A stretch of DNA of 64,000 nt from Candidatus Bathyarchaeota archaeon (GCA_026014585.1 JAOZIA010000022.1:310001-374000), one strand, 5' to 3'; positions 1 through 64,000 are shown, counted from the stretch's first letter. Notes: generated by a model from the letters alone, not told the origin. A program made the numbers and translations.

Positions 1-30
1 CTGAATATACCAGCATACTAGGATTATTGT

Positions 31-426
31 ATGCATTGTTCTCATTGTGGAATCTGCTGCTCTGAAACTGAAATGCTTTTGTCAAAAAAAGATATTGCTC
101 GCTTACGAAAAAAAGGTTTTACTCTGGACTTTTTTGTTCGATATGACAAGGAGGGTTATGCTTTGCTTAAAAATTCGGAAGAGGGCTACTGCGTTTTTTA
201 TGATTTAGATAAGCGTAGATGCAGGATTTACTTTGATCGCCCTTCAGGTTGCAGGGTCTATCCTGTGATTTTGGATGAGGGAGAAGGCATAATTTTAGAT
301 GAGATTTGCCATTGCACAGGTTCAATTGGCGCACGAGAGAAAGAATTGCAAGGGAAAAAAGTTGTAAAGCTCCTTCAAGTTATCGATTGTGAGGCAGAAG
401 TTAGGCGGCTTTCCAATAGAAAATAA
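31..426 (+). CDS. YkgJ-type cysteine-cluster protein
   Basis: A 131-residue protein with an N-terminal CxxCxxCC cluster (CSHCGICC, residues 3-10), a central CVFYDLDKRRCRIY segment and a CRVYP motif. These cysteines define the YkgJ/UPF0153 family, small putative Zn or Fe-S proteins of unknown function. The length is normal. The ATG at 31 is preceded by an in-frame stop at 19-21, so the gene is complete despite lying at the window edge. No clear ribosome site is visible, so the transcript may be nearly leaderless. It is probably cytoplasmic, as no signal or membrane segment is seen. The family call is firm; the role is unknown. Confidence 0.75.
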   Translation: MHCSHCGICCSETEMLLSKKDIARLRKKGFTLDFFVRYDKEGYALLKNSEEGYCVFYDLDKRRCRIYFDRPSGCRVYPVILDEGEGIILDEICHCTGSIGAREKELQGKKVVKLLQVIDCEAEVRRLSNRK

Positions 427-430
427 TAAA

Positions 431-595
431 TTAAACCTTCTTTTTGTGGCACTTATAACAAGTTAAGATTTTGTTCTTTTGCTCGTCAACTTCTTTTTTG
501 GGCATTACACTAGTTTTTATCAATCTGCCGCAGCAGTCACAGATGAATTTTACTTCAGCGACTTTTTCATTTTGTTGAACTATCACAATCGGCAT
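431..595 (-). CDS. Small zinc-ribbon-like protein (54 aa)
   Basis: A 54-codon reading frame reads from ATG at 595 to TAA at 431. It contains CDCCGR near residue 19 and CYKC near residue 46, a spacing that fits a small two-knuckle zinc site, and it has a lysine-rich C-terminus. It overlaps the end of the upstream RHH gene by 29 bases in a different frame, which suggests translational coupling. The partner may be the RHH protein. The family is not recognised. The cysteine pairs and the clean start and stop make it credible, but without homologs it remains a prediction. Confidence 0.5.
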   Translation of the reverse strand: MPIVIVQQNEKVAEVKFICDCCGRLIKTSVMPKKEVDEQKNKILTCYKCHKKKV

Positions 596-755
596 AATCC
601 GAGATTCCCTTTCTCTTTTTGTCAGCGTTCAGCAAATTTTCAATATACAGTCTAATTGTGCAGTTGTTTTCTTGCGCTCTTTTGCATATTTCTTGGTGAA
701 TGCGTTCAGTAACTGTTATGCACTTATACCCTTTTCTTGGCATAAACCAATCCAT
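567..755 (-). CDS. Small ribbon-helix-helix-like protein (62 aa)
   Basis: A 62-residue protein starting MPRKGYKCITV (second Met) or six residues upstream. The short beta-strand followed by two amphipathic helices (ERIHQEICKRAQ, TIRLYIENLLN) resembles an RHH DNA-binding domain such as an antitoxin or small repressor. A homologous frame lies divergently at 863-1063 and begins with the same PxKGYKxITV. The intergenic region between them carries a TATA-like element and GTAC-rich inverted repeats, so autoregulation is plausible. The fold assignment rests on pattern only. Confidence 0.5.
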   Translation of the reverse strand: MDWFMPRKGYKCITVTERIHQEICKRAQENNCTIRLYIENLLNADKKRKGISDYADCDSSTK

Positions 756-760
756 TCTCC

Positions 761-846
761 CGTACAGTACGGTACTAAACTAAATATATAATTATCGGTA
801 AGTTAGCAATGTTAAAACTTAAATAAACGTACGTTCGGTAATACGT
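761..846. promoter_or_regulatory. Divergent promoter region with two operator-like inverted repeats
   Basis: Between the two divergent RHH-like frames sits CGTACAGTACGGTAC (761-775) and, 51 bases on, an ACGTA...TACGT inverted repeat (827-846). AT-rich TATA-like DNA (taaatatataatta, 781-794) lies between them. Each repeat is placed just in front of one gene, as expected for operator sites of dimeric RHH repressors. Binding is inferred. Confidence 0.4.
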
Positions 847-862
847 TTAAGAGGGGAACTAC

Positions 863-1063
863 ACGCCAAAAAAAGGCTATAAAACCATTACTGTAAAAGC
901 TGAAGTTTACGATTACTTTTTCAAAGAATGGCTAAATGTCAAGGAAGAATATACAATCAATAAAGGCATCCGAAGCTTCTCAGCCTACGTGACCTACAAA
1001 CTTGCCGAACTAATAGCTGAAGACAAGAAAAACAACCCAAAAAATAAGAAAACAACCAGCTAA
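863..1063 (+). CDS. RHH-like protein homolog with no standard start codon (66 aa)
   Basis: The frame reads (ACG)PKKGYKTITVKAEVYDYF and then a helical, lysine-rich tail, ending at TAA 1061-1063. It is clearly related to the divergent 62-aa protein (PRKGYKCITV). An in-frame stop lies at 848-850, and no ATG, GTG or TTG occurs before the conserved region. The codon where Met is expected is ACG, correctly spaced after GAGGGGAA. The possibilities are a rare ACG start, a mutated (dead) start, or a base-call error (ATG to ACG). Confidence 0.4.
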   Translation, partial: TPKKGYKTITVKAEVYDYFFKEWLNVKEEYTINKGIRSFSAYVTYKLAELIAEDKKNNPKNKKTTS

Positions 1064-1114
1064 ATGCTACAGCTTTAAATAACCCTAACCTCTTTTCTTG
1101 AACGGTGAAAAATT

Positions 1115-2116
1115 ATGCCCTGCACAGTGATTGTTGGTGCTTTCTGGGGAGACGAAGGCAAAGGAAAAATCATATCATATCTTGCTTTGAAAGATAATTT
1201 AGATTTTTGTGTACGAACAGGCTCAGTTAACGCAGCCCACACCATCTGGTATGAAGGAAAAAAATATGCACTCCACATGGTTCCCGCGGCTTTCATTAAC
1301 CCAAAAACAAGGCTACTGATTGCTGCAGGAGCAAACGTGCACATTCCAACATTCTTCTCAGAAATGGAACAAACCCAAGTCCCCAAAAACCGAATCGGCA
1401 TCGATCAAAACGCCTCCATAATCGAACAAAAACACGCCGACATAGACAAGGCATCTGCTGTCAACAAGGGCATCGGAACCACTGGTCGCGGTGTTGGACC
1501 CGCAATCGAAGAACGCGTCAGGCGCACAGCACTGTTGGCAAAGGATGCACCTGAAATTAAAGAGTACATTGCAGACCAAATTCAAGAAGTTAACGACGGC
1601 TTAGATGCGGGCAAAAGTGTTGTTTTAGAAGGCACACAAGGGTTTATGCTGTCACTTTTCCTCAGCGGCGGCTACCCCTATGTAACAAGCAGAGATACAG
1701 GAGCGTCCGCAATTGCTTCTGAAGCAGGTGTTGGACCTACCCGTGTGGACGATGTCATGATAGTTTACAAATCTTTCATAACCCGCGTCGGAGCTGGACC
1801 CTTACCTGGAGAAATGACCAAAGAAGAAGCCCTATCAAGAGGATGGTTTGAAGTTGCCGCTGGAACAGGAAGAGAACGCAGAAGTGCACCCTTCAATTTT
1901 GAATTGGCAAAGAAAACTGCCAAAATCAACGGTGCAACACAAGCCGCACTCACAAAACTTGACTGCATTTATCCTAGCTGTAAGGGCGCACGCAAATTTG
2001 ATGATTTGCCTGCTGATGCTAAAGCGTTTGTAAAAGAAGTTGAGGTTAAAACTGGGGTTCCTGTGACGATTATCGGTACTGGTCCAGAAGCTTTAGACAT
2101 AATTGACAGGCGTTGA
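1115..2116 (+). CDS. purA: Adenylosuccinate synthetase
   Basis: Catalyses IMP + aspartate + GTP to adenylosuccinate, the first committed step of AMP synthesis, in the cytoplasm. The N-terminus has the GTP-binding loop GAFWGDEGKGK with catalytic Asp and Lys, then RTGSVNAAHTIW. GIGTTGRGVGPA near residue 119 and EGTQGFMLSL near 169 are IMP-site signatures. At 333 aa it is the shortened archaeal form (bacterial enzymes have about 430 aa). The ATG at 1115 puts the P-loop at the usual distance. It appears monocistronic, with no purB or other pur genes nearby. The identification is certain. Confidence 0.95.
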   Translation: MPCTVIVGAFWGDEGKGKIISYLALKDNLDFCVRTGSVNAAHTIWYEGKKYALHMVPAAFINPKTRLLIAAGANVHIPTFFSEMEQTQVPKNRIGIDQNASIIEQKHADIDKASAVNKGIGTTGRGVGPAIEERVRRTALLAKDAPEIKEYIADQIQEVNDGLDAGKSVVLEGTQGFMLSLFLSGGYPYVTSRDTGASAIASEAGVGPTRVDDVMIVYKSFITRVGAGPLPGEMTKEEALSRGWFEVAAGTGRERRSAPFNFELAKKTAKINGATQAALTKLDCIYPSCKGARKFDDLPADAKAFVKEVEVKTGVPVTIIGTGPEALDIIDRR

Positions 2117-2212
2117 TCATCTAAAATTTTGTGCTCTTTTTCGGATTCTTAATTATGGAAAAGACTTAAACGAGCCAACTAATTCTGTCAATAATATAAG
2201 CGGTGAACACAA

Positions 2213-3361
2213 ATGCAGATTCCACCTCCACCAAAGGACACACAGAAAATAACAGCAGGTATTCTGGTTCTGATTTTTGTTGCTGGAGCCCTTGTCAGCG
2301 GCTTAGCTGGGTACTTTATTTTTTACAATTCAGGAGGCAACAGTGACAAAATTAATGGGTTATTAAGCCAAATATCCGCCTTACAGGGCACCCAAAACAC
2401 TACGGTTCAGTACATCACAATTTATCAGAACCAAACCTCACTTGCAAACCTGTTTGAGACTGTTAAGGATTCAGTTGTTCTGATTAAAGGAATTGAAAAT
2501 GATGGCTCAAGCATTCAAGGTTCAGGGTTCGTGTATGATTTTTCAGGCAGAATGGTCATCATCACAAATTACCATGTTGTTGAAGACACAACCAGCATAA
2601 GCGTAACCTTCACCAACGGCAACGGCTATGCCGCAACTGTTCTAGGCAGCGACCCCTATGCTGACCTCGCAATTCTAAATGTTAACGCAAAACCAACCGA
2701 TTACAAACCCATTCAAATCGTAAGCTCATCTGGACTTCAAGTCGGCGAACAAGTCATAGCAGTTGGCAACCCATACGGACTAGTTGGTTCCTTAACCACA
2801 GGCATAGTCAGCGCCACAGGACGCTCCATAACGGAAGACACCTCAAAAAGCAACTTCGCAATCCCAAACATCATCCAAACAACAACACCAATCAACCCCG
2901 GCAACTCAGGAGGTCCCCTGCTAAACGCAGACGGCAAGGTCGTGGGCATAACCACCGCGATTGTCTCTGAATCACAAGGACTGGGATTTGCCATTCCATC
3001 CGACACAATTCTTAGGGAAATTTACGCGCTGGTGAATACTGGCTCATACTCAGGTCACAGCTATCTGGGTGTTACAGGCGGCGACATGACCTATGAAAAA
3101 GCCCAACAGATAGGTTCAAGCATAACTTATGGCTACTATGTCGAAACCGTTTTCACAGGTGGTCCATCATCAGGGGTTTTGCAGCACAATGACATAATAG
3201 TTGCAATGAACCACCACACTATCCTTAGCAGCGATGACTTAGCCAGTTACCTTGAAGCCAACACATTGCCCGGGCAAAGTTTGATTTTGACCATAATTCG
3301 AGATAATCAAAGCCAAGATGTCACAATGACTTTAGGCACAAGACCACCCATATCAACCTAA
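2213..3361 (+). CDS. HtrA/DegP-like membrane-anchored serine protease
   Basis: A 382-aa protein with one N-terminal membrane anchor (about residues 15-37), a short coiled linker, a trypsin-like domain and a C-terminal PDZ domain. The catalytic triad is visible: His in NYHVVED (about residue 121), Asp in DPYADLAIL (about 152) and Ser in PGNSGGP (about 232). The PDZ region starts near SYLGVTGGD. HtrA proteases degrade or refold damaged extracytoplasmic proteins, and the topology puts the catalytic domain outside the cell. It follows purA by about 100 bases and has its own leader, so it is probably a separate unit. Confidence 0.9.
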   Translation: MQIPPPPKDTQKITAGILVLIFVAGALVSGLAGYFIFYNSGGNSDKINGLLSQISALQGTQNTTVQYITIYQNQTSLANLFETVKDSVVLIKGIENDGSSIQGSGFVYDFSGRMVIITNYHVVEDTTSISVTFTNGNGYAATVLGSDPYADLAILNVNAKPTDYKPIQIVSSSGLQVGEQVIAVGNPYGLVGSLTTGIVSATGRSITEDTSKSNFAIPNIIQTTTPINPGNSGGPLLNADGKVVGITTAIVSESQGLGFAIPSDTILREIYALVNTGSYSGHSYLGVTGGDMTYEKAQQIGSSITYGYYVETVFTGGPSSGVLQHNDIIVAMNHHTILSSDDLASYLEANTLPGQSLILTIIRDNQSQDVTMTLGTRPPIST

Positions 3362-3460
3362 ACCACTTATCCTTCAATGATAGACCCCTCTATGGTTTCT
3401 GCAATGAGTTTCTATTTGGAGCCTAATAGACGGCAAATAGGCATGTTGAAAGGGTTATCG
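3362..3460. repeat. Dispersed intergenic repeat, partial copy A
   Basis: Contains CCCCTCTATGGTTTCTGCAATGA followed by TTTCTATTTGGAGCCTAATAG and GGCAAATAGGCATGTTGA in broken form. Related blocks occur near 32.45-32.58, 39.64-39.70 and 49.30-49.42 kb. This copy holds a single CCTCTATxGTTTCTGCA core and is more degenerate than the two long copies. Confidence 0.6.
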
Positions 3461-3587
3461 GTGACGTGTTGCTGTACCAAATCAACCACATAATCTTATT
3501 TTAACTAAAAAGAGTAAAAACATGGCTTTACGTCCAAACGGCACAGAGCTTTGTGTTGAGGTTTTTGTTTTGTTGATTCGTCATTTA

Positions 3588-3944
3588 ATGATAAAAGATA
3601 TTGTAACTGCAAAAAAAGAAGAAACTATCAAAGACAGCGTTGCGCTTATGTTTAAGATGCATGTGGGTTCTATTGTTATTGTTGATGAAAAGAAGAGTTG
3701 TAATGGGCTTGTTTCTGAACGGGACATTTTACGGTTTATTGCTCAAGGCTTATCTTTGGATTTGCCGCTCGAAGAAGTAATGACCAAAAATGTTATCACT
3801 ATACCCGAATATGCAACGTTTGAGGATGCAAAAAGAATATTTCGGGAACGTAAAATAAGGCATCTGCCTGTGGTGGACACTGAAAACCGGTTGGTTGGGC
3901 TGCTCTCTATTAGGCAACTTTTTGATGATTTTTTTGACATGTAA
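3588..3944 (+). CDS. Paired CBS-domain protein
   Basis: Two tandem CBS motifs: MIKDIVTAKKEETIKDSV...GSIVIVDEKKSCNGLVSERDILRF, then VMTKNVITIPEYATFEDAK...IRHLPVVDTENRLVGLLSIRQL. CBS pairs (Bateman modules) bind adenosine nucleotides and act as energy or ligand sensors. There is no fused enzymatic domain, so the regulated partner is unknown. An in-frame ATG exists at 3522, but the 22 extra residues look non-conserved. The start at 3588 begins exactly at the domain, and 119 aa is typical of archaeal stand-alone CBS proteins. The stop is 9 bases before the next gene, so co-transcription with the GH130 gene is likely. Confidence 0.85.
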   Translation: MIKDIVTAKKEETIKDSVALMFKMHVGSIVIVDEKKSCNGLVSERDILRFIAQGLSLDLPLEEVMTKNVITIPEYATFEDAKRIFRERKIRHLPVVDTENRLVGLLSIRQLFDDFFDM

Positions 3945-3953
3945 GGTTATTTT

Positions 3954-4847
3954 ATGAAACGTTTTGAAGGTAACCCCATTCTGGAACCAATCGGATCACA
4001 CCCTTGGGAATCAAGAGCCGTCTTCAACGCAGGCATCTTTCAGTCTAACGGCAAAATCCACATGCTTTACCGTGCAATGGGTGCCGACAATATATCCCGC
4101 TTAGGCTATGCTGTTTCCTTTGATGGATATACCATTGACTATCGCTCTCCTGAACCTATTTTCAGTCCAGAGAGCCGAGAAGAACGCGACGGTTGCGAGG
4201 ACCCAAGAATAACCCTAATTGACAATGTCTTAATCATGGCGTACACAGCATTTGGAAAATATGCCTACGAACAAGTCTACCAAATTGGCATAGCAGTAAC
4301 GACAATTGATGAATTCTTCAAAAATCACTGGCAGGACAGCGTGCGAAAACTGGCTTTTCCCGGCATCGAAAACAAGAATGCACTTGTTTTTCCCAAAAAA
4401 ATTGGGGGGGAATACTTGATGTTTCACCGCTTGGGACTAGATATTTGTTTAGCTAAATCAGTTAATCTTAATGATTGGCACGGACTCAAGTTTGTGATGG
4501 GACCGAGGCAGTTTGGCTGGGATTCATGGAAAGTAGGCACTACAGGCTTGCCAATTGAACTAAATGAGGGCTGGCTTTTTATTTATCATGGCGTCAGCAA
4601 CGCCAAAGTTTACAGTATCGGAACCGCGTTGCTTGACCGAAACTATCCTGAATACGTGATTTACCGTTGCCAAGAACCGATTCTCAAGCCTGAAATGCCT
4701 TATGAACGCTTTGGTAAGGTGCCCAACGTGATTTATAGCTGTGGAAATGCCCAAGTTGATGGTAAAATTTTGATTTATTATGGCGGCGCTGACAGCGTGC
4801 TGGCGGTTGCAAGTTTTGATTTAGCTGAACTTTTACCAAAAAAATAA
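3954..4847 (+). CDS. Glycoside hydrolase family 130 protein (glycoside phosphorylase-like)
   Basis: A 297-aa five-bladed propeller enzyme of family GH130. Signatures are the N-terminal GNPILEP, FNAG (about residue 25), YRAMG, EDPRI (about 82; the Asp is the proposed general acid in this family) and later GTGLP and YHG segments. Family members phosphorolyse beta-1,4- or beta-1,2-mannosides to mannose-1-phosphate or hydrolyse mannosides; the exact substrate cannot be read from sequence. No signal peptide is seen, so it is cytoplasmic. It follows the CBS gene by 9 bases and probably shares its mRNA. Confidence 0.85.
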   Translation: MKRFEGNPILEPIGSHPWESRAVFNAGIFQSNGKIHMLYRAMGADNISRLGYAVSFDGYTIDYRSPEPIFSPESREERDGCEDPRITLIDNVLIMAYTAFGKYAYEQVYQIGIAVTTIDEFFKNHWQDSVRKLAFPGIENKNALVFPKKIGGEYLMFHRLGLDICLAKSVNLNDWHGLKFVMGPRQFGWDSWKVGTTGLPIELNEGWLFIYHGVSNAKVYSIGTALLDRNYPEYVIYRCQEPILKPEMPYERFGKVPNVIYSCGNAQVDGKILIYYGGADSVLAVASFDLAELLPKK

Positions 4848-4932
4848 TGAATAGACCAAGAAAGCAATGATATTGATTAAAAGGGTGTTAGCTATAATTA
4901 CTGTAAGGTAAAAGGTATGACTGAAGGAAATA

Positions 4933-5175
4933 ATGTTTACAGGTGCGGTTGCTGCATCGGCAAGCCAAACTAGCTGTTACCGCGTAAAATTTGACCGCGA
5001 AGAATTTTTGGAGCTTGTTCGAACTGCAAAACCCAAAATTATCTACCGTAGAAGAAACATGTACTTTTTTGCGTATGATGTGTTTGTGATGTATTGTGAC
5101 CAGTGTGACAGCAAGGATTTTTCTCAGAGAATTCTTGATGCTATTGAGTTCTCTAATTCTCAGTGGAGCAAATAG
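4933..5175 (+). CDS. Hypothetical protein, possible frameshift at N-terminus
   Basis: An 80-aa frame. Residues from about 15 on (CYRVKFDREEFLELV...KPKIIYRRRNMYFF...VMYCDQCDSKDF) look like a genuine small domain with a CDQC pair. The first 14 residues (Ala/Ser-rich) look out of frame. The overlapping frame from ATG 4918 encodes MTEGNNVYRCGCCIGKPN and then a stop, giving a natural Cys-cluster N-terminus that would join the downstream domain after a single-base shift near 4965-4975. The function is unknown. The gene may be intact with the stated start, or may carry a real or sequencing frameshift. Confidence 0.45.
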   Translation: MFTGAVAASASQTSCYRVKFDREEFLELVRTAKPKIIYRRRNMYFFAYDVFVMYCDQCDSKDFSQRILDAIEFSNSQWSK

Positions 5176-5244
5176 CACCGCTCAGCATTTTTGGCGCGCT
5201 CAAACCTTAATAGGCTAAGCACTACTTCTCCTTACGGAGACTAA

Positions 5245-6009
5245 ATGACTAATCCCGCTATCAGTAAACCAGATTATGGAAATTGGGTTTCAAGACGACT
5301 CATTTACATCTTTACAATGCTGGGGCTTATTCTTTTACCCGTAGCTATCCCATTTTGGGTGCTCACCATTCCCTCAATAGTCTGCTTTGCTGTGGCAGCA
5401 TACTTTGCCTATGCCCGATACCTATTTTCACCTAAAGGCGCAAACGTTCAAAACCAAGTCTGGAACCTGCTAATTGATAGTCTTGAATGGGACGGCAAAG
5501 GAAAAGCATTGGATATAGGTTGCGGAAACGGCGTCATAACTATTAAACTCGCTAAAAAATTTAGTGAGGCAACTGTTGAAGGAATTGATTTTTGGGGTGA
5601 CCGTTGGGAATACTCTAAAACTGACTGCGAATTAAATGCTAAAGCTGAGGGCGTGAGCAATCGCGTGACTTTTCAGAAAGCCAGTGCATCTAAGTTGCCC
5701 TTTGAAGATGACTATTTTGATGCTGCAGTTAGTAACTTGTGTTTTCATGAAGTTTCTGACTCTAAGGATAAGGTTGCAGTAATCCGAGAGGCTTTGCGTG
5801 TAGTTAAGAAGGGCGGCGTGTTTGCTTTTCAGGACTTGTTTTTACTTAAGCAGATTTATGGCAGCCCTGAGACGCTTGTTGGAACAGTTAAAAGTTGGGG
5901 GATAACTAAAGTGGAGTTTATCCAAACCCGCAATGAACCCTTTATTCCCTTTGCGCTAAAGCTGCCTTTTATGCTTGGAAAAATCAGTATTCTTAAGGGC
6001 AAAAAATAA
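5245..6009 (+). CDS. Membrane-anchored class I SAM-dependent methyltransferase
   Basis: A 254-aa protein with an N-terminal double membrane segment (about residues 18-55) and a cytoplasmic Rossmann methyltransferase. Motif I is ALDIGCGNGVITIKLA (about residue 88), with an acidic D at the end of strand 2 (GIDFWGDRW) and a motif IV-like DDYFDAAVSNLCFHE. A paralog with the same architecture and a matching SKPxYG start lies at 52267-53013. The substrate is unknown; the anchor suggests a lipid or membrane-associated acceptor. A SAM methyltransferase is certain; the role is not. Confidence 0.8.
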   Translation: MTNPAISKPDYGNWVSRRLIYIFTMLGLILLPVAIPFWVLTIPSIVCFAVAAYFAYARYLFSPKGANVQNQVWNLLIDSLEWDGKGKALDIGCGNGVITIKLAKKFSEATVEGIDFWGDRWEYSKTDCELNAKAEGVSNRVTFQKASASKLPFEDDYFDAAVSNLCFHEVSDSKDKVAVIREALRVVKKGGVFAFQDLFLLKQIYGSPETLVGTVKSWGITKVEFIQTRNEPFIPFALKLPFMLGKISILKGKK

Positions 6010-6081
6010 GCTGCTTTTACAAAATAACGTTTTTTCCTGAAAGTGTATTATGGCAAATTTTAAAATACCAAATAGACCTAT

Positions 6082-7191
6082 ATGCCTGCTAGGCGGGGCA
6101 GTTTGGCATCGGTTGAAAAGCAAACGAGCACAAACTTAAACATTGATTTAATTCGTGTCTTAGCCATTTTTATGGTTATTTTAATTCACGCCACCACAGA
6201 ATACAACCCCTGCAACATAATGTCCCCCCAGGGCGTTGAGTTATGGTGGGCTACAAACGTTTACAATTCTCTCTCGCGGGCATCTGTTCCACTTTTTATT
6301 ATGGTCTCGGGTTATCTTTTGCTTCAACCAAGCAAACTTGATGAGCCCCTGGGCGTTTTCCTTAAAAAACGTTGGAAACGAATTGGCTTACCCGTCATCT
6401 TCTGGGGCGCAGTATATTTTGCATGGAATGCCTACATCAACAATGAACCCATAAACACACTCTATGTTGCAGAAAGCATATTATCTGGTCCATATCAGCA
6501 GTTTTGGTTTATTTACCTCTTAATCGGCTTGTATCTTCTCACGCCACTAATCCGTGTAGTGATCGCTCATGCAGATTTAAAATTGATAAAGTATTTTCTG
6601 GTCATCTGGTTTATCGGAACCGCAATTGTTCCAATGTTCAAACTTTACACGCCCCTTATCGAATCCATAAACTGGTTTGACAGCACAATTTTCACCCAAA
6701 CAGGACTCATCGGCTACTTCATATTAGGCGCCTACATCACAAAACTCAAAATCCGCAAACCCACCTTATACTTGACTTTTATCGGCTCAAGCATCATCAC
6801 CATTTTCGGAACCTACTATATCGTTAGAAGCCTTGGAGGAAAATACTGGCAATTCTTCTATGACTATACAAGCTTCAACATCATATTTGCCACAATCAGC
6901 CTGTTTCTAATTTTATACTCTATTCCCCTACCCAAAAGATTCCCCAACGCTAACAAAATACTGAGAATGATAAGTGCAAGCACACTAGGCATTTACTTAA
7001 TACATTACATTCCAATGGAAATATTGCAGAAGGGACTAATACACATCGGCGACTTCCAATTAAAACTCAGCGTAACAAACCTTAATCCCATAATTGAACT
7101 ACCCCTCATCAGCATAGTAACCATGCTTATATGCATAGCCATAATTATTCCAGCACGCAAAGTCCCAATCCTACGCAGAATAATAGCCTAA
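6082..7191 (+). CDS. Acyltransferase family 3 membrane protein
   Basis: A 369-aa polytopic protein with about ten transmembrane helices. The N-terminal signature NLNIDLIRVLAIFMVILIHATT contains the His essential in the acyltransferase-3 (OafA/NolL/WecH) family. These integral enzymes O-acylate sugars or other extracytoplasmic acceptors using acyl-CoA. In an archaeon the target may be an S-layer glycan or lipid headgroup. The ATG at 6082 leaves a hydrophilic lead of about 20 residues; a later start is possible. It is a stand-alone gene with a leader after the methyltransferase. Confidence 0.85.
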   Translation: MPARRGSLASVEKQTSTNLNIDLIRVLAIFMVILIHATTEYNPCNIMSPQGVELWWATNVYNSLSRASVPLFIMVSGYLLLQPSKLDEPLGVFLKKRWKRIGLPVIFWGAVYFAWNAYINNEPINTLYVAESILSGPYQQFWFIYLLIGLYLLTPLIRVVIAHADLKLIKYFLVIWFIGTAIVPMFKLYTPLIESINWFDSTIFTQTGLIGYFILGAYITKLKIRKPTLYLTFIGSSIITIFGTYYIVRSLGGKYWQFFYDYTSFNIIFATISLFLILYSIPLPKRFPNANKILRMISASTLGIYLIHYIPMEILQKGLIHIGDFQLKLSVTNLNPIIELPLISIVTMLICIAIIIPARKVPILRRIIA

Positions 7192-7261
7192 AAAGTAAAG
7201 GTCAAACCCAAAACTTGTTTGATTTAGTAAATTCAGTATTTAACTTGATAAACAGATGTTT

Positions 7262-7284
7262 ATGGGGGTAAAAATATATATCTC
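7262..7284 (+). promoter_or_regulatory. TATA-like promoter for nadA
   Basis: The AT-rich run aaaaatatatatct (7270-7283) lies about 55-65 bases before the nadA ATG and fits an archaeal TATA box with a leader of about 30 bases. The call is by position and composition only. Confidence 0.35.
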
Positions 7285-7336
7285 AAAAGTTGCCCATGTA
7301 CTTTTTCACGTCAACTAAATCAGGCGAAAAACAAAC

Positions 7337-8248
7337 ATGGATTTACCGAAAAAAATCCTTCAACTCAAAAAAGAAAAAAAAGCAGTAATTTTGGCGCATA
7401 ATTACCAACGCCCAGAAATCCAAGACATCGCAGATTACGTTGGCGACAGCATCGAACTCAGCCGCAAAGCCATGCAAGAAAAAGATGCAGACATTATTGT
7501 TTTCTGCGCTGTTGATTTTATGGCAGAGTCCGCAGCGATACTCAACCCAACCAAAAAAGTGTTGCTACCCAGCCTTGGCGCGCGTTGCCCAATGGCACAG
7601 ATGCTCACAGTTGACGAAATAGATCGAGCAAAAAAACAGTACCCAAACGCGCCTGTCGTCATGTACGTGAATACGTTGGCGATGGCGAAAGCTAAATGTG
7701 ATATTTGCTGCACCAGCGCAAATGCGGTTGAGGTTGTTAAATCTCTTGATGCGGACACGGTGCTTTTTGGTCCCGACCATAACTTGGCAGAGTATGTTGC
7801 TGAACAGACGGGAAAGAGGATTGTTCCAATTCCTGAGCGTGGTTTTTGCCCGACGCATGTGCTTTTCCAGCCTGAAGATGTAAAAGCCCTCAAAATGCAG
7901 CATCCTGACGCGGTTGTTATGGTTCATCCTGAATGCAGTAAAGAAATGCGTGAGGTCGCAGATTACGTAGGCAGCACCTCAAGAATGTGCCATTACGCAA
8001 AAAAATCCAACGCTAAAATCTTCATTGTTGGCACTGAAGACGGTATATTGCACCGTTTGCGTAAAGAAAACCCAGATAAAATATTCATAATGGCTTACGA
8101 AGGCGCAATCTGCCCAAACATGAAATTAACTACGCTATACAGGGTGTATGCTGCACTTAAAGAGGAAAAGTATGTGGTTAAGGTTCCAGCGGATGTGGCA
8201 GCTAAAGCGCGGGGTTCACTGGAACGTATGTTTAAAGTGAAGGTTTAA
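7337..8248 (+). CDS. nadA: Quinolinate synthase A
   Basis: Condenses iminoaspartate with dihydroxyacetone phosphate to quinolinate for NAD synthesis; a cytoplasmic [4Fe-4S] enzyme. The 303-aa protein shows all family marks: AHNYQRPEIQDIADYVGDS at the N-terminus and the three repeated-domain regions carrying cluster-ligand cysteines (CDICCTSANA near 115-120, VHPEC near 199, AYEGAICPNMK near 262). The length is standard for archaeal NadA. No nadB/nadX or nadC is adjacent. Its stop overlaps the stop of the convergent NikR-type gene by about 4 bases. Confidence 0.95.
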   Translation: MDLPKKILQLKKEKKAVILAHNYQRPEIQDIADYVGDSIELSRKAMQEKDADIIVFCAVDFMAESAAILNPTKKVLLPSLGARCPMAQMLTVDEIDRAKKQYPNAPVVMYVNTLAMAKAKCDICCTSANAVEVVKSLDADTVLFGPDHNLAEYVAEQTGKRIVPIPERGFCPTHVLFQPEDVKALKMQHPDAVVMVHPECSKEMREVADYVGSTSRMCHYAKKSNAKIFIVGTEDGILHRLRKENPDKIFIMAYEGAICPNMKLTTLYRVYAALKEEKYVVKVPADVAAKARGSLERMFKVKV

Positions 8249-8652
8249 ACTGACACAATCATGGATTTGAGGATTTTAACGCCTCTACGGATGGCTAATT
8301 CATCACTAAGATGCCTGATTTCTGAACCTTTACCCTTTACAGCGATAGCTTCTAGGCAGTCATGTTCGCCAAGGTGAATGTGTAATGTGGATGATATGAG
8401 GTCCGTGTGGTGATGTTGAGAGTCAGTGAGTTCGCTTTCTAAGCCTCTGGTGTCATGGTCATAAATCATTAAGATAACGCCTGTTTGGGTACTGTTTTCT
8501 TCTTTGAGCCATTTACGTTCAGAAACATAAAGTCGGACGGCGTCTTGGATTGCTTTGCTGCGGCTTTCGTACCCCATTTTGCTGGTTATTTCATCGAACT
8601 CCTTGAGAAGGTCTGGCGGAAAGGTTACACCTACACGAACAATTTTTGACAT
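8245..8652 (-). CDS. nikR: NikR-type nickel-responsive regulator
   Basis: A 135-aa protein with an N-terminal RHH DNA-binding domain (SKIVRVGVTFPPDLLKEFDEI...SRSKAIQDAVRLYV) and a C-terminal ACT-like metal domain. The four nickel ligands of NikR are conserved in spacing: His in QHHH, then HIH 11 residues later, then Cys six residues after the second His (HLGEHDC). NikR tetramers bind Ni(II) and repress nickel-uptake genes. No nickel transporter lies next to it. The ATG at 8652 is preceded by GGTGA and is preferred over the TTG at 8658. A second homolog is at 55911-56306. Confidence 0.88.
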   Translation of the reverse strand: MSKIVRVGVTFPPDLLKEFDEITSKMGYESRSKAIQDAVRLYVSERKWLKEENSTQTGVILMIYDHDTRGLESELTDSQHHHTDLISSTLHIHLGEHDCLEAIAVKGKGSEIRHLSDELAIRRGVKILKSMIVSV

Positions 8653-8711
8653 CGTCAATCACCATTATGTTAGCGCTTTAAGCCTAAAAGCTTTTACACA
8701 AAAAACCATAC

Positions 8712-9131
8712 TCAGAGACTGTTTTTGCCTTTCAGGAAATCATGAAGCATTAAGTCATGCTCAAACGCCAAGGGAGATGGCAACGCGTCAAGGCTGAAAA
8801 GCTTGATTTCTTGGATTTCGCTTTCCTGCCGTGCTAACTTGCCCCCAACTACTCTGACTTCAAAGCATGTGGGATAATATTCGTAGTCTATGTCATCTTT
8901 GATGCCTTTCTCTTTGTATTCACCGACTTTGCGGACAATTTCTACGTTGAGGCTGGTTTCTTCTTTGACTTCACGGATGACTGTTTGCTCCACGGTTTCG
9001 CCGGGGTCAACTCTGCCTCCAGGAAGTGCCCAGTAGCCAACAAAGGGGCGCGTGTTGCGTTTAATGAGTAAGATTTGGTTGTTGGAGTAGGGAATGATGG
9101 CGGTTGTGGTTATTCCAGTATAATGCTTCAT
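8712..9131 (-). CDS. NUDIX hydrolase
   Basis: A 139-aa protein with a complete Nudix box (GGRVDPGETVEQTVIREVKEET; GX5EX7REUXEEXGU pattern, with Ser after the last Glu-Thr in place of the usual Gly). The fold coordinates Mg2+ and cleaves nucleoside-diphosphate-X bonds. The N-terminal TTTAIIPYSNNQILLIKR resembles 8-oxo-dGTP/ADP-ribose pyrophosphatase-type members, but substrate cannot be assigned. It is a single gene, read towards the NikR gene. Confidence 0.88.
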   Translation of the reverse strand: MKHYTGITTTAIIPYSNNQILLIKRNTRPFVGYWALPGGRVDPGETVEQTVIREVKEETSLNVEIVRKVGEYKEKGIKDDIDYEYYPTCFEVRVVGGKLARQESEIQEIKLFSLDALPSPLAFEHDLMLHDFLKGKNSL

Positions 9132-9257
9132 CTTCTTTGCCTAAGTGGTTTAGTTCATTCTCCAATTTATAATAATAGCCACAACAAAAATGGTAATGCC
9201 CTCAAAAACAGTGTTAAGACTAAAAATTAATGTTTTCCAAACCATTATTAGCTACTA

Positions 9258-10856
9258 TCAGGCGAGCTTTGCCTTAAAAAATTCATATCCTTTCTCAGAT
9301 ATCCAACCCGCATCCAGCAAACTATGTAATCCCCCAAGCATAACTGTACGATTATCAGGTACCGCCAAAAGATTTCCCTTCACCAATAAAGCCTCAAACC
9401 CCGCTACCTCAACCGCTATCGCCGCCTTAAGAAAACCATCATCTCTTAAACGTGGCGACAGCAAATCCCTGATTTTTGCCATACCCAATGCGCCTTTGAG
9501 TTTAGCAGAAAAATCCACACTACCAACTTTTGAAGGCGAAAAAACAGCTATCCGCTTTGACTTCTCACTCTGGTAGGTTGTTATGTAAAAGGGTAAGTAA
9601 TACAGTGTATCTGTCCAGTCCTCACCGCTTAAGCTAAAGTCAGCAAGTTTTGCAACTTCTTCGTCAACCTGCTTTGCAATTTCACCCAGCTCAAAAATCA
9701 TCGCTTTACTTGCATCATCAAGTGAACCTTTCTTAGCCTCAAAATGACCAAACTTGCTTTCACAAGCGCCTTGCAACTCGCGTACTGGTTTACGAATTAG
9801 GCTAATTTGATCTTCCACTTGAGTTTTTAGCTGAGTTATTTGTTGCGTTTTTTCTTCTTGAGTTGACTTTATTGTACGGTCAACTAACCAGAGTTTGCCA
9901 TCAGTTTCTTCTAGCTGATGTTTGGCTGTTTTGATTTTGTCTTTCCATTGTCGTTCAGATTTAAGATTCTTACGTTCAGCTTTGCTTCGGGCTGACTCAA
10001 ACCGTTTTATCTTTGCTTGCACGGTTAATTGTGCTTTTTTGAGTTTCGCCTTCTGCTTTTTTAGCTCATCCATCTTTTTCTTAAAACTATTTAACATAAT
10101 ATCTTCTTGTTTTTTGTGCTGTTTTTGGATGGTTTTGATTTTAGGCTTAGATAACTCTTCTAATGCTCGAATTTTAGCGTTACATTCATCCTTAATTGCG
10201 CCTGCTCCAAAATCCAATTCTTCCATAAACCCGCTTGTTAACTCATTAATTTTTTTAATGCACTCCTGGGTTTTGGATGCCTGCTCATAAAGAAATTTTT
10301 GCAGGTCAGTTATTTGCTTTATTGTTTGTGTTAGTGTAGCCTCTTTTTTGGGCAACAGTGTGAGGTGGGGTTCTTGGCGGAGTTCTTTTGCTTCTTTCAC
10401 ATATTGAGTAAACTCTTCAAGAAAAGTTTGATTTGCTATCAGACCATGGAAGCTGAATTGTTTTTCGTGCCTGTTTGTTCTGAAAAAATCTGCGTGCTCA
10501 AAAAGAAAAGCAATGTAAGTGTCAAGTAGGCTTTGGCGGGCTTGCAGTTTCTTCTCAAAAATTGTTACGTTAAAATCTTCAACAGTCACTTGGAAAGCCT
10601 TACTAGATAATCCATCTAAAACAAAACCAACCTTGTCAGTGACAAAAACCCTCAATGGGTACCCTACTTTGCAGATAGAAACATACTGTTCCGCGGGTTT
10701 GCCGATTAATCCTGCACCTGTTTCTCTCTCCATTTCGGAGAGTACATAAATCGTTGCTAATTCTTCCCCAAAACTGAAGGTTGCCCCGTTTTCCTTTTGA
10801 ATGGAACTGAACGGTAAAACAAACTGTTTGCCCGAAGTTGCTGTCATAACCCTCAT
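9258..10856 (-). CDS. Long coiled-coil protein of unknown function
   Basis: A 532-aa protein. Residues about 1-160 are a mixed alpha/beta region without a recognised motif. Residues about 175-390 form an extended Lys/Glu-rich coiled coil (for example KKQKAKLKKAQLTVQAKIKRFES). Residues about 405-530 make a compact C-terminal region (LYYLPFYITTYQSEKSKR, then a winged-helix-like tail). No signal peptide or membrane segment is seen, so it is cytoplasmic. The LPFYITTYQ...RIAVFSPSKV region resembles the end of nucleic-acid or ATP-linked structural proteins, but no family can be named. It may be structural or DNA-associated. Monocistronic. Confidence 0.7.
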   Translation of the reverse strand: MRVMTATSGKQFVLPFSSIQKENGATFSFGEELATIYVLSEMERETGAGLIGKPAEQYVSICKVGYPLRVFVTDKVGFVLDGLSSKAFQVTVEDFNVTIFEKKLQARQSLLDTYIAFLFEHADFFRTNRHEKQFSFHGLIANQTFLEEFTQYVKEAKELRQEPHLTLLPKKEATLTQTIKQITDLQKFLYEQASKTQECIKKINELTSGFMEELDFGAGAIKDECNAKIRALEELSKPKIKTIQKQHKKQEDIMLNSFKKKMDELKKQKAKLKKAQLTVQAKIKRFESARSKAERKNLKSERQWKDKIKTAKHQLEETDGKLWLVDRTIKSTQEEKTQQITQLKTQVEDQISLIRKPVRELQGACESKFGHFEAKKGSLDDASKAMIFELGEIAKQVDEEVAKLADFSLSGEDWTDTLYYLPFYITTYQSEKSKRIAVFSPSKVGSVDFSAKLKGALGMAKIRDLLSPRLRDDGFLKAAIAVEVAGFEALLVKGNLLAVPDNRTVMLGGLHSLLDAGWISEKGYEFFKAKLA

Positions 10857-10960
10857 TGTTGAATGGGGCTGTTTGCTTTTTATATTTACCGTTTAATTTG
10901 GAGTAACCTAAAGAAATCAAGCGTTTTTTTGCTATAACAAAGAACTCTCAAGTAGTCTTG

Positions 10961-11368
10961 TTAAGGATTGCAGGTGTAACAACGTTTTGTGTGCACACAA
11001 ATGACGCCACCACATTTGGGGCATTTCCATTGTTCTTTTTCACGTTTTAGAAAAGCATCCATGCCATATGTTTTGATGTATTGTTGGTTTTCGATGATGC
11101 TGACACCATATTTTTGGCTGTAGTACTGGTCGATTTTTTTGAGGTTTTCGCAGGGGAAGTCGGCGCATTGGTAGCAGTTTTGGATTTTGTTTTTCTGCTC
11201 TGGATGTTTGCAGTTGTTTTCAAAGAAGTTACAGGTGGCTTGTTGGGTTTGGCATCCGCCGCATGGAGTTTGCTTCTTGCCGGTAAGTGTGTAACCGAAG
11301 AAGCCCACGCATGTTCGGCAGTTAATTCCGCAATGGGCGAATAGTTTAGCAGTGAAATCTTGACTCAT
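10961..11368 (-). CDS. DUF3795-family cysteine-rich protein
   Basis: A 135-aa protein starting MSQDFTAKLFAHCGINCRTCVGF. The CGINCxxC pattern, the CGGC pair, CNFFENNC, CYQCADFPCENL and a C-terminal CPKCGG...CYTC ribbon match the DUF3795 family, a putative zinc-binding group of unknown role common in archaea and clostridia. A longer frame extends to 11473, but its first 35 residues are hydrophobic and look unrelated; the ATG at 11368 begins at the conserved domain. Confidence 0.8.
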   Translation of the reverse strand: MSQDFTAKLFAHCGINCRTCVGFFGYTLTGKKQTPCGGCQTQQATCNFFENNCKHPEQKNKIQNCYQCADFPCENLKKIDQYYSQKYGVSIIENQQYIKTYGMDAFLKREKEQWKCPKCGGVICVHTKRCYTCNP

Positions 11369-11484
11369 GCTTTCGCTTCCCAAGAATTTTGGTTGAATTG
11401 CGTATGATTGAATAGCAAAGGGAGCCGCTAGAAAATATAAAATCTTGCTTAACCAAAGTTGATAACACAGCAATAAAGTCCCGA

Positions 11485-12828
11485 CTACGTGAAAAAGTCG
11501 CTTATCCGCCGCTGGAAAAGTGCGCGTTTGAGCAGTTCACTTTGTATTATCCACCGTTTAAGAGGAATCTCAAACCTGCCCGCGATAAACTGCAATGATT
11601 GGGCTAAACTGTTGAAAAGATGCGGCTTCTGACGCATGGCATTACGAACATTCTCGCGAACCTGCCAAACCCCAATAGGCATAATATAGCCAGGTCTAGC
11701 CTCGCGCAACACAATCACCGTTGCCTGCCGACGCTCCTTGAGAAGCTGTTCGCAGGCCGCCAGCCGAGCGGAATAGTAGCAGCCGCCAATCGCAGCGTAT
11801 GTTGTTCTGCCGTCGTTGCCTTCCCAGTCACTAAAAATCGCCGTATTTGTGCCATGTGGGTTCCAAACCGTGCCCGGGTACCATGCTTCCATGGATTCAT
11901 AACTCCACTGCTGAGGAATCATCAAAATTTCAAACACATTATCCAAATAAAACGATTCATACACTCGCCATTCGTTGATTTCGGGAAAGGTTTTGACTTG
12001 TTTGGCAAGATTTTTAGAGACAATATCATCCACTGCCGTGATGCTCCAGCGCGTAGGCACCAACCGACGATTCTTCTCTACCCCAAAAGCGCCGACACTG
12101 AAGGCTTTCTGAATTTTTGATACAATCACGCCGCGGTCATAGAGTTCTAAAACAGCATTGGTTGCCCGCAAATCTGTGTCCCGGTACGCTTTTTCAACGT
12201 GCTGGTCAAAGCGGCTGTTGCCTACGTGTAAGTTGCGGATGGGTGCTGAGGGTCCAAATGGCTGCACGTTATCGTCCATGAAGATGGAGCCTTGGGGTTT
12301 TTTGGTGAGGTTAAGTTCGATGTCTACGCTATTGTCTGCCAGAGCGAGTTCGCGGGTGTTGTCGAGGATTTTGCCTGCCTCGTTGAATTTGGTTACATGA
12401 ACACGCTGTTTACCCCTTATCAGTAAACTTCGGAAGCCAACGATTTCATCGATGCTTTTTCCAAACCATTGTTCGGGCAAATCAAACATGCTGGTGTTTT
12501 CATAAACTGGCGGCACAAGTGGTCCCGCATACACGTAAGGGTAGCCGATTCTGCCGATGAAAACGCTTGGGGGTGAGGCACCGTCAATGTCTTGGGTTGC
12601 CATGAGGGGGACGCTTTTGAGGAAGCTGTTGGTTTTGACCATTATTGGGCAACGGGTTTTTCCACAAAGCATCTTGGAACCTTTGCAAATTACACAGAGG
12701 CTATCTTGTCGTGCTCGGGCGGTGATTTGGTTACTTTGTGTAGGGCTTGCGCTGCTTTTTAGGAGGTCTTTGAGCCAGTTTTCGGAGGCTTTCGCATTTG
12801 GAATAGTGGTTGGGTTATGTATCGCCAA
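11485..12828 (-). CDS. nreA: Nre-family archaeal DNA repair protein with PIP box
   Basis: A 447-aa protein of the Nre family (DUF650/DUF651), linked to DNA repair in haloarchaea and binding PCNA. An N-terminal zinc-finger-like CVICKGSKMLCGKTRCP sits near residue 45. Conserved blocks include FIGRIGYPYVYAGPL, VEIELN-type strands and the WEGNDGRTTYAAIGGCYYSAR segment. The last residues, QRRISDFFT, form a canonical PCNA-interacting peptide (QxxIxxFF). The upstream start is TTG at 12828, with no ATG before the zinc site, so the exact N-terminus is uncertain. The gene stands apart from a divergent secreted-protein gene. Confidence 0.9.
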   Translation of the reverse strand: MAIHNPTTIPNAKASENWLKDLLKSSASPTQSNQITARARQDSLCVICKGSKMLCGKTRCPIMVKTNSFLKSVPLMATQDIDGASPPSVFIGRIGYPYVYAGPLVPPVYENTSMFDLPEQWFGKSIDEIVGFRSLLIRGKQRVHVTKFNEAGKILDNTRELALADNSVDIELNLTKKPQGSIFMDDNVQPFGPSAPIRNLHVGNSRFDQHVEKAYRDTDLRATNAVLELYDRGVIVSKIQKAFSVGAFGVEKNRRLVPTRWSITAVDDIVSKNLAKQVKTFPEINEWRVYESFYLDNVFEILMIPQQWSYESMEAWYPGTVWNPHGTNTAIFSDWEGNDGRTTYAAIGGCYYSARLAACEQLLKERRQATVIVLREARPGYIMPIGVWQVRENVRNAMRQKPHLFNSLAQSLQFIAGRFEIPLKRWIIQSELLKRALFQRRISDFFT

Positions 12829-13033
12829 TGTTTTGATGGCTGTATCTTGCTGATATGTTTTCTGTTAATTTTGGCGGCAAAATTTGGTGCTGTTGGCGCA
12901 TGTTTTGGCTGGGTACTGTGTAATAATAAAGCGTTTTTTGGTATATCGGATTTGGTAGCATTCCAATCACCGAAATCTTGCTTATTAAGTTACAAGAAAC
13001 CATCTTCATTAAAACGTCAAGAAGGAAGAATCT

Positions 13034-14071
13034 TTGAACAAAAAAATAATCACCGCAATCACACTTATACTGATGATATGCGCAACCGCAATAGCTTCAG
13101 TCAGTGCAACCACAACTGTAAATGTCTACATATACAATCCTTTTGATGCAGGGAGCGAAGCTCAAGGCATCAACTGCAACGGTCACTGGGTCGGAGACAT
13201 ACCCATCGACATAATCAGTGGTGGCTCAACATTTCACACAAACAGTTACTGTATGGATTTTGACCGCGACCTCAACGTAGGCACAACCTACCAAGCCACC
13301 ATAACCTCTGCAGCCGACACTGCGGAGTGGCGGGCTGTTAGTTATGTTCTTTCATGGAATAGCCCAACCAACGATAACGAAGCCGCTGTTGTAGCAGTAG
13401 CAATATGGCGGCTCCTAAACCAGACCAGAGGAACAACCTATTTCCGTGAATCATGGCTTGACCAAAGCATCGACAGCGCAGGAAACGTGCTTTCAACTTT
13501 GGCTTATGGCAAAGATGTTGTGCGTCAAGGCGACCAACTCACTTGGACTTCACCAATAACCGGTAACATGTCCGCTGTAATGGCCGAGGCAGGTGAAACA
13601 GTCACGTTCCAAGCAAACCTTGCAAGCTCAACAGGAACACCACGCGCCAACGTCAAAGTCCTACTCAGCGCAACTCTAACTGTTGGAAGCACAATCACTG
13701 AACTAAACTCAACCTATGTTACGCCTTCTGAAATGTTCACAGACACTGCAGGAAACGTGCAGGTTGACGTACAGGTTCCGCCAGATACACCAAACGGCGC
13801 ATCCATCACGGTTAAGGCTCAAACCCAAAGTATATGGTCTCAAAGATACATCGACACAACAAACCCTGCAGTTCAAGACCTAATCGGCATCGGAGATAAC
13901 TTCCAACTAACCGTCTCAACAAACCTGTGCATCTTGGGAACTATCAACGTGCTACCTGAATCTCCCATAGGAACAATCATGGCAATCAGCGCGGCAGGTG
14001 TGGGCTTTGCAGTCTGGGTAAAGTTTAAACACCCCAAAAACTGGGCAAAAACTAACTCTTCACTTTCCTAA
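13034..14071 (+). CDS. Secreted surface protein, thioester-domain-like, C-terminal anchor
   Basis: A 345-aa exported protein. It has an N-terminal signal peptide (residues 1-25, ending ...ASVSA). Residues about 30-140 resemble a Cys-Gln thioester adhesin domain: NSYCMDFDRDLNVGTTYQ, then EAAVVAVAIWRLLN, where the family usually has a Gln just before AIW. An Ig-like domain follows (about 175-270, TVTFQANL...VQVDVQVPPDTPNGASITV). The C-terminus has LPESPIGTIMAISAAGVGFAVW plus a basic tail, similar to the other surface protein at 33891-35258. The TTG start follows AAGGAAG. The exact role is unknown; cell-surface location is clear. Confidence 0.7.
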   Translation: MNKKIITAITLILMICATAIASVSATTTVNVYIYNPFDAGSEAQGINCNGHWVGDIPIDIISGGSTFHTNSYCMDFDRDLNVGTTYQATITSAADTAEWRAVSYVLSWNSPTNDNEAAVVAVAIWRLLNQTRGTTYFRESWLDQSIDSAGNVLSTLAYGKDVVRQGDQLTWTSPITGNMSAVMAEAGETVTFQANLASSTGTPRANVKVLLSATLTVGSTITELNSTYVTPSEMFTDTAGNVQVDVQVPPDTPNGASITVKAQTQSIWSQRYIDTTNPAVQDLIGIGDNFQLTVSTNLCILGTINVLPESPIGTIMAISAAGVGFAVWVKFKHPKNWAKTNSSLS

Positions 14072-14116
14072 GCACTTTCCCAATTTACTTGCTAAATTTT
14101 GCATAACTTTTTAATT

Positions 14117-14887
14117 TTAGTTGATCAGTTTTAGTTCCTTTTTTAGAATGTTCTGAAACCGTGTACTTGACACGTAATGGTCAACATAGATTTTTCCATC
14201 ATAAATGAGCGTAAACGTGGCGTAAATTGAAGGTGCATTTTGGGCTTCTTGCGGGGTTTTCAACTCGGTCACCTTAAGCTCTAAACCCTTTTCCTTAGCG
14301 ATGCATGTTAATTCCTCAATGGAGCGGGCAACCCACGGACACTGCCTTGAATAAACAATGTTTAACCCGCTGAACTGGGCTAACTGTTTGTGCCAATCCC
14401 TAAACTTGGGCAAATTACCCTTCTGCAGTTGCTTTACTAGCAGTTCAAAGCGGTCATCTTGCGCCACTACTTCAAAGCCATTCTTCAAAAACAACTCCTT
14501 ACCCGCCATGTGAGGACCATCACTGGTTACAACGGCAACGCCGAGTTTTTCCTGCCGCTCTGCATCAGCCACACAATCATTAACCAGCAACGAACCATAA
14601 CCCTTTTCTTTAACATTGTTGGGGTTCATCCAGATGCAATGGATAAACAAGTACCCCGCCGCATCTACCGCGCGCCAAGCATTTTCGCCATTGGTGTACT
14701 CGATGAAGCCGTTAGGTTTTTTCTGCCCCTCCAAAAACAAGTGCTTAACTGTGAAGCCTTCAGCGAAGCGTTCTTTTAGCCATTCAAGTTTTAGGAGGTG
14801 TCCTGCTTGTTTAGGGTTGAGAAAACAGGGGCAGCCAAGCTCACGATAGTTTTGGGGTGTGAGGGTGACGATTTTAGGTTGGTTCAT
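14117..14887 (-). CDS. GNAT acetyltransferase with C-terminal YoaP-like domain
   Basis: A protein of about 256 aa in two parts. Residues about 5-150 are a GNAT fold (GYLFIHCIWMNPNNVKEKGYGSLLVNDC holds the acetyl-CoA loop). Residues about 170-255 are a thioredoxin-like YoaP domain (LNIVYSRQCPWV...YATFTLIYDGKIYVDHYVSSTRF). The pair is a known architecture of unknown substrate. The ATG at 14887 is used; a GTG lies 9 bases upstream. Cytoplasmic, single gene. Confidence 0.85.
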   Translation of the reverse strand: MNQPKIVTLTPQNYRELGCPCFLNPKQAGHLLKLEWLKERFAEGFTVKHLFLEGQKKPNGFIEYTNGENAWRAVDAAGYLFIHCIWMNPNNVKEKGYGSLLVNDCVADAERQEKLGVAVVTSDGPHMAGKELFLKNGFEVVAQDDRFELLVKQLQKGNLPKFRDWHKQLAQFSGLNIVYSRQCPWVARSIEELTCIAKEKGLELKVTELKTPQEAQNAPSIYATFTLIYDGKIYVDHYVSSTRFQNILKKELKLIN

Positions 14888-15047
14888 TTGGTCCACAACT
14901 AAAAGATGTCGGTTTTGTTTTTTAAGCTTTAAAAAATGGTGTGCGCAAAGCAGAGTAAACTCTAGTCGCTCACCGATAAATATTGGAGGATAATAGAAAA
15001 GAGCAGAGAAATAGCCAAACTTTGAACAAAAGAGTCTTTCAGGCAGT

Positions 15048-15368
15048 TTAGATTTTCAGTATTTGATTTTTTTTAGCCTCAAACTCTTGCTCAGTTAAAA
15101 TCCCCTTATCCTTGAGGTCTGCAAGCTTCTCAAGCTGATCGATGTCAGAGTCGCTTGCTACTTTTGGTTCAACACCTGTCTTATCCATTGCAGCATTCAA
15201 CTCTTCTTCACTCATTTGGTCAGGATGTTTTCCAGTTTGCTGTTGGATTTGCTGTTTCTGTTGCATAGTCAGCATCATTAATGATGTTCGTCGCCTCATT
15301 CTGCGTCTGGTTCTTCGTCGTGCACCTCCTCTACCTAAGGGTCCAATTCCACCTGGTCTTAAAACCAT
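15048..15368 (-). CDS. SHOCT-domain small protein
   Basis: A 106-aa protein. An Arg-rich N-terminus (GRGGARRRTRRRMRRRTSL) is followed by a Gln-rich helix and the C-terminal SHOCT motif (QLEKLADLKDKGILTEQEFEAKKNQIL), a short helical domain typical of oligomerising small proteins. It has an excellent ribosome site (GGAGGTGA) 8 bases before the ATG. The basic N-terminus may contact nucleic acid or lipid headgroups; that is conjecture. Confidence 0.75.
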   Translation of the reverse strand: MVLRPGGIGPLGRGGARRRTRRRMRRRTSLMMLTMQQKQQIQQQTGKHPDQMSEEELNAAMDKTGVEPKVASDSDIDQLEKLADLKDKGILTEQEFEAKKNQILKI

Positions 15369-15519
15369 TCAAGTTCACCTCCAAAATATTGTTACTCTGG
15401 CAACATAGTAATTGAGAGAGAATATTGATTTAAGAGCTTGTGATTACGTTTTGTACATCAAAATTATCGTTTAGGCCTTTAGTAATGCGTCTCTGCGCTT
15501 CATCAAGTTATCTAATTGA

Positions 15520-15585
15520 AAACTCAGGTTTATCGCTTGCCGTTATTGCCCCTTGAGCTGCGACAAATCTGTCATCATAAGTGGT
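15520..15585 (-). ncRNA. Possible C/D-box sRNA (weak)
   Basis: On the minus strand a perfect C box (ATGATGA, 15578-15572) is followed 44 bases later by a perfect D box (CTGA, 15527-15524), normal spacing for archaeal C/D sRNAs. No convincing internal C'/D' pair, terminal stem or rRNA target was recognised, and such a pair can arise by chance in a window this size. Confidence 0.2.
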
Positions 15586-15680
15586 TAGCTATTTTTTGTG
15601 GGCTCATTTTGCTTCACATATAATATAGTAGAGTATTTGTTGTTAATGATTTCCAACAAAAATTGTTCAGTTGTTAGAAG

Positions 15681-16301
15681 TTAACTGTTTGTTTTGATTT
15701 TGAAGGTTATCATGTAGTTATATCCAAGGTCAATGATACGTGTTTTTTCAAAACCATATTGTTTTGCCACATCTTCAGTTTCTTTCGGTGACAAACGCAT
15801 ATGAAATGGCGGACCAAACGGCAGTTCTTCTTTTTTGCATTCAATAATTATCAAACGACCTGTTGATTTTAAAACGCGACGAACCTCTCTAAATAGCGGA
15901 TCCATTAAGCCCTTTGTATCGCGGGTATTTATGATGTGAAGTACTGTAGAAATGAAGCATACATCAACGCAGTTATCTTTCAAAGGTAAAGGAGCAGTTA
16001 TATCAGAAGTAATACCGAAAACGTTAGCCAACCCCTGAGAATCTGCAGTTGCAACTAAATTAGTAACAAGTTCCACCCATTTGTCTATAGCATATACGAT
16101 TCCAGAGGCCCCAACGATTTTAGCAGCATAAAGTGAATAGTCTCCATGTCCACTACCCAAATCCAAGAAGGTTTCGCCAGATTTAAGGTTGATTTCATCA
16201 AAAACAACTTCAGGATTATGCATCCAAAAACTGCTAGGACCTCTACGTCCACCGTGTCTGCATTGAGGTTGGTCTACACCTGAATCATTTATATGACTCA
16301 T
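15681..16301 (-). CDS. Class I SAM-dependent methyltransferase
   Basis: A 206-aa cytoplasmic methyltransferase: motif I FLDLGSGHGDYSLYAA (about residue 44), acidic motif II YAIDKW, and post-I/IV regions CFISTVLHIIN and GRLIIIECKKEE. It resembles small UbiE-like methyltransferases found next to tsaA-like genes. Its start overlaps the end of the TrmO-like gene by 17 bases, so the two are translationally coupled and it is third in the FmdE-TrmO-methyltransferase operon. The acceptor is unknown; by context it could be a tRNA- or metal-related ligand. Confidence 0.85.
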   Translation of the reverse strand: MSHINDSGVDQPQCRHGGRRGPSSFWMHNPEVVFDEINLKSGETFLDLGSGHGDYSLYAAKIVGASGIVYAIDKWVELVTNLVATADSQGLANVFGITSDITAPLPLKDNCVDVCFISTVLHIINTRDTKGLMDPLFREVRRVLKSTGRLIIIECKKEELPFGPPFHMRLSPKETEDVAKQYGFEKTRIIDLGYNYMITFKIKTNS

Positions 16302-16824
16302 TGTTCATCTCCTGACAAAGTTTTTGCATCCAATCAGGGGTCAGAACATCTTTTTGGGGATAGAATTCTTTTACGTAAGGTTTAATGTCAATAACGGGAC
16401 TGCCATCTATTGCATCCAGTCCTTTTACCTGCAGAACGTTTTCTTTTTTTGCACAAAGTCTAACAATAGACATAAGTAAAGGATTAGGGCGAGCTGGACT
16501 ACACGTACTAAAAATCCCCGATAAGGGCGTTTCTTTACGACCCATAGGATGCACTTTTGTTAATCTACGACTTTCCTTAGGCACTTGATGTGCCCAGTAA
16601 AGCACAACAAGATGAGAATAAGCCTCAACACCATCAAGAATATCGGCTATGTCTTTATTGATTATTATTTCTGAAATTTGATTGCATGATTTACGGAAAT
16701 CTTTTCGGATAGCGTCAATTTCTTTTTGCAGTTTTAAATCGCTGTCTTCTGGCTTCAAAAAAGGCTTTTTGACTTTGTTTTTGATTACACCTACGGGTCG
16801 TATTTGAATTTGCTCTTCTGGCAT
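16285..16824 (-). CDS. TrmO-like tRNA (t6A37) N6-methyltransferase (TsaA/YaeB family)
   Basis: A 179-aa protein of the TsaA/YaeB (UPF0066) beta-barrel family: IQIRPVGVIKN at the start, LDGVEAYSHLVVLYW, VHPMGRKETPLSGIFSTCSPARPNPL and VKGLDAIDGSPVIDIKPY. TrmO uses SAM to methylate N6-threonylcarbamoyl-adenosine 37 in tRNA. Archaeal members of the family are diverse and some sit in metal/cofactor operons, so the tRNA role is family-level only. An insertion of about 35 residues after the first strand makes it longer than minimal members. It lies 5 bases downstream of the FmdE-like gene. Confidence 0.82.
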   Translation of the reverse strand: MPEEQIQIRPVGVIKNKVKKPFLKPEDSDLKLQKEIDAIRKDFRKSCNQISEIIINKDIADILDGVEAYSHLVVLYWAHQVPKESRRLTKVHPMGRKETPLSGIFSTCSPARPNPLLMSIVRLCAKKENVLQVKGLDAIDGSPVIDIKPYVKEFYPQKDVLTPDWMQKLCQEMNNESYK

Positions 16825-16829
16825 GTCAA

Positions 16830-17576
16830 TTACACCTTTGATTGAGTGTTCTGTGCAACTATTCCCTTACCTTCCACTTGGAAGTATCGTTCTCCGCTAC
16901 ATGTTAAACAAAGACTGCGGGTTCCTTCACTAACGCTTTTTGTTGCCATAACTTCTTCGCCACAAACATCACAGACTACGCTTTTTAGTAGCGGTGCATA
17001 ATCAGGCAACATTACAGGAACATTTTTGGCTGAAAGAACTTTTTCAAAAGGAAGCTTTATGAGGGCACATGCTGCTTCCCATCCTTTTTCGCGATAAGTC
17101 TTTTGTTTGGTGGCAGTCCAAACTGTATTATTAGTTAATTGTTCTATAAGTGCAAAAAACTCTGGAACCTCTTGTTTTAGATATGTACGAAAATAGGGCA
17201 AAACCCTAACACGAACCCCGGTATCTTTTCCGCGTATGGCAAAAGTTACGGCGTGTTTTCCTAAATCACGATATATTAACCCATTATTTCCAAGAGTACA
17301 ACCTGACACCATTTGTACTCCGTCTGAAAAGCATGCATTGGTTTCCACTATGGCTATGAGTTCTTCCATACCGTCTAATGTTACGCCATCTCTTTTGAGC
17401 ATGTTTAAACCATAAACTGAAGCCATGACACCAAGGGCACTTCCTGGACAAAAGTGACCATGAAGTGTTCCAGTTATCCTTAAGAGCTTCAGTAAGTCCT
17501 CAGACGCTATTGCTTCAGATATTTCTTGTTTTGGATTGGGATTGAAAAAGTCGTCTTGTTTGCATATTTTATTCAT
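16830..17576 (-). CDS. FmdE-family protein
   Basis: A 248-aa protein with the FmdE domain: LHGHFCPGSALGVMASVYGL (residues about 37-57; His-x-Cys metal-site motif), ETNACFSDGVQMVSGCTLGNNGL (about 88-110), and a C-terminal treble-clef zinc ribbon (CDVCGEE...CLTCSG). FmdE was named from a formylmethanofuran dehydrogenase operon, but it is not a core catalytic subunit and its function is unsettled, probably metal or cofactor handling. First gene of a three-gene operon with the TrmO-like and methyltransferase genes. No Fmd/Fwd catalytic subunits are nearby. Confidence 0.88.
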   Translation of the reverse strand: MNKICKQDDFFNPNPKQEISEAIASEDLLKLLRITGTLHGHFCPGSALGVMASVYGLNMLKRDGVTLDGMEELIAIVETNACFSDGVQMVSGCTLGNNGLIYRDLGKHAVTFAIRGKDTGVRVRVLPYFRTYLKQEVPEFFALIEQLTNNTVWTATKQKTYREKGWEAACALIKLPFEKVLSAKNVPVMLPDYAPLLKSVVCDVCGEEVMATKSVSEGTRSLCLTCSGERYFQVEGKGIVAQNTQSKV

Positions 17577-17753
17577 TTCTACATCACCAATAATTCCTTA
17601 TATAGATGATAATTTTTCGGGGCTTTGCCTTTTGCAATAAATAAAAAGACGACACAGACATAAATGTTATGACTAAAGCTTAAGAAAGTAACACTAAAAA
17701 AAGCGTCACAATGAGAAACGTTAATGGAAGGCAAAAAACCGCTCAAAGATAAG

Positions 17754-17831
17754 TGGCGCCCAGGCCGGGATTCGGACCCGGGTCCTGCGGGCGACAGCCG
17801 CATATACTAGACCGAACTATACTACCTGGAC
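17754..17831 (-). tRNA. tRNA-Asp (GTC)
   Basis: The minus strand folds as a cloverleaf: acceptor GTCCAGG/CCTGGGC, anticodon stem TGCGG/CCGCA with loop CTGTCGC (anticodon GTC), and T stem CCGGG/CCCGG with loop TCCGAAT. CCA is encoded. No intron is visible. Confidence 0.95.
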
Positions 17832-17972
17832 ACAGCGCCTCAACAATACATGATGCTTTAATTAATATAGCTTTCTCGATGAAAAGGGCAGTTTTTGACT
17901 GGCAAGATGCCTGTTGAGCAATGGCTTTACTATATAGAAGGTTATATTAACAAAATGCACGTACTTTTAAGC

Positions 17973-18380
17973 ATGAACAACTGCATAGTTTATTTTTCAA
18001 GAACGGGAAACACTAAACGGTTAGCCCAAGCCATAGCATCCACTGTAGAAGCCCCAATCTATGATTTAACCTCCAGCCAACCTGACATCATCAAAACATG
18101 TGACACACTATTTTTGGGAACACCCGTTGAAGGAGCCAGCCCCACAAAAGAAATATTAGCTTTCATAGGAAACCTGCCACAAGTAGAAAGCAAAAAAGTT
18201 ATCCTGTTCTGTACCTTCAAGCTTTTTGGTAACAAAAGAACCATGAACGCTATGGAAAAACAGTTAACTCCAAAAGGGTACCATGTGGTTTTGAAAGTTT
18301 CAAAAAAGGGCCTGAAACCTGAGGTAGAAGCTGATTTTTCTGATGTGCTCTCTGAAATTAAAAAATTCTTAGCGATATAA
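17973..18380 (+). CDS. Flavodoxin-like FMN protein
   Basis: A 135-aa flavodoxin-fold protein: NNCIVYFSRTGNTKRLAQAI is the FMN phosphate-binding loop (SRTGNT), with later TLFLGTPVEGASPTKEI and KVILFCTFKLFGNKRTM around the flavin. These small electron carriers or flavodoxin-like oxidoreductases (FldA/WrbA superfamily) are cytoplasmic. Frames extend upstream to 17895, but the fold begins at the Met at 17973. No redox partner gene is adjacent. Confidence 0.8.
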   Translation: MNNCIVYFSRTGNTKRLAQAIASTVEAPIYDLTSSQPDIIKTCDTLFLGTPVEGASPTKEILAFIGNLPQVESKKVILFCTFKLFGNKRTMNAMEKQLTPKGYHVVLKVSKKGLKPEVEADFSDVLSEIKKFLAI

Positions 18381-18400
18381 AAAAAATAAATTTTGTTTCT

Positions 18401-18423
18401 GCCCTAAAAGGGCGGCTGTTTTT
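18401..18423 (+). terminator. Hairpin plus T-run terminator
   Basis: GCCCT-AAA-AGGGC (18401-18413) followed by GGCTG and a T-run (18419-18423). It lies 20 bases past the flavodoxin stop. Confidence 0.4.
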
Positions 18424-18547
18424 AGTTTCCATCTACTAGATGAGCTGTTCCGTCTGGGCAGTAGACTTTCTCGCCAACATAGGCGACACTAAAGCGTCTG
18501 CTACATGCTTTCATTTGGGAGCATCCATCGCAATCTCGCGACAACAT
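18422..18547 (-). CDS. Small cysteine-rich protein (41 aa)
   Basis: A 41-codon frame from ATG at 18547 to TAA at 18422, with GGAGGAAAAG about 10 bases upstream. Residues DCDGCSQMKACSRRF near the N-terminus and a later YCPDG give four or five cysteines in a metal-ligand pattern; GEKVYCPDGTAHLVDG resembles a small beta-hairpin. The family is not recognised. The strong ribosome site and cysteine spacing argue that it is real. Confidence 0.5.
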   Translation of the reverse strand: MLSRDCDGCSQMKACSRRFSVAYVGEKVYCPDGTAHLVDGN

Positions 18548-18716
18548 ATCTTATCTTTTCCTCCTGAACTGTGAACTTCTGAAACTGCCTTGTTTATTCC
18601 ATAATGCAACAGTGCTGTCTGCACATGAAGATGCAGTTTTGAGTGAAGCTACATGGTTATGCAGATGTACCTTTTAAACTTTGTTTACAGCTGTTATCAT
18701 AATAGTTACTGCCAGC

Positions 18717-21446
18717 TCACTTTTCTTTTTTTGTTCTCCTGTCAATAATTTTTTGTCTAGCAAACTTGCGTATTTCTTCAGCAACAAAGACAGAACTGGA
18801 TACCCCAAAGATTATCAACCAATCCCAAATTGAGAGCGCAGTGGTTCCTAATGCAACTTGAAGTTGTGGAAGAACAGTTGCCAACACCTGTAGGATAACT
18901 GAAGTGAGTATTGCAACAATCAAGTATTTGTTACTGAACAAGCCTATTTTGAAAACTGATTGCGTTCGTGATCTGCAGTTGATGCCGCTAAATATTTGGA
19001 ACATCGAAATTGTCATGAAAGCCATAGTTGTAGCAATTAAAACATCGCCTCTGCCTAAAGCAAACGAGTAAACCAGAAGTGTTCCAACACCCATGAATAC
19101 TCCTACAAATATTGTATTTAGCAGTATACCCCGAGTGAATATTTTAGCGTCTGGTTTTCTAGGGGGCATATTCATAACGCCTGCTTCTTTGGGCTCCATT
19201 GCAATGAATTTGTCTAAAAGACCATCCGTTACAAGGTTAACCCACAATATTTGCACCGCTGTAAAAATAAAATTACCTGGAAACAGGAACAAAGCACCAA
19301 TAAACGCAATAATTTCCCCTGCGTTTGTTGCAATCAAATATTTTACTGTTTTTTGAATATTTTCAAAAACTACCCTACCTTCTTCAACAGCATTAACAAT
19401 ACTTGTAAAGTTATCATCTGTCAAAATCATGTCTGCCGTTTCTTTAGTGACATCTGTACCGGTGATGCCCATTGCAACGCCAATTCCAGCTGCTTTTAAC
19501 GCGGGTGCATCATTTACGCCGTCTCCGGTCATTGCCACTATGTGACCCTTACGTTTTAGAGATTCCACTATGCGGTGTTTGTGAGTGGGTGATGCGCGAG
19601 CAAAAACCAGCGTTTTTTCGATGACTTCATCAAGTTGTTCGTCACTCATTTGTTCAAGTTCAGTGCCTGAAATAGCCAAGGAACCTTTTTCTGAAATACC
19701 GATATCTTTTGCTATGGCTTCGGCTGTTAGTTTTTGGTCGCCAGTTGCCATGACAACTCTAATGCCTGCTTTTTTACAGAGTTTGACAGCGTTTTTAACT
19801 TCCGGTCTTGGCGGGTCAATCATTCCCATAAGTCCTAAGAAGGTCAGCGTTGAGGCTTTGCGTTCAATTTCTTGTTTTAGAGAAAGTTGGTCTTCAGTTT
19901 TTACGGTTCGAGTAGCCATCGCCAGTACTCTTAATGCTTGACCTGCCAGTTGGGTATTAACTTGTAGAAGTTCTTCTTTCTTCTGTTGTGTCAGTTTTTT
20001 AACTTTGCCATCTTCAAAAATGTGAGAGCAAAGCTCAATTATGCTTTCAGGTGCACCCTTGATGTGTGCTTCAACTTGTCCGTTAACTTCATGAAATGTT
20101 GCCATGTATCTTTCTTTGGAGTCAAATGGGATTTCGTCAACTCTTGGAAACTCTTCATCCAGTATGTTTTTATGTAATTGAGTTTTCGCTCCAGCAACAA
20201 CTAAAGCACCTTCAGTTGGGTCACCATAAATATCCCAGCTGAAGGCACCGTTTGTTTCTTGTTTTCGTAATCTTGAGTCATTGCACAAGATTGCCGTTTT
20301 AAGAAGCTGTTTTAACGCAACATCCTTTTCAGGATCTACCTTTACATTTCCAGCGACAAATTCGCCTTCTGGAGCATACCCGACACCAGTAACATCAATT
20401 AAGTGATTGTTACTGAAGATTTTTTGTACCGTCATTTGATTAGTTGTTAGAGTACCTGTTTTGTCAGTACATATTACAGTTGCAGAACCTAAAGTATCAA
20501 CAGCTTGAAGTTTTCGAATAATGGCATTACGTTTAGCCATACGATGTAAGCCAACAGCAAGGGTTATTGTGACAACTATTGGTAATCCCTGCGGAATCGC
20601 CGAAACAGCTGCTGCAATAACAAACAGAAGCGTTTCAAGAAAACCGATACCCTGAAGAATTGCAACTGTAAAGGTTATGATGCTTGCGGCTAAAGCAAAA
20701 TAGCTTATTTTTTTACCTAAATCTGCAGAACGTTTCTCAATGGGTGTTTTCCCTTTTTTGGTTTCTTTCATTAACGTAGCAATTTTGCCAATCTCGCCAA
20801 ACATTCCTGTTGCAATAACAACCGCTTGTCCTCTGCCCTGCGTAATTACAGTCCCAGCAAAAGCCATGTTCTTTCTTTCTTCAATTGGCAATTCACCAGC
20901 GAGTCTGTCTGAAGTTTTACGCACAGGAGTGGATTCACCTGTAAGCATAGACTCATTGATTTCAAGATTGTAACATTCAAAAATGCGTGCGTCAGCAGGT
21001 ATTTTATCCCCTGCATCGAGCAGTAAAATGTCACCTGGCACTATTTCTTTTGCTTTAATTCGGATTTCTGTACCATCACGAATGACCTCAGCTTCAGGTG
21101 CGCTCATTGATTTTAGGGCGTTGATTGCTTCTTCCGCTTTAAATTCCTGAATAAAGCCCACGGTCATATCGATAATTATGACCACAAAAATAACAAGGGC
21201 ATCATAGTAATGCTCTACAAATAATGAAATGATTGCAGCAAAGATTAGCACTATTACAATAGGGTTTCGGATTTTTTCCAAAAATAAGGTTAATCTGCTG
21301 GTTTTCTTTTCTGCTTGGAGTTCATTAAAACCGTATTTTTTTAGTCTTGCCTCTGCCTCAGCGGTTGATAAGCCATTTTCGCTTGTTTTGATTTTTTTGA
21401 ATGCATCTTCAGCGTCTATGCTGTGCCAAGTATTTTCTTGTGACAT
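18717..21446 (-). CDS. P-type cation-transporting ATPase (Ca2+-type, P2)
   Basis: A 909-aa integral membrane pump. It carries the actuator motif TGES (LTGESTPV, about residue 178), the phosphorylation site [12 protein letters not shown] (about 333), the nucleotide-binding KGAPE (about 480), the hinge [13 protein letters not shown] (about 635) and ten predicted helices. The overall architecture matches eukaryote-like P2A/P2B Ca2+ pumps. The helix-4 motif is PQGLP, where many Ca2+ pumps have PEGLP, so one metal-coordinating Glu is a Gln. The ATG at 21446 follows GGTGA and is preferred to the TTG at 21458. Monocistronic. Confidence 0.88.
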
Positions 21447-21671
21447 ATTTTTCACCAATTTAGTTAAAAACGGAGGTTACACTAATGCAAACAATTGAAC
21501 AAAACTTACGATTTCTCATTAAGTTAAACATTGTTTGATTATATATTTCCAACAAAGAAGTGATTAATAGTTTTATTTATAATATTCGTAAATAATTTAA
21601 CAATTTAACCATAAATCATAAACCAAAAAAGGCGCAACCAAAAATCAGGCACTCACACATGCAGCAATTGA

Positions 21672-22190
21672 CTAGAAAGTTTCTTTATGCATTACTTCAC
21701 TTAGTGCACGCTTAGGTCGTTCTGGTGGCATCTCGTTTGGAAATCCCACAGTAACCATAGCCACAGGACGTAAACCCTCGGGTGCCTTAACTATTTTTGC
21801 AACTTCGTCCTCTTGGAAAGCACCAATCCAGCAAGCTCCCAACCCCAGAGATACCGCAGTTAACATCAGGTTTTCAACCGCTGCTGACGCATCTTGAATG
21901 CAATAAAGGTTAATCCCGCGTGAACCATACTGTTGAGCAACGTGCTGATTAACACAAACCACAATAACAACTGAAGCCTGCGTCATTTGAGTTTGCGCTC
22001 TTGCAGCATAAAACAGCATTTTCTTATGCTCTGCCTTGGACACAACAACAAATTCCCATGGCTGAAGATTTCCAGCGGAAGGCACCTTTCTTGCAGCATC
22101 AATGAGTTTTTCAACTGTACCCGCGGGCAAGGGTTGGTCTTTGAAGTTTCGTATGCTTCGTCTTTTGCTTATGGCTTCGGAAAGGTCCAT
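21672..22190 (-). CDS. Nitroreductase-family FMN oxidoreductase
   Basis: A 172-aa nitroreductase: KRRSIRNFKDQPLP (FMN phosphate site), PSAGNLQPWEFVVV, and LTAVSLGLGACWIGAF near residue 115. The single-domain length is typical of small archaeal members that reduce nitro compounds or act in flavin cofactor reactions using NAD(P)H. The substrate is not identifiable from sequence. Monocistronic. Confidence 0.88.
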   Translation of the reverse strand: MDLSEAISKRRSIRNFKDQPLPAGTVEKLIDAARKVPSAGNLQPWEFVVVSKAEHKKMLFYAARAQTQMTQASVVIVVCVNQHVAQQYGSRGINLYCIQDASAAVENLMLTAVSLGLGACWIGAFQEDEVAKIVKAPEGLRPVAMVTVGFPNEMPPERPKRALSEVMHKETF

Positions 22191-22240
22191 GTTTGTTTCT
22201 CCTTAGAGTAAGAGTCTTATGTTTGTTGATAAATGTTGTT

Positions 22241-22306
22241 TTTGGATGATGTGAACTTAGAGCCGAGCATCAGCGATGAAGGGGCTCGACGGGCGAACTG
22301 ACAAAC
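22241..22306 (+). ncRNA. Probable C/D-box sRNA guiding 16S rRNA methylation (C1402)
   Basis: On the plus strand a near-consensus C box (ATGATGT, 22246-22252), an internal C'-like GCGATGA (22273-22279) and a perfect D box CTGA (22298-22301) are spaced as in archaeal C/D sRNAs. The base before the C box pairs with the base after the D box. The guide just before D contains GACGGGCG, exactly complementary to the universal 16S CGCCCGUC (E. coli 1400-1407). With the D+5 rule the target is C1402, which is 2'-O-methylated in bacteria. The D' box is weak. The last C-box base is T, not A. Confidence 0.6.
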
Positions 22307-22379
22307 TAAAGCGGAAAACTTATCTGATGAGCAGACATGAAAACATGCAAAACATGCATTGAGGCGTGAGGTGAACTGA

Positions 22380-22667
22380 ATGGTTGAAGTTAAAATAAAT
22401 GCTTCAGAAATCAAAGGCAGCGGAGACAAAATGATTGAAAAACTAGCCGATTTCCTCAAAGACAAAACAGGCGGGGAAGTCTCCACAGAATCCAAAGTCA
22501 TCACAGTGAAAGGTGAAGGACCAGCACTAGCCAAAAAATACATCCGTGTAACAATCAAAAAATTCCTCCACAAACACGAATTAATCGACACTTTCCGAGT
22601 AGTAGTTGACACAGAAGAAGACGGCGCATTATACATTAAAGAACGCAAAACATACGAAGAAGACTAA
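22380..22667 (+). CDS. rpl22e: Ribosomal protein eL22
   Basis: A 95-aa basic protein matching the eukaryotic L22e family (not bacterial uL22): it starts with VEVKINASEIKGSGDKMIEKLADFLKDKTGGE and has KKYIRVTIKKFLHKHELIDTFRVV, the signature helix-strand of eL22. The acidic C-terminus (RKTYEED) is also typical. A component of the large subunit, cytoplasmic. eL22 is absent from many archaea and is known from a few TACK/Asgard lineages. It is preceded by GAGGTGAA and the candidate C/D sRNA. Confidence 0.82.
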   Translation: MVEVKINASEIKGSGDKMIEKLADFLKDKTGGEVSTESKVITVKGEGPALAKKYIRVTIKKFLHKHELIDTFRVVVDTEEDGALYIKERKTYEED

Positions 22668-22707
22668 CCACCCAATTTAACACATCATTTTGTTTTTTAA
22701 AAAAATC

Positions 22708-22730
22708 GTTAACAGCTTTGGCTTGTTAAC
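22708..22730. terminator. Bidirectional terminator hairpin
   Basis: Inverted repeat GTTAACA (22708-22714) / TGTTAAC (22724-22730), with flanking T/A runs, sits between the convergent eL22 and msrA stops. Confidence 0.4.
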
Positions 22731-22735
22731 ACCCA

Positions 22736-23293
22736 TCAGATTGGAGCTTTTATTTTATCAATAAATTTCTGCTGAAGCTTAGTGATTTTGGGTGCAATAA
22801 CGATTTGGCAGTAGGAATCTTTGGGATGTTTTTTGTAGTAGTCTTTATGGTATGTTTCTGCTTTGTAAAACATTGTTAAGGGTTCCACACTGGTCACGAT
22901 TGGCTTATCCCAAATACTCTCATTGGTTAACTCGTTAATAACCTCAAGCGCCACCCGCCTCTGCTCTTCACTGCTGTAAAAAATCGCGCTTCGATACTGA
23001 GTACCTACATCCGCACCCTGCCTATTCAGCGAAGTTGGATCATGCATGGAAAAGAAAACATGCAAAATATCCCTAAAACTAATCACCTCTGGATCAAAAG
23101 TTATCTGCGCCGCCTCCGCATACCCTGTCATGCCCTTAGAAACCATCGCATACGTTGGATTAGGCAAACTACCCCCTGTATAACCGAGCTCTATTTTTTC
23201 CACACCCTTTATGATGCTAAAAGCTGCTTCTGTGCACCAAAAACAACCCGCGGCTAAAGTTGCGGTTTCCAGAGGCTTTTTTGTTTGGTTCAT
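22736..23293 (-). CDS. msrA: Peptide methionine-S-sulfoxide reductase
   Basis: Reduces the S-epimer of methionine sulfoxide; cytoplasmic oxidative repair. The 185-aa protein has the active-site GCFWCTEAAF (catalytic Cys followed by FWC), then GYTGG, and GADVGTQYRSAIFY with the conserved Asp/Tyr. The resolving-Cys region SYCQIVIAPK lies near the C-terminus. The ATG at 23293 follows GGAAGC; a TTG lies 15 bases upstream. Monocistronic. Confidence 0.95.
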   Translation of the reverse strand: MNQTKKPLETATLAAGCFWCTEAAFSIIKGVEKIELGYTGGSLPNPTYAMVSKGMTGYAEAAQITFDPEVISFRDILHVFFSMHDPTSLNRQGADVGTQYRSAIFYSSEEQRRVALEVINELTNESIWDKPIVTSVEPLTMFYKAETYHKDYYKKHPKDSYCQIVIAPKITKLQQKFIDKIKAPI

Positions 23294-23419
23294 GATTAGC
23301 GCTTCCAAGAATGATTATGCAAGTCTTAACTTAACATTTTGTGGCTACAACAACACAGCAACAAGTTATCGTAACCCATTTACCCCAGCAAAACTCAATA
23401 CCCTTTAGGAAACACACAA

Positions 23420-24412
23420 ATGTCAGCCAAACCTCTTTCAAAAATAAAAATCACACCCATAGCAGCAGAAAGCTTAGGTGTACGCTCTATGTGCACCCTA
23501 TTCGAAACTCCAGATGTCACGATTCTTTTAGATGCAGGCATCTCACTTTGTCCGTATCGGTTCAACCTGCCACCGCACCCCATCGAGTTCCAAACCATCA
23601 ACCGCCTACGCAAAACTATCGCGGAAGCAGCCGACAAAGCCGACATAGTTACGATTAGTCATTATCATTTTGACCATCACACACCCAGTTTTGAGGATTG
23701 GGTGGTTAACTGGACAAAGGAAAATGAGACGGCAAGGCAGATTTACCAAGACAAAACAGTTCTTGCCAAAAACCCAAAAGAAAACATAAACGCTAGTCAA
23801 CGGCAGCGTGCATGGATGTTTGAGAAAACAGGAGCCAAGCATGCCAAAACGTTAGAGGCGGCAGATGGGAGAACATTTGTTTTTGGAAATACTTCTTTAG
23901 AGTTTTCGCCGGCGGTTGCTCATGGCGCTGAAAACTCGATGCTTGGCTATGTAGTCATGGCAAAAGTGAGTTTTGAGAATGAACGGTTTATGTTTGCGCC
24001 TGATGTTCAAGGACCAATGGTGTCTTCAACGCTTGAGCTTATTTTGTCTGCTAAACCGGACGTGTTATTGGTGGGGGGTCCACCGTTTTATCTGGGGGGT
24101 TTTCGTGTGGAATGGTCGCAGTTGGATTTGGCAGTAGCTAATTTGAAGCAAATTGTTGAGGCTGTTCCAGTGACAATTATTGAGCATCATACATTGCGGG
24201 ATGAGTTTTGGAAGAAAAAAACCGCCGTTATTGCAGAAACCGCTAAAAAGTTTGGGCATAGCATGGTTTCGGCTGCGGCTTTTTTGGGTGTTAAAGAAAC
24301 TTTTTTGGAATCTAACCGTAAACAGCTTTTTGCCAGTAATCCGCCTTCGAAAGAGTTTGAGCAGTGGATGAAAACGCTAAATGAAAAGAAAATCAGCAAA
24401 CCGCCCCTGTAG
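23420..24412 (+). CDS. Metallo-beta-lactamase-fold hydrolase (UPF0282)
   Basis: A 330-aa protein of the archaeal UPF0282 family. The MBL metal-site HYHFDHH (about residue 80) provides the HxHxDH motif; further conserved sites are LDAGISLCPYRF, LEFSPAVAHGAENS and HHTLRDEFW. It probably binds two metal ions. The family is widespread in archaea, with substrate unknown. No signal peptide is seen. It ends with a T-run (24420-24426) that may terminate transcription. Confidence 0.85.
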   Translation: MSAKPLSKIKITPIAAESLGVRSMCTLFETPDVTILLDAGISLCPYRFNLPPHPIEFQTINRLRKTIAEAADKADIVTISHYHFDHHTPSFEDWVVNWTKENETARQIYQDKTVLAKNPKENINASQRQRAWMFEKTGAKHAKTLEAADGRTFVFGNTSLEFSPAVAHGAENSMLGYVVMAKVSFENERFMFAPDVQGPMVSSTLELILSAKPDVLLVGGPPFYLGGFRVEWSQLDLAVANLKQIVEAVPVTIIEHHTLRDEFWKKKTAVIAETAKKFGHSMVSAAAFLGVKETFLESNRKQLFASNPPSKEFEQWMKTLNEKKISKPPL

Positions 24413-24453
24413 ACGCGTCTTTTTTTAGATAGGGGGTAGTTAACGTTTGGATG

Positions 24454-24500
24454 CCTCTTTATAAAGAGGTGACGTTATATATAAGATGCTATTTAAATAG
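24454..24500 (+). promoter_or_regulatory. tbp promoter with palindromic TATA element
   Basis: A perfect 16-base palindrome CCTCTTTATAAAGAGG (24454-24469) contains TTTATAAA, and a second TATA-like TTATATATAA (24475-24484) follows. The tbp ATG is 36 bases beyond the second element, giving a short leader. The duplicated, symmetrical TATA may allow TBP to repress its own gene; that is inference. Confidence 0.5.
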
Positions 24501-24519
24501 AGAGACCGTGTGAGTTGAA

Positions 24520-25083
24520 ATGAGCAAACGAACCCCTAAAATTTCAATCCAAAACATCGTCGCATCCGTTTCACTTAACCAAAAAATAGACTTACAAAAA
24601 ATAGTAGAAAAATTCCCACAAACTGAATATAATCCCAGCGTTTTTCCTGGCCTTGTTTTCCGCCTCAAAAAACCCAAAACCGCCACCCTAATTTTTGGCA
24701 CTGGAAAAATGGTGTGCACAGGCGCAAAATCCGAAAAAGAATCCCGAAGCGCCGTAGAAAAAGTCGTCAAGGAATTGCGCAGTGAAGGCATTCAAATCAC
24801 AGAAAAACCAGTTGTGAATATCCAAAACATCGTTGCATCCGCAGAGCTAGGCGGCGAAATCGACCTTGAAAGCCTAGTTTACAAACTTAGCCGCGTAATG
24901 TATGAACCTGAGCAGTTCCCAGGTGCAGTTTTCCGCATGGATGAACCACAGGTAGTGTTTCTGATTTTCTCTGCAGGTAAACTTGTCTGTGTCGGCGCAA
25001 AACGCGAAGAGCAAGTCTACGAAGCTGTGGATAAGATTCAAAAGCTCCTGGAAGAAAAAGAACTCATCTACTACACCAGCTAA
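24520..25083 (+). CDS. tbp: TATA-box-binding protein
   Basis: A 187-aa protein with two direct repeats of about 90 residues: ISIQNIVASVSLNQKIDL...FPGLVFRLKKPKTATLIFGTGKMVCTGAK, then VNIQNIVASAELGGEIDL...FPGAVFRMDEPQVVFLIFSAGKLVCVGAK. These carry the phenylalanine pairs that kink DNA. Binds TATA boxes and recruits TFB and RNA polymerase. The short C-terminal tail (EKELIYYTS) is Tyr-rich rather than strongly acidic. The length and repeat spacing are standard for archaea. Confidence 0.97.
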   Translation: MSKRTPKISIQNIVASVSLNQKIDLQKIVEKFPQTEYNPSVFPGLVFRLKKPKTATLIFGTGKMVCTGAKSEKESRSAVEKVVKELRSEGIQITEKPVVNIQNIVASAELGGEIDLESLVYKLSRVMYEPEQFPGAVFRMDEPQVVFLIFSAGKLVCVGAKREEQVYEAVDKIQKLLEEKELIYYTS

Positions 25084-25088
25084 ACCCT

Positions 25089-25793
25089 CTATTTTTTCAT
25101 TCTTCGCCGTACGGCAGGATTTGATTCTGCCATCTTTTTTAGCGCCAACTCAAACGTTTCATCATCAGCCAATTCCCTTTTCAAGAAAACGCCTGTTCTG
25201 CCAACTTGATCTCTTTTCAAAAGCGTATGAACCCTATCCAAAACCGTTTCAGCAGAAATACCTAAAATTTTAGCAGCAAATACTTCACGGTCAACCACAC
25301 TGCTCTCCACATGACCCCTCTCTGTGGGCTCAATCAGCATAAGCCGCTTATCAACGCCCGCAACCCGTACGTCCGCATTGAGTTGGGTGAGGTTGATCTC
25401 TCCGCCGAATTGGTAAAATTCGCGTTCCACTCTACGCATCTCCATCAAAGGAAAAGAAATGCTGGTTTTCTCATCGATTTCGATGTAGGCTTTCATGGCG
25501 TATGTTGGCGTTGCTTGTATGATTAGGCGATTATTAGGAACGATTTTGGCTTTCTCCAGCGCGGTTTCGACAAGGAAGCTGTTTTGGATTTCTGCTATGA
25601 ATACATCGATGTCGCTGTCTGGATGTACATCACCTCTTGCAAGACTCCCGTGAATAACTGACTGAAGATGAAACGCTTGTAGTGCAGTCATAATTTGAGC
25701 TGCTTTTTGCCGCAAACTCCTCAGCCTAGCCCACTGTGCACTGTTGTAGATGACTTCTTGGTGTTGGCTTGGCTTTTGAGGTTTTGCAGTCAT
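25089..25793 (-). CDS. Nucleotidyltransferase-domain protein
   Basis: A 234-aa protein with a polymerase-beta-type active site: VIHGSLARGDVHPDSDIDVFIAE (GS...DSDID, residues about 45-65) gives two of the three metal-binding Asp/Glu; a third may be in the EIDEKTSISF region. A C-terminal helical region (VVDREVFAAKILGIS...DRVHTLLKRDQVGRTG) may be a winged or HTH-like module. Archaeal relatives are uncharacterised. It may act on a nucleotide, protein or RNA. It converges on tbp. Confidence 0.8.
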   Translation of the reverse strand: MTAKPQKPSQHQEVIYNSAQWARLRSLRQKAAQIMTALQAFHLQSVIHGSLARGDVHPDSDIDVFIAEIQNSFLVETALEKAKIVPNNRLIIQATPTYAMKAYIEIDEKTSISFPLMEMRRVEREFYQFGGEINLTQLNADVRVAGVDKRLMLIEPTERGHVESSVVDREVFAAKILGISAETVLDRVHTLLKRDQVGRTGVFLKRELADDETFELALKKMAESNPAVRRRMKK

Positions 25794-25859
25794 GAATCAT
25801 TCCGTTCTATTGTTTAATGGTGCATTATTTATTTACTTTAATTATTCATAAAACAGTAC

Positions 25860-26804
25860 TTGAACCCAATGAACAAAACCTTATGCACCGCTTGCAAGCA
25901 AAGAGAACCCTTTTTCTATCGTCAATACTCAGGTCAAGCTCTGTGCCGTAAATGCTTTGGTCAATCCATCGAAGACAAGGTCAGAGCAACAATCACAAAA
26001 TATCAAATGCTCAACTACAACGACCACATAGCCGTAGCGGTTTCAGGAGGAAAAGACAGCCTCGCCCTACTGCATATTCTGTCTAAACTAAAAAAGTACC
26101 GCCCCAAAGCAACCCTAACCGCTGTCACCGTCGATGAAGGCATCAAAGGCTACCGCGATGAAGCACTGCAAATCACAACAGAAAACTGCCAAAAGCTAGA
26201 CATTCCCAATCACGTAGTTTCTTTCAAAGAGCTTTATGGGTTTTCTTTAGATGAAATTATGGAGCGCCTGCAAGAGAAAAAAGACTCTGAATTAACTGCT
26301 TGTGCGTATTGTGGGGTTCTGCGTCGAAAAGCCATCAACACGGGTGCACGGCAAGTTGGTGCAACAAAAATTGCTACAGCACACACGCTTGATGATGAGG
26401 TTCAAACGTTTCTGATGAACATTTTCCACGGCGACATTAACCGTCTTGCTAAAGAAAAACCCTTAACCAACGAGGTTCACCCAATGTTTGTGCGTAAAAT
26501 CAAACCCTTCTGCGAAATTCCTGAACGCGAGAGCGCACTGTATGCTTACGTTAAAAAAATTGACTTCCAAGATGTGCCTTGTCCATATGCGGGGGATGCT
26601 TTGCGTAATGATGTTCGCGCGTTGGTCAATCGTATGGAGGAAAAGCATGCGGGAACCAAATTCACCGTTTTCAAAGCCATGGAACGCCTTAGACCTGCAA
26701 TTGAGGCAACTGCTTGTCTTCAGGATTTTAAAACTTGCAGAGAATGTGGGGAGCCAGCCACTGGGGATTTATGCAAAGCGTGCGAGATGTTACGATTTAT
26801 TTAG
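25860..26804 (+). CDS. TtuA/NcsA-type tRNA-thiolation enzyme
   Basis: A 314-aa ATP-pyrophosphatase that thiolates tRNA uridine (TtuA/Ncs6 family). An N-terminal zinc ribbon (CTACKQRE...CRKCFG), the PP-loop SGGKDSLALL (about residue 62), a CAYCGVLRR pair (about 146) and CPYAG (about 241) supply the [4Fe-4S] ligands, and a second zinc knuckle CRECG...CKACE ends the protein. It activates the base by adenylation and inserts sulfur, cytoplasmic. The ATG at 25860 or three codons on. The precise position (U34 or U54) is not determined. Confidence 0.9.
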   Translation: MNPMNKTLCTACKQREPFFYRQYSGQALCRKCFGQSIEDKVRATITKYQMLNYNDHIAVAVSGGKDSLALLHILSKLKKYRPKATLTAVTVDEGIKGYRDEALQITTENCQKLDIPNHVVSFKELYGFSLDEIMERLQEKKDSELTACAYCGVLRRKAINTGARQVGATKIATAHTLDDEVQTFLMNIFHGDINRLAKEKPLTNEVHPMFVRKIKPFCEIPERESALYAYVKKIDFQDVPCPYAGDALRNDVRALVNRMEEKHAGTKFTVFKAMERLRPAIEATACLQDFKTCRECGEPATGDLCKACEMLRFI

Positions 26805-26810
26805 TGATGT

Positions 26811-27530
26811 TTACTGTTTTTGTTTAGTGCGGTAAATCATTAAAGATAGGCTGATTATAACTACGATAGCAATAATGATGCCTTCTATAGTGAAAATCAA
26901 CTCTTCTATACTGACTTCATCTGTTGGGGTTATTGTTTCTGTACTTAGGGAAGGTTGTGTTAACGAAGGCACACCTGTTTCAACCGGTCCAAGGCTTGCT
27001 GCAATTGCAAGTTCACCAACTTCTTGAGTAAATTGTTTAGGAAGTGTCCTGCCAACGATAAAAGGGGAATAATCGTAAAGAAAACTGCTAACGGTCAGCG
27101 CATTTTTTGAAGTATCTACGTACTTTTGTACGCTTGCTCCTGTATCTACCTCTGCAAGCCAGTATTTTCCAGGAGGAAGCGTTATTTGTGCTGAAAGAGC
27201 TATTGTGTACCATGCAAAACTTATGTGTGTTGGACTTTTTGGGGTTGAGGCTAAACATTTGTCAGGTTGATTGTTAAGGTCGCTGAAAATTGCGTATAAA
27301 CAGTCCGAGGGGGGCGTTTCATCTTTCATAAAAGTGCTTATACTGTTTACTGTTACAGTTTCCTCTAAAGTGAATTGTGTTGCAATCATGTAACTGCCAT
27401 TTCTGTTCCAACTCGTAGTGTAATTCAAGTTTCCAAACTGATTAACAGTACCTGTTTGGGCACTTACACCGGCAACATTAATCAACAATACTGTCAATAG
27501 GACAATTAGGCACTTTTTACCTGACATCAT
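26811..27530 (-). CDS. Exported protein with C-terminal membrane anchor
   Basis: A protein of about 239 aa. A signal peptide (MMSGKKCLIVLLTVLLINVAGVSA) is followed by a beta-rich extracellular region (ATQFTLEETVTVNSIS...PPGKYWLAEVD), a Pro/Thr/Ser linker (SLTQPSLSTETITPTDE) and one C-terminal helix (about residues 205-228) with a basic tail. This is a type I surface protein of unknown ligand. The ATG at 27530 follows GTGGAG. It converges on the TtuA-like gene. Confidence 0.65.
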   Translation of the reverse strand: MMSGKKCLIVLLTVLLINVAGVSAQTGTVNQFGNLNYTTSWNRNGSYMIATQFTLEETVTVNSISTFMKDETPPSDCLYAIFSDLNNQPDKCLASTPKSPTHISFAWYTIALSAQITLPPGKYWLAEVDTGASVQKYVDTSKNALTVSSFLYDYSPFIVGRTLPKQFTQEVGELAIAASLGPVETGVPSLTQPSLSTETITPTDEVSIEELIFTIEGIIIAIVVIISLSLMIYRTKQKQ

Positions 27531-27597
27531 TTCAGCAGTCTCCACGCTAACTTAAACAACAATTAAATTATTTTATAAAAATAACTCAAAAAAAGGG

Positions 27598-27834
27598 TTA
27601 ACCACTTTTTTTATCAGCGGCCAGTTTAGCCTTAAGAACTTTCAAAATTTCCGAAGCTTCAAACGCGGTTTCTGCTTTGGCAATTTTTTTGGCGCATTGA
27701 ATGTTTATTTTTTTGCCACAATAGGGGCAGGTTTTGGTTTTTTGACCTTGCGCAGCCAGAATTAGACCAGAACATTTGGTACATTTGCAGATGATTGTGA
27801 CGCCCAAGAGGTTTGCTTCCGAAAACCTTTTCAT
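27598..27834 (-). CDS. DUF1922-like zinc-ribbon protein
   Basis: A 78-aa protein. TIICKCTKCSGLILAAQGQKTKTCPYCGKKI is a rubredoxin-like zinc site (CKCTKC / CPYC), as in archaeal DUF1922 proteins, and is followed by a helical tail. The function is unknown, possibly nucleic-acid-linked. The ATG at 27834 is chosen because longer frames run into the divergent gene. The divergent neighbour starts 40 bases away. Confidence 0.65.
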   Translation of the reverse strand: MKRFSEANLLGVTIICKCTKCSGLILAAQGQKTKTCPYCGKKINIQCAKKIAKAETAFEASEILKVLKAKLAADKKSG

Positions 27835-27873
27835 CAAACAGGCAGATAACAGTATTGGGAAGAGAGCGTACAA

Positions 27874-28242
27874 ATGGATGATATGTCTAGTGAGCAAACT
27901 CCTAATGCAAGGTCTAAACTTGTTGAGCTTGCAATGAAATACTTCAAAAAAGAAGGCTACCGCATTAACAACGAAAACGCTGAGCTTGATGGGTTTAGTG
28001 GCATAATTCGAAAATTTGATCTAATCGTGCAAAAAGGCAGACAAGAGCAGGGTGTCTGGGTCCGCGACTGGAACCGCACAATCGGCGTAAACGTGATAAT
28101 CAATCTTGATACTGCATCTGAAGACGTGGGTTTAGCCAGCCCAATTATGATTGGAGAAAAATTCAGTGACCATGCTAAATCATACTCGAACCGCAGAAAA
28201 ATCACGCTTATAACACGCCAAAAACTAGGCAGTTTCCGATAA
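27874..28242 (+). CDS. Small restriction-endonuclease-fold-like protein (putative)
   Basis: A 122-aa protein: helical start (KLVELAMKYFKKEGY), then EL-DGFSGIIRKFDLIVQKG and VWVRDWNRTIGVNVIINLDTAS. The strand-turn-strand order after a helix resembles the core of a PD-(D/E)xK nuclease fold, though the catalytic E-x-K is not evident. It may be a nucleic-acid-binding protein or inactive relative. No family is recognised. Divergent from the DUF1922-like gene with a 40-base shared leader. Confidence 0.4.
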   Translation: MDDMSSEQTPNARSKLVELAMKYFKKEGYRINNENAELDGFSGIIRKFDLIVQKGRQEQGVWVRDWNRTIGVNVIINLDTASEDVGLASPIMIGEKFSDHAKSYSNRRKITLITRQKLGSFR

Positions 28243-28243
28243 G

Positions 28244-28828
28244 TTACTCCTGTAAGTACTCATCGGTTAATCCTTCCTGTTCAAGCATACCAATCCAATC
28301 CACAAACCCGAAAACGCAACTTTTTTTGCCATCCAAAACATCCATCACCTCGTCTGCAAGTGCTTCAACGGTTTTTCCTGTAGCATCAACCTCGCAAACC
28401 TTGCCCTTCTGGAGCCGTATTGCTTCAACTAGGCAGACGTCAAGAATTTCAGCGGAAAGATTCTCCTGCAGTTTCTTTTCTGAGAAACTACATTTTGTCA
28501 TGAACTGCTTGAGTTCTTTGGGGTTTCGGCGCAAAACAAACACGTGGGTTGCGAGTTTTTTTGGGACAACTGCCTGCGCAAAGTGCCCGTCAATGATGAT
28601 GGTGCCGTTTGGGGATTCTTGGATTGTTTGGGTAAGTTTTTGCCGCATACGCTTCTCGTTTACGATGAGGCTTTTGCGTTCGGGGTCTTCTTCTAAAATT
28701 AGGTCATTGGTTTTTGCATACTCGGTGAGGTTTATGTATTGAGCGCCAAGTTTCTGGGCTAAATGTTTTGCCAGCGTGGTTTTTCCTGTGCAAGGCGTTC
28801 CAGAAAGTAAGATGACCCGTTTATCCAT
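28244..28828 (-). CDS. Adenylate kinase AK6/Fap7-type NMP kinase
   Basis: A 194-aa P-loop kinase: ILLSGTPCTGKTTLAKHLAQKLG (Walker A), a short NMP-binding region, IIIDGHFAQ (Walker B-type), and no long lid. This matches archaeal AK6/Fap7, which converts NMPs and in eukaryotes helps 40S maturation. Residues LRRNPKELKQF sit in the expected lid position. Cytoplasmic. It converges on the previous gene with only one base between the stops. Confidence 0.88.
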   Translation of the reverse strand: MDKRVILLSGTPCTGKTTLAKHLAQKLGAQYINLTEYAKTNDLILEEDPERKSLIVNEKRMRQKLTQTIQESPNGTIIIDGHFAQAVVPKKLATHVFVLRRNPKELKQFMTKCSFSEKKLQENLSAEILDVCLVEAIRLQKGKVCEVDATGKTVEALADEVMDVLDGKKSCVFGFVDWIGMLEQEGLTDEYLQE

Positions 28829-29041
28829 GTGTGGATATTGGCTACTGGAGTAATTATTGGTTTGGGCAAGTGTTTGAGTGTTGTGGATTGAACGGTTTTG
28901 TTTTTCTTGTGTTTTTAAAAAGGAGGAGTTATTGTTTGATAATCTTTAATATTTTGTTTAGCATAATTTTAGTTTATAATGAATTTTGTGTTTTTAGTCA
29001 TTACTTGCAAGGGGTAGACCATAAAAGTTGGTAGACAAAAA

Positions 29042-29527
29042 ATGGGAAAACAAGTTATAGATGAGCAAATTTTGTCTGACGAAGAGTCAGGTTTTAAAAA
29101 AGACAAACTAATGCTGGCTATTCAAGTGGAGATAGATAAAATCGTCACCAAAGAAGTCTGTGACGCCATCTATGACTCACCCATACCAAAAACAGAAAAC
29201 GCCCGCAGGTTCAAAGACAAAACCTGCTTAAGCAGAAAAACCGCCATCATGAAAGTTATATCGGCATCTGTAAATGTGGAAAGATTATATTTCATAATAC
29301 GCTCCTCAATCATGGGTGCCATAACAGGAGTGCTAACGTATGCTGTAATCAGCATTTTTGCAGTAACCAACTTTTTTACACTTGTTTTGCTGGGCATTTT
29401 GTTTTTTGTGGTTTCTCTTTTCCTTTCAAGATTTCTAGATAAACCCATAGTAGATTTATCATACAAAATAATTGCGTATCTAAAACGGCACAGACAAATC
29501 AGGCGTTTAGTGTTAAATAGGCTCTAA
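29042..29527 (+). CDS. Two-helix membrane protein of unknown function
   Basis: A 161-aa protein. The N-terminal half is a charged helix, two transmembrane helices follow at about residues 86-128 (GAITGVLTYAVISIF, FTLVLLGILFFVVSLFL), and the tail is strongly basic (KRHRQIRRLVLNR). No family is recognised. The basic end suggests that both termini face the cytoplasm. A 213-base leader precedes it, without a clear gene. Confidence 0.55.
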   Translation: MGKQVIDEQILSDEESGFKKDKLMLAIQVEIDKIVTKEVCDAIYDSPIPKTENARRFKDKTCLSRKTAIMKVISASVNVERLYFIIRSSIMGAITGVLTYAVISIFAVTNFFTLVLLGILFFVVSLFLSRFLDKPIVDLSYKIIAYLKRHRQIRRLVLNRL

Positions 29528-29963
29528 CTTTATTTCAGGTGCCACTATCAACAATTTACAATAAGGTGTGCTCTTGGCAAACACGCTAAATGCTATAAAA
29601 CACGTGAAATGTAGCCCGCGAATAACTACACGTTTTGTTTGCTTGGTTGAGTCTTTTTTCAAAATAAGTGATTATTTTACAATTAATGTGGTTTTTTAGG
29701 GAGTTTTTCTCATAAAGTATGGTTTTGTTGGTTAGGCACTGTTTTTGTTGTTGAACTGTAGTACAGGTTATTTATTGGGTGTTTAAGTGTGTTTTTTTGA
29801 GTGATTGTTCAAATCAGCATGGACTTTAACGGATATTTGAGTACTGAAACAGTGATTTATTATGTTATAGTATTTCTGGGGTATGCGCGAGGATTTAAAT
29901 AATATATAGACTGTATAAAGATTCAAGATTCAGGAATCAAGTTAACAACCGGAGAGCGCAAAA
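29528..29963. promoter_or_regulatory. 436-base non-coding region, padR promoter
   Basis: No gene is visible. At 29893-29910 AT-rich ATTTAAATAATATATAG forms a TATA box about 60 bases before the padR ATG. A tandem AAGATTCAAGATTC / AGGAATCAAG direct repeat between TATA and start could be the PadR operator. The rest is AT-rich without structure. Confidence 0.35.
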
Positions 29964-30365
29964 ATGGTAAACGCACAAAAAGAGGTTCAGACTAAACTTG
30001 CCAAAGGGCTGTTAGATCTCATTATCTTACAGTTTCTGAAATCGCAGCCGATGCATGGTTATGAAATAATCACTAAGATACGTAAAACCTTTGGCATTTA
30101 TTTTGGTCCAAGCACAATATACCCCTTACTGACCAGTCTAGAAAAGAAAAAGTATATCGCAAGCGAATGGGACATGAGCAATGAACGCCCCAGGAAAGTT
30201 TATCATTTAACCAGTGACGGAAACACAATGCTTAACTTTACTGAAAACTCGCTAAACCTCATCTGCCAGAAAATCTCGCTTACTGCAGACATCGTTGCAA
30301 CTGGTGATGCTGAGGTATCAGAAAACACAAAGAACAAAATCATGATTACTGCAATAACAAAATAA
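29964..30365 (+). CDS. PadR-family transcriptional regulator
   Basis: A 133-aa winged-helix repressor: KGLLDLIILQFLKSQPMHGYEII, then FGPSTIYPLLTSLEKKKYI and the wing RPRKVYHLTSDG, all diagnostic PadR features. A C-terminal helix mediates dimerisation. PadR proteins generally repress detoxification or transport genes. The regulated gene is unknown, as neighbours are a Lrp-like gene and an unrelated intergenic segment. Autoregulation is typical. Confidence 0.9.
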   Translation: MVNAQKEVQTKLAKGLLDLIILQFLKSQPMHGYEIITKIRKTFGIYFGPSTIYPLLTSLEKKKYIASEWDMSNERPRKVYHLTSDGNTMLNFTENSLNLICQKISLTADIVATGDAEVSENTKNKIMITAITK

Positions 30366-30379
30366 GCCAATATTTTTCC

Positions 30380-30694
30380 TTATCTTGGATCAACAATCAT
30401 CAAAGTTAATGTTGACTTGATGTTTTCAACCCTTTTGATTTTTTTAAGAGTATGTTCCCGCATGTCTTCTAAGGATGCAGCGCTTATTTTCGCCACAATA
30501 TCATAGACGCCAAATGAACGGTAAACTTCATCTACGCCATCCACCCGCATCAGGTCTTGACAGGCTAATTGGGATTCAGGGGATTCACAGTTTATAAAAA
30601 CGAAAGCATTCAGGGGCATTTTTTTAAAATTAACACTTTTTTCTCCGCCAACTGTTATTACAGCTGAAGAAGGATTATCAATTAAACTTTCCAT
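30380..30694 (-). CDS. Stand-alone Lrp/AsnC effector-domain (RAM) protein
   Basis: A 104-aa protein with only the RAM domain of Lrp-type regulators: AFVFINCES, GVDEVYRSFGVYDIVAKISA, VENIKSTLTLMIVD. The usual helix-turn-helix is absent, so it may bind amino acids and modulate a partner Lrp protein. Very similar in form to the protein at 45152-45439. The preceding gene is PadR, convergent. Confidence 0.8.
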   Translation of the reverse strand: MESLIDNPSSAVITVGGEKSVNFKKMPLNAFVFINCESPESQLACQDLMRVDGVDEVYRSFGVYDIVAKISAASLEDMREHTLKKIKRVENIKSTLTLMIVDPR

Positions 30695-30782
30695 TCTAAA
30701 AACCTTCAGTTATGACTTCTTATCGCCGTTTTAAGTATTAAAGCTGCGTTACAACAGTGACACTACAACAAATCAATATTAA

Positions 30783-30966
30783 AGCGCCCAAGCTAAAAGA
30801 GATATGCAGCTTGGAAAAAGCTGGGGCTTGGCGAAGAGTGGCGGCTTTTTCGAGGCACAATAAAAGCAACCGCCAACGTTTGCATCACGTTTTTTCGCCG
30901 GGGAGAAAGGAAAGGAAGCCGATTGCTGGAGTTGTGCTTCGTTTGCCAAGCTTACAATAATTTTTT
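30783..30966 (+). ncRNA. Structured intergenic RNA candidate
   Basis: A region with no convincing gene, with GC content above its surroundings and dense complementary segments. A 7-bp hairpin CCAAGCT/AGCTTGG (30788-30814) is followed by a long-range stem GCTTGGC+GAAG (30826-30836) pairing with CTTC+GCCAAGC (30937-30951), with an inner GGCGG/CCGCC helix (30840/30870). The structure is followed by TTACAATAA and a T-run (30961-30967). An H/ACA-type RNA is possible because ACA sits two bases after the closing stem. A 67-codon GTG frame (30757-30960) overlaps but looks non-coding. Confidence 0.35.
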
Positions 30967-31511
30967 TAGCCAGTGGTCGTGCTCAATGTTATCAGCGAGA
31001 AGGTGTCGTATTTGTCGCCAATGACTTTTCTGCCCTCTAAATAGCCAAGCTCAATCATGAAGCCTAAACCAACAACTTTTCCGCCCAGCTGCTCAACGAG
31101 GTCAATGTTTGCTTTTGCGGTTCCTCCTGTTGCCAATAAATCGTCAATCAAAAGCACTTTTTGGTCTTTGCCAATGGCGTCCTCGTGGATTTCTATTGTG
31201 TCGCTTTCGTACTCTTTTTTGTAGGTTAAGTCTACGCATTTGTAGGGTAGTTTGCCTTTTTTGCGTATTGGAACAAAACCTACTCCAAGCGCGTATGCCA
31301 ATGTCGCTCCGATGATAAATCCGCGTGCCTCATTGGATACGATTACGTCAATTGGCGTGTTCTTGTAGTGTTGTGCTATGGCTTCGATGCATTGGTGGAA
31401 GCATTCTTTGTTTTTTAGAATCGGCGTTATGTCCCAGAAAACTACGCCTTTAAACTCGGGGATTCGTCGGATTTGAGATTTTAAATCAATTTCGTTGTTT
31501 TGTTTGCTCAT
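30966..31511 (-). CDS. apt: Adenine phosphoribosyltransferase
   Basis: Salvages adenine to AMP using PRPP. The 181-aa protein has the PRPP-binding motif VLLIDDLLATGGTAKANI (about residue 120) and FVPIRKKGKLPYKCVDL. Of the two active-site regions, IVSNEARGFIIGATLAYALG is clear. It lies 12 bases downstream of the MTAP gene, on the same strand, a sensible pairing because MTAP releases adenine. Confidence 0.93.
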   Translation of the reverse strand: MSKQNNEIDLKSQIRRIPEFKGVVFWDITPILKNKECFHQCIEAIAQHYKNTPIDVIVSNEARGFIIGATLAYALGVGFVPIRKKGKLPYKCVDLTYKKEYESDTIEIHEDAIGKDQKVLLIDDLLATGGTAKANIDLVEQLGGKVVGLGFMIELGYLEGRKVIGDKYDTFSLITLSTTTG

Positions 31512-31523
31512 TTTGTTTTTCTC

Positions 31524-32315
31524 CTAAACGATTGCTCCTTTCAAGGCGTCTTTGCATCCACAGACGCGTTCGCTGGGTAGTCGCGCAATGGTTTCGGCAA
31601 GTATACGTTTAACGTTGTCAATGTTGGCTCTCATGGTAGTAGTGATGTCTTCAACGCATACATTGTGTTCTTTCCAGCAATCATAATCAGTAACGGTTGA
31701 AATGTTTGCATAGCAGATTTCGGCTTCCCGCGCCAAAACCACCTCAGGAACCATAGTCATACCTATAACATCAGCACCCCATAAACGGTACATTTTGGAT
31801 TCTGCTTTTGTGGAGAATCTGGGACCTTCAATGCACACGTAGGTTCCTGTTTCATGCATGTTAATCTTTAAGTTTTTGGCAACGTCAATTAGGGTTTTAC
31901 GCAGGTTGGGGCACATTGGTTCTGCAACGCTGATGTGGCAAACTTTGCCTTCTGCCACGGTGTAGAAGGATTGTTCCCGCCGTGTTGTGCGGTCGATAAA
32001 TTGGTCTGTGAAAACAATTTCGCCAGGCTGGTATTCTTCCCGTAATGAACCAACTGTGGAAGGAGCCAAAATCCGTTTAACGCCAAGGCTCTTAAGCGCG
32101 TAAATGTTTGCGCGTACGTTAATGTCAGTTGGTCTGATTGTGTGTTTTTTGCCGTGTCTGGGTAGAAAAGCCACGGATTTTCCAGCTAACTCGCCGATGG
32201 TTATGGTGTCTGAGGGTTTGCCATAGGGGGTTTCAACGTTTACTTCTTTGATATTGGAAAATAGTTTAGGGTCATCTAACCCTGTTCCGCCGATAACTCC
32301 AATTTCTGCTTGCAT
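31524..32315 (-). CDS. mtnP: S-methyl-5'-thioadenosine phosphorylase
   Basis: Splits MTA into adenine and methylthioribose-1-phosphate with phosphate. The 263-aa protein has IGVIGGTGLDDPKLF, GKSVAFLPRHGKKHTIRPTDIN, CIEGPRFSTKAESKMYR and MTMVPEVVLAREAEICYANI with the family's phosphate and substrate-site residues. Some archaeal members act on other 6-aminopurine nucleosides. First gene of the pair with apt, so the released adenine is recovered directly. Confidence 0.93.
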   Translation of the reverse strand: MQAEIGVIGGTGLDDPKLFSNIKEVNVETPYGKPSDTITIGELAGKSVAFLPRHGKKHTIRPTDINVRANIYALKSLGVKRILAPSTVGSLREEYQPGEIVFTDQFIDRTTRREQSFYTVAEGKVCHISVAEPMCPNLRKTLIDVAKNLKINMHETGTYVCIEGPRFSTKAESKMYRLWGADVIGMTMVPEVVLAREAEICYANISTVTDYDCWKEHNVCVEDITTTMRANIDNVKRILAETIARLPSERVCGCKDALKGAIV

Positions 32316-32451
32316 ACTACTAAGGGTTGAGTGTTTTGCTTATAAAAATAGCGACAACAGACCACATTGCTTGCCAAACAGAATCCCCTAACCCTATATG
32401 GGCTCAGAACAGTTTTCGGCTAGAAAAGCGCCATTAGTGACTTCCTTCTTA

Positions 32452-32572
32452 GGTCTCTCTCTATTGTTTGTGCATGGGTTGGCTAATAGGCTCCAAATAG
32501 AAACGCAACCACACCTACCCCTCTATCGTTTCTGCAATGAATAACTAATAGGAACCAAATAGGCAGCAAATA
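32452..32572. repeat. Dispersed intergenic repeat, long copy B
   Basis: About 120 bases, similar along almost the whole length to copy D (49300-49420). It has two CTCTATxGTTTxTGCA cores, each followed by CTAATAGGxxCCAAATAG blocks, with AGAAACGCA(A/G)CCAC between. The minus-strand open frame here encodes the same PIWFLLVIHCRN peptide as copy D, a shadow of the repeat rather than a gene. It lies between mtnP and tRNA-Leu. Confidence 0.75.
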
Positions 32573-32693
32573 GGAATGTTGACTGTAAATCCGGGTAAAG
32601 CTTGGATAATGCTTAAAATGAAACACATTGTTGTGTTCGGTAACGTATTTATCAGTAAAGGTTATTGTTGATATGCGCGACATGTTTATCGGG

Positions 32694-32781
32694 GCAGAGG
32701 TCGCCGAGCCAGGTCAAAGGCGTAGGCTTCAGGAGCCTATCCCGCAGGGGTTCGTGGGTTCGAATCCCACCCTCTGCACCA
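32694..32781 (+). tRNA. tRNA-Leu (CAG)
   Basis: An 88-base cloverleaf: acceptor GCAGAGG/CCTCTGC with encoded ACCA, anticodon stem TAGGC/GCCTA with loop TTCAGGA (anticodon CAG), a long variable arm (TCCCGCAGGGGTTC region) and T stem GTGGG/CCCAC with loop TTCGAAT. The long variable arm is expected for Leu. No intron. Confidence 0.96.
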
Positions 32782-32969
32782 AAGCAAGCATCCTCTGTTA
32801 TCTGACGGGGTTTTATTTGCAAGTGAGCTGAGGCAGCGTTTAAATATGTCATTTAAATGAATAAAAATAAAACATTTCACAAAATAATTAATAATATCAA
32901 GCTTTTTTCCACAAATTTTAAATTATAATTCGGAAACAGGTTTCTTTATTAAAAGGGAAGGGAATAAAG

Positions 32970-33080
32970 GTGAAAAAAAACATAAATGATTCTCTCGTAA
33001 AAATATCAGAAGACCTAAAAAAGTTAGGTATCGATAATGAAATCGATTATGAGAAAGGTAAAGTTAAGATAATAATTTAG
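32970..33080 (+). CDS. Small hypothetical protein (36 aa)
   Basis: A 37-codon frame from GTG at 32970 to TAG 33078-33080, with an AAGGGAAGGGAA ribosome site just upstream. Residues SLVKISEDLKKLGIDNEI and KGKVKII form a helix and strand. No family is recognised. It lies in the AT-rich stretch after tRNA-Leu. Confidence 0.35.
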   Translation: MKKNINDSLVKISEDLKKLGIDNEIDYEKGKVKIII

Positions 33081-33281
33081 GGAATCTGACTTTTAACAGA
33101 TGCCTGATTTCTACTAATTCTTGTAGCCAATAATAGGTTCATGATGAAGCCCTGAAAGAGCGTTTACTGATTACACCCAGAACATTACTGGCTCTGTTCG
33201 ATATTTAAAAAAAAATCACCACCTATTCAACCTGCATATCAAAAAAAGATATAAGCAAACCAAAACTTTTGAGGTAAAACA
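33081..33281. other. AT-rich non-coding stretch
   Basis: No gene, tRNA or clear hairpin is visible. With the flanking short genes it forms an AT-rich island (about 32.8-33.9 kb) beside tRNA-Leu, unlike the more GC-balanced neighbours. Confidence 0.4.
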
Positions 33282-33833
33282 TTGAAGGCAGAAAATATGA
33301 GAGGAGTATTGCTTCATACAATAGCAGGCACTTCAAATTTAGATATAGTTGGCCCAGTTTTTAATTCTGAAGGTATATTCAAATTCATTCCAATCAAGTC
33401 CAATAGTACCCAGAAACCAAAAAGTAAACAATTTTTAGCACACAACACTAATGATAAAGCACTCCTTTCCAAGGCTATACCTGAACTCTCTAAAAGAAAA
33501 GCACACGCCCCCGAATGCGCACATTTCACTGATGTGCAACCCATAAATGATGACCCCCGTTTAGAAGCACCTAAAGAAAGAAGAGCAACTGAACGCTTGT
33601 TTTTCTTTTTCAACATAGCTTCTTGTGATTCAACAGATTGTGATTATAAAAAACCCAGTAAACCTGTTCAAAGAGACAAAAAAGTCAAGAGAGATACGGG
33701 TTTTTTCACAATAGATGAAGTTGCCAAGGTTTCTGTTTTCAAATCAGAACCCATGTTGACTTTAGCTTCACTTAGAAACAATAAAGAAGTTGTTAACTTG
33801 ACAATGATTTATTGCCGTATGCTTCGTCATTGA
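33282..33833 (+). CDS. Unknown protein, possibly Nmad3-like
   Basis: A 183-aa protein starting at a TTG after GAGGT. The order of early segments (GPVFNSEGIFKFIPIKSN, then PECAHFTDVQPINDDPRLE, then a hydrophobic FFFFNIA) is reminiscent of nucleotide-modification-associated domain 3 (Nmad3) proteins, which share an SPIFPDG-like loop and a DPDL-type segment. The match is partial and the second half is not recognised. It may be a truncated or divergent member. AT-rich composition and the tRNA next door are compatible with transfer. Confidence 0.4.
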   Translation: MKAENMRGVLLHTIAGTSNLDIVGPVFNSEGIFKFIPIKSNSTQKPKSKQFLAHNTNDKALLSKAIPELSKRKAHAPECAHFTDVQPINDDPRLEAPKERRATERLFFFFNIASCDSTDCDYKKPSKPVQRDKKVKRDTGFFTIDEVAKVSVFKSEPMLTLASLRNNKEVVNLTMIYCRMLRH

Positions 33834-33890
33834 ATTTTTAAAAGCAGATTAAATGAAAAAAAGAAGTTTGTTTTAGATAGGGTTACTTGT

Positions 33891-35258
33891 CTATTTTTTT
33901 AAAGTGCTTCGTTTCTTGAATAATAGAACCGCTGCAAAGCAAGCGATTATTGCTGTTATAGTACCTAATTCATATTCGGGCAGGACAAACAGGTTTGGTC
34001 CGTTGCTTCCCGATCCTGTATTTGCGGAAGAGGCTTCGTAGTTGCTGTCACCTGCAAATTGTGCCTGAATGGTATATTCACCATTTTGGATGTATGCTGG
34101 CACTTCCCAGTTGTAGCTGAATGTGCCGTCACTTTGGGTGGTCACGGTTGCGATTGGAATGTATGTGGTTGTGTTTAGGTATGCAAGGCTGATTGTTTTG
34201 CCCGCTACGCCTACGCAACTGCTGGTTAGTTGCCCGCTGATTATGGTGTTGTTGGTTACTGTTCGGTCAACTGTGTTGGGGGTACAGGTTACGTTTAAGG
34301 CTGTTTCTGCGGGGCTACTTGATAAACCATAGTTTGCTGTTACTGTTACGTCGGAATCTGGAGTGGTAAGGGTTCCTGTGGCGGTGGTTAAGCCGTTTCC
34401 ATTGGTCCAGCTTTGGAAAACATGTGTCACGCTGTCCCATCCTGTTATCGGTGTTGGTGCTTCAACGGAGTGGGTGCTTCCTATTGACCAAATCATAGTT
34501 GGCAGATTCCAAATGTTATATCCTGTTCCGTCAACGATTATAACGTCATTGTCATAGTTGCTTATGCCGCTGACGGCAAATTCTACATTAACTGATGTGA
34601 TGCCATAGTTTGCTGTTACGGTGGTGTCTTCACTGGGAGTTGTAAACGTTCCTGAAACACCTGTTAATCCGTTGCCATTTGTCCAGCTTGAGAAACTGTT
34701 AACGACACTGTCCCAACCAGTGATTGGTGAAGCGGCAGTTATGTTGTGGACTGAATCAATTTCCCATATGAAATTGGTGTTGGCTACTTCCCAGTAGTCA
34801 TAATCGGTATAATCAATTGTAAGCACTGTTTGTCCAGCATCCAAGTTTGTTATGCCTGAAGTTCTGAAATACACGTGAACCGTATTTTGGACATAGTTTG
34901 CGGTTACGGTTACGTCTGAATCGGGTACTGTTAATGTTCCTGACTCAGTCACTAAACCATTACCATTAGTCCAACTGCTAAATCGGTGTCCAATCCCATC
35001 CCAACCTGTTACAGGGGTTGCAACAGTAACTTGGTGGGTTGAACCTTTATCCCAGTTAAAGGTTGTTGGTATATCCCAATAGGTATAGGTGTTACCATCT
35101 ATAGTGAAGACTAAATCATCATAATTGGTTAAGCCTGATACAGCAAAGGTTACTTTAGACTTGGGTGCTGCTTGGGCTTGAACGCTAAGCACTGAGAGAA
35201 ACACTATTGCTACTAAGCAAATCGTAAACACTATTTTGACTATTTTTTTAGGGGCCAT
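33891..35258 (-). CDS. Cell-surface protein with three internal repeats
   Basis: A 455-aa exported protein. A signal peptide (residues 1-31) is followed by three repeats of about 90 residues (ITGWDxxxxxFxSWTNGNGL...VTVTANY), resembling the beta-grasp repeats of bacterial and archaeal surface proteins. An Ig-like domain (about 320-420, TVDRTVTNNTIISGQL...GDSNYEAS) follows, then a C-terminal LPEYELGTITAIIACFAAVLLFKKR. That tail is close to the one at 13034-14071 and resembles a PEF-CTERM-type sorting signal. Probably an adhesin or S-layer-associated protein. Confidence 0.75.
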   Translation of the reverse strand: MAPKKIVKIVFTICLVAIVFLSVLSVQAQAAPKSKVTFAVSGLTNYDDLVFTIDGNTYTYWDIPTTFNWDKGSTHQVTVATPVTGWDGIGHRFSSWTNGNGLVTESGTLTVPDSDVTVTANYVQNTVHVYFRTSGITNLDAGQTVLTIDYTDYDYWEVANTNFIWEIDSVHNITAASPITGWDSVVNSFSSWTNGNGLTGVSGTFTTPSEDTTVTANYGITSVNVEFAVSGISNYDNDVIIVDGTGYNIWNLPTMIWSIGSTHSVEAPTPITGWDSVTHVFQSWTNGNGLTTATGTLTTPDSDVTVTANYGLSSSPAETALNVTCTPNTVDRTVTNNTIISGQLTSSCVGVAGKTISLAYLNTTTYIPIATVTTQSDGTFSYNWEVPAYIQNGEYTIQAQFAGDSNYEASSANTGSGSNGPNLFVLPEYELGTITAIIACFAAVLLFKKRSTLKK

Positions 35259-35454
35259 AGAGGATTAACTCTCCTTTCTCAATATACTTGATAGTTTTCT
35301 GATAAAAGGAAACTTCCAAGAGACTGAATATATCAAACATAGATATATAGTCCTCAATAAAAACAGATGTGGTTGCACGCTTGTAGTCACAAAGCTATTA
35401 GTGCTGCCAAAAGAGCGTTTGATTAGTAGACACCCACAAAAAAAGGGGAGCAAA

Positions 35455-35889
35455 ATGCCCTCAGTACACGAAATTATAAAAACCATTCTCAACGAAGCAA
35501 AAGCCGCCCTAAAAGAATTCCTGCAAGAAACAGAAACCAACGCCAAACAGCAACTGAAAAAACTGTTAATCATCAGCATCATCTCATCAATTCTGCTTGC
35601 TGTTGCAATTTCCTTTCTTGGTTCTGCGTCCCTGTTTTTACTTGTCGGCTCATTAAAATACATGAAAATGTTTGTACCCGCGTGGTTAGCATGGATAATC
35701 ATGGGCATAACCGCTATAATCATAGCCATAGTGCTTATAATCGTGCTTTATCTGATAATCCGAAAACAATTAAGCAGTCCCTCGGCAGACGACAAACAAG
35801 AAGGCAACCAGCAAGAAGCAGCAGACAAAACTGCGACAATTACCTCTAACACAGCACCTATCATTCAGGAACCAACCAGTAATTCTTGA
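35455..35889 (+). CDS. Two-helix membrane protein
   Basis: A 144-aa protein. An N-terminal amphipathic helix (EIIKTILNEAKAALKEFLQETET) is followed by two transmembrane helices (IISIISSILLAVAISFLGSA and WLAWIIMGITAIIIAIVLIIVLYLI) and a polar, acidic Gln/Thr-rich tail. It resembles phage-holin-superfamily or envelope helper proteins but is not assigned. The ATG at 35455 follows GGGGAG; a longer frame from 35401 is unlikely. It lies upstream of the 126-aa helical gene. Confidence 0.65.
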   Translation: MPSVHEIIKTILNEAKAALKEFLQETETNAKQQLKKLLIISIISSILLAVAISFLGSASLFLLVGSLKYMKMFVPAWLAWIIMGITAIIIAIVLIIVLYLIIRKQLSSPSADDKQEGNQQEAADKTATITSNTAPIIQEPTSNS

Positions 35890-35947
35890 GCAGCTACACC
35901 AATTTTAAAATAGAGCGTATGCTTCTCATACTGGACGGGGATAAGTT

Positions 35948-36328
35948 ATGGCATTTGACGCTGAATCCAAAATTAAGCAGGATTTGCTTGAGGAAATTGG
36001 CAAACTTGAAGAAAGCTACAGTATACTGGGCAGGTTTATAGGCGGGGCAGATTTTGAAATAACCGAAATCACTTGGAACCTGCAGGCTTTCAAAGACTGC
36101 CTAAGCAGAGCAAGCGCGTATGTTTTGGCGCTTTACAATTTGAAGGGCAGGCGGGTTACGATTCCTTGGGAGCAGTTGTTTACCAGTTTGGATTATGCTT
36201 TAGCAACGGTTTCGGTAGCGGCGCCTGATAAGCAAAAAGCAGCCATTAAAACCATCCTTGACATGTCTAAAGACCAGATTTTCCAAGTTTTGTCATATTT
36301 TGAGACACTTAAAGACTCGTTAAAGTAG
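35948..36328 (+). CDS. Helical protein of unknown function (126 aa)
   Basis: A 126-aa, almost entirely helical protein (KQDLLEEIGKLEESYSILGRFI, then ITEITWNLQAFKDCLSRASAYVLALYNL). No signal, membrane or metal motif. It lies 58 bases after the membrane protein and ends at a hairpin terminator, so the two may form a small operon. The family is not recognised. Confidence 0.6.
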   Translation: MAFDAESKIKQDLLEEIGKLEESYSILGRFIGGADFEITEITWNLQAFKDCLSRASAYVLALYNLKGRRVTIPWEQLFTSLDYALATVSVAAPDKQKAAIKTILDMSKDQIFQVLSYFETLKDSLK

Positions 36329-36335
36329 ACGTAGC

Positions 36336-36366
36336 GTTTGCTTCATGTAAGAGCAAACAGTTTTTT
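36336..36366 (+). terminator. Hairpin plus T-run terminator
   Basis: GTTTGCT (36336-36342) / AGCAAAC (36352-36358) followed by AG and six T (36361-36366), 7 bases after the helical gene stop. Confidence 0.6.
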
Positions 36367-36436
36367 CTTAAACCTGATTCAAAATAAGCGTTAATTTTAT
36401 TTACTTAAACAAACAAAGTTTAATTGGCGACTTTTA

Positions 36437-37204
36437 ATGGATAAATCAGATTTGCTTCACGCAGGAAACATAACTGTTTTTGTTTTTGCCCTTGTAATCA
36501 ATGGTTTTGTAACAATCCCATTTCTCAACAACCGAACAATAGTTGAAGTCTCCGACCTGTACGCCAACCTACTAACACCCGCAGGATACGTTTTTTCAAT
36601 ATGGGGCATAATCTACAGTTTACTTCTTGTCTTTATCATTTACCAAGCCATACCCAGAAACAAAAATGCTGCTTTCCAAAAACAAATCGGCGGCTTATTC
36701 ATCCTAACCAACCTCTTAAACATTGCCTGGTTAATTGCTTGGCAATACGATTATATTGCCCTATCAGTGGGCGTCATGATTGCACTGGTGGCAGTATTGG
36801 CTACGATTTATTTACGCCTACAAATTGGAAAATCACACGCCCCAATACTTGAAAAATTATGCGTTCATGTAACTTTCAGTGCTTACCTCGGCTGGATAAC
36901 CATAGCAACAGTGGCTAACATTGCGGCTGCTGCAGTGTATTTTAATTTAAGCGGGTTTGGTTTAAGCTCAAGTGTTTGGGCGCTTATCGGATTGGTAATG
37001 ATTTTGATTTCAACCATTGTGGTTATTGCTAGGCACAGAGATTTCGTTTTTAGTCTGGTGGTTATTTGGGCTATCGCGGGCATAGGAGTTAAGCAATTCG
37101 TTTATCCTGATGTTGTAACAGGCATTGTTGTATCCATCATAGTGATATTGCTTGCCTGGGCAGTCATGCTCACAGTTTTGTGGTTAAGAAGAAAGAAGAC
37201 ATAA
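36437..37204 (+). CDS. TspO/MBR-family multi-span protein
   Basis: A 255-aa membrane protein with about seven helices. Conserved TspO-type features are TPAGYVFSIWGIIYSLL, NIAWLIAWQYD and HVTFSAYLGWITIATVANI with several Trp. It is longer than standard bacterial TspO (about 160 aa). The superfamily is linked to porphyrin or steroid binding and stress regulation; substrate unknown. A downstream short gene follows after 32 bases. Confidence 0.75.
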   Translation: MDKSDLLHAGNITVFVFALVINGFVTIPFLNNRTIVEVSDLYANLLTPAGYVFSIWGIIYSLLLVFIIYQAIPRNKNAAFQKQIGGLFILTNLLNIAWLIAWQYDYIALSVGVMIALVAVLATIYLRLQIGKSHAPILEKLCVHVTFSAYLGWITIATVANIAAAAVYFNLSGFGLSSSVWALIGLVMILISTIVVIARHRDFVFSLVVIWAIAGIGVKQFVYPDVVTGIVVSIIVILLAWAVMLTVLWLRRKKT

Positions 37205-37236
37205 ATCTAAAATCTGACAAGAATAATTGAAGAAAC

Positions 37237-37575
37237 ATGGCTTATCTGCGGGAAGAAAAAGAAACCTACGAAATCGATTACCCAGTCGAGCAGGTTTGGA
37301 CAAACATTCCAAAAGTAACCCGAAAACTACAGTGGCAAATCATAGAAATAGACAACCAAAACCACAAAGCCAAAGTAAAAACCAAAGGCGCATTTTTGTC
37401 TTATGGCTCAACTTTCCATATTGAAGCAAAAGCAGTAAATGAGAAAACCACCCGCATGAGCATCACCGCTGAAACCCCTGTAACCACAATTACTTCTGTT
37501 GCGGATTTTGGCAGAACTCGAGACCGCGTGGAACAGTTTATCGCTGAGCTTGCCTATCGAATGAATAAAAAATAA
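37237..37575 (+). CDS. SRPBCC-like small protein
   Basis: A 112-aa protein: EKETYEIDYPVEQVWTNIPKVT, then the strand-rich WQIIEIDNQNHKAKVKTKG and MSITAETP. The layout resembles a START/SRPBCC ligand-binding beta-grasp domain (or DUF1499-like). The ligand is unknown. It follows TspO by 32 bases and may be co-transcribed; a lipid or porphyrin role for both is conjecture. Confidence 0.55.
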   Translation: MAYLREEKETYEIDYPVEQVWTNIPKVTRKLQWQIIEIDNQNHKAKVKTKGAFLSYGSTFHIEAKAVNEKTTRMSITAETPVTTITSVADFGRTRDRVEQFIAELAYRMNKK

Positions 37576-37582
37576 TGTTGGG

Positions 37583-38545
37583 TTATTCGGCTATTTGTGA
37601 GCGTTTAAACACTATCCAAGCAATAGACATGAAAATGGCGATGTAAACAAAGGCAACGCCTATAGCCCGTCCCGCTATCAGCGACATTGATTCTGTATAG
37701 AGTAATCGTGGTGGTTCAGTGGTGTTAAATTGTAGCGGGTTTGAGAAATAGAAGCTTACATCAGTGTCAGGATAAAGCGCAAGTTTTGCCAAATTTATTC
37801 CGATGCTATCTGTTCCTGTAGAAACACTTGTTAAAGTATTGATGGTAACGTTGCCGGTTACGGTTATGTTTGCTCCACCAATAATGTCCCATGTTCCACT
37901 CGCACCTGTGCCTGGTATGTAGTTTAACACTCCTGGGCTATCGGAAAACACTGACACTACTGGCACGCCGATGGATAGCGCAACAAACAATCCGAAAGTA
38001 ATCAGAACCGTAAGTAAAGTGTTCTTTGATAAGGCGCTGGCGGTAAGTACGATTGAGACCCAAATGAAAGTAGCGATGATATCTCCTATGAAATTTAAGG
38101 GAACAAGTTCAAGGTTGTTTTGGGGACCATAAACAAGGATACCACCGATAAGTGAGTACGCATAAAGCGTCAAATAAGTAATTAGAACAACAATGAACAT
38201 GGCAAACAGTTTGCCCAAGAACACCATTGTTCTTGACACAGGCTTAGTTAGCAGGGGTACGATTGTTCCTTTTTCAAATTCACCTGAAATACTATTCATA
38301 CCTGTTACGATGGCAAAAAGCACAAAGGTTATGCTTCCAGCGCTAAAAGTTATAGCAAAATATGGGTTTTGACCAATATCAAAGAAGGCAGGCAAAACAA
38401 AGTTCAGAGTAGCAAAAACAAACGCCAGTATTAGCACGCCAATGAATAGTTTCTTTCGTATGTTCCACAGGATTTCGTAGCGGACAATTGCCCAGAAACG
38501 TGTAAACCAGCTGGGTTTTGCAGTTTGGCTGTTTGTGGTTGTCAT
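37583..38545 (-). CDS. ABC-2 type transporter permease
   Basis: A 320-aa ABC-2 type integral protein with about six helices and an extracellular loop (about residues 205-275). The N-terminal WAIVRYEILWNIRKKLFIGVL and SGEFEKGTIVPLLTKPVSRTM are typical. It exports small molecules or lipids with its ATPase partner. The stop is on the minus strand; the start overlaps the ATPase stop by 4 bases. Confidence 0.85.
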   Translation of the reverse strand: MTTTNSQTAKPSWFTRFWAIVRYEILWNIRKKLFIGVLILAFVFATLNFVLPAFFDIGQNPYFAITFSAGSITFVLFAIVTGMNSISGEFEKGTIVPLLTKPVSRTMVFLGKLFAMFIVVLITYLTLYAYSLIGGILVYGPQNNLELVPLNFIGDIIATFIWVSIVLTASALSKNTLLTVLITFGLFVALSIGVPVVSVFSDSPGVLNYIPGTGASGTWDIIGGANITVTGNVTINTLTSVSTGTDSIGINLAKLALYPDTDVSFYFSNPLQFNTTEPPRLLYTESMSLIAGRAIGVAFVYIAIFMSIAWIVFKRSQIAE

Positions 38546-39489
38546 TGTTTCTTTTCTCCTTTGTGATTGGTGATTAATTGTATAAACGCATCCTCCAAAC
38601 TGTGTCCTTTAGAAGCCATTGAAATGATTACGCCGCCAGCTTTTGTTACTTCCTGCGAGACTTCGGCGCGTACATCATCGCTGGTTTTTAGATTAATGCT
38701 TAAAAGATTACCGTTTACAGACAGGTCTTTAACAACTGCCAAATTCTTTACGGCTTCAACAATTGCTTCATCAAGCTTTGCCACTTCAATCTTAAGCGTA
38801 GATGGCCCAGAAATCATGCCTGAAACTGCTTCTACTGTGTCTGAAACCAAGGCTTCTCCACGGTTAATGATTGTGACGTGATCGCAGATTTGTTCAACCT
38901 CAAAAAGCAAATGGGACGAGAGAAAAACGGTCATGCCTTCCTTGGAGATTGCCTTAACTAACTCGCGGACCTCGACCATGCCTACAGGGTCAAGTCCAAT
39001 GCTGGGTTCATCCAAAATCACCAGTTCAGGGTTGCCCAAAAGCGCCTGTGCAATGCCGATGCGTTGCTGCATGCCTTTGCTGTATTTGCCGATGAGGTCG
39101 TCTTCTCTGCCTTTTAAACCAACAAGGTCAATTAACTTAGGGATTTGTTGGGCGCGTTCCTGCTTTGTTAAACCGTACATTTGCCCATAAACATCAAGCA
39201 TTTCTCTACCCTTAAGATGCTTAGGAAACCTAGGCAGCTCAGGCATGTAACCAATTTTTAAACGCAAATCCGCCTCATCAACATGCACCTCTTGCCCAAG
39301 CACTTTAGCTGAACCCGTAGTGGGCTTAAGCAGACCAACAAGGATTTTGATGGTGGTGCTTTTTCCAGCACCGTTTGGACCCAGAAAGCCGTGAATTGAG
39401 TTTTTTTGAACTTTAAGGTTCAGCTTGTTTACGGCTGTTAGAGAACCATACTGTTTTGTTAGGTTAAGGGTTTCAATGGCTAAATCCAT
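38542..39489 (-). CDS. ABC transporter ATP-binding protein
   Basis: A 315-aa ATPase: Walker A GPNGAGKSTT, signature YSKGMQQRIGIAQAL, Walker B LVILDEPSIGLDP, switch His in SSHLLFEVEQI. The C-terminal extension of about 80 residues, IVEAVKNLAVV...EDAFIQLI, is common in ABC-2 export ATPases. It drives the downstream permease. Substrate unknown; multidrug, lipid or polysaccharide export are all possible. Confidence 0.9.
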   Translation of the reverse strand: MDLAIETLNLTKQYGSLTAVNKLNLKVQKNSIHGFLGPNGAGKSTTIKILVGLLKPTTGSAKVLGQEVHVDEADLRLKIGYMPELPRFPKHLKGREMLDVYGQMYGLTKQERAQQIPKLIDLVGLKGREDDLIGKYSKGMQQRIGIAQALLGNPELVILDEPSIGLDPVGMVEVRELVKAISKEGMTVFLSSHLLFEVEQICDHVTIINRGEALVSDTVEAVSGMISGPSTLKIEVAKLDEAIVEAVKNLAVVKDLSVNGNLLSINLKTSDDVRAEVSQEVTKAGGVIISMASKGHSLEDAFIQLITNHKGEKKQ

Positions 39490-39639
39490 AGGCGCACGCT
39501 CCTAATCGTGTATGTCACATTTTTAATATAAGCTTTAACTGAAAACACGCCGCCCCCAAATAGAGCGAACCCGTTTTTTGGCACCTGGACGTTTTGGGTG
39601 TGAAACCAGCCATTATGGACTACTCCTCTTAGGGTTTCA

Positions 39640-39702
39640 CTGATAGACCCTCTATAGTTTCTGCATAGAGTTTCTATTAGGCTCCAAATAGGAATGCAGG
39701 GT
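39640..39702. repeat. Dispersed intergenic repeat, short copy C
   Basis: Contains GACCCTCTATAGTTTCTGCA and TTTCTATTAGGCTCCAAATAG. The second block also occurs in reverse complement in copy A (CTATTTGGAGCCTAATAG), so the element is present in both orientations. Just upstream of mch. Confidence 0.65.
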
Positions 39703-39787
39703 TTTTTGTTGGGGAAGCGAGTTTGTTTTCAGCTAAGTTTAATATTGTATATTGTCAAGTGTACAAGTGAAATTTAGGTGCAATGCC

Positions 39788-40750
39788 ATGAGTACAGCTT
39801 TAAGTGTTAACAAAATGGCTTGGGAAAAAGCCCAAAAACTCATCAGCAACCCAGAATTATACCAAGTAACAATCACAAAATCCCCCGCGGGAGCCACCAT
39901 TATTGATGCAGGCGTAAAAACCCAAGGTGGATTTTCAGCAGGCAAAATCCTAACCGAACTCTGCATGGGATGCGCCGCCAAAGCCCAAATCGGCTTCAAA
40001 AACTACGGCGACATAACCTTCCCCTCAGTCACTATAACCAGCGACCACCCAGCAATCGCCATGCTCGGAAGCCAATTCGCAGGCTGGCGCATTAAAGAGG
40101 AAGAAAACATCGCCATTGGTTCAGGACCTGCACGTGCAATCGCGCTTAAACCCAAAGACATTTACGCGGAACTTGGCTACAAAGACGAAAGCGACAAAGC
40201 CGTACTCACACTGGAAAGCAACCAGCTACCAACCGACATGCTAATTGAAAAAGTCACCAAAGCCTGCAACATCACAGCCGAAAACCTAATCATCGTAGTT
40301 GCCCCAACCGCCAGCATCGCAGGCCTCACACAGGTCACTGGCAGAATCGTTGAAGTCGGCATCCACAAACTCCGAACATTGGGCTTAGACCCCAAAGTTA
40401 TCCGTTACGCATGCGGCTACGCGCCAATCCCACCACTGGGAACCGACTTTGAAGTCGCAATGGCACGAACCAACGACGTAATTCTCTACGGCGGAACCGT
40501 CTACCTAACCGTGGACTATGATGATGAGGCTAAACTGCAAGAAATCATCCAGAAAGCTCCCTCAGAAACCAGCAAAGACTACGGCAAGCCGTTCTTGCAG
40601 ATTTTCCGCGAAGCCGACAAGGACTTCTACAAAATCGACCACGGACTATTCGCGCCTGCACGATTAATGATTAACAACGCCAAAACAGGGCGTACTTTCA
40701 AAGCAGGCGAAATCAACCCCGCCGTTTTAGCCCAAGCCTTAGGCTTCTAA
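39788..40750 (+). CDS. mch: Methenyl-tetrahydromethanopterin cyclohydrolase
   Basis: Interconverts 5-formyl- and methenyl-tetrahydromethanopterin in C1 metabolism (methanogenesis/methyl oxidation or the archaeal Wood-Ljungdahl branch), cytoplasmic. The 320-aa protein has FSAGKILTELCMGCAAK and VVAPTASIAGLTQVTGRIVEVGIHKL, ending FKAGEINPAVLAQA, as in characterised Mch. The ATG at 39788 follows AGGTG; the longer TTG frame from 39752 adds 12 unlikely residues. It ends with a GAAA-loop hairpin terminator. Confidence 0.95.
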   Translation: MSTALSVNKMAWEKAQKLISNPELYQVTITKSPAGATIIDAGVKTQGGFSAGKILTELCMGCAAKAQIGFKNYGDITFPSVTITSDHPAIAMLGSQFAGWRIKEEENIAIGSGPARAIALKPKDIYAELGYKDESDKAVLTLESNQLPTDMLIEKVTKACNITAENLIIVVAPTASIAGLTQVTGRIVEVGIHKLRTLGLDPKVIRYACGYAPIPPLGTDFEVAMARTNDVILYGGTVYLTVDYDDEAKLQEIIQKAPSETSKDYGKPFLQIFREADKDFYKIDHGLFAPARLMINNAKTGRTFKAGEINPAVLAQALGF

Positions 40751-40759
40751 ACAAAAATT

Positions 40760-40792
40760 GCTGCAGAAATGCAGCCTTTATCTTTTATTTTT
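40760..40792 (+). terminator. Tetraloop hairpin terminator of mch
   Basis: GCTGCA (40760-40765)-GAAA-TGCAGC (40770-40775) followed by a T-rich stretch CTTTATCTTTTATTTTTT. Confidence 0.6.
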
Positions 40793-40858
40793 TAAAAATT
40801 AGCTAAATTTTGCTAAAATAATGGTTGTTGTTGGGTAGGCAAAAAGCGCCTAAACCCA

Positions 40859-43666
40859 CTACTGTTTAAGCTGTTTCTTGACGGCTTCTTCTGCGGCTTG
40901 CACTGCATCGGCGAGTTTTTCGGGTTTAGTTCCGCCACCCTGCGCAAAATTGGGTCGTCCACCGCCTCCGCCACCAAAAACTGGGGCAACATCTTTGACG
41001 ATGGTTCCTGCGTTGATGCCTTTTGCTGTTGCATCGTCGCCTGCCATGATAAGAAGTCGTGCGGTTTTGCCGTCTGACCCGTAGAACATTGTTACTGCGG
41101 TGGGGTTTTGTTTGATGATTTCGCTTGCGGTTTGTATCATGCGGTTGGTGTCGATTACTTCTTTGAAGTCCCGTTTAACCAGTGAAACACCGCCCAAATC
41201 AACAGGTGCTTCTGCTGTTTGGGATTCGCCAAGATTTTTGGATTCTTTTTCGGCGAGTTCTTTGATGAGGTTGCGTTTTTCAATGCTGGCGTCTTTGAGT
41301 TCCTTAATCAGCTTCTCCGCGGTCTTATCCAGCTTATCAACTGGCGCATTAAGCGTAGCGGATACGTTCCAGAGGATACTTTCTTGACGCTGAACCGCCT
41401 TCAACGCTTCCAACCCAACAGCGTAACCTAAACGTTCCACACCATCCTGAATGCGCTCGTTATAGACGATTTTAAGCAAGCCAACTTCGCCAGTGTTTTT
41501 GAGGTGTGTCCCTGCGCAGGCTTCCACGTCCCAATCGCCCGTTTTGACAACACGGATGTCTTTGCCTGGTACTGCGCCGCCTTGGTAGAGTCGGAATCCG
41601 TAGAGGGCTTCAGCTTCGTTTCGGGTGTACCATTTGATGGTAACAGGCATGTTTGCCATTATAGCTTGGTTTGCAAGCGTTTCAATTTTGTGAACTTCCT
41701 CTTGAGTTAACCGCTTGAAATGAGTAATGTCAAGGCGTGTGGTTTCAAGACCCTTCTGGGTTCCAGATTGCCAAACATGCTCGCCCAAAACCCGCCTTGC
41801 CGCACCGTTAACCACGTGAGTGACAGTGTGTGCACGCATCAGAGCATATCGGCGTTCCCAATCCAAAATGCCTTTAACGGTTGCGCCTTCAGGGAAGTCG
41901 GGTTTTGTGTTAAGCGTGTGGATTATGACTTTGCCGATTTTCTGCACATCCACAACATCAAAGCAGGCGTCGTTGAAGATGAGTTTGCCGTGGTCTGCTG
42001 GTTGCCCTCCGCCTTCGGGATAGAAGCAGGTGCTTTCTAAAACCACGTTGTTGTCGATGATTTTGATTACTTTGGAGGTGAACTCTTTTTGGTATGAGTC
42101 GGTGTAGTAGAGTTGCTCAGTTGGCGGAAGCTCGGCGACTTGGGTTTTTAGGGTTTCTTCGGTTTTGGCTTCTTCTTTTTCCATGGGTTTTTGCGCGTTC
42201 ATGTGACGCTGAGCAATCAAGGCGTAAAAGTTCTCTGGCACGTCAACTTGGATGCCTTCGTTTTCGCCAAACTGTTTAACAATTTCAGGGGGCAACCCAT
42301 GAGAATCATACAGTTCCGAAAGCGTAGCTGCGGGCAGAACGGTTTCTTTTTTGCCTTTAAGGTCGGCGGCTATGCGTTTAACCATGCCTTCCCCGCGTTT
42401 GAGGGTGTCTTGGAATTTTTCTTCCTCAGACTTGAGCATCTCCACAATTTCACCCTGCATCTCTTTAATGTGAGGGAAATCTTTTGCCCAATGATTAGCC
42501 TGTAAATCCACGATGTCGTAGATGCGGGCTGGGTCAATGTTGAGGCTTTTGGCTAATCGGTAAACTCTGCGGAAGAGAAGTCTTGCGAGGTAGCCTTCTT
42601 GAATGTTGGAGGGTACAACGCCTTCGGATAGCATAAAGCAGAGGGTTTTGGTGTGGTCGGTTATTGCCCACGCGTTTTCGATGGGAATGAGCTTTTCTTC
42701 CAATGTTGCAAGGTCGATACCTGTTAGTTGGGAGACGCGTTTGCGCAGTACCATGCGGTTTGCGTTTTTGTCCACGTTCACCAAGCCCGAGTACTTGGCA
42801 ACCTGCGTTAAGAGACTGTTATCGATGTTTGTGACGCCTGTTAATTCGTAGACTTTATCGAGCATGCTGCCATAGTTGGCTTGGAAACTGCTCGGTACAC
42901 CTTGACTTATCCATGCAAACCTGTCAATTCCGTAACCTGTATCCACGGTGCGTATGGGTAACTGGATGAAGTCGTCACCAACCACCTTGTACTGCATAAA
43001 CACAAGCGTACCAACTTCCAATCCACGCACGATGCATTCCACGTCTGGTCCTGCGTTGCCGCCTCCAATCCAGACGCCTTCCTTGTAGATGATTTCCTCA
43101 CTCTTTATGCCCAACGCTTCAGTTGCGAAGCGGTGATGGAAACGCACTGTGTCGTCTTTCCAGTAAACTTCCTTGTCGGGATAGTTGAAGGCATGTGCGC
43201 CACCCATTTCGAAGATGGTTGTGTGCCTGCCAAAGGTTGGTCCCGTGTTGGGGATATCGGTTAATCGGATGCTGGGCTGAGAAATCACCAACGGGTTTGC
43301 TGGCGGCGGCGAGATGCCCTCTGTTACGTAGGGTTGAAAATCGATTATGCTAGCATGCGTGAGGTAAATGTCACTTCTCCAGCGGGCAACAACTGGGTAA
43401 GGTTTGACGCGGGTGTGCCCGTTTTTCTCAAAAAACGATAGAAATGCTTCGCGCATCTCGGATAGGGTGAAGCTTTTTTTGGTTGCGGGGTCACCTATGA
43501 ATGTGTAGCATCCGCATTCGTCACTGCTGGATTCGCCGCATGTTTCTTGACTGGCGTTTTGTGTCCAGTAGTATTCGCCGCATTTAGGACAGAGTTTACG
43601 TACAAAACCTTCCTGTTTAAAGAAGGGAAGGGCGTAGTCTTTTTCTGTGAACTGTTTCTCAGCCAT
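40859..43666 (-). CDS. alaS: Alanyl-tRNA synthetase
   Basis: A 935-aa archaeal AlaS. An N-terminal zinc site (CPKCGEYYW...CGCYTF) characteristic of archaeal enzymes precedes the catalytic core (FFEKNGHTRVKPYPVVARW; GGAHAFNYPD; GGGNAGPD). An editing domain (HTVTHVVNGAARRVLG, about residue 615; CAGTHLKNTGEVG, about 724) and the C-Ala region ending GGGGGGRPNFAQGGG follow. Charges tRNA-Ala. The ATG at 43666 is the natural start. Divergence from the next gene is minimal; TiaS is next upstream on the same strand. Confidence 0.97.
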   Translation of the reverse strand: MAEKQFTEKDYALPFFKQEGFVRKLCPKCGEYYWTQNASQETCGESSSDECGCYTFIGDPATKKSFTLSEMREAFLSFFEKNGHTRVKPYPVVARWRSDIYLTHASIIDFQPYVTEGISPPPANPLVISQPSIRLTDIPNTGPTFGRHTTIFEMGGAHAFNYPDKEVYWKDDTVRFHHRFATEALGIKSEEIIYKEGVWIGGGNAGPDVECIVRGLEVGTLVFMQYKVVGDDFIQLPIRTVDTGYGIDRFAWISQGVPSSFQANYGSMLDKVYELTGVTNIDNSLLTQVAKYSGLVNVDKNANRMVLRKRVSQLTGIDLATLEEKLIPIENAWAITDHTKTLCFMLSEGVVPSNIQEGYLARLLFRRVYRLAKSLNIDPARIYDIVDLQANHWAKDFPHIKEMQGEIVEMLKSEEEKFQDTLKRGEGMVKRIAADLKGKKETVLPAATLSELYDSHGLPPEIVKQFGENEGIQVDVPENFYALIAQRHMNAQKPMEKEEAKTEETLKTQVAELPPTEQLYYTDSYQKEFTSKVIKIIDNNVVLESTCFYPEGGGQPADHGKLIFNDACFDVVDVQKIGKVIIHTLNTKPDFPEGATVKGILDWERRYALMRAHTVTHVVNGAARRVLGEHVWQSGTQKGLETTRLDITHFKRLTQEEVHKIETLANQAIMANMPVTIKWYTRNEAEALYGFRLYQGGAVPGKDIRVVKTGDWDVEACAGTHLKNTGEVGLLKIVYNERIQDGVERLGYAVGLEALKAVQRQESILWNVSATLNAPVDKLDKTAEKLIKELKDASIEKRNLIKELAEKESKNLGESQTAEAPVDLGGVSLVKRDFKEVIDTNRMIQTASEIIKQNPTAVTMFYGSDGKTARLLIMAGDDATAKGINAGTIVKDVAPVFGGGGGGRPNFAQGGGTKPEKLADAVQAAEEAVKKQLKQ

Positions 43667-43732
43667 CGTTAAACCTTCAAGAGACTATAACTGTTGAATG
43701 AGGGTTTACTAACAACACAGATTTAAAGCATT

Positions 43733-45067
43733 TCAAACACTTCGCACAAAATGCCAGCCCTCAATCAGCCCATTCCCGCCCCTGCAGGCTTTTTCTTGCC
43801 CATAACGCCGCAAAGGCTTAGTCAAATGACGCTGCGACCGCGTTGAAGTCACATACAACCCCACCGTTAACTCTCTGGACTCTGTAGTCTGGGTTTTTTG
43901 TAGTTGGGGATATTTTTGTTTGCATTGCTCACATCGATAGCCCTGGTTTTTGCCCATAGATTTTAAGCGCTTATTGCAGACGGGACACATTGGGTTTTCA
44001 GTTGCGCTTTTTTGGGTTAGGCTTTTCACGTTTATTTTTTCAAGATTAATTGTTAAGCGGCTACTTTTGGCGACTTTCCGAACCGCACCTGATACCTCAA
44101 CCACGTCACCAATCAGGAGTTGTCGCGCAATTTTGCGCAAATCACCTGTGGGCTCATAGGCGGCGCAGTCTACTTCGCCTGTTTGGTCTTTGATGCTGAA
44201 GATTACGTGGCGCACAGGAATAATTTTTGGGTTTTGTGAAACCGTGCCTTGGATGGTGATGGAGCTATAGGGTTTTAGTGCGGCTATTGATTCTGAGTGG
44301 GTTAGGTGCATGTCTGTGCCTTGGTTTGAGCGGAATATCATCCAGCGCTCCACAGGCTCCAGCGGTTTGACTAGTTCAAAGGCTTTTTTGACCACGGTTG
44401 CGGTTTCGCCTCGGATTCCAAACAGTATCGGGTCTGGACCACGGGGGGTAATGATTACTCGGTTTTTTTCGGCGTCAACATTATTGAAGGTGTAGGGGGC
44501 AAGTTGCTTATCCATCTCAAAAATTGAATCGGTGTTCACTTTTCGTGGGGTGCCGCAGTTTTCTGGGGTGCGGTACGCAATGAGCTCGTAGGTGTGGTCG
44601 CAGTCAAGTGTTTCCCCAATTGCAGCCAACGAACCAATAATGCCTCTGCAAGTGTTGTAGCCCAATGCTTCGGCATGATGCTTTTTTATCAAGGCTAATG
44701 CTTCACGCAGGGTTACAATGGTCTTTTCGGTTCGCTTCGAAAACTCTTTCAGGTCAGCGGGGACTTCGAGTCCTTCGAAGAAGACGATTCCGGGGTCTGT
44801 ACCCTTATTTTTAACGTTTGCATGCTGCTCCCAAAGGTCTACAGCTACCTGCTTAATTTCCTGCTTGAACTCTGAGAGATACTTGATTCTTAGGCATAAT
44901 GCGCCATTGCCACGGGTTTTCCATGGCACGTTGGGATTGAGTCGAATCAGAAGAGGGTAATCAAGAAACTGCACACCAAGCGGGTCAAGTTGTTCGGCGA
45001 GTTGAGCGGCAAGGTACGTGGTGCATCCGCCTTTTACTGAGTCGGTGTCATCAAACCCTATGTGCAT
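43733..45067 (-). CDS. tiaS: tRNA(Ile2) 2-agmatinylcytidine synthetase
   Basis: Uses ATP and agmatine to convert C34 of tRNA-Ile (CAU) to agmatidine so that it reads AUA; archaeal-specific and essential. The 444-aa protein has MHIGFDDTDSVKGGCTTYLAA (kinase-like), VIITPRGPDPILFGIRGET, an OB-type domain (ITIQGTVSQNPKII) and a C-terminal zinc ribbon CPVCNKRL...CEQCKQKYP. It lies upstream of alaS, in the same direction, 66 bases apart; both serve translation. Confidence 0.95.
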   Translation of the reverse strand: MHIGFDDTDSVKGGCTTYLAAQLAEQLDPLGVQFLDYPLLIRLNPNVPWKTRGNGALCLRIKYLSEFKQEIKQVAVDLWEQHANVKNKGTDPGIVFFEGLEVPADLKEFSKRTEKTIVTLREALALIKKHHAEALGYNTCRGIIGSLAAIGETLDCDHTYELIAYRTPENCGTPRKVNTDSIFEMDKQLAPYTFNNVDAEKNRVIITPRGPDPILFGIRGETATVVKKAFELVKPLEPVERWMIFRSNQGTDMHLTHSESIAALKPYSSITIQGTVSQNPKIIPVRHVIFSIKDQTGEVDCAAYEPTGDLRKIARQLLIGDVVEVSGAVRKVAKSSRLTINLEKINVKSLTQKSATENPMCPVCNKRLKSMGKNQGYRCEQCKQKYPQLQKTQTTESRELTVGLYVTSTRSQRHLTKPLRRYGQEKACRGGNGLIEGWHFVRSV

Positions 45068-45151
45068 TACCTCTTGTTTGACTGCCAGTTGCTGTCCCTC
45101 AAATGGGGAGAGTTAAGGCTGGCGCCGTAAAAAAGCATTTGCAAAGTAGGG

Positions 45152-45439
45152 TTACGCTATAATCATGTCGGGGTCAACAAAAACTTGGGTTTTTAGTGCA
45201 GGAGGTTTTTCTTCATCAACAATCATGGTTAGCTTGGAGTTTATTTTTGCAATTTTGGCTATTTGCCTGTTGATTATGTTTTTTAGGGCGTCAATGGTTT
45301 CAGCATTAACGTTGACGATTATGTCATAGATGCCCCATAAATTGTAAACTTCCCGTATACCTTCGATACTGCGCAGGTCTTTTAGAACTTGGTGTTCCGC
45401 TCCAATTTCTGTGTTTAATAAAACATATGCTGTGGGCAT
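45152..45439 (-). CDS. Stand-alone Lrp/AsnC effector-domain (RAM) protein
   Basis: A 95-aa protein: PTAYVLLNTEIGAEHQVLKDL, IREVYNLWGIYDIIVNVNAET and SKLTMIVDEE match the RAM domain. There is no DNA-binding part. The ATG at 45439 follows GGAGAG; longer frames to 45604 are unlikely. Close relative of the protein at 30380-30694. Probably forms octamers or mixed complexes with full Lrp proteins. Confidence 0.8.
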   Translation of the reverse strand: MPTAYVLLNTEIGAEHQVLKDLRSIEGIREVYNLWGIYDIIVNVNAETIDALKNIINRQIAKIAKINSKLTMIVDEEKPPALKTQVFVDPDMIIA

Positions 45440-45867
45440 GTTTTTACTCTCCTGCAGTCTCTTTAGACTGTTATAGTTTTTACTGTGGGTTAGAAAATTT
45501 AAGAATATGTGACTGCACCGCGCTAGCAACATGAGCCATAACTTGCTTGTGGGGTTATTTTGTGGAGGTTTTCCCTGTGATAACATATTTTTTGGTAAAA
45601 ACAAACGTTTAATAAATCAAAAGAAATGCTTCACAAACGCCTAATATTTTTAAGCAATGTCTGATAAAAAAACTAAAACCAATGGAGCAACCCCTTACAC
45701 TTGTTAAATGCAAAAACAATGTTGCATATTTTGGCTAATTCAATGGAGATTGCCACATTTTTATCAAGCAATATTTATAGGGAAAGTTCTCCAATGAAAT
45801 TCTCTATTACAGATTTCCAAGCATAGTTTTGGGTTCCACAATTAGGGAAATTTGGGAGCAAAAGAAT

Positions 45868-46800
45868 ATGCCGTTAAAAACTTTAAAAAAAGATTCGGCA
45901 GACACACAAACATTAGAGTGGGTTTTGCAAGTTAAGCATTACAAGCTGACTTTGGACAAGAAACGTTGCAAAGGATGCGAAATCTGCAGTTTAGCCTGCC
46001 CAAAAGAAGCAATCAAAATCCAAAAACAACCCAAAACAGCCGAGGGCAAAGCACAAAAAGCCCACGTAGACTTTGACTTAGCCAAATGTACATTCTGCGG
46101 CATCTGCGACGCCACATGCCCATACGGTGCAGTTAGAGTAACCGTAAATGACGCACATGACCTATCGGTCCTCAACAGGGAAAGCTACCCACAACTAATC
46201 CGAGACATAACCGTAAACAGCAAACCCTGCCCAAAAGAATGCCAAGCATGCCAAACTGCATGTCCACTGGATTTGATAACGGTTACAAAAACAGATTTTT
46301 CAGGTAACCCCGTCACTGACGTAAATACGCTCTCACCGAGCGCCCGCAAAAGAGTTGACGTAAATGTTCAAATACAGAAGGAATATTGCCCAACCTGCAA
46401 AGTCTGTGAAGTCAACTGCCCAGTTAACACAATAAAAGTCAACAAAACCTTCGAGGGAACAATCAAGATAAACCGTCCGAAATGCCCCGAAGGCTGCACA
46501 AACTGCCTAGACGTTTGCCCCATACCAGGTGCACTATATTTGGGCGAAGATAAAAAAGTCCATGTTAATCAAACATTCTGCACGTATTGTGGTGCCTGCA
46601 AAAATGTTTGCCCCGTCGAGGAAGCGTTATGTCTTAATCGGACACGGATTCATCACACGCCCGTTCACTCAGGCACATGGAACAAAGCATTGCAACGTTT
46701 AACGTCAAACTTGTGCGCAGCCAAAGAGTTAACCGCTCAAGCCGACGAGAAACGTCGTGAAGCATTAATTAAAAGAATACATGCCAGTTCAAGGTGGTAA
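45868..46800 (+). CDS. Polyferredoxin (six [4Fe-4S] motifs)
   Basis: A 310-aa iron-sulfur protein with six CxxCxxCxxxCP-type sites: CKGCEICSLACP, CTFCGICDATCP, CPKECQACQTACP, CPTCKVCEVNCP, CPEGCTNCLDVCP and CTYCGACKNVCP. It resembles FwdF/MvhB-type polyferredoxins that wire hydrogenase or formylmethanofuran dehydrogenase to HdrA. The ATG at 45868 follows GGAGC; ATTTATAG at 45772-45780 is a plausible TATA box. The HdrA-MvhD gene starts 5 bases after its stop, so they form an operon. Confidence 0.9.
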   Translation: MPLKTLKKDSADTQTLEWVLQVKHYKLTLDKKRCKGCEICSLACPKEAIKIQKQPKTAEGKAQKAHVDFDLAKCTFCGICDATCPYGAVRVTVNDAHDLSVLNRESYPQLIRDITVNSKPCPKECQACQTACPLDLITVTKTDFSGNPVTDVNTLSPSARKRVDVNVQIQKEYCPTCKVCEVNCPVNTIKVNKTFEGTIKINRPKCPEGCTNCLDVCPIPGALYLGEDKKVHVNQTFCTYCGACKNVCPVEEALCLNRTRIHHTPVHSGTWNKALQRLTSNLCAAKELTAQADEKRREALIKRIHASSRW

Positions 46801-46804
46801 AGTA

Positions 46805-49249
46805 ATGAGTATATCACAAAACCAAAATCAACCCCAAACTCCAAAGCCAGAACCCCTGCGTGTTGGAGTTTTCGTTTGCCACTGCGGCTTAAACATTGCA
46901 GGAACCGTAGATGTACATGCAGTTGCAGAATACGCAAAAACCCTGCCCGATGTTGTCTACGTCAAAGAAAACCGTTACACCTGCGCTGACCCAGGACAAG
47001 AAGAAATCCGCAAAGCAATCCGCGAACAAAAACTAAACCGCGTAGTAGTAGCCGCTTGCAGCCCCAGAATGCACGAACCCACATTCCGCCGAACCGTCGC
47101 GGAAGCAGGTCTAAACAGTTTCCTCTACGAAATGGCAAACATCCGCGAATTCAGTTCATGGTGCCACCAAAATCAGCCCGAAGCCGCAACAGAACGCGCT
47201 AAAGATGCTATTCGCATGGCAGTAGCCAAAGTTCGCCTAATGCGGCCATTACAAACCATTGAGGTGCCTGTAACCAACAAGGCACTAATTATCGGCGGAG
47301 GAATCGCAGGCATTAACGCGGCGTTAGACCTTGCAGAGATGGGTTATCAGGTTTACATGCTCGAAAATGGTCAGAGCATTGGCGGTCACATGGCAGCATT
47401 GGACAAGACGTTCCCCACGTTGGACTGTAGCATCTGCATTGAGGGTCCAAAAATGGTGGATTGCGCACGGCACCCGAACATCAAAATTTTCGCTTACAGC
47501 GACCTTGTCAAGGTTGAAGGCTATATCGGCAATTTTAAGGTTAAAATCCGCAAACGCCCCCGCTATGTGCTTCCGGAGCGTTGCACGGGCTGTGGGGAAT
47601 GCAAAGACGTTTGCCCCATCGAGTACCCCAACGAGTGGGATATGAATCTTGGAACCCGCAAAGCCATCAGCGTACCCCTCGACCAAGCCGTGCCCCTGAT
47701 TTATGCCATTAACCGCGATTACTGTATAGAATGCTTCAAATGCACCGAGAAATGCGGTGACCGAAAAGCCATCGATTTTGACCAGCAAGAAGAAATCGTT
47801 GACATAGAAGTCGGCGCAATCATCGTATCCACAGGCTTTGACGTTTACTTACCCTACGACATGCCTCTGCTCGGTTACGGGAAATACCCCAACGTGATAA
47901 CCAGCATGGAGTTTGAACGCCTCATTTTAGCAGCTGGACCCACAGGCGGCAAAGTCATCCGTCAATCAGACGGCAAAAAACCACGCACCATCGCCTTTAT
48001 CCAATGCGTGGGCAGCCGCGATAAACAACATTACCCCTACTGTAGCAACTACTGCTGCATGTACACACTCAAACATGTGGTTCAGCTTAAGGAGAAGTAC
48101 AAAGAAGACGTGGAAGTCTACGTTTTCTACATGGACATCCGCAGCCCCGGTAAAGGCTATGAAGAATTCTACGACCGCGCACGAGAACGTGGAGTGAACT
48201 TTCTCCGCGGCAGAGTCAGCCGAATCGACGAAGACCCAGAAACTCACAATCTATTGGTGCACTCAGAGGATTCAAACATTGGTGCCCCAATCGAAATTGA
48301 AGCTGACATGGTCGTGCTCGCAACCGCAAGCATCCCAAAGAAAGGCTCAGACGAAATCGCCCGCATCCTAAACATATCACGCAGCGCAGACGGATTCTTC
48401 ATGGAAGCACATCCCAAACTAAAACCCATGGATGCACCAACAGACGGAATTTTCTATGCAGGAGCCTGCCAAGGCCTAAAAGACATTCCCTACAGCGTTG
48501 CTCAAGGTTCAGGCGCGGCGTCACGGGTTGCAACGGTTATTTCTAAGCCTAAATGGAAAATCGAGCCCATCATTTCAGTAGTTGACGAAGCAAAATGTAC
48601 ACAATGCGGAATCTGCGTAAGCAAGTGCCCCTACGGTGCCATCCGCCAAGAAAAAGGCAAACCCGCCACCATAATCACCGCCAGCTGCCACGGCTGCGGA
48701 ACATGCGTTGCCGAATGCCCCCACCACGCCATCACGCAGATGCACTTCACCGACGCCCAAATCATGGCACAAATCCGCGCAGCGCTTGAAAACAAGCCTG
48801 AAGAAAAAATCCTTGCAGTCCTCTGCAACTGGTGCAGCTACGCAGGCGCTGACCTTGCAGGAATTAGCCGTTTTGAGTACCCCGCAAGTGTACGTCCAAT
48901 TCGTGTAATGTGTAGTGGACGGGTAGCCCGCGAATTTGTGTTGGAAGCTTTCCGGTTGGGTGCTGGAACGGTTATGATTGGTGCATGCCATTTGCCCTAT
49001 GACTGCCACTACATCAACGGCAACTACAAAATGAAAGACCGCACCGACGCACTAAAAGCAATGCTAAGCAAGCTGGGTTTGAGTCCACAGCGTTTTCGTG
49101 TTGAGTACGTTTCTGCTGCTGAAGGCATTCACTATGCAGAAGTCATCAAAGAAATTGATTCTGACATGAAAGCATTGGGTAAAGAAAAGATACAGGCTGA
49201 AAACGAGAAACTCAAGCCGATTCTTGAGAACATGCTCAAACGCAAGTAA
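46805..49249 (+). CDS. hdrA: HdrA-MvhD fusion protein
   Basis: An 814-aa flavin and iron-sulfur protein. The N-terminal VGVFVCHCGLNIAG and CADPGQ region binds a cluster, and IIGGGIAGINAALDLAEMGY (about residue 160) is the FAD-binding motif. CTGCGECKDVCP and CIECFKCTEKCG, then CTQCGICVSKCP and CHGCGTCVAECP, give at least four further [4Fe-4S] sites. The last 150 residues (ILAVLCNWCSYAGADLAG...VMCSGRVAREFVLEAF) are a MvhD-type hydrogenase-linking domain. HdrA bifurcates electrons between ferredoxin and disulfide or formate chemistry. No hdrB or hdrC lies nearby. Confidence 0.93.
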   Translation: MSISQNQNQPQTPKPEPLRVGVFVCHCGLNIAGTVDVHAVAEYAKTLPDVVYVKENRYTCADPGQEEIRKAIREQKLNRVVVAACSPRMHEPTFRRTVAEAGLNSFLYEMANIREFSSWCHQNQPEAATERAKDAIRMAVAKVRLMRPLQTIEVPVTNKALIIGGGIAGINAALDLAEMGYQVYMLENGQSIGGHMAALDKTFPTLDCSICIEGPKMVDCARHPNIKIFAYSDLVKVEGYIGNFKVKIRKRPRYVLPERCTGCGECKDVCPIEYPNEWDMNLGTRKAISVPLDQAVPLIYAINRDYCIECFKCTEKCGDRKAIDFDQQEEIVDIEVGAIIVSTGFDVYLPYDMPLLGYGKYPNVITSMEFERLILAAGPTGGKVIRQSDGKKPRTIAFIQCVGSRDKQHYPYCSNYCCMYTLKHVVQLKEKYKEDVEVYVFYMDIRSPGKGYEEFYDRARERGVNFLRGRVSRIDEDPETHNLLVHSEDSNIGAPIEIEADMVVLATASIPKKGSDEIARILNISRSADGFFMEAHPKLKPMDAPTDGIFYAGACQGLKDIPYSVAQGSGAASRVATVISKPKWKIEPIISVVDEAKCTQCGICVSKCPYGAIRQEKGKPATIITASCHGCGTCVAECPHHAITQMHFTDAQIMAQIRAALENKPEEKILAVLCNWCSYAGADLAGISRFEYPASVRPIRVMCSGRVAREFVLEAFRLGAGTVMIGACHLPYDCHYINGNYKMKDRTDALKAMLSKLGLSPQRFRVEYVSAAEGIHYAEVIKEIDSDMKALGKEKIQAENEKLKPILENMLKRK

Positions 49250-49299
49250 CCCCCTTTTCCTTTTTTATTGCAGCTGCTTTTTTGTTGGAGCGGTGAAGC

Positions 49300-49421
49300 C
49301 AGCCCTCTCTATTGTTTCTGCATATGTTGGCTAATAGGAGCCTAATAGAAACGCAGCCACCCTACCCCTCTATAGTTTCTGCAATGAATAACTAATAGGA
49401 ACCAAATAGGCTCCAAATATG
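49300..49421. repeat. Dispersed intergenic repeat, long copy D
   Basis: About 120 bases, similar to copy B (32452-32572): CTCTCTATTGTTTCTGCAT...GGCTAATAGGAGCCTAATAGAAACGCAGCCACC, then CCCCTCTATAGTTTCTGCAATGAATAACTAATAGG and two further CCAAATA blocks. Located between HdrA and the next small gene. Confidence 0.75.
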
Positions 49422-49478
49422 TCCAAAAGCACAAATATCCCTTAATAGGGCAACTTACTAAAATAGGAGTGTGAACGT

Positions 49479-49628
49479 ATGCCACAAATACAGTGCCCAA
49501 AATGCAAATCAACCATGCTGGAAAAAGGCAAAAATCAAGAATGGCGCTGCCAAAAATGCGGCGAAATCTTTTACTTCGTAACGCCACAATGCGGTGACCA
49601 AACCAACCAAGAAAGATACAACCTTTAG
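49479..49628 (+). CDS. Small zinc-ribbon protein (49 aa)
   Basis: A 49-codon frame from ATG at 49479 to TAG 49626-49628, with AGGAGTG about 8 bases before it. Its CPKCKSTM...CQKCGEIFYF gives a CxxC-x14-CxxC zinc ribbon with a third Cys (TPQCG) later. The repeat-D element ends just upstream. Function unknown; possibly an RNA-polymerase- or ribosome-type ribbon. Confidence 0.65.
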   Translation: MPQIQCPKCKSTMLEKGKNQEWRCQKCGEIFYFVTPQCGDQTNQERYNL

Positions 49629-49632
49629 AACC

Positions 49633-50871
49633 CTATTTTGGTTTTAGTATAACGGTTGCATAGTTTTCTTTAGCAAAATACTTGCCCGCAGTCTCCAAAA
49701 GCATCTCTGGGGTTAGTGCTTTTATTTTTTGCAGGTATTCCCGCAAGGAAGTTTCTGTTCCAAAGTAGATTTCCATATCCGCCAATATTCGAGGCAAACC
49801 GCCGGGGCTGTCCATGGCTCTGTAGATGTCACCTAAAACTATGTTTTTGCTTTTTGTAAGTTCCGCTTCGTCTACGGGGGTTTGGGTTAGCTTTTCAAGT
49901 TCGTTTTGCACTATGGTGATTGTTTGGTTTATTGTGTCAGGTTCTACGGCGCAGTTTATGTTAAAAAATCCGTAGTCTAGGCCTTGCGTGTTTGTTGATG
50001 CAAAATCATAAGTTAAAGCTCTTTTTTCACGCAGTTCCCTAAAAAGTCTAGAGCTCTCACCCATGCCCAAAACTGAATTTAAAAGGTCCAGCCGCGGCGA
50101 ATCTTCATGCGCTACAGGTGTAGTCTTAAAACCTAATCCCACATACGCTTGGGTTATACCTGACTTCTCAACAAGCAATTCCTTGGTTATATTGCCTGTG
50201 TCGCAGGGTTTTTTGCTTCTTCTTAAAACCGCATCACCATCATGGTGGGTAAAGGCTTCTGTTACCGTGTTTACATCGCTTTCTGAAAAGCATCCAGTTA
50301 AAATAAGAATCATATTTTTGGGCACGTATTTTTGGTTGTGAGCTTGCTGCATGTCGTTTAGGGTAATTTGTTTGATGGTTTTTCTTAGTCCAAGAATTGG
50401 AAATCTTACAGGATGCTGCTTGAAGATGTTTTTAGTCAAGGTTTCGCTGAGTACCTCCCCAGGCAAATCTGACACTTCCGCAAGCTCATTTAAAATCACC
50501 CTCCGCTCTAACTCAAGCTTCTCCCCATCAAAACTGTCGTTAAAAAGCAATCCTGAAAGCACCTGTGAAGCCTCCGCAATTTTTTGCGGAAACACACTGA
50601 CAGCAGTAAACGTGGCTTCTTCGGAGGTTTCAAAAGTAGAAGAGCCACCCAACGCTTCAACCTGATTATGCAGGTCTATTCGTTTATGTGAACCACCCAC
50701 GAGCATGTGCTCAAGAAAATGTGCCAGCCCAGCCTTTTCGGGTAAGTCGTCATTTGAGCCGTACTCGATTGCGACAGAAATCTGTGTGGTTAATCCAGTG
50801 GGGTTGGGGTGTAGCAGTAATCGTATACCGTTAGGGAGTACCCGTCTTTCCCATGTTAAACTGCCGTTCAT
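49633..50871 (-). CDS. M16-family zinc metallopeptidase
   Basis: A 412-aa peptidase of the pitrilysin/insulinase family: AHFLEHMLVGGSHKR is the inverted HxxEH zinc motif (about residue 45), with the third zinc ligand Glu in EEATFTAVSVFPQK/ERRVILNEL farther on. The second half resembles the inactive domain (PRLDLLNSVLGMGESSRLFRELREKRALTYD). Cytoplasmic or loosely attached; degrades peptides. A TTG at 50922 gives 17 more residues, so the start is uncertain; M16 proteins normally start a few residues before RRVLPNG. Confidence 0.85.
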   Translation of the reverse strand: MNGSLTWERRVLPNGIRLLLHPNPTGLTTQISVAIEYGSNDDLPEKAGLAHFLEHMLVGGSHKRIDLHNQVEALGGSSTFETSEEATFTAVSVFPQKIAEASQVLSGLLFNDSFDGEKLELERRVILNELAEVSDLPGEVLSETLTKNIFKQHPVRFPILGLRKTIKQITLNDMQQAHNQKYVPKNMILILTGCFSESDVNTVTEAFTHHDGDAVLRRSKKPCDTGNITKELLVEKSGITQAYVGLGFKTTPVAHEDSPRLDLLNSVLGMGESSRLFRELREKRALTYDFASTNTQGLDYGFFNINCAVEPDTINQTITIVQNELEKLTQTPVDEAELTKSKNIVLGDIYRAMDSPGGLPRILADMEIYFGTETSLREYLQKIKALTPEMLLETAGKYFAKENYATVILKPK

Positions 50872-50986
50872 AACCCTGACAAGAACTGATGTGTCTAAAA
50901 AACCTATGTAACAGTCATACAATTAATAATGGAGTGTTTAACGGCAAACAAGATATACCTGTTCGGTTAAGTGTTACTGATACGCT

Positions 50987-52177
50987 GTGGCGCTGTTTAG
51001 TATTATAACTGATGTATTAATTGTGTTAGCAACAGCTCTTCTGCTTGGAGAACTATTTGAACGCTTCCGTCTTCCTTCAGTTGTCGGCGAACTCTTAGCA
51101 GGCATAATCATCGGCCCCGCTCTGCTTGGCTTAGTCGTTGCAGGCGACCCATTCCGCGCAATTTCTTTCATCGCATTATTCTTCATCATTTTCCACATAG
51201 GCTTTGAAATGCGCACCCACATGATAAAAGGCAGACTCAGACTTGCAACCCTATTCTCCATCACCAGTTTTCTAATACCTCTGTTTCTGCTGGCGATTGT
51301 AGGCATGGTTTTCTTCCCATTTGGTACAACAGAAATTTTTGTCCTTGCATTAGCCATCGCAGTGCCCTCACTGTCTATTGTTAGTGTGCTTATTTGGCAA
51401 TACAACCTGATTAAAACTGCAACTGGACAAATAATTCTTGCATCCGTTACCATATCAGATGTTTTAGCATTCATTTTCCTAGCAGGAATCATACGACCAC
51501 TAGAAAACACCTTAACGCTTTATCTTGAAACGTTCATTTTCATTGGCGCTCTTGCCCTGTTAGATGTTTTTTTTAACTGGAAGCCCGAGGTTTTACAGTC
51601 ACATTTGGTCCGTATAAACAGCTTTTTTAAGCGTCAAGATTTCGCGTTTGGATTGCTGATTGTATCTGGGCTTTTGGTTTCAGCTATCTTTCAGAACATA
51701 GGATTGAGCTTTATTTTAGGTGCTTTCTTTGCAGGGTTAATTGTTCACGACGGATTACTTGGACAAAAAACCTGCGACAAAATTTCCCAAACCCTCTCAA
51801 CCATGAACAACATCTTCTTTATTCCGCTCTTTTTTGGCTTTGCAGGATTAGAAGTTATGCTGGCGGGGATAGATTACTTGTTTTATGTTGGTTTGGCAGT
51901 AATCATCACGGTAGCTTTGGGTGTAGGGATTTCATTGACTTATCTTGTGTCAAAAAAAATTATACATTCACAGCTTAATGTTGTTCCTAAACAGTTAGCG
52001 GGCATCATGGGGGGCAGGGGCGCAATCGGCATCGTAATTGCAACCGTAGCCTTAAGCGAAGGCATCCTAAGCGAAACAGGCTTTTCACTGGTTATTATTG
52101 CAACTGTGATTATGTCCGTGATTATTCCTTTTGTTGCAGGAAGAAAAACCGCTGAAGAACCCAAATGCGTTCTTTAA
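50987..52177 (+). CDS. Kef-type cation:proton antiporter (CPA2)
   Basis: A 396-aa transporter with about twelve helices: LLLGELFERFRLPSVVGELLAGIIIGPALLG at the N-terminus and IGLSFILGAFFAGLIVHDG in the middle are signatures of the CPA2/KefB family. It exchanges K+ or Na+ for H+. A GTG start at 50987 fits. There is no C-terminal RCK domain, so it is a short form regulated otherwise. Confidence 0.88.
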   Translation: MALFSIITDVLIVLATALLLGELFERFRLPSVVGELLAGIIIGPALLGLVVAGDPFRAISFIALFFIIFHIGFEMRTHMIKGRLRLATLFSITSFLIPLFLLAIVGMVFFPFGTTEIFVLALAIAVPSLSIVSVLIWQYNLIKTATGQIILASVTISDVLAFIFLAGIIRPLENTLTLYLETFIFIGALALLDVFFNWKPEVLQSHLVRINSFFKRQDFAFGLLIVSGLLVSAIFQNIGLSFILGAFFAGLIVHDGLLGQKTCDKISQTLSTMNNIFFIPLFFGFAGLEVMLAGIDYLFYVGLAVIITVALGVGISLTYLVSKKIIHSQLNVVPKQLAGIMGGRGAIGIVIATVALSEGILSETGFSLVIIATVIMSVIIPFVAGRKTAEEPKCVL

Positions 52178-52266
52178 TATAGCTACACCAATAGGTAACT
52201 CATTTAACTATTGGGAAAAAACAGAAATTCTTGCTCTGTATAAAACAAGCAGTGAAGGGTAGCTGT

Positions 52267-53013
52267 TTGAATGATTCATCAAAGCCGCATTATGGATATT
52301 ATGGTATGGGTTTTTTCGCTTTTTTCATTATAATACTGGCTATTGTTGGCGTGATTTTTGCGTTTTGGGTGTGGTTGCCTCTTGGTGTTTTGTTAGTTGC
52401 GCTTGGATGGGCATTGACAATCAATTACGGCATTTCACTTTTGATTTTAAACCAGAAAAAACCCCTAAATCCTCAGCCAATTTTGAACTTAAAGGGTGCT
52501 GAGAAGGTTTTGGATGTGGGTTGCGGACTTGGGAAAATGACGATAGGCATAGCCAAAAATCTTAAAACGGGAAAAGTTGTCGGCTTAGATGTTTGGAGCC
52601 AAGCAGAAATCCCTGGCAACAGCGCTCAAAAAGCTCATGAAAACGCCCAAATTGAAGGTGTGACTGACCGTGTGGAGTTCAAGACGGGAAATGTTCTTTC
52701 AGTGCCTTTTCCTGACAACTCTTTTGATGTTGTAACCAGCGCAAGTGTAATTAACAACTTACACAATGACCACGACAAACTTAGGGCATTAACAGAAATT
52801 CGCAGGGTTTTGCATCCTCAAGGAAAATTCCTTATGCTTGAGCCTTTAAGAGATTTTAACGGAACCTTAATGTTTACGCCGCTTTTTATTTTCATGGCAT
52901 CTCCAAAAGAGAAATGGCTCAAACTTCTCAAGGAAGCACAGTTTGAAAAAATCACTCACACAACCTTCAACCACATGGGCACATTCCTTTGCAAAAAACA
53001 AGACAAAAACTAG
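52267..53013 (+). CDS. Membrane-anchored SAM-dependent methyltransferase (paralog)
   Basis: A 248-aa paralog of the protein at 5245-6009: matching (SKPHYG) start, double membrane segment (FAFFIIILAIVGVIFAFWVWLPLGVLLVAL), motif I VLDVGCGLGKMTIGIA, GLDVWSQ and SFDVVTSASVINNLH. The start is TTG at 52267 (NDSSKPHYG). The substrate is unknown; being anchored twice in the genome suggests membrane-lipid or quinone-like targets. Confidence 0.8.
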   Translation: MNDSSKPHYGYYGMGFFAFFIIILAIVGVIFAFWVWLPLGVLLVALGWALTINYGISLLILNQKKPLNPQPILNLKGAEKVLDVGCGLGKMTIGIAKNLKTGKVVGLDVWSQAEIPGNSAQKAHENAQIEGVTDRVEFKTGNVLSVPFPDNSFDVVTSASVINNLHNDHDKLRALTEIRRVLHPQGKFLMLEPLRDFNGTLMFTPLFIFMASPKEKWLKLLKEAQFEKITHTTFNHMGTFLCKKQDKN

Positions 53014-53217
53014 CTTTTTTTGCGTTTATAGTCCTTATAGGTCTATTAACTGCATCATTAATTACTGCGACAAAACAAAAAAGGAATCACCACTAATTTG
53101 CTCAAGGCTTTCACTTGGACGCTTGCTATGCACGCGTAAATCCCTTCCTTTGCATCTCTGAAGAGAAACAAACTTGACGTTGAATCGGTGGCGTGGACAA
53201 GCGTTGTGAAAGCTAAA

Positions 53218-54033
53218 CTATGCCAGTTTTTTGTATATCAGTGTTAGTAAGAAGAACAGTACCAGAACAAAAACAATCAAGCCCGCTGTTACAATATCAA
53301 AAACTGCTGAGAAAATAATTCCCAAAACCGTGCTTGCAACACTAAAACCTACAGCGGCAAGAAGAGTTTTCTTAAACGAAAGATTCAGCTTTAATGCGGC
53401 AAGCCCTGGGAGCACAAGCAGTGCCACAACAAGGATGGTTCCGATGATTTTTATGGAGAGCACGATGGTTATGGCGACTAGTAGGTCAAATGCTATGGAT
53501 AATGGGCGGGTGGGTATGCCAATTATTCTTGAGTCCTCCTCGTCGAAAACCATGGATAATAGTTCTCTGCGTAAGAAAGTAACAAATAACAAAACTGATA
53601 AGCCCAACCCAGAAACCAAGGCTAAATCAACACGGTCAATAGTTAAAATGGAACCAAATAGGTAAGTGAATAATTCAATGTTAAATCCTCCAGCCAAACT
53701 AATAACGATTAAGCCAGTAGAGAAACCTATCGCCAGCATAACAGCTATGGCAGAGTCTGATGCCGCAATTTTTTTGCGTCGCATATACGAGATGCCCAAT
53801 ACTGCAAGCACTGAAACAACCAACGCTGCCACGAGGGGGTTAATGCCTAAGAAAAGCCCCAAGGCTATGCCACCAAATGCCGTGTGGGAAAGACCATCGC
53901 CTATCATAGCTTCTTTTTTAAGCACTAAAAAGAGCCCGATTACTGCGCAAGCAATTCCCGCGAGGATTCCGCCTATTATGGCGTATTGGAAGAATTGGTA
54001 ACCAAATAAATCGAAAATGTTGATGGCGCTCAT
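53218..54033 (-). CDS. Metal ABC transporter permease (ZnuB/MntB type)
   Basis: A 271-aa ABC-3 type permease with about eight helices: FFQYAIIGGILAGIACAVIGLFLVLKKEAMIGDGLSHTAFGGIALG (family signature) and DEEDSRIIGIPTRPLSIAFDLL. It overlaps the ATPase gene by 4 bases. With the ATPase and TroA-type binding protein it imports Zn2+, Mn2+ or a related ion. Confidence 0.93.
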   Translation of the reverse strand: MSAINIFDLFGYQFFQYAIIGGILAGIACAVIGLFLVLKKEAMIGDGLSHTAFGGIALGLFLGINPLVAALVVSVLAVLGISYMRRKKIAASDSAIAVMLAIGFSTGLIVISLAGGFNIELFTYLFGSILTIDRVDLALVSGLGLSVLLFVTFLRRELLSMVFDEEDSRIIGIPTRPLSIAFDLLVAITIVLSIKIIGTILVVALLVLPGLAALKLNLSFKKTLLAAVGFSVASTVLGIIFSAVFDIVTAGLIVFVLVLFFLLTLIYKKLA

Positions 54034-54809
54034 TTCTGGAAAACTCCGTGGCAGGTGTGTTTGTGGAATACGAAGTGGAAGTGTTCCCCGTAAGCCCGCT
54101 TAAGGAGTGTGTTGGGGTCTAATTCTTCTGTTATTTGGGCAACCTCTACTTTCTTGTTGATACAGAGCACTTTGGACATGCGACAGAAAACAGAGGCTAA
54201 ATCATGTGTTACAATCAAAATAGTGGTTTGCCGTTCCGTGTTTAAGTCGCTGAGTTTTTTAAAGAAACGTTCTTGAGCAGACGAATCCACACCCACTATG
54301 GGTTCATCTAAAAAAATCAGTTCAGGCTTACGCGCCAACGCCTTAGCCACGAACACCCGCTGCTTTTGTCCACCTGACAACTGCCCAATCCGCCGCTCCG
54401 CAACATCTTTTAAGCCCATAAAATCAATGCTTTCATCGACCGCTGCCCAGTCTTCCTTTTTGAAGCGTCGTCCAATATTGCCTTTTCTTATGCAACCCAA
54501 TGAAACAAGCTCTCTTACAGTGAGAGGAAACTGGTTTTCAAAGTTGGTGGCATGCTGTGAAATATACGCGATTTTTTGCCAAGAAGAAAACTTTGATAAC
54601 TCGGTGCCGAATAGACGAATTGAACCCTTATTGATGGGTATAAAATTTAGGATAGCGTTTAAAAGTGTGGTTTTTCCGCCACCGTTTGGTCCAACTACAC
54701 CTACATAATCACCCTTTTTAATCGAAAATGTTGCATCCTCGATTACAGTTGCCCCGTCACGGTTTACATTAAGATTGCTTACTTCTAAAATAGGGGAATA
54801 TTGTGGCAT
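54030..54809 (-). CDS. Metal ABC transporter ATPase (ZnuC type)
   Basis: A 259-aa ATPase: Walker A GPNGGGKTTLL, signature QLSGGQKQRVFVAKAL, Walker B LIFLDEPIVGVD, switch His in VTHDLASVF. A His-rich C-terminus (GEHFHFVFHKHTCHG) could sense or bind metal. Second gene of the importer operon, with a 55-base gap to the binding protein. Confidence 0.93.
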   Translation of the reverse strand: MPQYSPILEVSNLNVNRDGATVIEDATFSIKKGDYVGVVGPNGGGKTTLLNAILNFIPINKGSIRLFGTELSKFSSWQKIAYISQHATNFENQFPLTVRELVSLGCIRKGNIGRRFKKEDWAAVDESIDFMGLKDVAERRIGQLSGGQKQRVFVAKALARKPELIFLDEPIVGVDSSAQERFFKKLSDLNTERQTTILIVTHDLASVFCRMSKVLCINKKVEVAQITEELDPNTLLKRAYGEHFHFVFHKHTCHGVFQK

Positions 54810-54863
54810 AGTTACCTTTCCGCTCTTACCCTGTTAGCATTGCACTTAATTAACTAAGCGCCA

Positions 54864-55784
54864 TTAAGTTGCCCCTAAACCGGTCTGTAAATTGACAAGA
54901 TTTGCCTGCATTTGTTCTAGGTAGTTTAAGTTGTCAACAGGACCAAGCATTAGATACATTTTTAGCATTGTAACGTCTTCGCCAGTTTGTGCTTGAACTT
55001 CAGATTGGATTGTTTGAACATACTCACTTGAATAAACTGGGTCGAAGTAAATGACGTAAGTTTGATGTTCTTCCATTTGTTGAACGATGCTTGCTATAGT
55101 TACTGCGCTGGGTTGTTCGTCAGCAGATATTCCAATTACGCCGGTTTGAGTGAAATCATATCTTGAAGCGACGTATCCGAATGCTGCGTGAGAGACAAAA
55201 ATTTCTGTTTTAGTTTTGTTAGAAAGCCCATTAGCGTATTCAGAGTCTAACTGTTCAAGTTGACTTTTTAAACTATTCCAATTTTGGGTGTAGTAACTTT
55301 CATGTTCTGGATCAACGGTGACTAAAGCGTTGTAAATGTTTTCTGCTTCTTGTTTAGCCATATATGGGCTCAGCCAAGTGTGCGGGTCAGAATCACCGTT
55401 TTGTTTTGTGACTAATTCTATGCCTTCGGTGGTTACCACGATTGTACGATCATGACTAGTTGATAATGAGGGTATGATATCGTCTTCCATCCACTTGTTT
55501 GCGCCTGCACCATTGTAAATGATGATGTCAGCGTCTTCAGTAGAAACAATGTGCTCAGCTGAGGGTTCCCAACCGTGAAGTTCAGTATTGTTTGGAATTA
55601 ATTGGGTTACTTCTATGTGTTCACCGCCGATTTGTTGGGTGAGGTAGGTATAAGGATAGAATGTTGTTACGACTTGTAGTTTTGTTGATGCTTGTGGTGT
55701 ACTGATTGTGTAGGTAACTATTGAGATTGCTATTATGATGATAAGAATAATGCTTGTGAGGAAAATTTTTTGTTTGCTGTTCAT
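54864..55784 (-). CDS. Metal-binding periplasmic-type protein (TroA/ZnuA family)
   Basis: A 306-aa lipid- or membrane-anchored substrate-binding protein: an N-terminal helix (QKIFLTSIILIIIIAISIVTYTIS), LQVVTTFYPYTYLTQQIGG, an ELHGWEP His (ligand), DPHTWLSPYMAKQEAENI (second His), HAAFGYVASRYDFTQ and a final acidic ligand in IYFDPVYSSEYV. Captures Zn, Mn or possibly Ni outside the cell. The ATG at 55784 is preferred. Divergent from the NikR-like gene across palindromic DNA. Confidence 0.9.
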   Translation of the reverse strand: MNSKQKIFLTSIILIIIIAISIVTYTISTPQASTKLQVVTTFYPYTYLTQQIGGEHIEVTQLIPNNTELHGWEPSAEHIVSTEDADIIIYNGAGANKWMEDDIIPSLSTSHDRTIVVTTEGIELVTKQNGDSDPHTWLSPYMAKQEAENIYNALVTVDPEHESYYTQNWNSLKSQLEQLDSEYANGLSNKTKTEIFVSHAAFGYVASRYDFTQTGVIGISADEQPSAVTIASIVQQMEEHQTYVIYFDPVYSSEYVQTIQSEVQAQTGEDVTMLKMYLMLGPVDNLNYLEQMQANLVNLQTGLGAT

Positions 55785-55805
55785 GCTGTATGGTTGCAGC
55801 CAACA

Positions 55806-55878
55806 CATTATTAAACTTTTTTAAATTGTTAATAAAAAAATCGATTAAAAGTCAAAAAATTAATAAAACTTATTAAAC
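55806..55878. promoter_or_regulatory. Operator-like repeats between metal importer and NikR-like gene
   Basis: Two copies of TTATTAAAC (55808-55816, 55870-55878), one inverted copy GTTAATAA (55828-55835), and a perfect TTAATAA-AAC-TTATTAA palindrome (55860-55876) lie in the 126-base divergent region. These are strong candidates for binding by the NikR-like protein. Confidence 0.5.
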
Positions 55879-55910
55879 ATGCCCCACCCAAATAATAAAA
55901 GGGAGAAAAT

Positions 55911-56306
55911 ATGACAGTCATCAGCCTATCCATACCCGACACACTCATCCAACAAATCGACCAAGCCATCAAAGAAAAAGGCTTCGTAAGCCGCAGCGAA
56001 ATCGCACGCCAAGCCCTCAGACTATACCTAACCGACGACCCAAAAATCGAAAACCTCCAAGGCGAAACCGCAGCAACCATAACCATAATCTACCGAGAAA
56101 ACGCAGACAGACACCGACTCCTCGAAACACAACACGTCTACAGCGGATTAGTCTCCACATTCCTGCATGCACACGTCAACGAAGGCTACTGCCTAGAAGT
56201 CATAATACTCAAAGGACAAGCCTCACTGATAAGAAAATTCATAGACAAACTAAAACAAAACGAACAAATCATCCAAATCAAAATCTCCATCCTAAGTCAA
56301 AAATAA
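55911..56306 (+). CDS. NikR-like metal-responsive regulator
   Basis: A 131-aa RHH regulator: TVISLSIPDTLIQQIDQAIKEKGFVSRSEIARQALRLYL, then an ACT-type metal domain. The four NikR ligands keep exact spacing: QHVYSG His, then HAH 11 residues on, then Cys (HVNEGYC). It binds Ni(II) or a similar ion and probably represses the divergent TroA-type importer. The RHH residues differ from those of the first NikR at 8245-8652, so their operators likely differ. Confidence 0.88.
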   Translation: MTVISLSIPDTLIQQIDQAIKEKGFVSRSEIARQALRLYLTDDPKIENLQGETAATITIIYRENADRHRLLETQHVYSGLVSTFLHAHVNEGYCLEVIILKGQASLIRKFIDKLKQNEQIIQIKISILSQK

Positions 56307-56316
56307 AAAATGGTGG

Positions 56317-57774
56317 TTAATGTTCACTTTTTGAGCGCCCCATTACGAAATGCAAGATTTCGGGAAACCCAATCAGCAACATCACAATTAACCCCTCGGT
56401 TGCCTTCTCAATAAAGAATAAACCCGTAGCCAAAACAACAAGCGCCCAAATCGGGAAATACAAGAAACAAAAGCGATCCTTAGAAATTACTTTCTGCCTA
56501 AACCCAAGCAACAAGATGCCAAAAGTCAACAGGTAAATCGAAAAAAGACTCACCGTCAAGGCAACCTCAACATTCACCGCATGTGTGAGAAAAGAAAGAC
56601 CCACCAAAGACAAACCCAACAAAGGAACAAGCGCAACAAGGAATTTTCCGCTAGCATACACGCTGGATTGCTTTTTTGGCGAAAAAAGCACAGGCATCGA
56701 ATGCAGCATACCTGCTTTTTCAATGACTGAGAGTTTGCCGCTCATGACAGAAACATACTCGTCAAGATGCTCTTCCATGTAAGCCTGAGAATCTAAAAGC
56801 CCCTGCAGGTACTGAATAGACGCCCATGGTCTAATGTCTAGGTGACCCATTGAGATATCGGTGACTTCTTTGTGTTCACAAATTACGTTAAATCGTTTAA
56901 GCGCTTCAGTAGCGTCAATAATTTGTTTAATCTCAACTTCACGAGGAAGATGCCGTGCAAAAATTACCAATGCAGACAATATTTTGGGAGCATTAAACCA
57001 TGATAAACGCTGGTCCAAACCTTCACCAAAATACTTCAAAATATAACTCTCATGAACTGTCCGCCAAGTACCCATACTGTTAAACTCGGCAACAAAAGCG
57101 TTCAGGGCATCTTTGAAATCTTTAGGCTTCTCACCTAACGCAATCAAAGCAGTAACCGCTTGGCAGGTACTGGCATTATTGGTTTCCTGTGACCCACTTG
57201 TGAAGCCCCAGAGATGATTTTTCTGATTCTGAGCCATCTTAAGCCATGCAGTTCCAGTTTTAAGCGCCATATCAATTTTTTCTTCATGAAAAGACTCGTT
57301 TAAATCCTTCAGCGCAAGCAACGTTAAGCAAGTTGCAGAAACCAAACTGTCTTCATATTTCCAGATGCCCCAGCCATAATCATCATTTTGATTCTCTAAA
57401 AGCCAATCTTTTGCTTTTTTGATGGCTTCAACAACTTCTGGGTCATCTTTAAAAAAAGAAAGCGCCCGTATGGCAACACATGTTGTGTCAACAAAACTGT
57501 TGCCTTTATTGATTAGTGGCCAACCGTCTCCGTAGTCCCCGCCCAGATTTCTATGCTGCAACAACCATGCCTTAGCCTTCTGGATACGTTCATCTTCCGG
57601 GGGCAAAATTTTGTATTTTAGCAGAGTGTGTACGGTTTCAGCTGTTGTCCATACACCAGCGACATCGTTGGGTTTTTCAGCCATGAATCCGCCGTCATCA
57701 CTATCGTCTGCATTATTAATTTGCCAACTGAGGACTTCTTTTTGTTTTCTCTTTAGTAAATCTACGTAAACCAA
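56317..57774 (-). CDS. Prenyltransferase/squalene-cyclase-like repeat protein with membrane tail
   Basis: A 485-aa protein. Residues about 35-330 carry repeats of the alpha/alpha-toroid type (GVWTTAETVHTLL, AKAWLLQHRN...GDGWPL, AKDWLLENQND-DYGWGIWKYEDSLVSATCLTLLAL, WLKMAQ...NNASTCQAVTALIAL) as in terpene cyclases and prenyltransferases. No DxDD-type catalytic motif was recognised. Residues about 365-475 contain about four transmembrane helices. It may bind lipid or act as a scaffold. The TTG start follows AGGAAT. It sits divergently upstream of the SNF2 cassette, 259 bases away. Confidence 0.65.
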   Translation of the reverse strand: MVYVDLLKRKQKEVLSWQINNADDSDDGGFMAEKPNDVAGVWTTAETVHTLLKYKILPPEDERIQKAKAWLLQHRNLGGDYGDGWPLINKGNSFVDTTCVAIRALSFFKDDPEVVEAIKKAKDWLLENQNDDYGWGIWKYEDSLVSATCLTLLALKDLNESFHEEKIDMALKTGTAWLKMAQNQKNHLWGFTSGSQETNNASTCQAVTALIALGEKPKDFKDALNAFVAEFNSMGTWRTVHESYILKYFGEGLDQRLSWFNAPKILSALVIFARHLPREVEIKQIIDATEALKRFNVICEHKEVTDISMGHLDIRPWASIQYLQGLLDSQAYMEEHLDEYVSVMSGKLSVIEKAGMLHSMPVLFSPKKQSSVYASGKFLVALVPLLGLSLVGLSFLTHAVNVEVALTVSLFSIYLLTFGILLLGFRQKVISKDRFCFLYFPIWALVVLATGLFFIEKATEGLIVMLLIGFPEILHFVMGRSKSEH

Positions 57775-58033
57775 AGGTTATTCCTGCGGGTAACTGCAAT
57801 CTTAAACGTTGCAGATTCATCAGTTAACTAATCGCTCAGTTATAAGCTTTAATTATTCCTAATCAAAAAAATGGCTCAACATTTGCTTCTCTGCCATTTA
57901 AACCCTGCAAACAAGTGAACACATCAGCCATTTATGGAGCAGTGAATGTCTGTAAGAAACTTGCGCTTGGTTGAAAACAGGTTTTTGCCCGTTTATGTTT
58001 TTATAGGAAGGCATTGAGTAAGACGCGATACTC
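57775..58033. promoter_or_regulatory. Divergent region before the SNF2 cassette
   Basis: No recognised gene. It holds TATA-like DNA (TTATAAGCTTTAATTATTCC, 57839-57858), a GGAGCAGTGA-led 23-codon frame at 57946-58017 and a TTTATAGGAAGG immediately before the TTG start (58034). The short frame may be a leader peptide but has no support beyond its ribosome site. Confidence 0.3.
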
Positions 58034-60031
58034 TTGCCTATTAAGACTAAATTCAGTTACAGCGGACTCCATCAACCCGATTCAGTTACTTCTAAATCGG
58101 AAGCTAAAGTTTGTGAAAAATTCGCAGCCATTCAAGCCATAGAATCATCCTCAATTAACTCGCCCCCGCCAAAGAAAAAAACCCGAAAAATCAAATCTAA
58201 AGGGCAACCCCCAAAACAAACCCGAAACTTCATGTTCGAAGAAGAAATAGGCGAAGCAAAAAAAATCAAACACAAATACTCCTGCACATTTTCTGACCCA
58301 CATAATATTAAAAAGTTAACGGAAACCAAGCGGTTTGCAAAATATGAAGCTTTCAAACTCAACATAGATGCAATAAAAATTAGGCAGTCACACCAAATCG
58401 ACAAGTTGGTTGCAGCTAATGTTTTGCAGTCAAAATTGGTTCCGTATGATTTTCAGATGGCTATTGCGCTTAAAGTAATTAATGAAATGAATGCAAACGC
58501 GATACTAGCCGATGAGGTTGGTTTGGGAAAAACCATTGAAGCAGGTTTAATCATGAAGGAACTGCTTTTGCGCGGGGAAATTGACTCTATTCTTATTGTT
58601 TCTCCAAAAAGCCTGCTGTCACAGTGGCAAGCTGAAATGTCCGAGAAATTCGGAGAAACCTTTGTTATCGCCAATAACCATAGAATTAATTTTAAAAAAG
58701 CTGACCGCGTAATCTGCTCCCATAACCTAATCTTCCGAAAATATGACGAACTATCAAGCAAAACTTGGGACTTAGTTGTTGTTGATGAGGCGCACGCGTT
58801 TAGGAACACTCACACTAAGAGCAGAGGAAGCTTAGCAAGTCTTCCAAAAAACCATTTCTTACTGCTCACTGCGACACCCATATGCAATAAATTAACCGAC
58901 CTCTACAGCGTCATGGATTTGATTGAACCAGGCGTTTTTGATAGCGAACGCTTGTTTATTTCCCGATTTGCTGATGATGCTAAGAACCGCGTTGTGCGAC
59001 CTGATGGTGCATATCAATTAAGGCAAACGCTACGGGGATTAATGTGCCGTACCAGAAGAGAACAAACAGGCATTCCCTTTACCAAAAGATATGTGGAATC
59101 AAGAACTCTTGAGCCTGAAGAGAGTGAAAGATTATTTTTTGATAAAGCAACAGAGTATCTACGTGACATTTACAATAACCGCTTCAAAACCATCGAAGCC
59201 CTAACAGCAGAAAATCCGAAACGAAAATTTAGTCCATTACAAAGCAACGCCATTTTGGTTTTTCAAGCAATCGCCCTGCAACAGTCATTTTCCAGTTCGC
59301 CTGAGGCAGCCATTCAATCCCTACAAAGAAGACAACAACGTTTCCCCTCTGAAATCAGGGCAACTAACGAATTAATAGCAATGGCGAAACAGGTAAAAAG
59401 CTCAAAAATTACGCTGCTAAAACAAATCCTAAAAGACCTCCCAGATGACCAAGCACTAATATTTTGTCTAAGACGAATCACCGCACAAACCCTAAAAAAC
59501 ATGCTAAATCAGGAGTTCGGAAAAGCAGACGTGTACTTGGGCAACATGAGTCAAAACGAGCGAGACAAAGTTATCGCGGACTTCAAATCTGGCAAAATCA
59601 AATACCTCATCGCGACGGACTCCGCAGCGGAAGGTCTTAACCTCCAAAATTGCCGTATAATGTTTAATTTTGATTTGCATTGGAACCCCATGAAAATTGA
59701 GCAACGCATCGGACGTATTCACCGCTACAAGCAAGACCGCGACGTCACAGTTTTTAACATAACCATCAAAGACACCATCGACGATTACGTCCTGCACATT
59801 CTCTACCAAAAAATCGACCTGTTCACCATGACCATTGGCAAGATGGAAACTGTGCTGGCAGAACTAAAAGAAGGCTCACAGGACATACAAAAGACAATAA
59901 TGAACATCCTGCTGCAGAGTGACTCGCGTCTAAATATACAAAAAGAACTGGAAAAACTTGCAGGCGATTTGACGGTTTCAAAGAAAAATCAGGAATTGGC
60001 AGAACAATTCACGCAGGGGGTTCTTGACTGA
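58034..60031 (+). CDS. SNF2-family ATPase/helicase (RapA/DrmD-like N-part)
   Basis: A 665-aa protein. Residues about 1-120 are a variable, Lys/Pro-rich lead. The core is an SNF2 ATPase: Walker A ILADEVGLGKTIEAGLIMKELL (about 155), motif Ia PKSLLSQW, DEAH-box VVVDEAHAFRNTHT (about 250), TATPICNKL, and motifs V/VI STDSAAEGLNLQNC-like and IEQRIGRIHRYKQDRDV (about 560). The QRIGRIHR order is that of RapA/DrmD-type remodellers. The RapA C-terminal region seems to be encoded by the next gene 11 bases on. The TTG start is in line with the whole operon. Confidence 0.85.
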   Translation: MPIKTKFSYSGLHQPDSVTSKSEAKVCEKFAAIQAIESSSINSPPPKKKTRKIKSKGQPPKQTRNFMFEEEIGEAKKIKHKYSCTFSDPHNIKKLTETKRFAKYEAFKLNIDAIKIRQSHQIDKLVAANVLQSKLVPYDFQMAIALKVINEMNANAILADEVGLGKTIEAGLIMKELLLRGEIDSILIVSPKSLLSQWQAEMSEKFGETFVIANNHRINFKKADRVICSHNLIFRKYDELSSKTWDLVVVDEAHAFRNTHTKSRGSLASLPKNHFLLLTATPICNKLTDLYSVMDLIEPGVFDSERLFISRFADDAKNRVVRPDGAYQLRQTLRGLMCRTRREQTGIPFTKRYVESRTLEPEESERLFFDKATEYLRDIYNNRFKTIEALTAENPKRKFSPLQSNAILVFQAIALQQSFSSSPEAAIQSLQRRQQRFPSEIRATNELIAMAKQVKSSKITLLKQILKDLPDDQALIFCLRRITAQTLKNMLNQEFGKADVYLGNMSQNERDKVIADFKSGKIKYLIATDSAAEGLNLQNCRIMFNFDLHWNPMKIEQRIGRIHRYKQDRDVTVFNITIKDTIDDYVLHILYQKIDLFTMTIGKMETVLAELKEGSQDIQKTIMNILLQSDSRLNIQKELEKLAGDLTVSKKNQELAEQFTQGVLD

Positions 60032-60042
60032 GCGAAAACCTT

Positions 60043-61377
60043 GTGCAGTTCATAAAAGCCTACGTCAAAACCAAGAACGCCACATTAACTGAGCAGTCCT
60101 CACCCAAAGTTTTCACCGTCAAGTACCCTGAACAAGAAAACCCCATAGAATACACGTATGACCCAGCAGTGGCAAGAGAAAAAAATTCTCTGTTTTTGGC
60201 ACCGGGAAGCCCAGTGTTTCAGCAGATACTTCGGGAATGCTTAGAAAAAGGCATAGCAAGCCAAATCAGCATAAAACCCAAAGGCACCTATGAAGCCACA
60301 ATAAAACGGCACTTTAAAGAGCCAAACTTTGACTGCCCAGACTGCAGCAAGATAACCACAGAAAAAGAAAAAATTGCAGTATGCCAAAAACCTCAACCGT
60401 GCCATCATCAAATAAACAATGCAAAAATCGAAACCGTAAACATTACCAAAAAAGAGCCACTTAGACTATTTCAATTCTATTATTTAGCAATCTTTCAAAA
60501 CAAGCTACGTGCCCGAAATGAAGAACTAATCACAATAACAGTAAACGAAAAAGGCGAGGTCATCGAGGAAGTTAATGAAGACCTTCTTGAAGAGGACACA
60601 GTTGAGGTTTCAGATCATAAGTCAAAGCTTAAACCGGGCGTTTTTGAGGAACTCAAAGCAGTTGCAGATAAAACCTTAGAGCAACTTCTTAGGGAAAAGG
60701 TTGCTCTTTTTGATTTACCGCTCATCCGAGAAAAAAAGTCTAAACTAAAAAGTTTTGACAAACGAATCAGACGCGCACGTCTTGAGCAATTAATCCAAAA
60801 CAAAGCCGACATTGACATGCAAACGTGGCAAACCAACTATCAAGCCCTAATGGACAGAGAAGAAGAAGCCTTAACAACTCACATAACAGTGAAACTGGTT
60901 AATCTGCTGATAATTAACACCTCCAAAATCACCGCCAAAATAAACCTTAACAACAAAGCATCCATCACCGCCTCAATCACTTTTGGCATCAATATTCTTC
61001 CCGAAGTCACATGTCCAATCTGTAAAACCTCCCTCATGGAAGGCTACGCAACACAAGACAACCTCTACGTCTGCAAAAACTGCATTCACCAATCCATTGA
61101 CACAGGCAAAATTTACTCCAAGAAAGCAGCTTTAAAAATAGATGAAACCCTAAAAGAGTACATCGAACAAAACGAAGGATTTGTCTGTTCGGTTTGCGGA
61201 AAAAGACATAGCAAACTCTTAGAGTTCAAATGTAGCCACGATAACTCCAGCGTATGCATCTTTCACTATGACCTCTGCGATGTATGCGGAAGGGTTGTTT
61301 CAAAAGCTAACCTCAAACACAACGAGGACTTCACAAGAAAATTATGCCCTAAACACGCCCACGCAAAGAAAAACTAG
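60043..61377 (+). CDS. Zinc-finger protein resembling the RapA C-terminal region
   Basis: A 444-aa protein. The first part (EYTYDPAVAREKNSLFLAPGSPVFQQILRECLEKG, about 35-70) resembles the RapA-type segment after the helicase, in which YxFD...hPlv motifs occur. CPDCSKITTEKEKIAVCQKPQPCHH is a candidate zinc site. A charged helix (about 220-270) precedes a C-terminal double zinc region (CPICKTSL...CKNC; CSVCGKRHSK, CIFHYDLCDVCGR and CPKH). GTG start. With the ATPase it may form the two halves of one remodeller. Confidence 0.65.
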   Translation: MQFIKAYVKTKNATLTEQSSPKVFTVKYPEQENPIEYTYDPAVAREKNSLFLAPGSPVFQQILRECLEKGIASQISIKPKGTYEATIKRHFKEPNFDCPDCSKITTEKEKIAVCQKPQPCHHQINNAKIETVNITKKEPLRLFQFYYLAIFQNKLRARNEELITITVNEKGEVIEEVNEDLLEEDTVEVSDHKSKLKPGVFEELKAVADKTLEQLLREKVALFDLPLIREKKSKLKSFDKRIRRARLEQLIQNKADIDMQTWQTNYQALMDREEEALTTHITVKLVNLLIINTSKITAKINLNNKASITASITFGINILPEVTCPICKTSLMEGYATQDNLYVCKNCIHQSIDTGKIYSKKAALKIDETLKEYIEQNEGFVCSVCGKRHSKLLEFKCSHDNSSVCIFHYDLCDVCGRVVSKANLKHNEDFTRKLCPKHAHAKKN

Positions 61378-61388
61378 GAGCAAACAAT

Positions 61389-62303
61389 TTGCACGATAAA
61401 TTTAATGGAATCTTAAAAGAAATACGTGACCAACCCGCCAGTGATGTTTCAGCGTTTTTAGAGGATAAACTACAAATTCCACCTGACAAAGCAGAAGAAT
61501 TAGCCGCCAGAATAAAAAAACACCACATACAACAGGCAGAAAAACAAGACGTAACACGAACAGTTATAGAAAAACCTGACAAAACAACACCAGCCACAAC
61601 AAGCATCTATTCAACGGACAAGCTTTCTGTCAGAGAATTTTCCTATTTCATCAAATGGTTACTGACCGAATTAGGATACACCATTGAATCCGAAATTCAG
61701 GTTGCCGATTATGGTCTTGATATGATAGTCACCAGAGGCGATGAAAAAACTGCGGTTTTAGCCAGAAAGTATCCGCGAAATTATGAGGTATCAGAGACGA
61801 TTATGATGTTATCTGAGCAGGCAAAACAGGATTATGCTTGCAAAAAAGCAGTCATTATTGCAACCACAGTTTTTAGCTCACAGGCAATAGCAGACGCCCA
61901 GAAATGTGGTGTTGAACTTTGGGACCAAACCACGATAGATACACAAATTAAAGCAGTTAGAGAAAAAGTTGAATCTGAGCAGTACACGCGTTTTCCAGAG
62001 TTTTCAGGTTCACTTCTGGAGTGGCTTTTAAAGCTTGATGAAAGTGAGCATTTCATTGTAGAACCCCGCGCCTCTGGAAAGTATGATTTGCACCTGCCCG
62101 AAGTCAAATTTCCACTTCTAACATTCCAAGCCCAAAAAGACACAGTTACACAATGTGTGTATAGAATAAAAGACAACAGACCCATGGGAGAAAACGAGGG
62201 CACCGTGCTAATCGGCACGGATAATGACGGCAACAGAGTTGGACCAGAGGATGCGGAAGCTTACGAGCTGATAACTCGGTATCTTGAAGACTTCCTGAAC
62301 TAA
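61389..62303 (+). CDS. Mrr-like restriction-endonuclease-fold protein
   Basis: A 304-aa protein. An N-terminal helical region (residues 1-75) precedes an Mrr-type domain: REFSYFIKWLLTELGYTIESEIQVADYGLDMIVTRGDEKTAVLARKYP, then KKAVIIATTVFSSQAIADAQKCGVELWD. In active Mrr enzymes the strand reads (E/Q)-A-K; here it is L-A-R with Lys next, so the catalytic site looks changed. The C-terminal SLLEWLLKLDESEHFI... and NEGTVLIGTDNDGNRVGPEDAEAY end is not recognised. TTG start, 11 bases after the zinc gene. Confidence 0.7.
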   Translation: MHDKFNGILKEIRDQPASDVSAFLEDKLQIPPDKAEELAARIKKHHIQQAEKQDVTRTVIEKPDKTTPATTSIYSTDKLSVREFSYFIKWLLTELGYTIESEIQVADYGLDMIVTRGDEKTAVLARKYPRNYEVSETIMMLSEQAKQDYACKKAVIIATTVFSSQAIADAQKCGVELWDQTTIDTQIKAVREKVESEQYTRFPEFSGSLLEWLLKLDESEHFIVEPRASGKYDLHLPEVKFPLLTFQAQKDTVTQCVYRIKDNRPMGENEGTVLIGTDNDGNRVGPEDAEAYELITRYLEDFLN

Positions 62304-62319
62304 ACAAAAGGTAGAAGAC

Positions 62320-62934
62320 TTATGCCTTTTTAGCTATACATACGAAATAGTCTTCGTCATTCCGCTCAAAGGTGACTTCAAGCCCGTTTTCCTGCATCAT
62401 CTGCTTAAGATGCTCCATACTAGGCAGGAAATCGTTTCCAATCTCTACGCCGCCGTTCATGTGAACTCCGTTGATTTTTTTGGCTGAATCAGAATGAGCA
62501 ACAGCTAATCTGCCACCTTTTTTTAACGCCTTAGATAGTATCTGGATGGCTAAGGGTTGGTCAACAAAATGGGGAAAACAAGAATAACACATAACCAAGT
62601 CAAATTCTGCAGTATATTTTAGTTCGTAAACATCAGAGACCATAAACGAAACAAGTGGATGCTCTGTTCGTGGATATTTTGAGCGGGCGACCTCAATCAT
62701 CTTCTCAGAGTAATCAACTGCAACAACGTTGCCCTCCTGTAGGTATTTCTCGTAGAATGGTATCATAATGCCTGTTCCAGTGCCAACATCCAGTATTTTG
62801 TCGCCGCTGTGGATTTTTAGTAGTTCGGTGATGTATTGCACTTTTTTGGGGTTATGAGTGGTGATTTTGTCCCATATTTCGGCTTTTTCGTTAAAGAAAG
62901 GTCTTTGCTTGGGGTTAACAGTTTTTGGATTCAT
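62320..62934 (-). CDS. Class I SAM-dependent methyltransferase
   Basis: A 204-aa methyltransferase: ILDVGTGTGIMIPFYEKYL (motif I), VAVDYSEKMIEVA, and LVMCYSCFPHFVDQPLAI and GRLAVAHSDSAKKIN. A UbiE/small-molecule type. Its stop is convergent with the Mrr-like gene, and it lies upstream (same strand) after the FecE-type ATPase. It may act on a cofactor or metal-binding compound; unknown. Confidence 0.82.
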   Translation of the reverse strand: MNPKTVNPKQRPFFNEKAEIWDKITTHNPKKVQYITELLKIHSGDKILDVGTGTGIMIPFYEKYLQEGNVVAVDYSEKMIEVARSKYPRTEHPLVSFMVSDVYELKYTAEFDLVMCYSCFPHFVDQPLAIQILSKALKKGGRLAVAHSDSAKKINGVHMNGGVEIGNDFLPSMEHLKQMMQENGLEVTFERNDEDYFVCIAKKA

Positions 62935-62948
62935 ACTTTTTCCTCAGG

Positions 62949-63701
62949 TTATATGGGTATAACTATGGGTATCCCTCGCACGGTTTCTACATACGCATCA
63001 ATGTTGTATACTGCTTTGATGTTTTCAGGGGTGATGATTTCGTGTCCTCCCACGGCGTAAACCATTCCATCCTTCATAAGGATGAACTTGTCTGAATGAC
63101 GAATAGCCAAGTTGAGGTCATGAATAATCATTATCGCAACCATATGATTTTTCTTAACAAGATTTCTGATTAGGTGCATAATGAGGTGTTGGTTGGATAG
63201 GTCAAGGCTGCTTGTGGGTTCATCCAAAAGAATCACCTTTGGCTGCTGAACCACAACCCGCGCTATCTGCACCAACTGATATTCGCCGCCGCTAATTTCA
63301 TCAACATACTTCAATGCTAACTCATCCAAACCCAGCAAATGAAGCACACGCCCAGTCAAACGAATATCCTTTGCGGTAACATCCCATTCAAAATGCGGTT
63401 TTCTACCCAAAAGCACCGAGTCAAACACGGTCGTTCGGGAGGTCTCGCTTTTTTGTGATACGTACCCGATTTTTTTGGCGATGTCTTTTTTGCTCATTTT
63501 GTAAAGGTCTGAGCCTTCAATAAATACTGAACCAGCATTTGGCGTGAGCACCTTGCTTATACATTTGATGAGGGTGGTTTTTCCGACACCGTTGGGTCCC
63601 AAAATGGAGATGACATCGTCCTCTTTCACTGAGAAAGACACGCCATCTAGCACTTTTCTGCTGCGGTATGAGAAATTGATGCCCTTAACTTCAAAGAACA
63701 T
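62949..63701 (-). CDS. FecE/BtuD-type ABC transporter ATPase
   Basis: A 250-aa importer ATPase: Walker A GPNGVGKTTLIKC, signature ISGGEYQLVQIARVVV, Walker B VILLDEPTSSLDLSN, switch His in MIIHDLNLAI. The family imports iron-siderophore, heme or cobalamin. The ATG at 63701 overlaps the permease TGA (TGATG) and follows AGGAGG, so the pair is translationally coupled. Confidence 0.93.
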   Translation of the reverse strand: MFFEVKGINFSYRSRKVLDGVSFSVKEDDVISILGPNGVGKTTLIKCISKVLTPNAGSVFIEGSDLYKMSKKDIAKKIGYVSQKSETSRTTVFDSVLLGRKPHFEWDVTAKDIRLTGRVLHLLGLDELALKYVDEISGGEYQLVQIARVVVQQPKVILLDEPTSSLDLSNQHLIMHLIRNLVKKNHMVAIMIIHDLNLAIRHSDKFILMKDGMVYAVGGHEIITPENIKAVYNIDAYVETVRGIPIVIPI

Positions 63702-64000
63702 CACTTTCGATACCTCCTAATCAGCAAGTAAATGAATAGTGGTCCTCCAAGCATTGAGGTGATGATGCCCACAGGTATAACTGAGGGGTAAAGGATAACC
63801 TGCCCAATCCCGTCCGCGATAATTAGGATAATGGCGCCAAGGACTATGGAGAGGGGAATAAGGTAACGGTGGTCACTGCCGATAATCATTCGGGCAATAT
63901 GTGGCCCCAAAAGACCAATAAAGGCGATGATACCGAAAAAGGAAACGATAAATGCGGACAGAACAGAGGACAAGACCATGCCAATGATTCTCTCGCGTTC
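63701..64000 (-). CDS. FecCD-family ABC permease, partial
   Basis: The C-terminal 99 residues of a FecCD/BtuC-type permease: FFGIIAFIGLLGPHIARMIIGSDHRYLIPLSIVLGAIILIIAD and PVGIITSMLGGPLFIYLLIRRYRK are the diagnostic end. The gene continues past the window edge. It pairs with the ATPase downstream; the binding protein would be expected beyond the edge. Confidence 0.92.
   Translation of the reverse strand, partial: ERERIIGMVLSSVLSAFIVSFFGIIAFIGLLGPHIARMIIGSDHRYLIPLSIVLGAIILIIADGIGQVILYPSVIPVGIITSMLGGPLFIYLLIRRYRK

Follow-up and report, generated by a model that had tools for sequence, protein, structure and literature searches.

Several described systems are built around an SNF2-family motor of the kind considered here. 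RapA is an RNA polymerase-associated SNF2 ATPase (PDB 6bog, 8t0l), and in the C-terminal half of RapA and BrxHII a degenerate REase-like domain precedes a unique alpha/beta domain into which a coiled coil is inserted (PMC12839542). BR helicases combine an SNF2 motor, an inactive REase, the alpha/beta domain and an active REase, and the helicase of Type-1 BR systems usually has the nuclease on its own chain (PMC12839542). In DISARM the helicase that is split is another one, DrmA/DrmB (PMC12458937), and Zorya type I contains ZorD, an SNF2 helicase with an Mrr-like nuclease. We analyzed a three-gene cassette in a 64,000-nucleotide stretch of DNA (the window) from a Candidatus Bathyarchaeota archaeon of the genus Candidatus Bathycorpusculum. 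The best explanation, to which we assign a rough probability of 0.55, is that genes A and B are a split form of a RapA/BrxHII-type SNF2 motor and that gene C encodes an Mrr-fold partner, the whole being derived from defence and retained in this genus.

The three open reading frames lie on the same strand (Table 1), at the coordinates proposed in an earlier sequence-only reading apart from the start of the second gene. Genes resembling metal transporters (a zinc/manganese-type ABC permease, ATPase and binding protein, and a NikR regulator) occupy window positions 53218-56306, and iron/cobalamin-type ABC transporter-like genes lie on the other side of the cassette at 62949-64000. The TTTATA element preceding gene A would be compatible with a leaderless operon promoter. 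Judged by its sequence, gene A is an intact and complete SNF2 motor: Pfam identifies SNF2-rel_dom (E 3.5e-35) and Helicase_C (E 2.5e-27), and the Walker A (core DEVGLGKT), DEAH and QRIGRIHR motifs reported earlier are all present. The RapA model NF003426 aligns residues 98-618 to RapA positions 117-644 of 959 (E 3.6e-52), with a score of 177.7 bits that falls under a cut-off of 576 set for the whole RapA protein. As the match stops at position 644, gene A ends where the RapA C-terminal region starts; that region is missing from the motor chain and its fold sits in a separate gene. The Tudor N-terminal domain of RapA is also absent, residues 1-97 having no Pfam match. RapA is among the best structural matches of gene A, the DrmD and DpdE models outscore the RapA model, and the BrxH and HmaA models also score well, the HmaA match being confined to the motor. 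In the comparison with DISARM (DrmD) and ARMADA (ArmA), the highest motor scores come from the DrmD models, at 237.6 bits against a cut-off of 950 and 233.6 against 610, and the proposed DrmD-like character therefore extends no further than the shared motor. DrmA, DrmB, DrmC and a methylase were absent from the three nearest window neighbours (Pfam) and from the 25 of 41 families listed for the 109 flanking proteins of relatives (PADLOC).

Table 1. Features of the cassette, in window coordinates.
Feature	Position	Strand	Description
TATA-box-like TTTATA	58000..58005	+	About 30 bases before the gene A TTG; seen in the window sequence
Gene A (c0)	58034..60031	+	SNF2-family ATPase, 665 aa; motor without RapA C-terminal region
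Walker A region ADEVGLGKTIEAG	58508..58546	+	Gene A residues 159-171; invariant in 21 relatives
DEAH box	58784..58795	+	Gene A residues 251-254; invariant in 21 relatives
Motif VI QRIGRIHR	59702..59725	+	Gene A residues 557-564; invariant in 21 relatives
A/B overlap CTGA	60028..60031	+	4 nt; gene B start codon overlaps gene A TGA stop
Gene B (c1)	60028..61377	+	449 aa; putative detached RapA-type C-terminal region plus zinc sites
Gene B N-terminal alpha-beta-beta-beta-alpha-beta region	60031..60318	+	Residues 2-97; AlphaFold secondary structure
Gene B first Cys/His cluster	60334..60408	+	C103 C106 C119 C125 H127; from alignment
Gene B beta-sheet domain	60427..60981	+	Interrupted by a long coiled coil (60634-60870)
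Gene B C-terminal zinc modules	61012..61356	+	Three Cys/His groups, invariant in 26 sequences
Gene C (c2)	61389..62303	+	Probable Mrr-fold pseudo-nuclease, 304 aa; small helical N-terminal region
Gene C Mrr_cat domain	61617..61937	+	Site D111, L124 (E/Q expected), R126 (K expected)
Gene C C-terminal region			Conserved; family unknown

The junction between genes A and B is fixed. In 26 of 26 intact loci the start codon of gene B (TTG in 22, CTG in 4) overlaps the stop of gene A by 4 nt and places gene B in the -1 frame, and in 24 of them no other ATG, GTG or TTG occurs within the next 13 codons. Frame and spacing at the B/C junction vary freely among relatives and provide an internal control. 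Given this constancy, the separation of genes A and B by 11 bases in the sequence-only reading is a start-codon misassignment, gene B beginning at the CTG at 60028 and not at the GTG at 60043. The accompanying claim that all three genes have non-ATG starts needs the same revision for gene B, and the window's codons for genes A and C, although read correctly, are not conserved, many relatives having ATG. One further locus (G088:C22:8643-9948; L048 / L069) has a gene B that is frameshifted or affected by an assembly error, with genes A and C open. In archaea, overlapping gene pairs of this type are translated by termination-reinitiation, and their products are often subunits of heteromeric complexes (PMC6728339, PMC10666635). 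The overlap of genes A and B would fit translational coupling of this kind. The invariable -1 frame could also be taken as a sign that A and B form a single protein through a programmed -1 frameshift, which we consider highly improbable: gene B's frame opens only at the overlap in 11 of the 26 loci, a stop lying directly before it, so slippage would be confined to the last codons, where no classical slippery heptamer is evident, and TTG/CTG reinitiation accounts for the fixed overlap.

Gene B matched no Pfam family above cut-off, and its relationship to RapA was sought in structure. An AlphaFold model built from 23 sequences has moderate confidence (pLDDT 73.7, pTM 0.55). When it was compared with the PDB using Foldseek, the only matches below E 0.05 were four RapA structures (best 6bog, E 3.2e-6, probability 1.00, 329 columns), and the fifth match (E 0.055) was RapA again. 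The whole-chain TM-score is low (0.22), as expected when a flexible multi-domain region is modelled with moderate confidence, and the match to RapA is thus specific rather than precise; both the model confidence and this score count against the split-RapA reading. The order of the modelled elements (E134-158, E161-173, H203-258, H264-281, E285-307, E312-318) agrees with the C-terminal half of RapA/BrxHII (PMC12839542), residues 2-97 probably being equivalent to the degenerate REase-like domain described there, and the zinc modules would be additions. In the first Cys/His cluster, where AlphaFold confidence is low, C103, C106, C119 and H127 are invariant and C125 is conserved in at least 90% of sequences; the C-terminal modules comprise C329 C332 C349 C352, then C387 C390 C402 C410 H413, and C417 C420 C440 H443. 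Weak PDB matches to TRIM zinc proteins (E 0.01) were rejected as chance or generic zinc similarity. Scores stayed below significance (5.7-11.6%) when gene B was compared by profile with the C-termini of fused Hma-like helicases from the same archaeal family, the alignment being limited to a G-H/S-P motif, and the cyanobacterial partner genes described below gave no sequence signal against the gene B profile, which also weighs against the split-RapA reading. The link between gene B and RapA is consequently drawn from structure together with the archaeal split partners. The outcome named in advance as speaking against a split RapA-like chain with a zinc-bearing second half was a middle protein without structural resemblance to the C-terminus of RapA; the AlphaFold and Foldseek results, with the conserved Cys/His clusters, leave that proposal standing.

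Gene C has an Mrr fold, as had been suggested, and appears to have lost the activity that the name implies. Pfam assigns an Mrr domain (PF04471, E 5.7e-13) and the inactive-REase model PF22722 also matches, while the AlphaFold model (pLDDT 84.7) has an Mrr-like core for which Foldseek returned AF1548, AspBHI and MspJI. The catalytic D-(E/Q)xK residues occur together in 0 of 27 gene C members, the lysine being replaced by arginine in 20. Estimates of dN/dS (0.05-0.08 for gene A, 0.10-0.15 for gene B and 0.14-0.19 for gene C) indicate purifying selection on all three genes. Selection on gene C despite the lost residues suggests that it is kept for something beyond standard cleavage, and in Candidatus Bathycorpusculum it is probably a pseudo-nuclease that binds DNA or has a regulatory role. 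The Mrr_cat fold and the PF22722 match are common to Mrr-type IV restriction enzymes and NA-iREase1 inactive REases; gene C differs from the former in lacking catalytic residues and in always accompanying a split SNF2 motor. A distinct Mrr-family paralogue is encoded outside the window (G000:C21:287715-288551; L170:4716-5552); it is about 280 aa long and its E-x-K site is intact, and proteins similar to it are widespread in Bathyarchaeia.

Read in line, genes A, B and C give the same domain order as BrxHII and the BR/Hma helicases (DUF499-centred, BREX-related; PMC12839542), that is, SNF2, degenerate REase-like domain, alpha/beta domain with coiled coil and C-terminal REase fold. The cassette differs from these in being divided over three genes, in its dead nuclease fold of the Mrr kind, and in the lack of an accompanying DUF499 ATPase or methylase in the genus; no DUF1156-type methylase is present in the cassette. 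It resembles RapA in the motor of gene A and the fold of gene B, and departs from it in being archaeal, in having two genes in place of one chain, in the missing Tudor domain, in the added zinc modules and in the Mrr-fold partner. Zorya type I also combines SNF2 with an Mrr fold, and gene C matches the nuclease end of ZorD; in the cassette, however, the gene for a RapA-type partner separates the motor gene from the Mrr-fold gene, and neither ZorA nor ZorB was found among the 25 of 41 flanking families listed. The cassette is therefore not RapA, DISARM, BR/Hma or Zorya, nor a functional Mrr restriction enzyme, in agreement with the initial impression that it fits no named system. We found no description of the split arrangement in the literature searched, which comprised open-licence papers only and in which absence is not proof.

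Relatives of the arrangement exist outside the genus. The best relatives of gene A in a tblastn search of plasmids were short SNF2 proteins of about 570-600 aa from haloarchaea and cyanobacteria, and in every case in which the downstream sequence was read, a partner was the following gene on the same strand. Cyanobacterial partners are about 350 aa long; one haloarchaeal group has partners of about 390 aa, and another has partners of 676 to about 1240 aa that carry long zinc arrays. On haloarchaeal plasmids and in other Thermoproteota, archaeal partners immediately follow short SNF2 genes, and a profile of 15 of them matched gene B (probability 98.4, E 4.7e-15, 385 columns), control profiles that were reversed or column-shuffled reaching at most 0.6%. 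One haloarchaeal A-B group often stands beside genes for a DUF499 ATPase and/or DUF1156 methylase, which form the BR/Hma set. The order A-B-Mrr was observed in Halorhabdus, Haloferax and Halocatena, all of the zinc-array group, and in a second Thermoproteota genome (G414); Pfam detects Mrr_cat in Halorhabdus, Halocatena and G414, the last two of which retain the D-(E/Q)xK residues. No Mrr-fold gene was seen downstream of the other haloarchaeal or cyanobacterial pairs read. The window's cassette belongs to this family by its arrangement, a gene B homologue directly following a short SNF2 gene with an Mrr-fold gene downstream in 27 of 27 carriers. The split motors may form one clade, since a tree with a single clade of split forms was not rejected (p-AU 0.499), long branches being a caveat. 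Three haloarchaeal partners (L189:9728-13015, L193:about 9700-13459 and L202:8735-10765), annotated as hypothetical or not listed, have very long arrays of short Cys/His repeats of about 20 residues each. In G414 a DUF2130 protein is encoded directly upstream of the split SNF2 gene (L195:8974-10269).

The occurrence of the same arrangement on haloarchaeal plasmids suggests that the cassette is probably a defence-type machine taken over by one archaeal genus. It also raises the alternative of a plasmid-derived competition or stability system, directed by one mobile element against another and stranded on the chromosome. The Nostoc pair lies beside ParAB and RelE/ParE genes, the Oscillatoria pair beside relaxase genes and the Halorientalis marina pair near ParA and Orc1 genes, yet the operon is chromosomal with a vertical tree and no recent mobility, and the cyanobacterial partners have no shown homology to gene B, which makes this origin distinctly improbable. 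A direct search recovered no gene B relatives from viral contigs or plasmids, and gene A relatives in viral contigs reached only 29-30% identity.

In 257 genomes of the class, a search with gene B identified 27 carriers, 26 of them among the 32 genomes of the window's genus and the remaining one from a different genus of that family. When 398 genomes of the phylum were searched with a profile, only the window's genus was recovered. A single-sequence gene B search of genome contigs gave no match and an alignment query returned 23 named loci; gene A at high identity (61-72%) was restricted to the same carrier genomes. All 27 carriers have the gene order A-B-C, which is more than chance. The operon trees share splits with an rpoB tree of the same genomes (14/20 for A, 11/19 for B and 11/20 for C, compared with at most 3 in shuffles), and operon and rpoB distances correlate (r 0.64-0.71). 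The operon is thus near-core in Candidatus Bathycorpusculum (26/32), vertically inherited and outside defence islands, mostly among housekeeping genes that differ among lineages. PADLOC gave only scattered defence-model matches among the 109 flanking proteins of relatives (25 of 41 families listed), and DUF499 occurs in 2 of the 32 genus genomes, the window's genome not among them. The sole carrier outside the genus (G129:C8; L035 / L052) has a gene A that falls inside the genus clade, which suggests transfer or a misbinned contig, and its gene B is extended at the C-terminus by an additional Cys-rich stretch.

Presence and absence change four times on the rpoB tree, best read as about four losses. 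One genome without the operon, G083, keeps a scar (L169:1146-1370 on the minus strand and upstream; G083:C101) in which a degraded gene A start leads into the final 60 residues of gene C within a 74-aa ORF, as a large internal deletion would leave. The genes evolve faster than rpoB, by 4.6x for A, 6.9x for B and 9.8x for C. About four losses, one of them scarred, together with these rates fit a dispensable conflict-type system.

The same distribution bears on two housekeeping alternatives. An archaeal counterpart of RapA would free stalled or post-termination RNA polymerase, and contacts to polymerase or DNA would be made by its zinc modules and dead Mrr fold. Gene B has RapA as its sole structural match and gene A has it among its best, and such a role would suit near-core vertical inheritance, housekeeping neighbours and the absence of an active nuclease. 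We nevertheless regard it as unlikely, as the Tudor domain is missing (the match beginning at RapA position 117), DrmD and DpdE outscore RapA on gene A with BrxH and HmaA also scoring well, and the operon has been lost about four times, is absent from nearly all other Bathyarchaeia and has relatives on plasmids. A remodeller for DNA repair or chromosome maintenance, in which the pseudo-nuclease recognises damaged or structured DNA, is less probable still. An SNF2 motor with an Mrr fold under purifying selection would serve such a function, and the operon adjoins genes resembling UvrA and UvrC (Pfam matches) in two genomes related to each other, L040 and L045, but that neighbourhood is not general, loss is recurrent and the closest relatives are on mobile elements. 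Between defence and repair, ancestry of the defence type appears the better supported.

Against defence as such stand the near-core, vertical occurrence of the operon away from defence islands, the lost nuclease residues and the lack of an accompanying methylase or DUF499 ATPase. The sequence-only reading had held that homologues found consistently as separate genes in housekeeping contexts would tell against it; such contexts are the rule within the genus, where inheritance is vertical, and not outside it, where relatives are on plasmids and often beside DUF499/DUF1156 genes. For the lineage as a whole, we consider an origin in a defence module directed against foreign DNA or viruses most likely. 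Near-core vertical inheritance, repeated loss, a dead nuclease, the missing methylase and the rarity of DUF499 suggest that its present role may have shifted from defence, with RNA polymerase recycling and repair as live alternatives.

For the split defence-derived motor we infer complex formation, translocation, the role of gene C, the target and defence as the function, as follows. The overlapping genes A and B would be translated in coupled fashion, and their products would assemble into one unit equivalent to the single long chain of a RapA/BR-type helicase. A would hydrolyse ATP and move along double-stranded DNA, while B, with its degenerate nuclease-like domain, coiled-coil arm and zinc modules, would select target and partners. 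C would dock on the A-B unit in the position of the C-terminal nuclease of BR-type helicases, acting as an intact nuclease in some relatives and as a pseudo-nuclease in Candidatus Bathycorpusculum, where the defence module would have become a vertically inherited, dispensable chromosomal operon. Tentatively, the cassette may represent a so far undescribed archaeal system of three components, directed against viruses or plasmids, with two coupled RapA-type subunits, a zinc-array sensor and an exchangeable Mrr-fold partner that is active or a pseudo-nuclease according to lineage.

The helicase architecture of RapA, BrxHII and BR, common to a transcription factor and several defence systems, would therefore also exist in split and modular form across archaea. 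The natural division into two subunits offers a direct route to the role of the little-understood C-terminal half of RapA-type proteins, and concrete targets are available on haloarchaeal plasmids, where an annotated 'SNF2-related protein' has a 'hypothetical protein' after it. In Candidatus Bathycorpusculum, a likely defence machine appears to have become bound to the lineage, as a near-core operon whose nuclease is dead.
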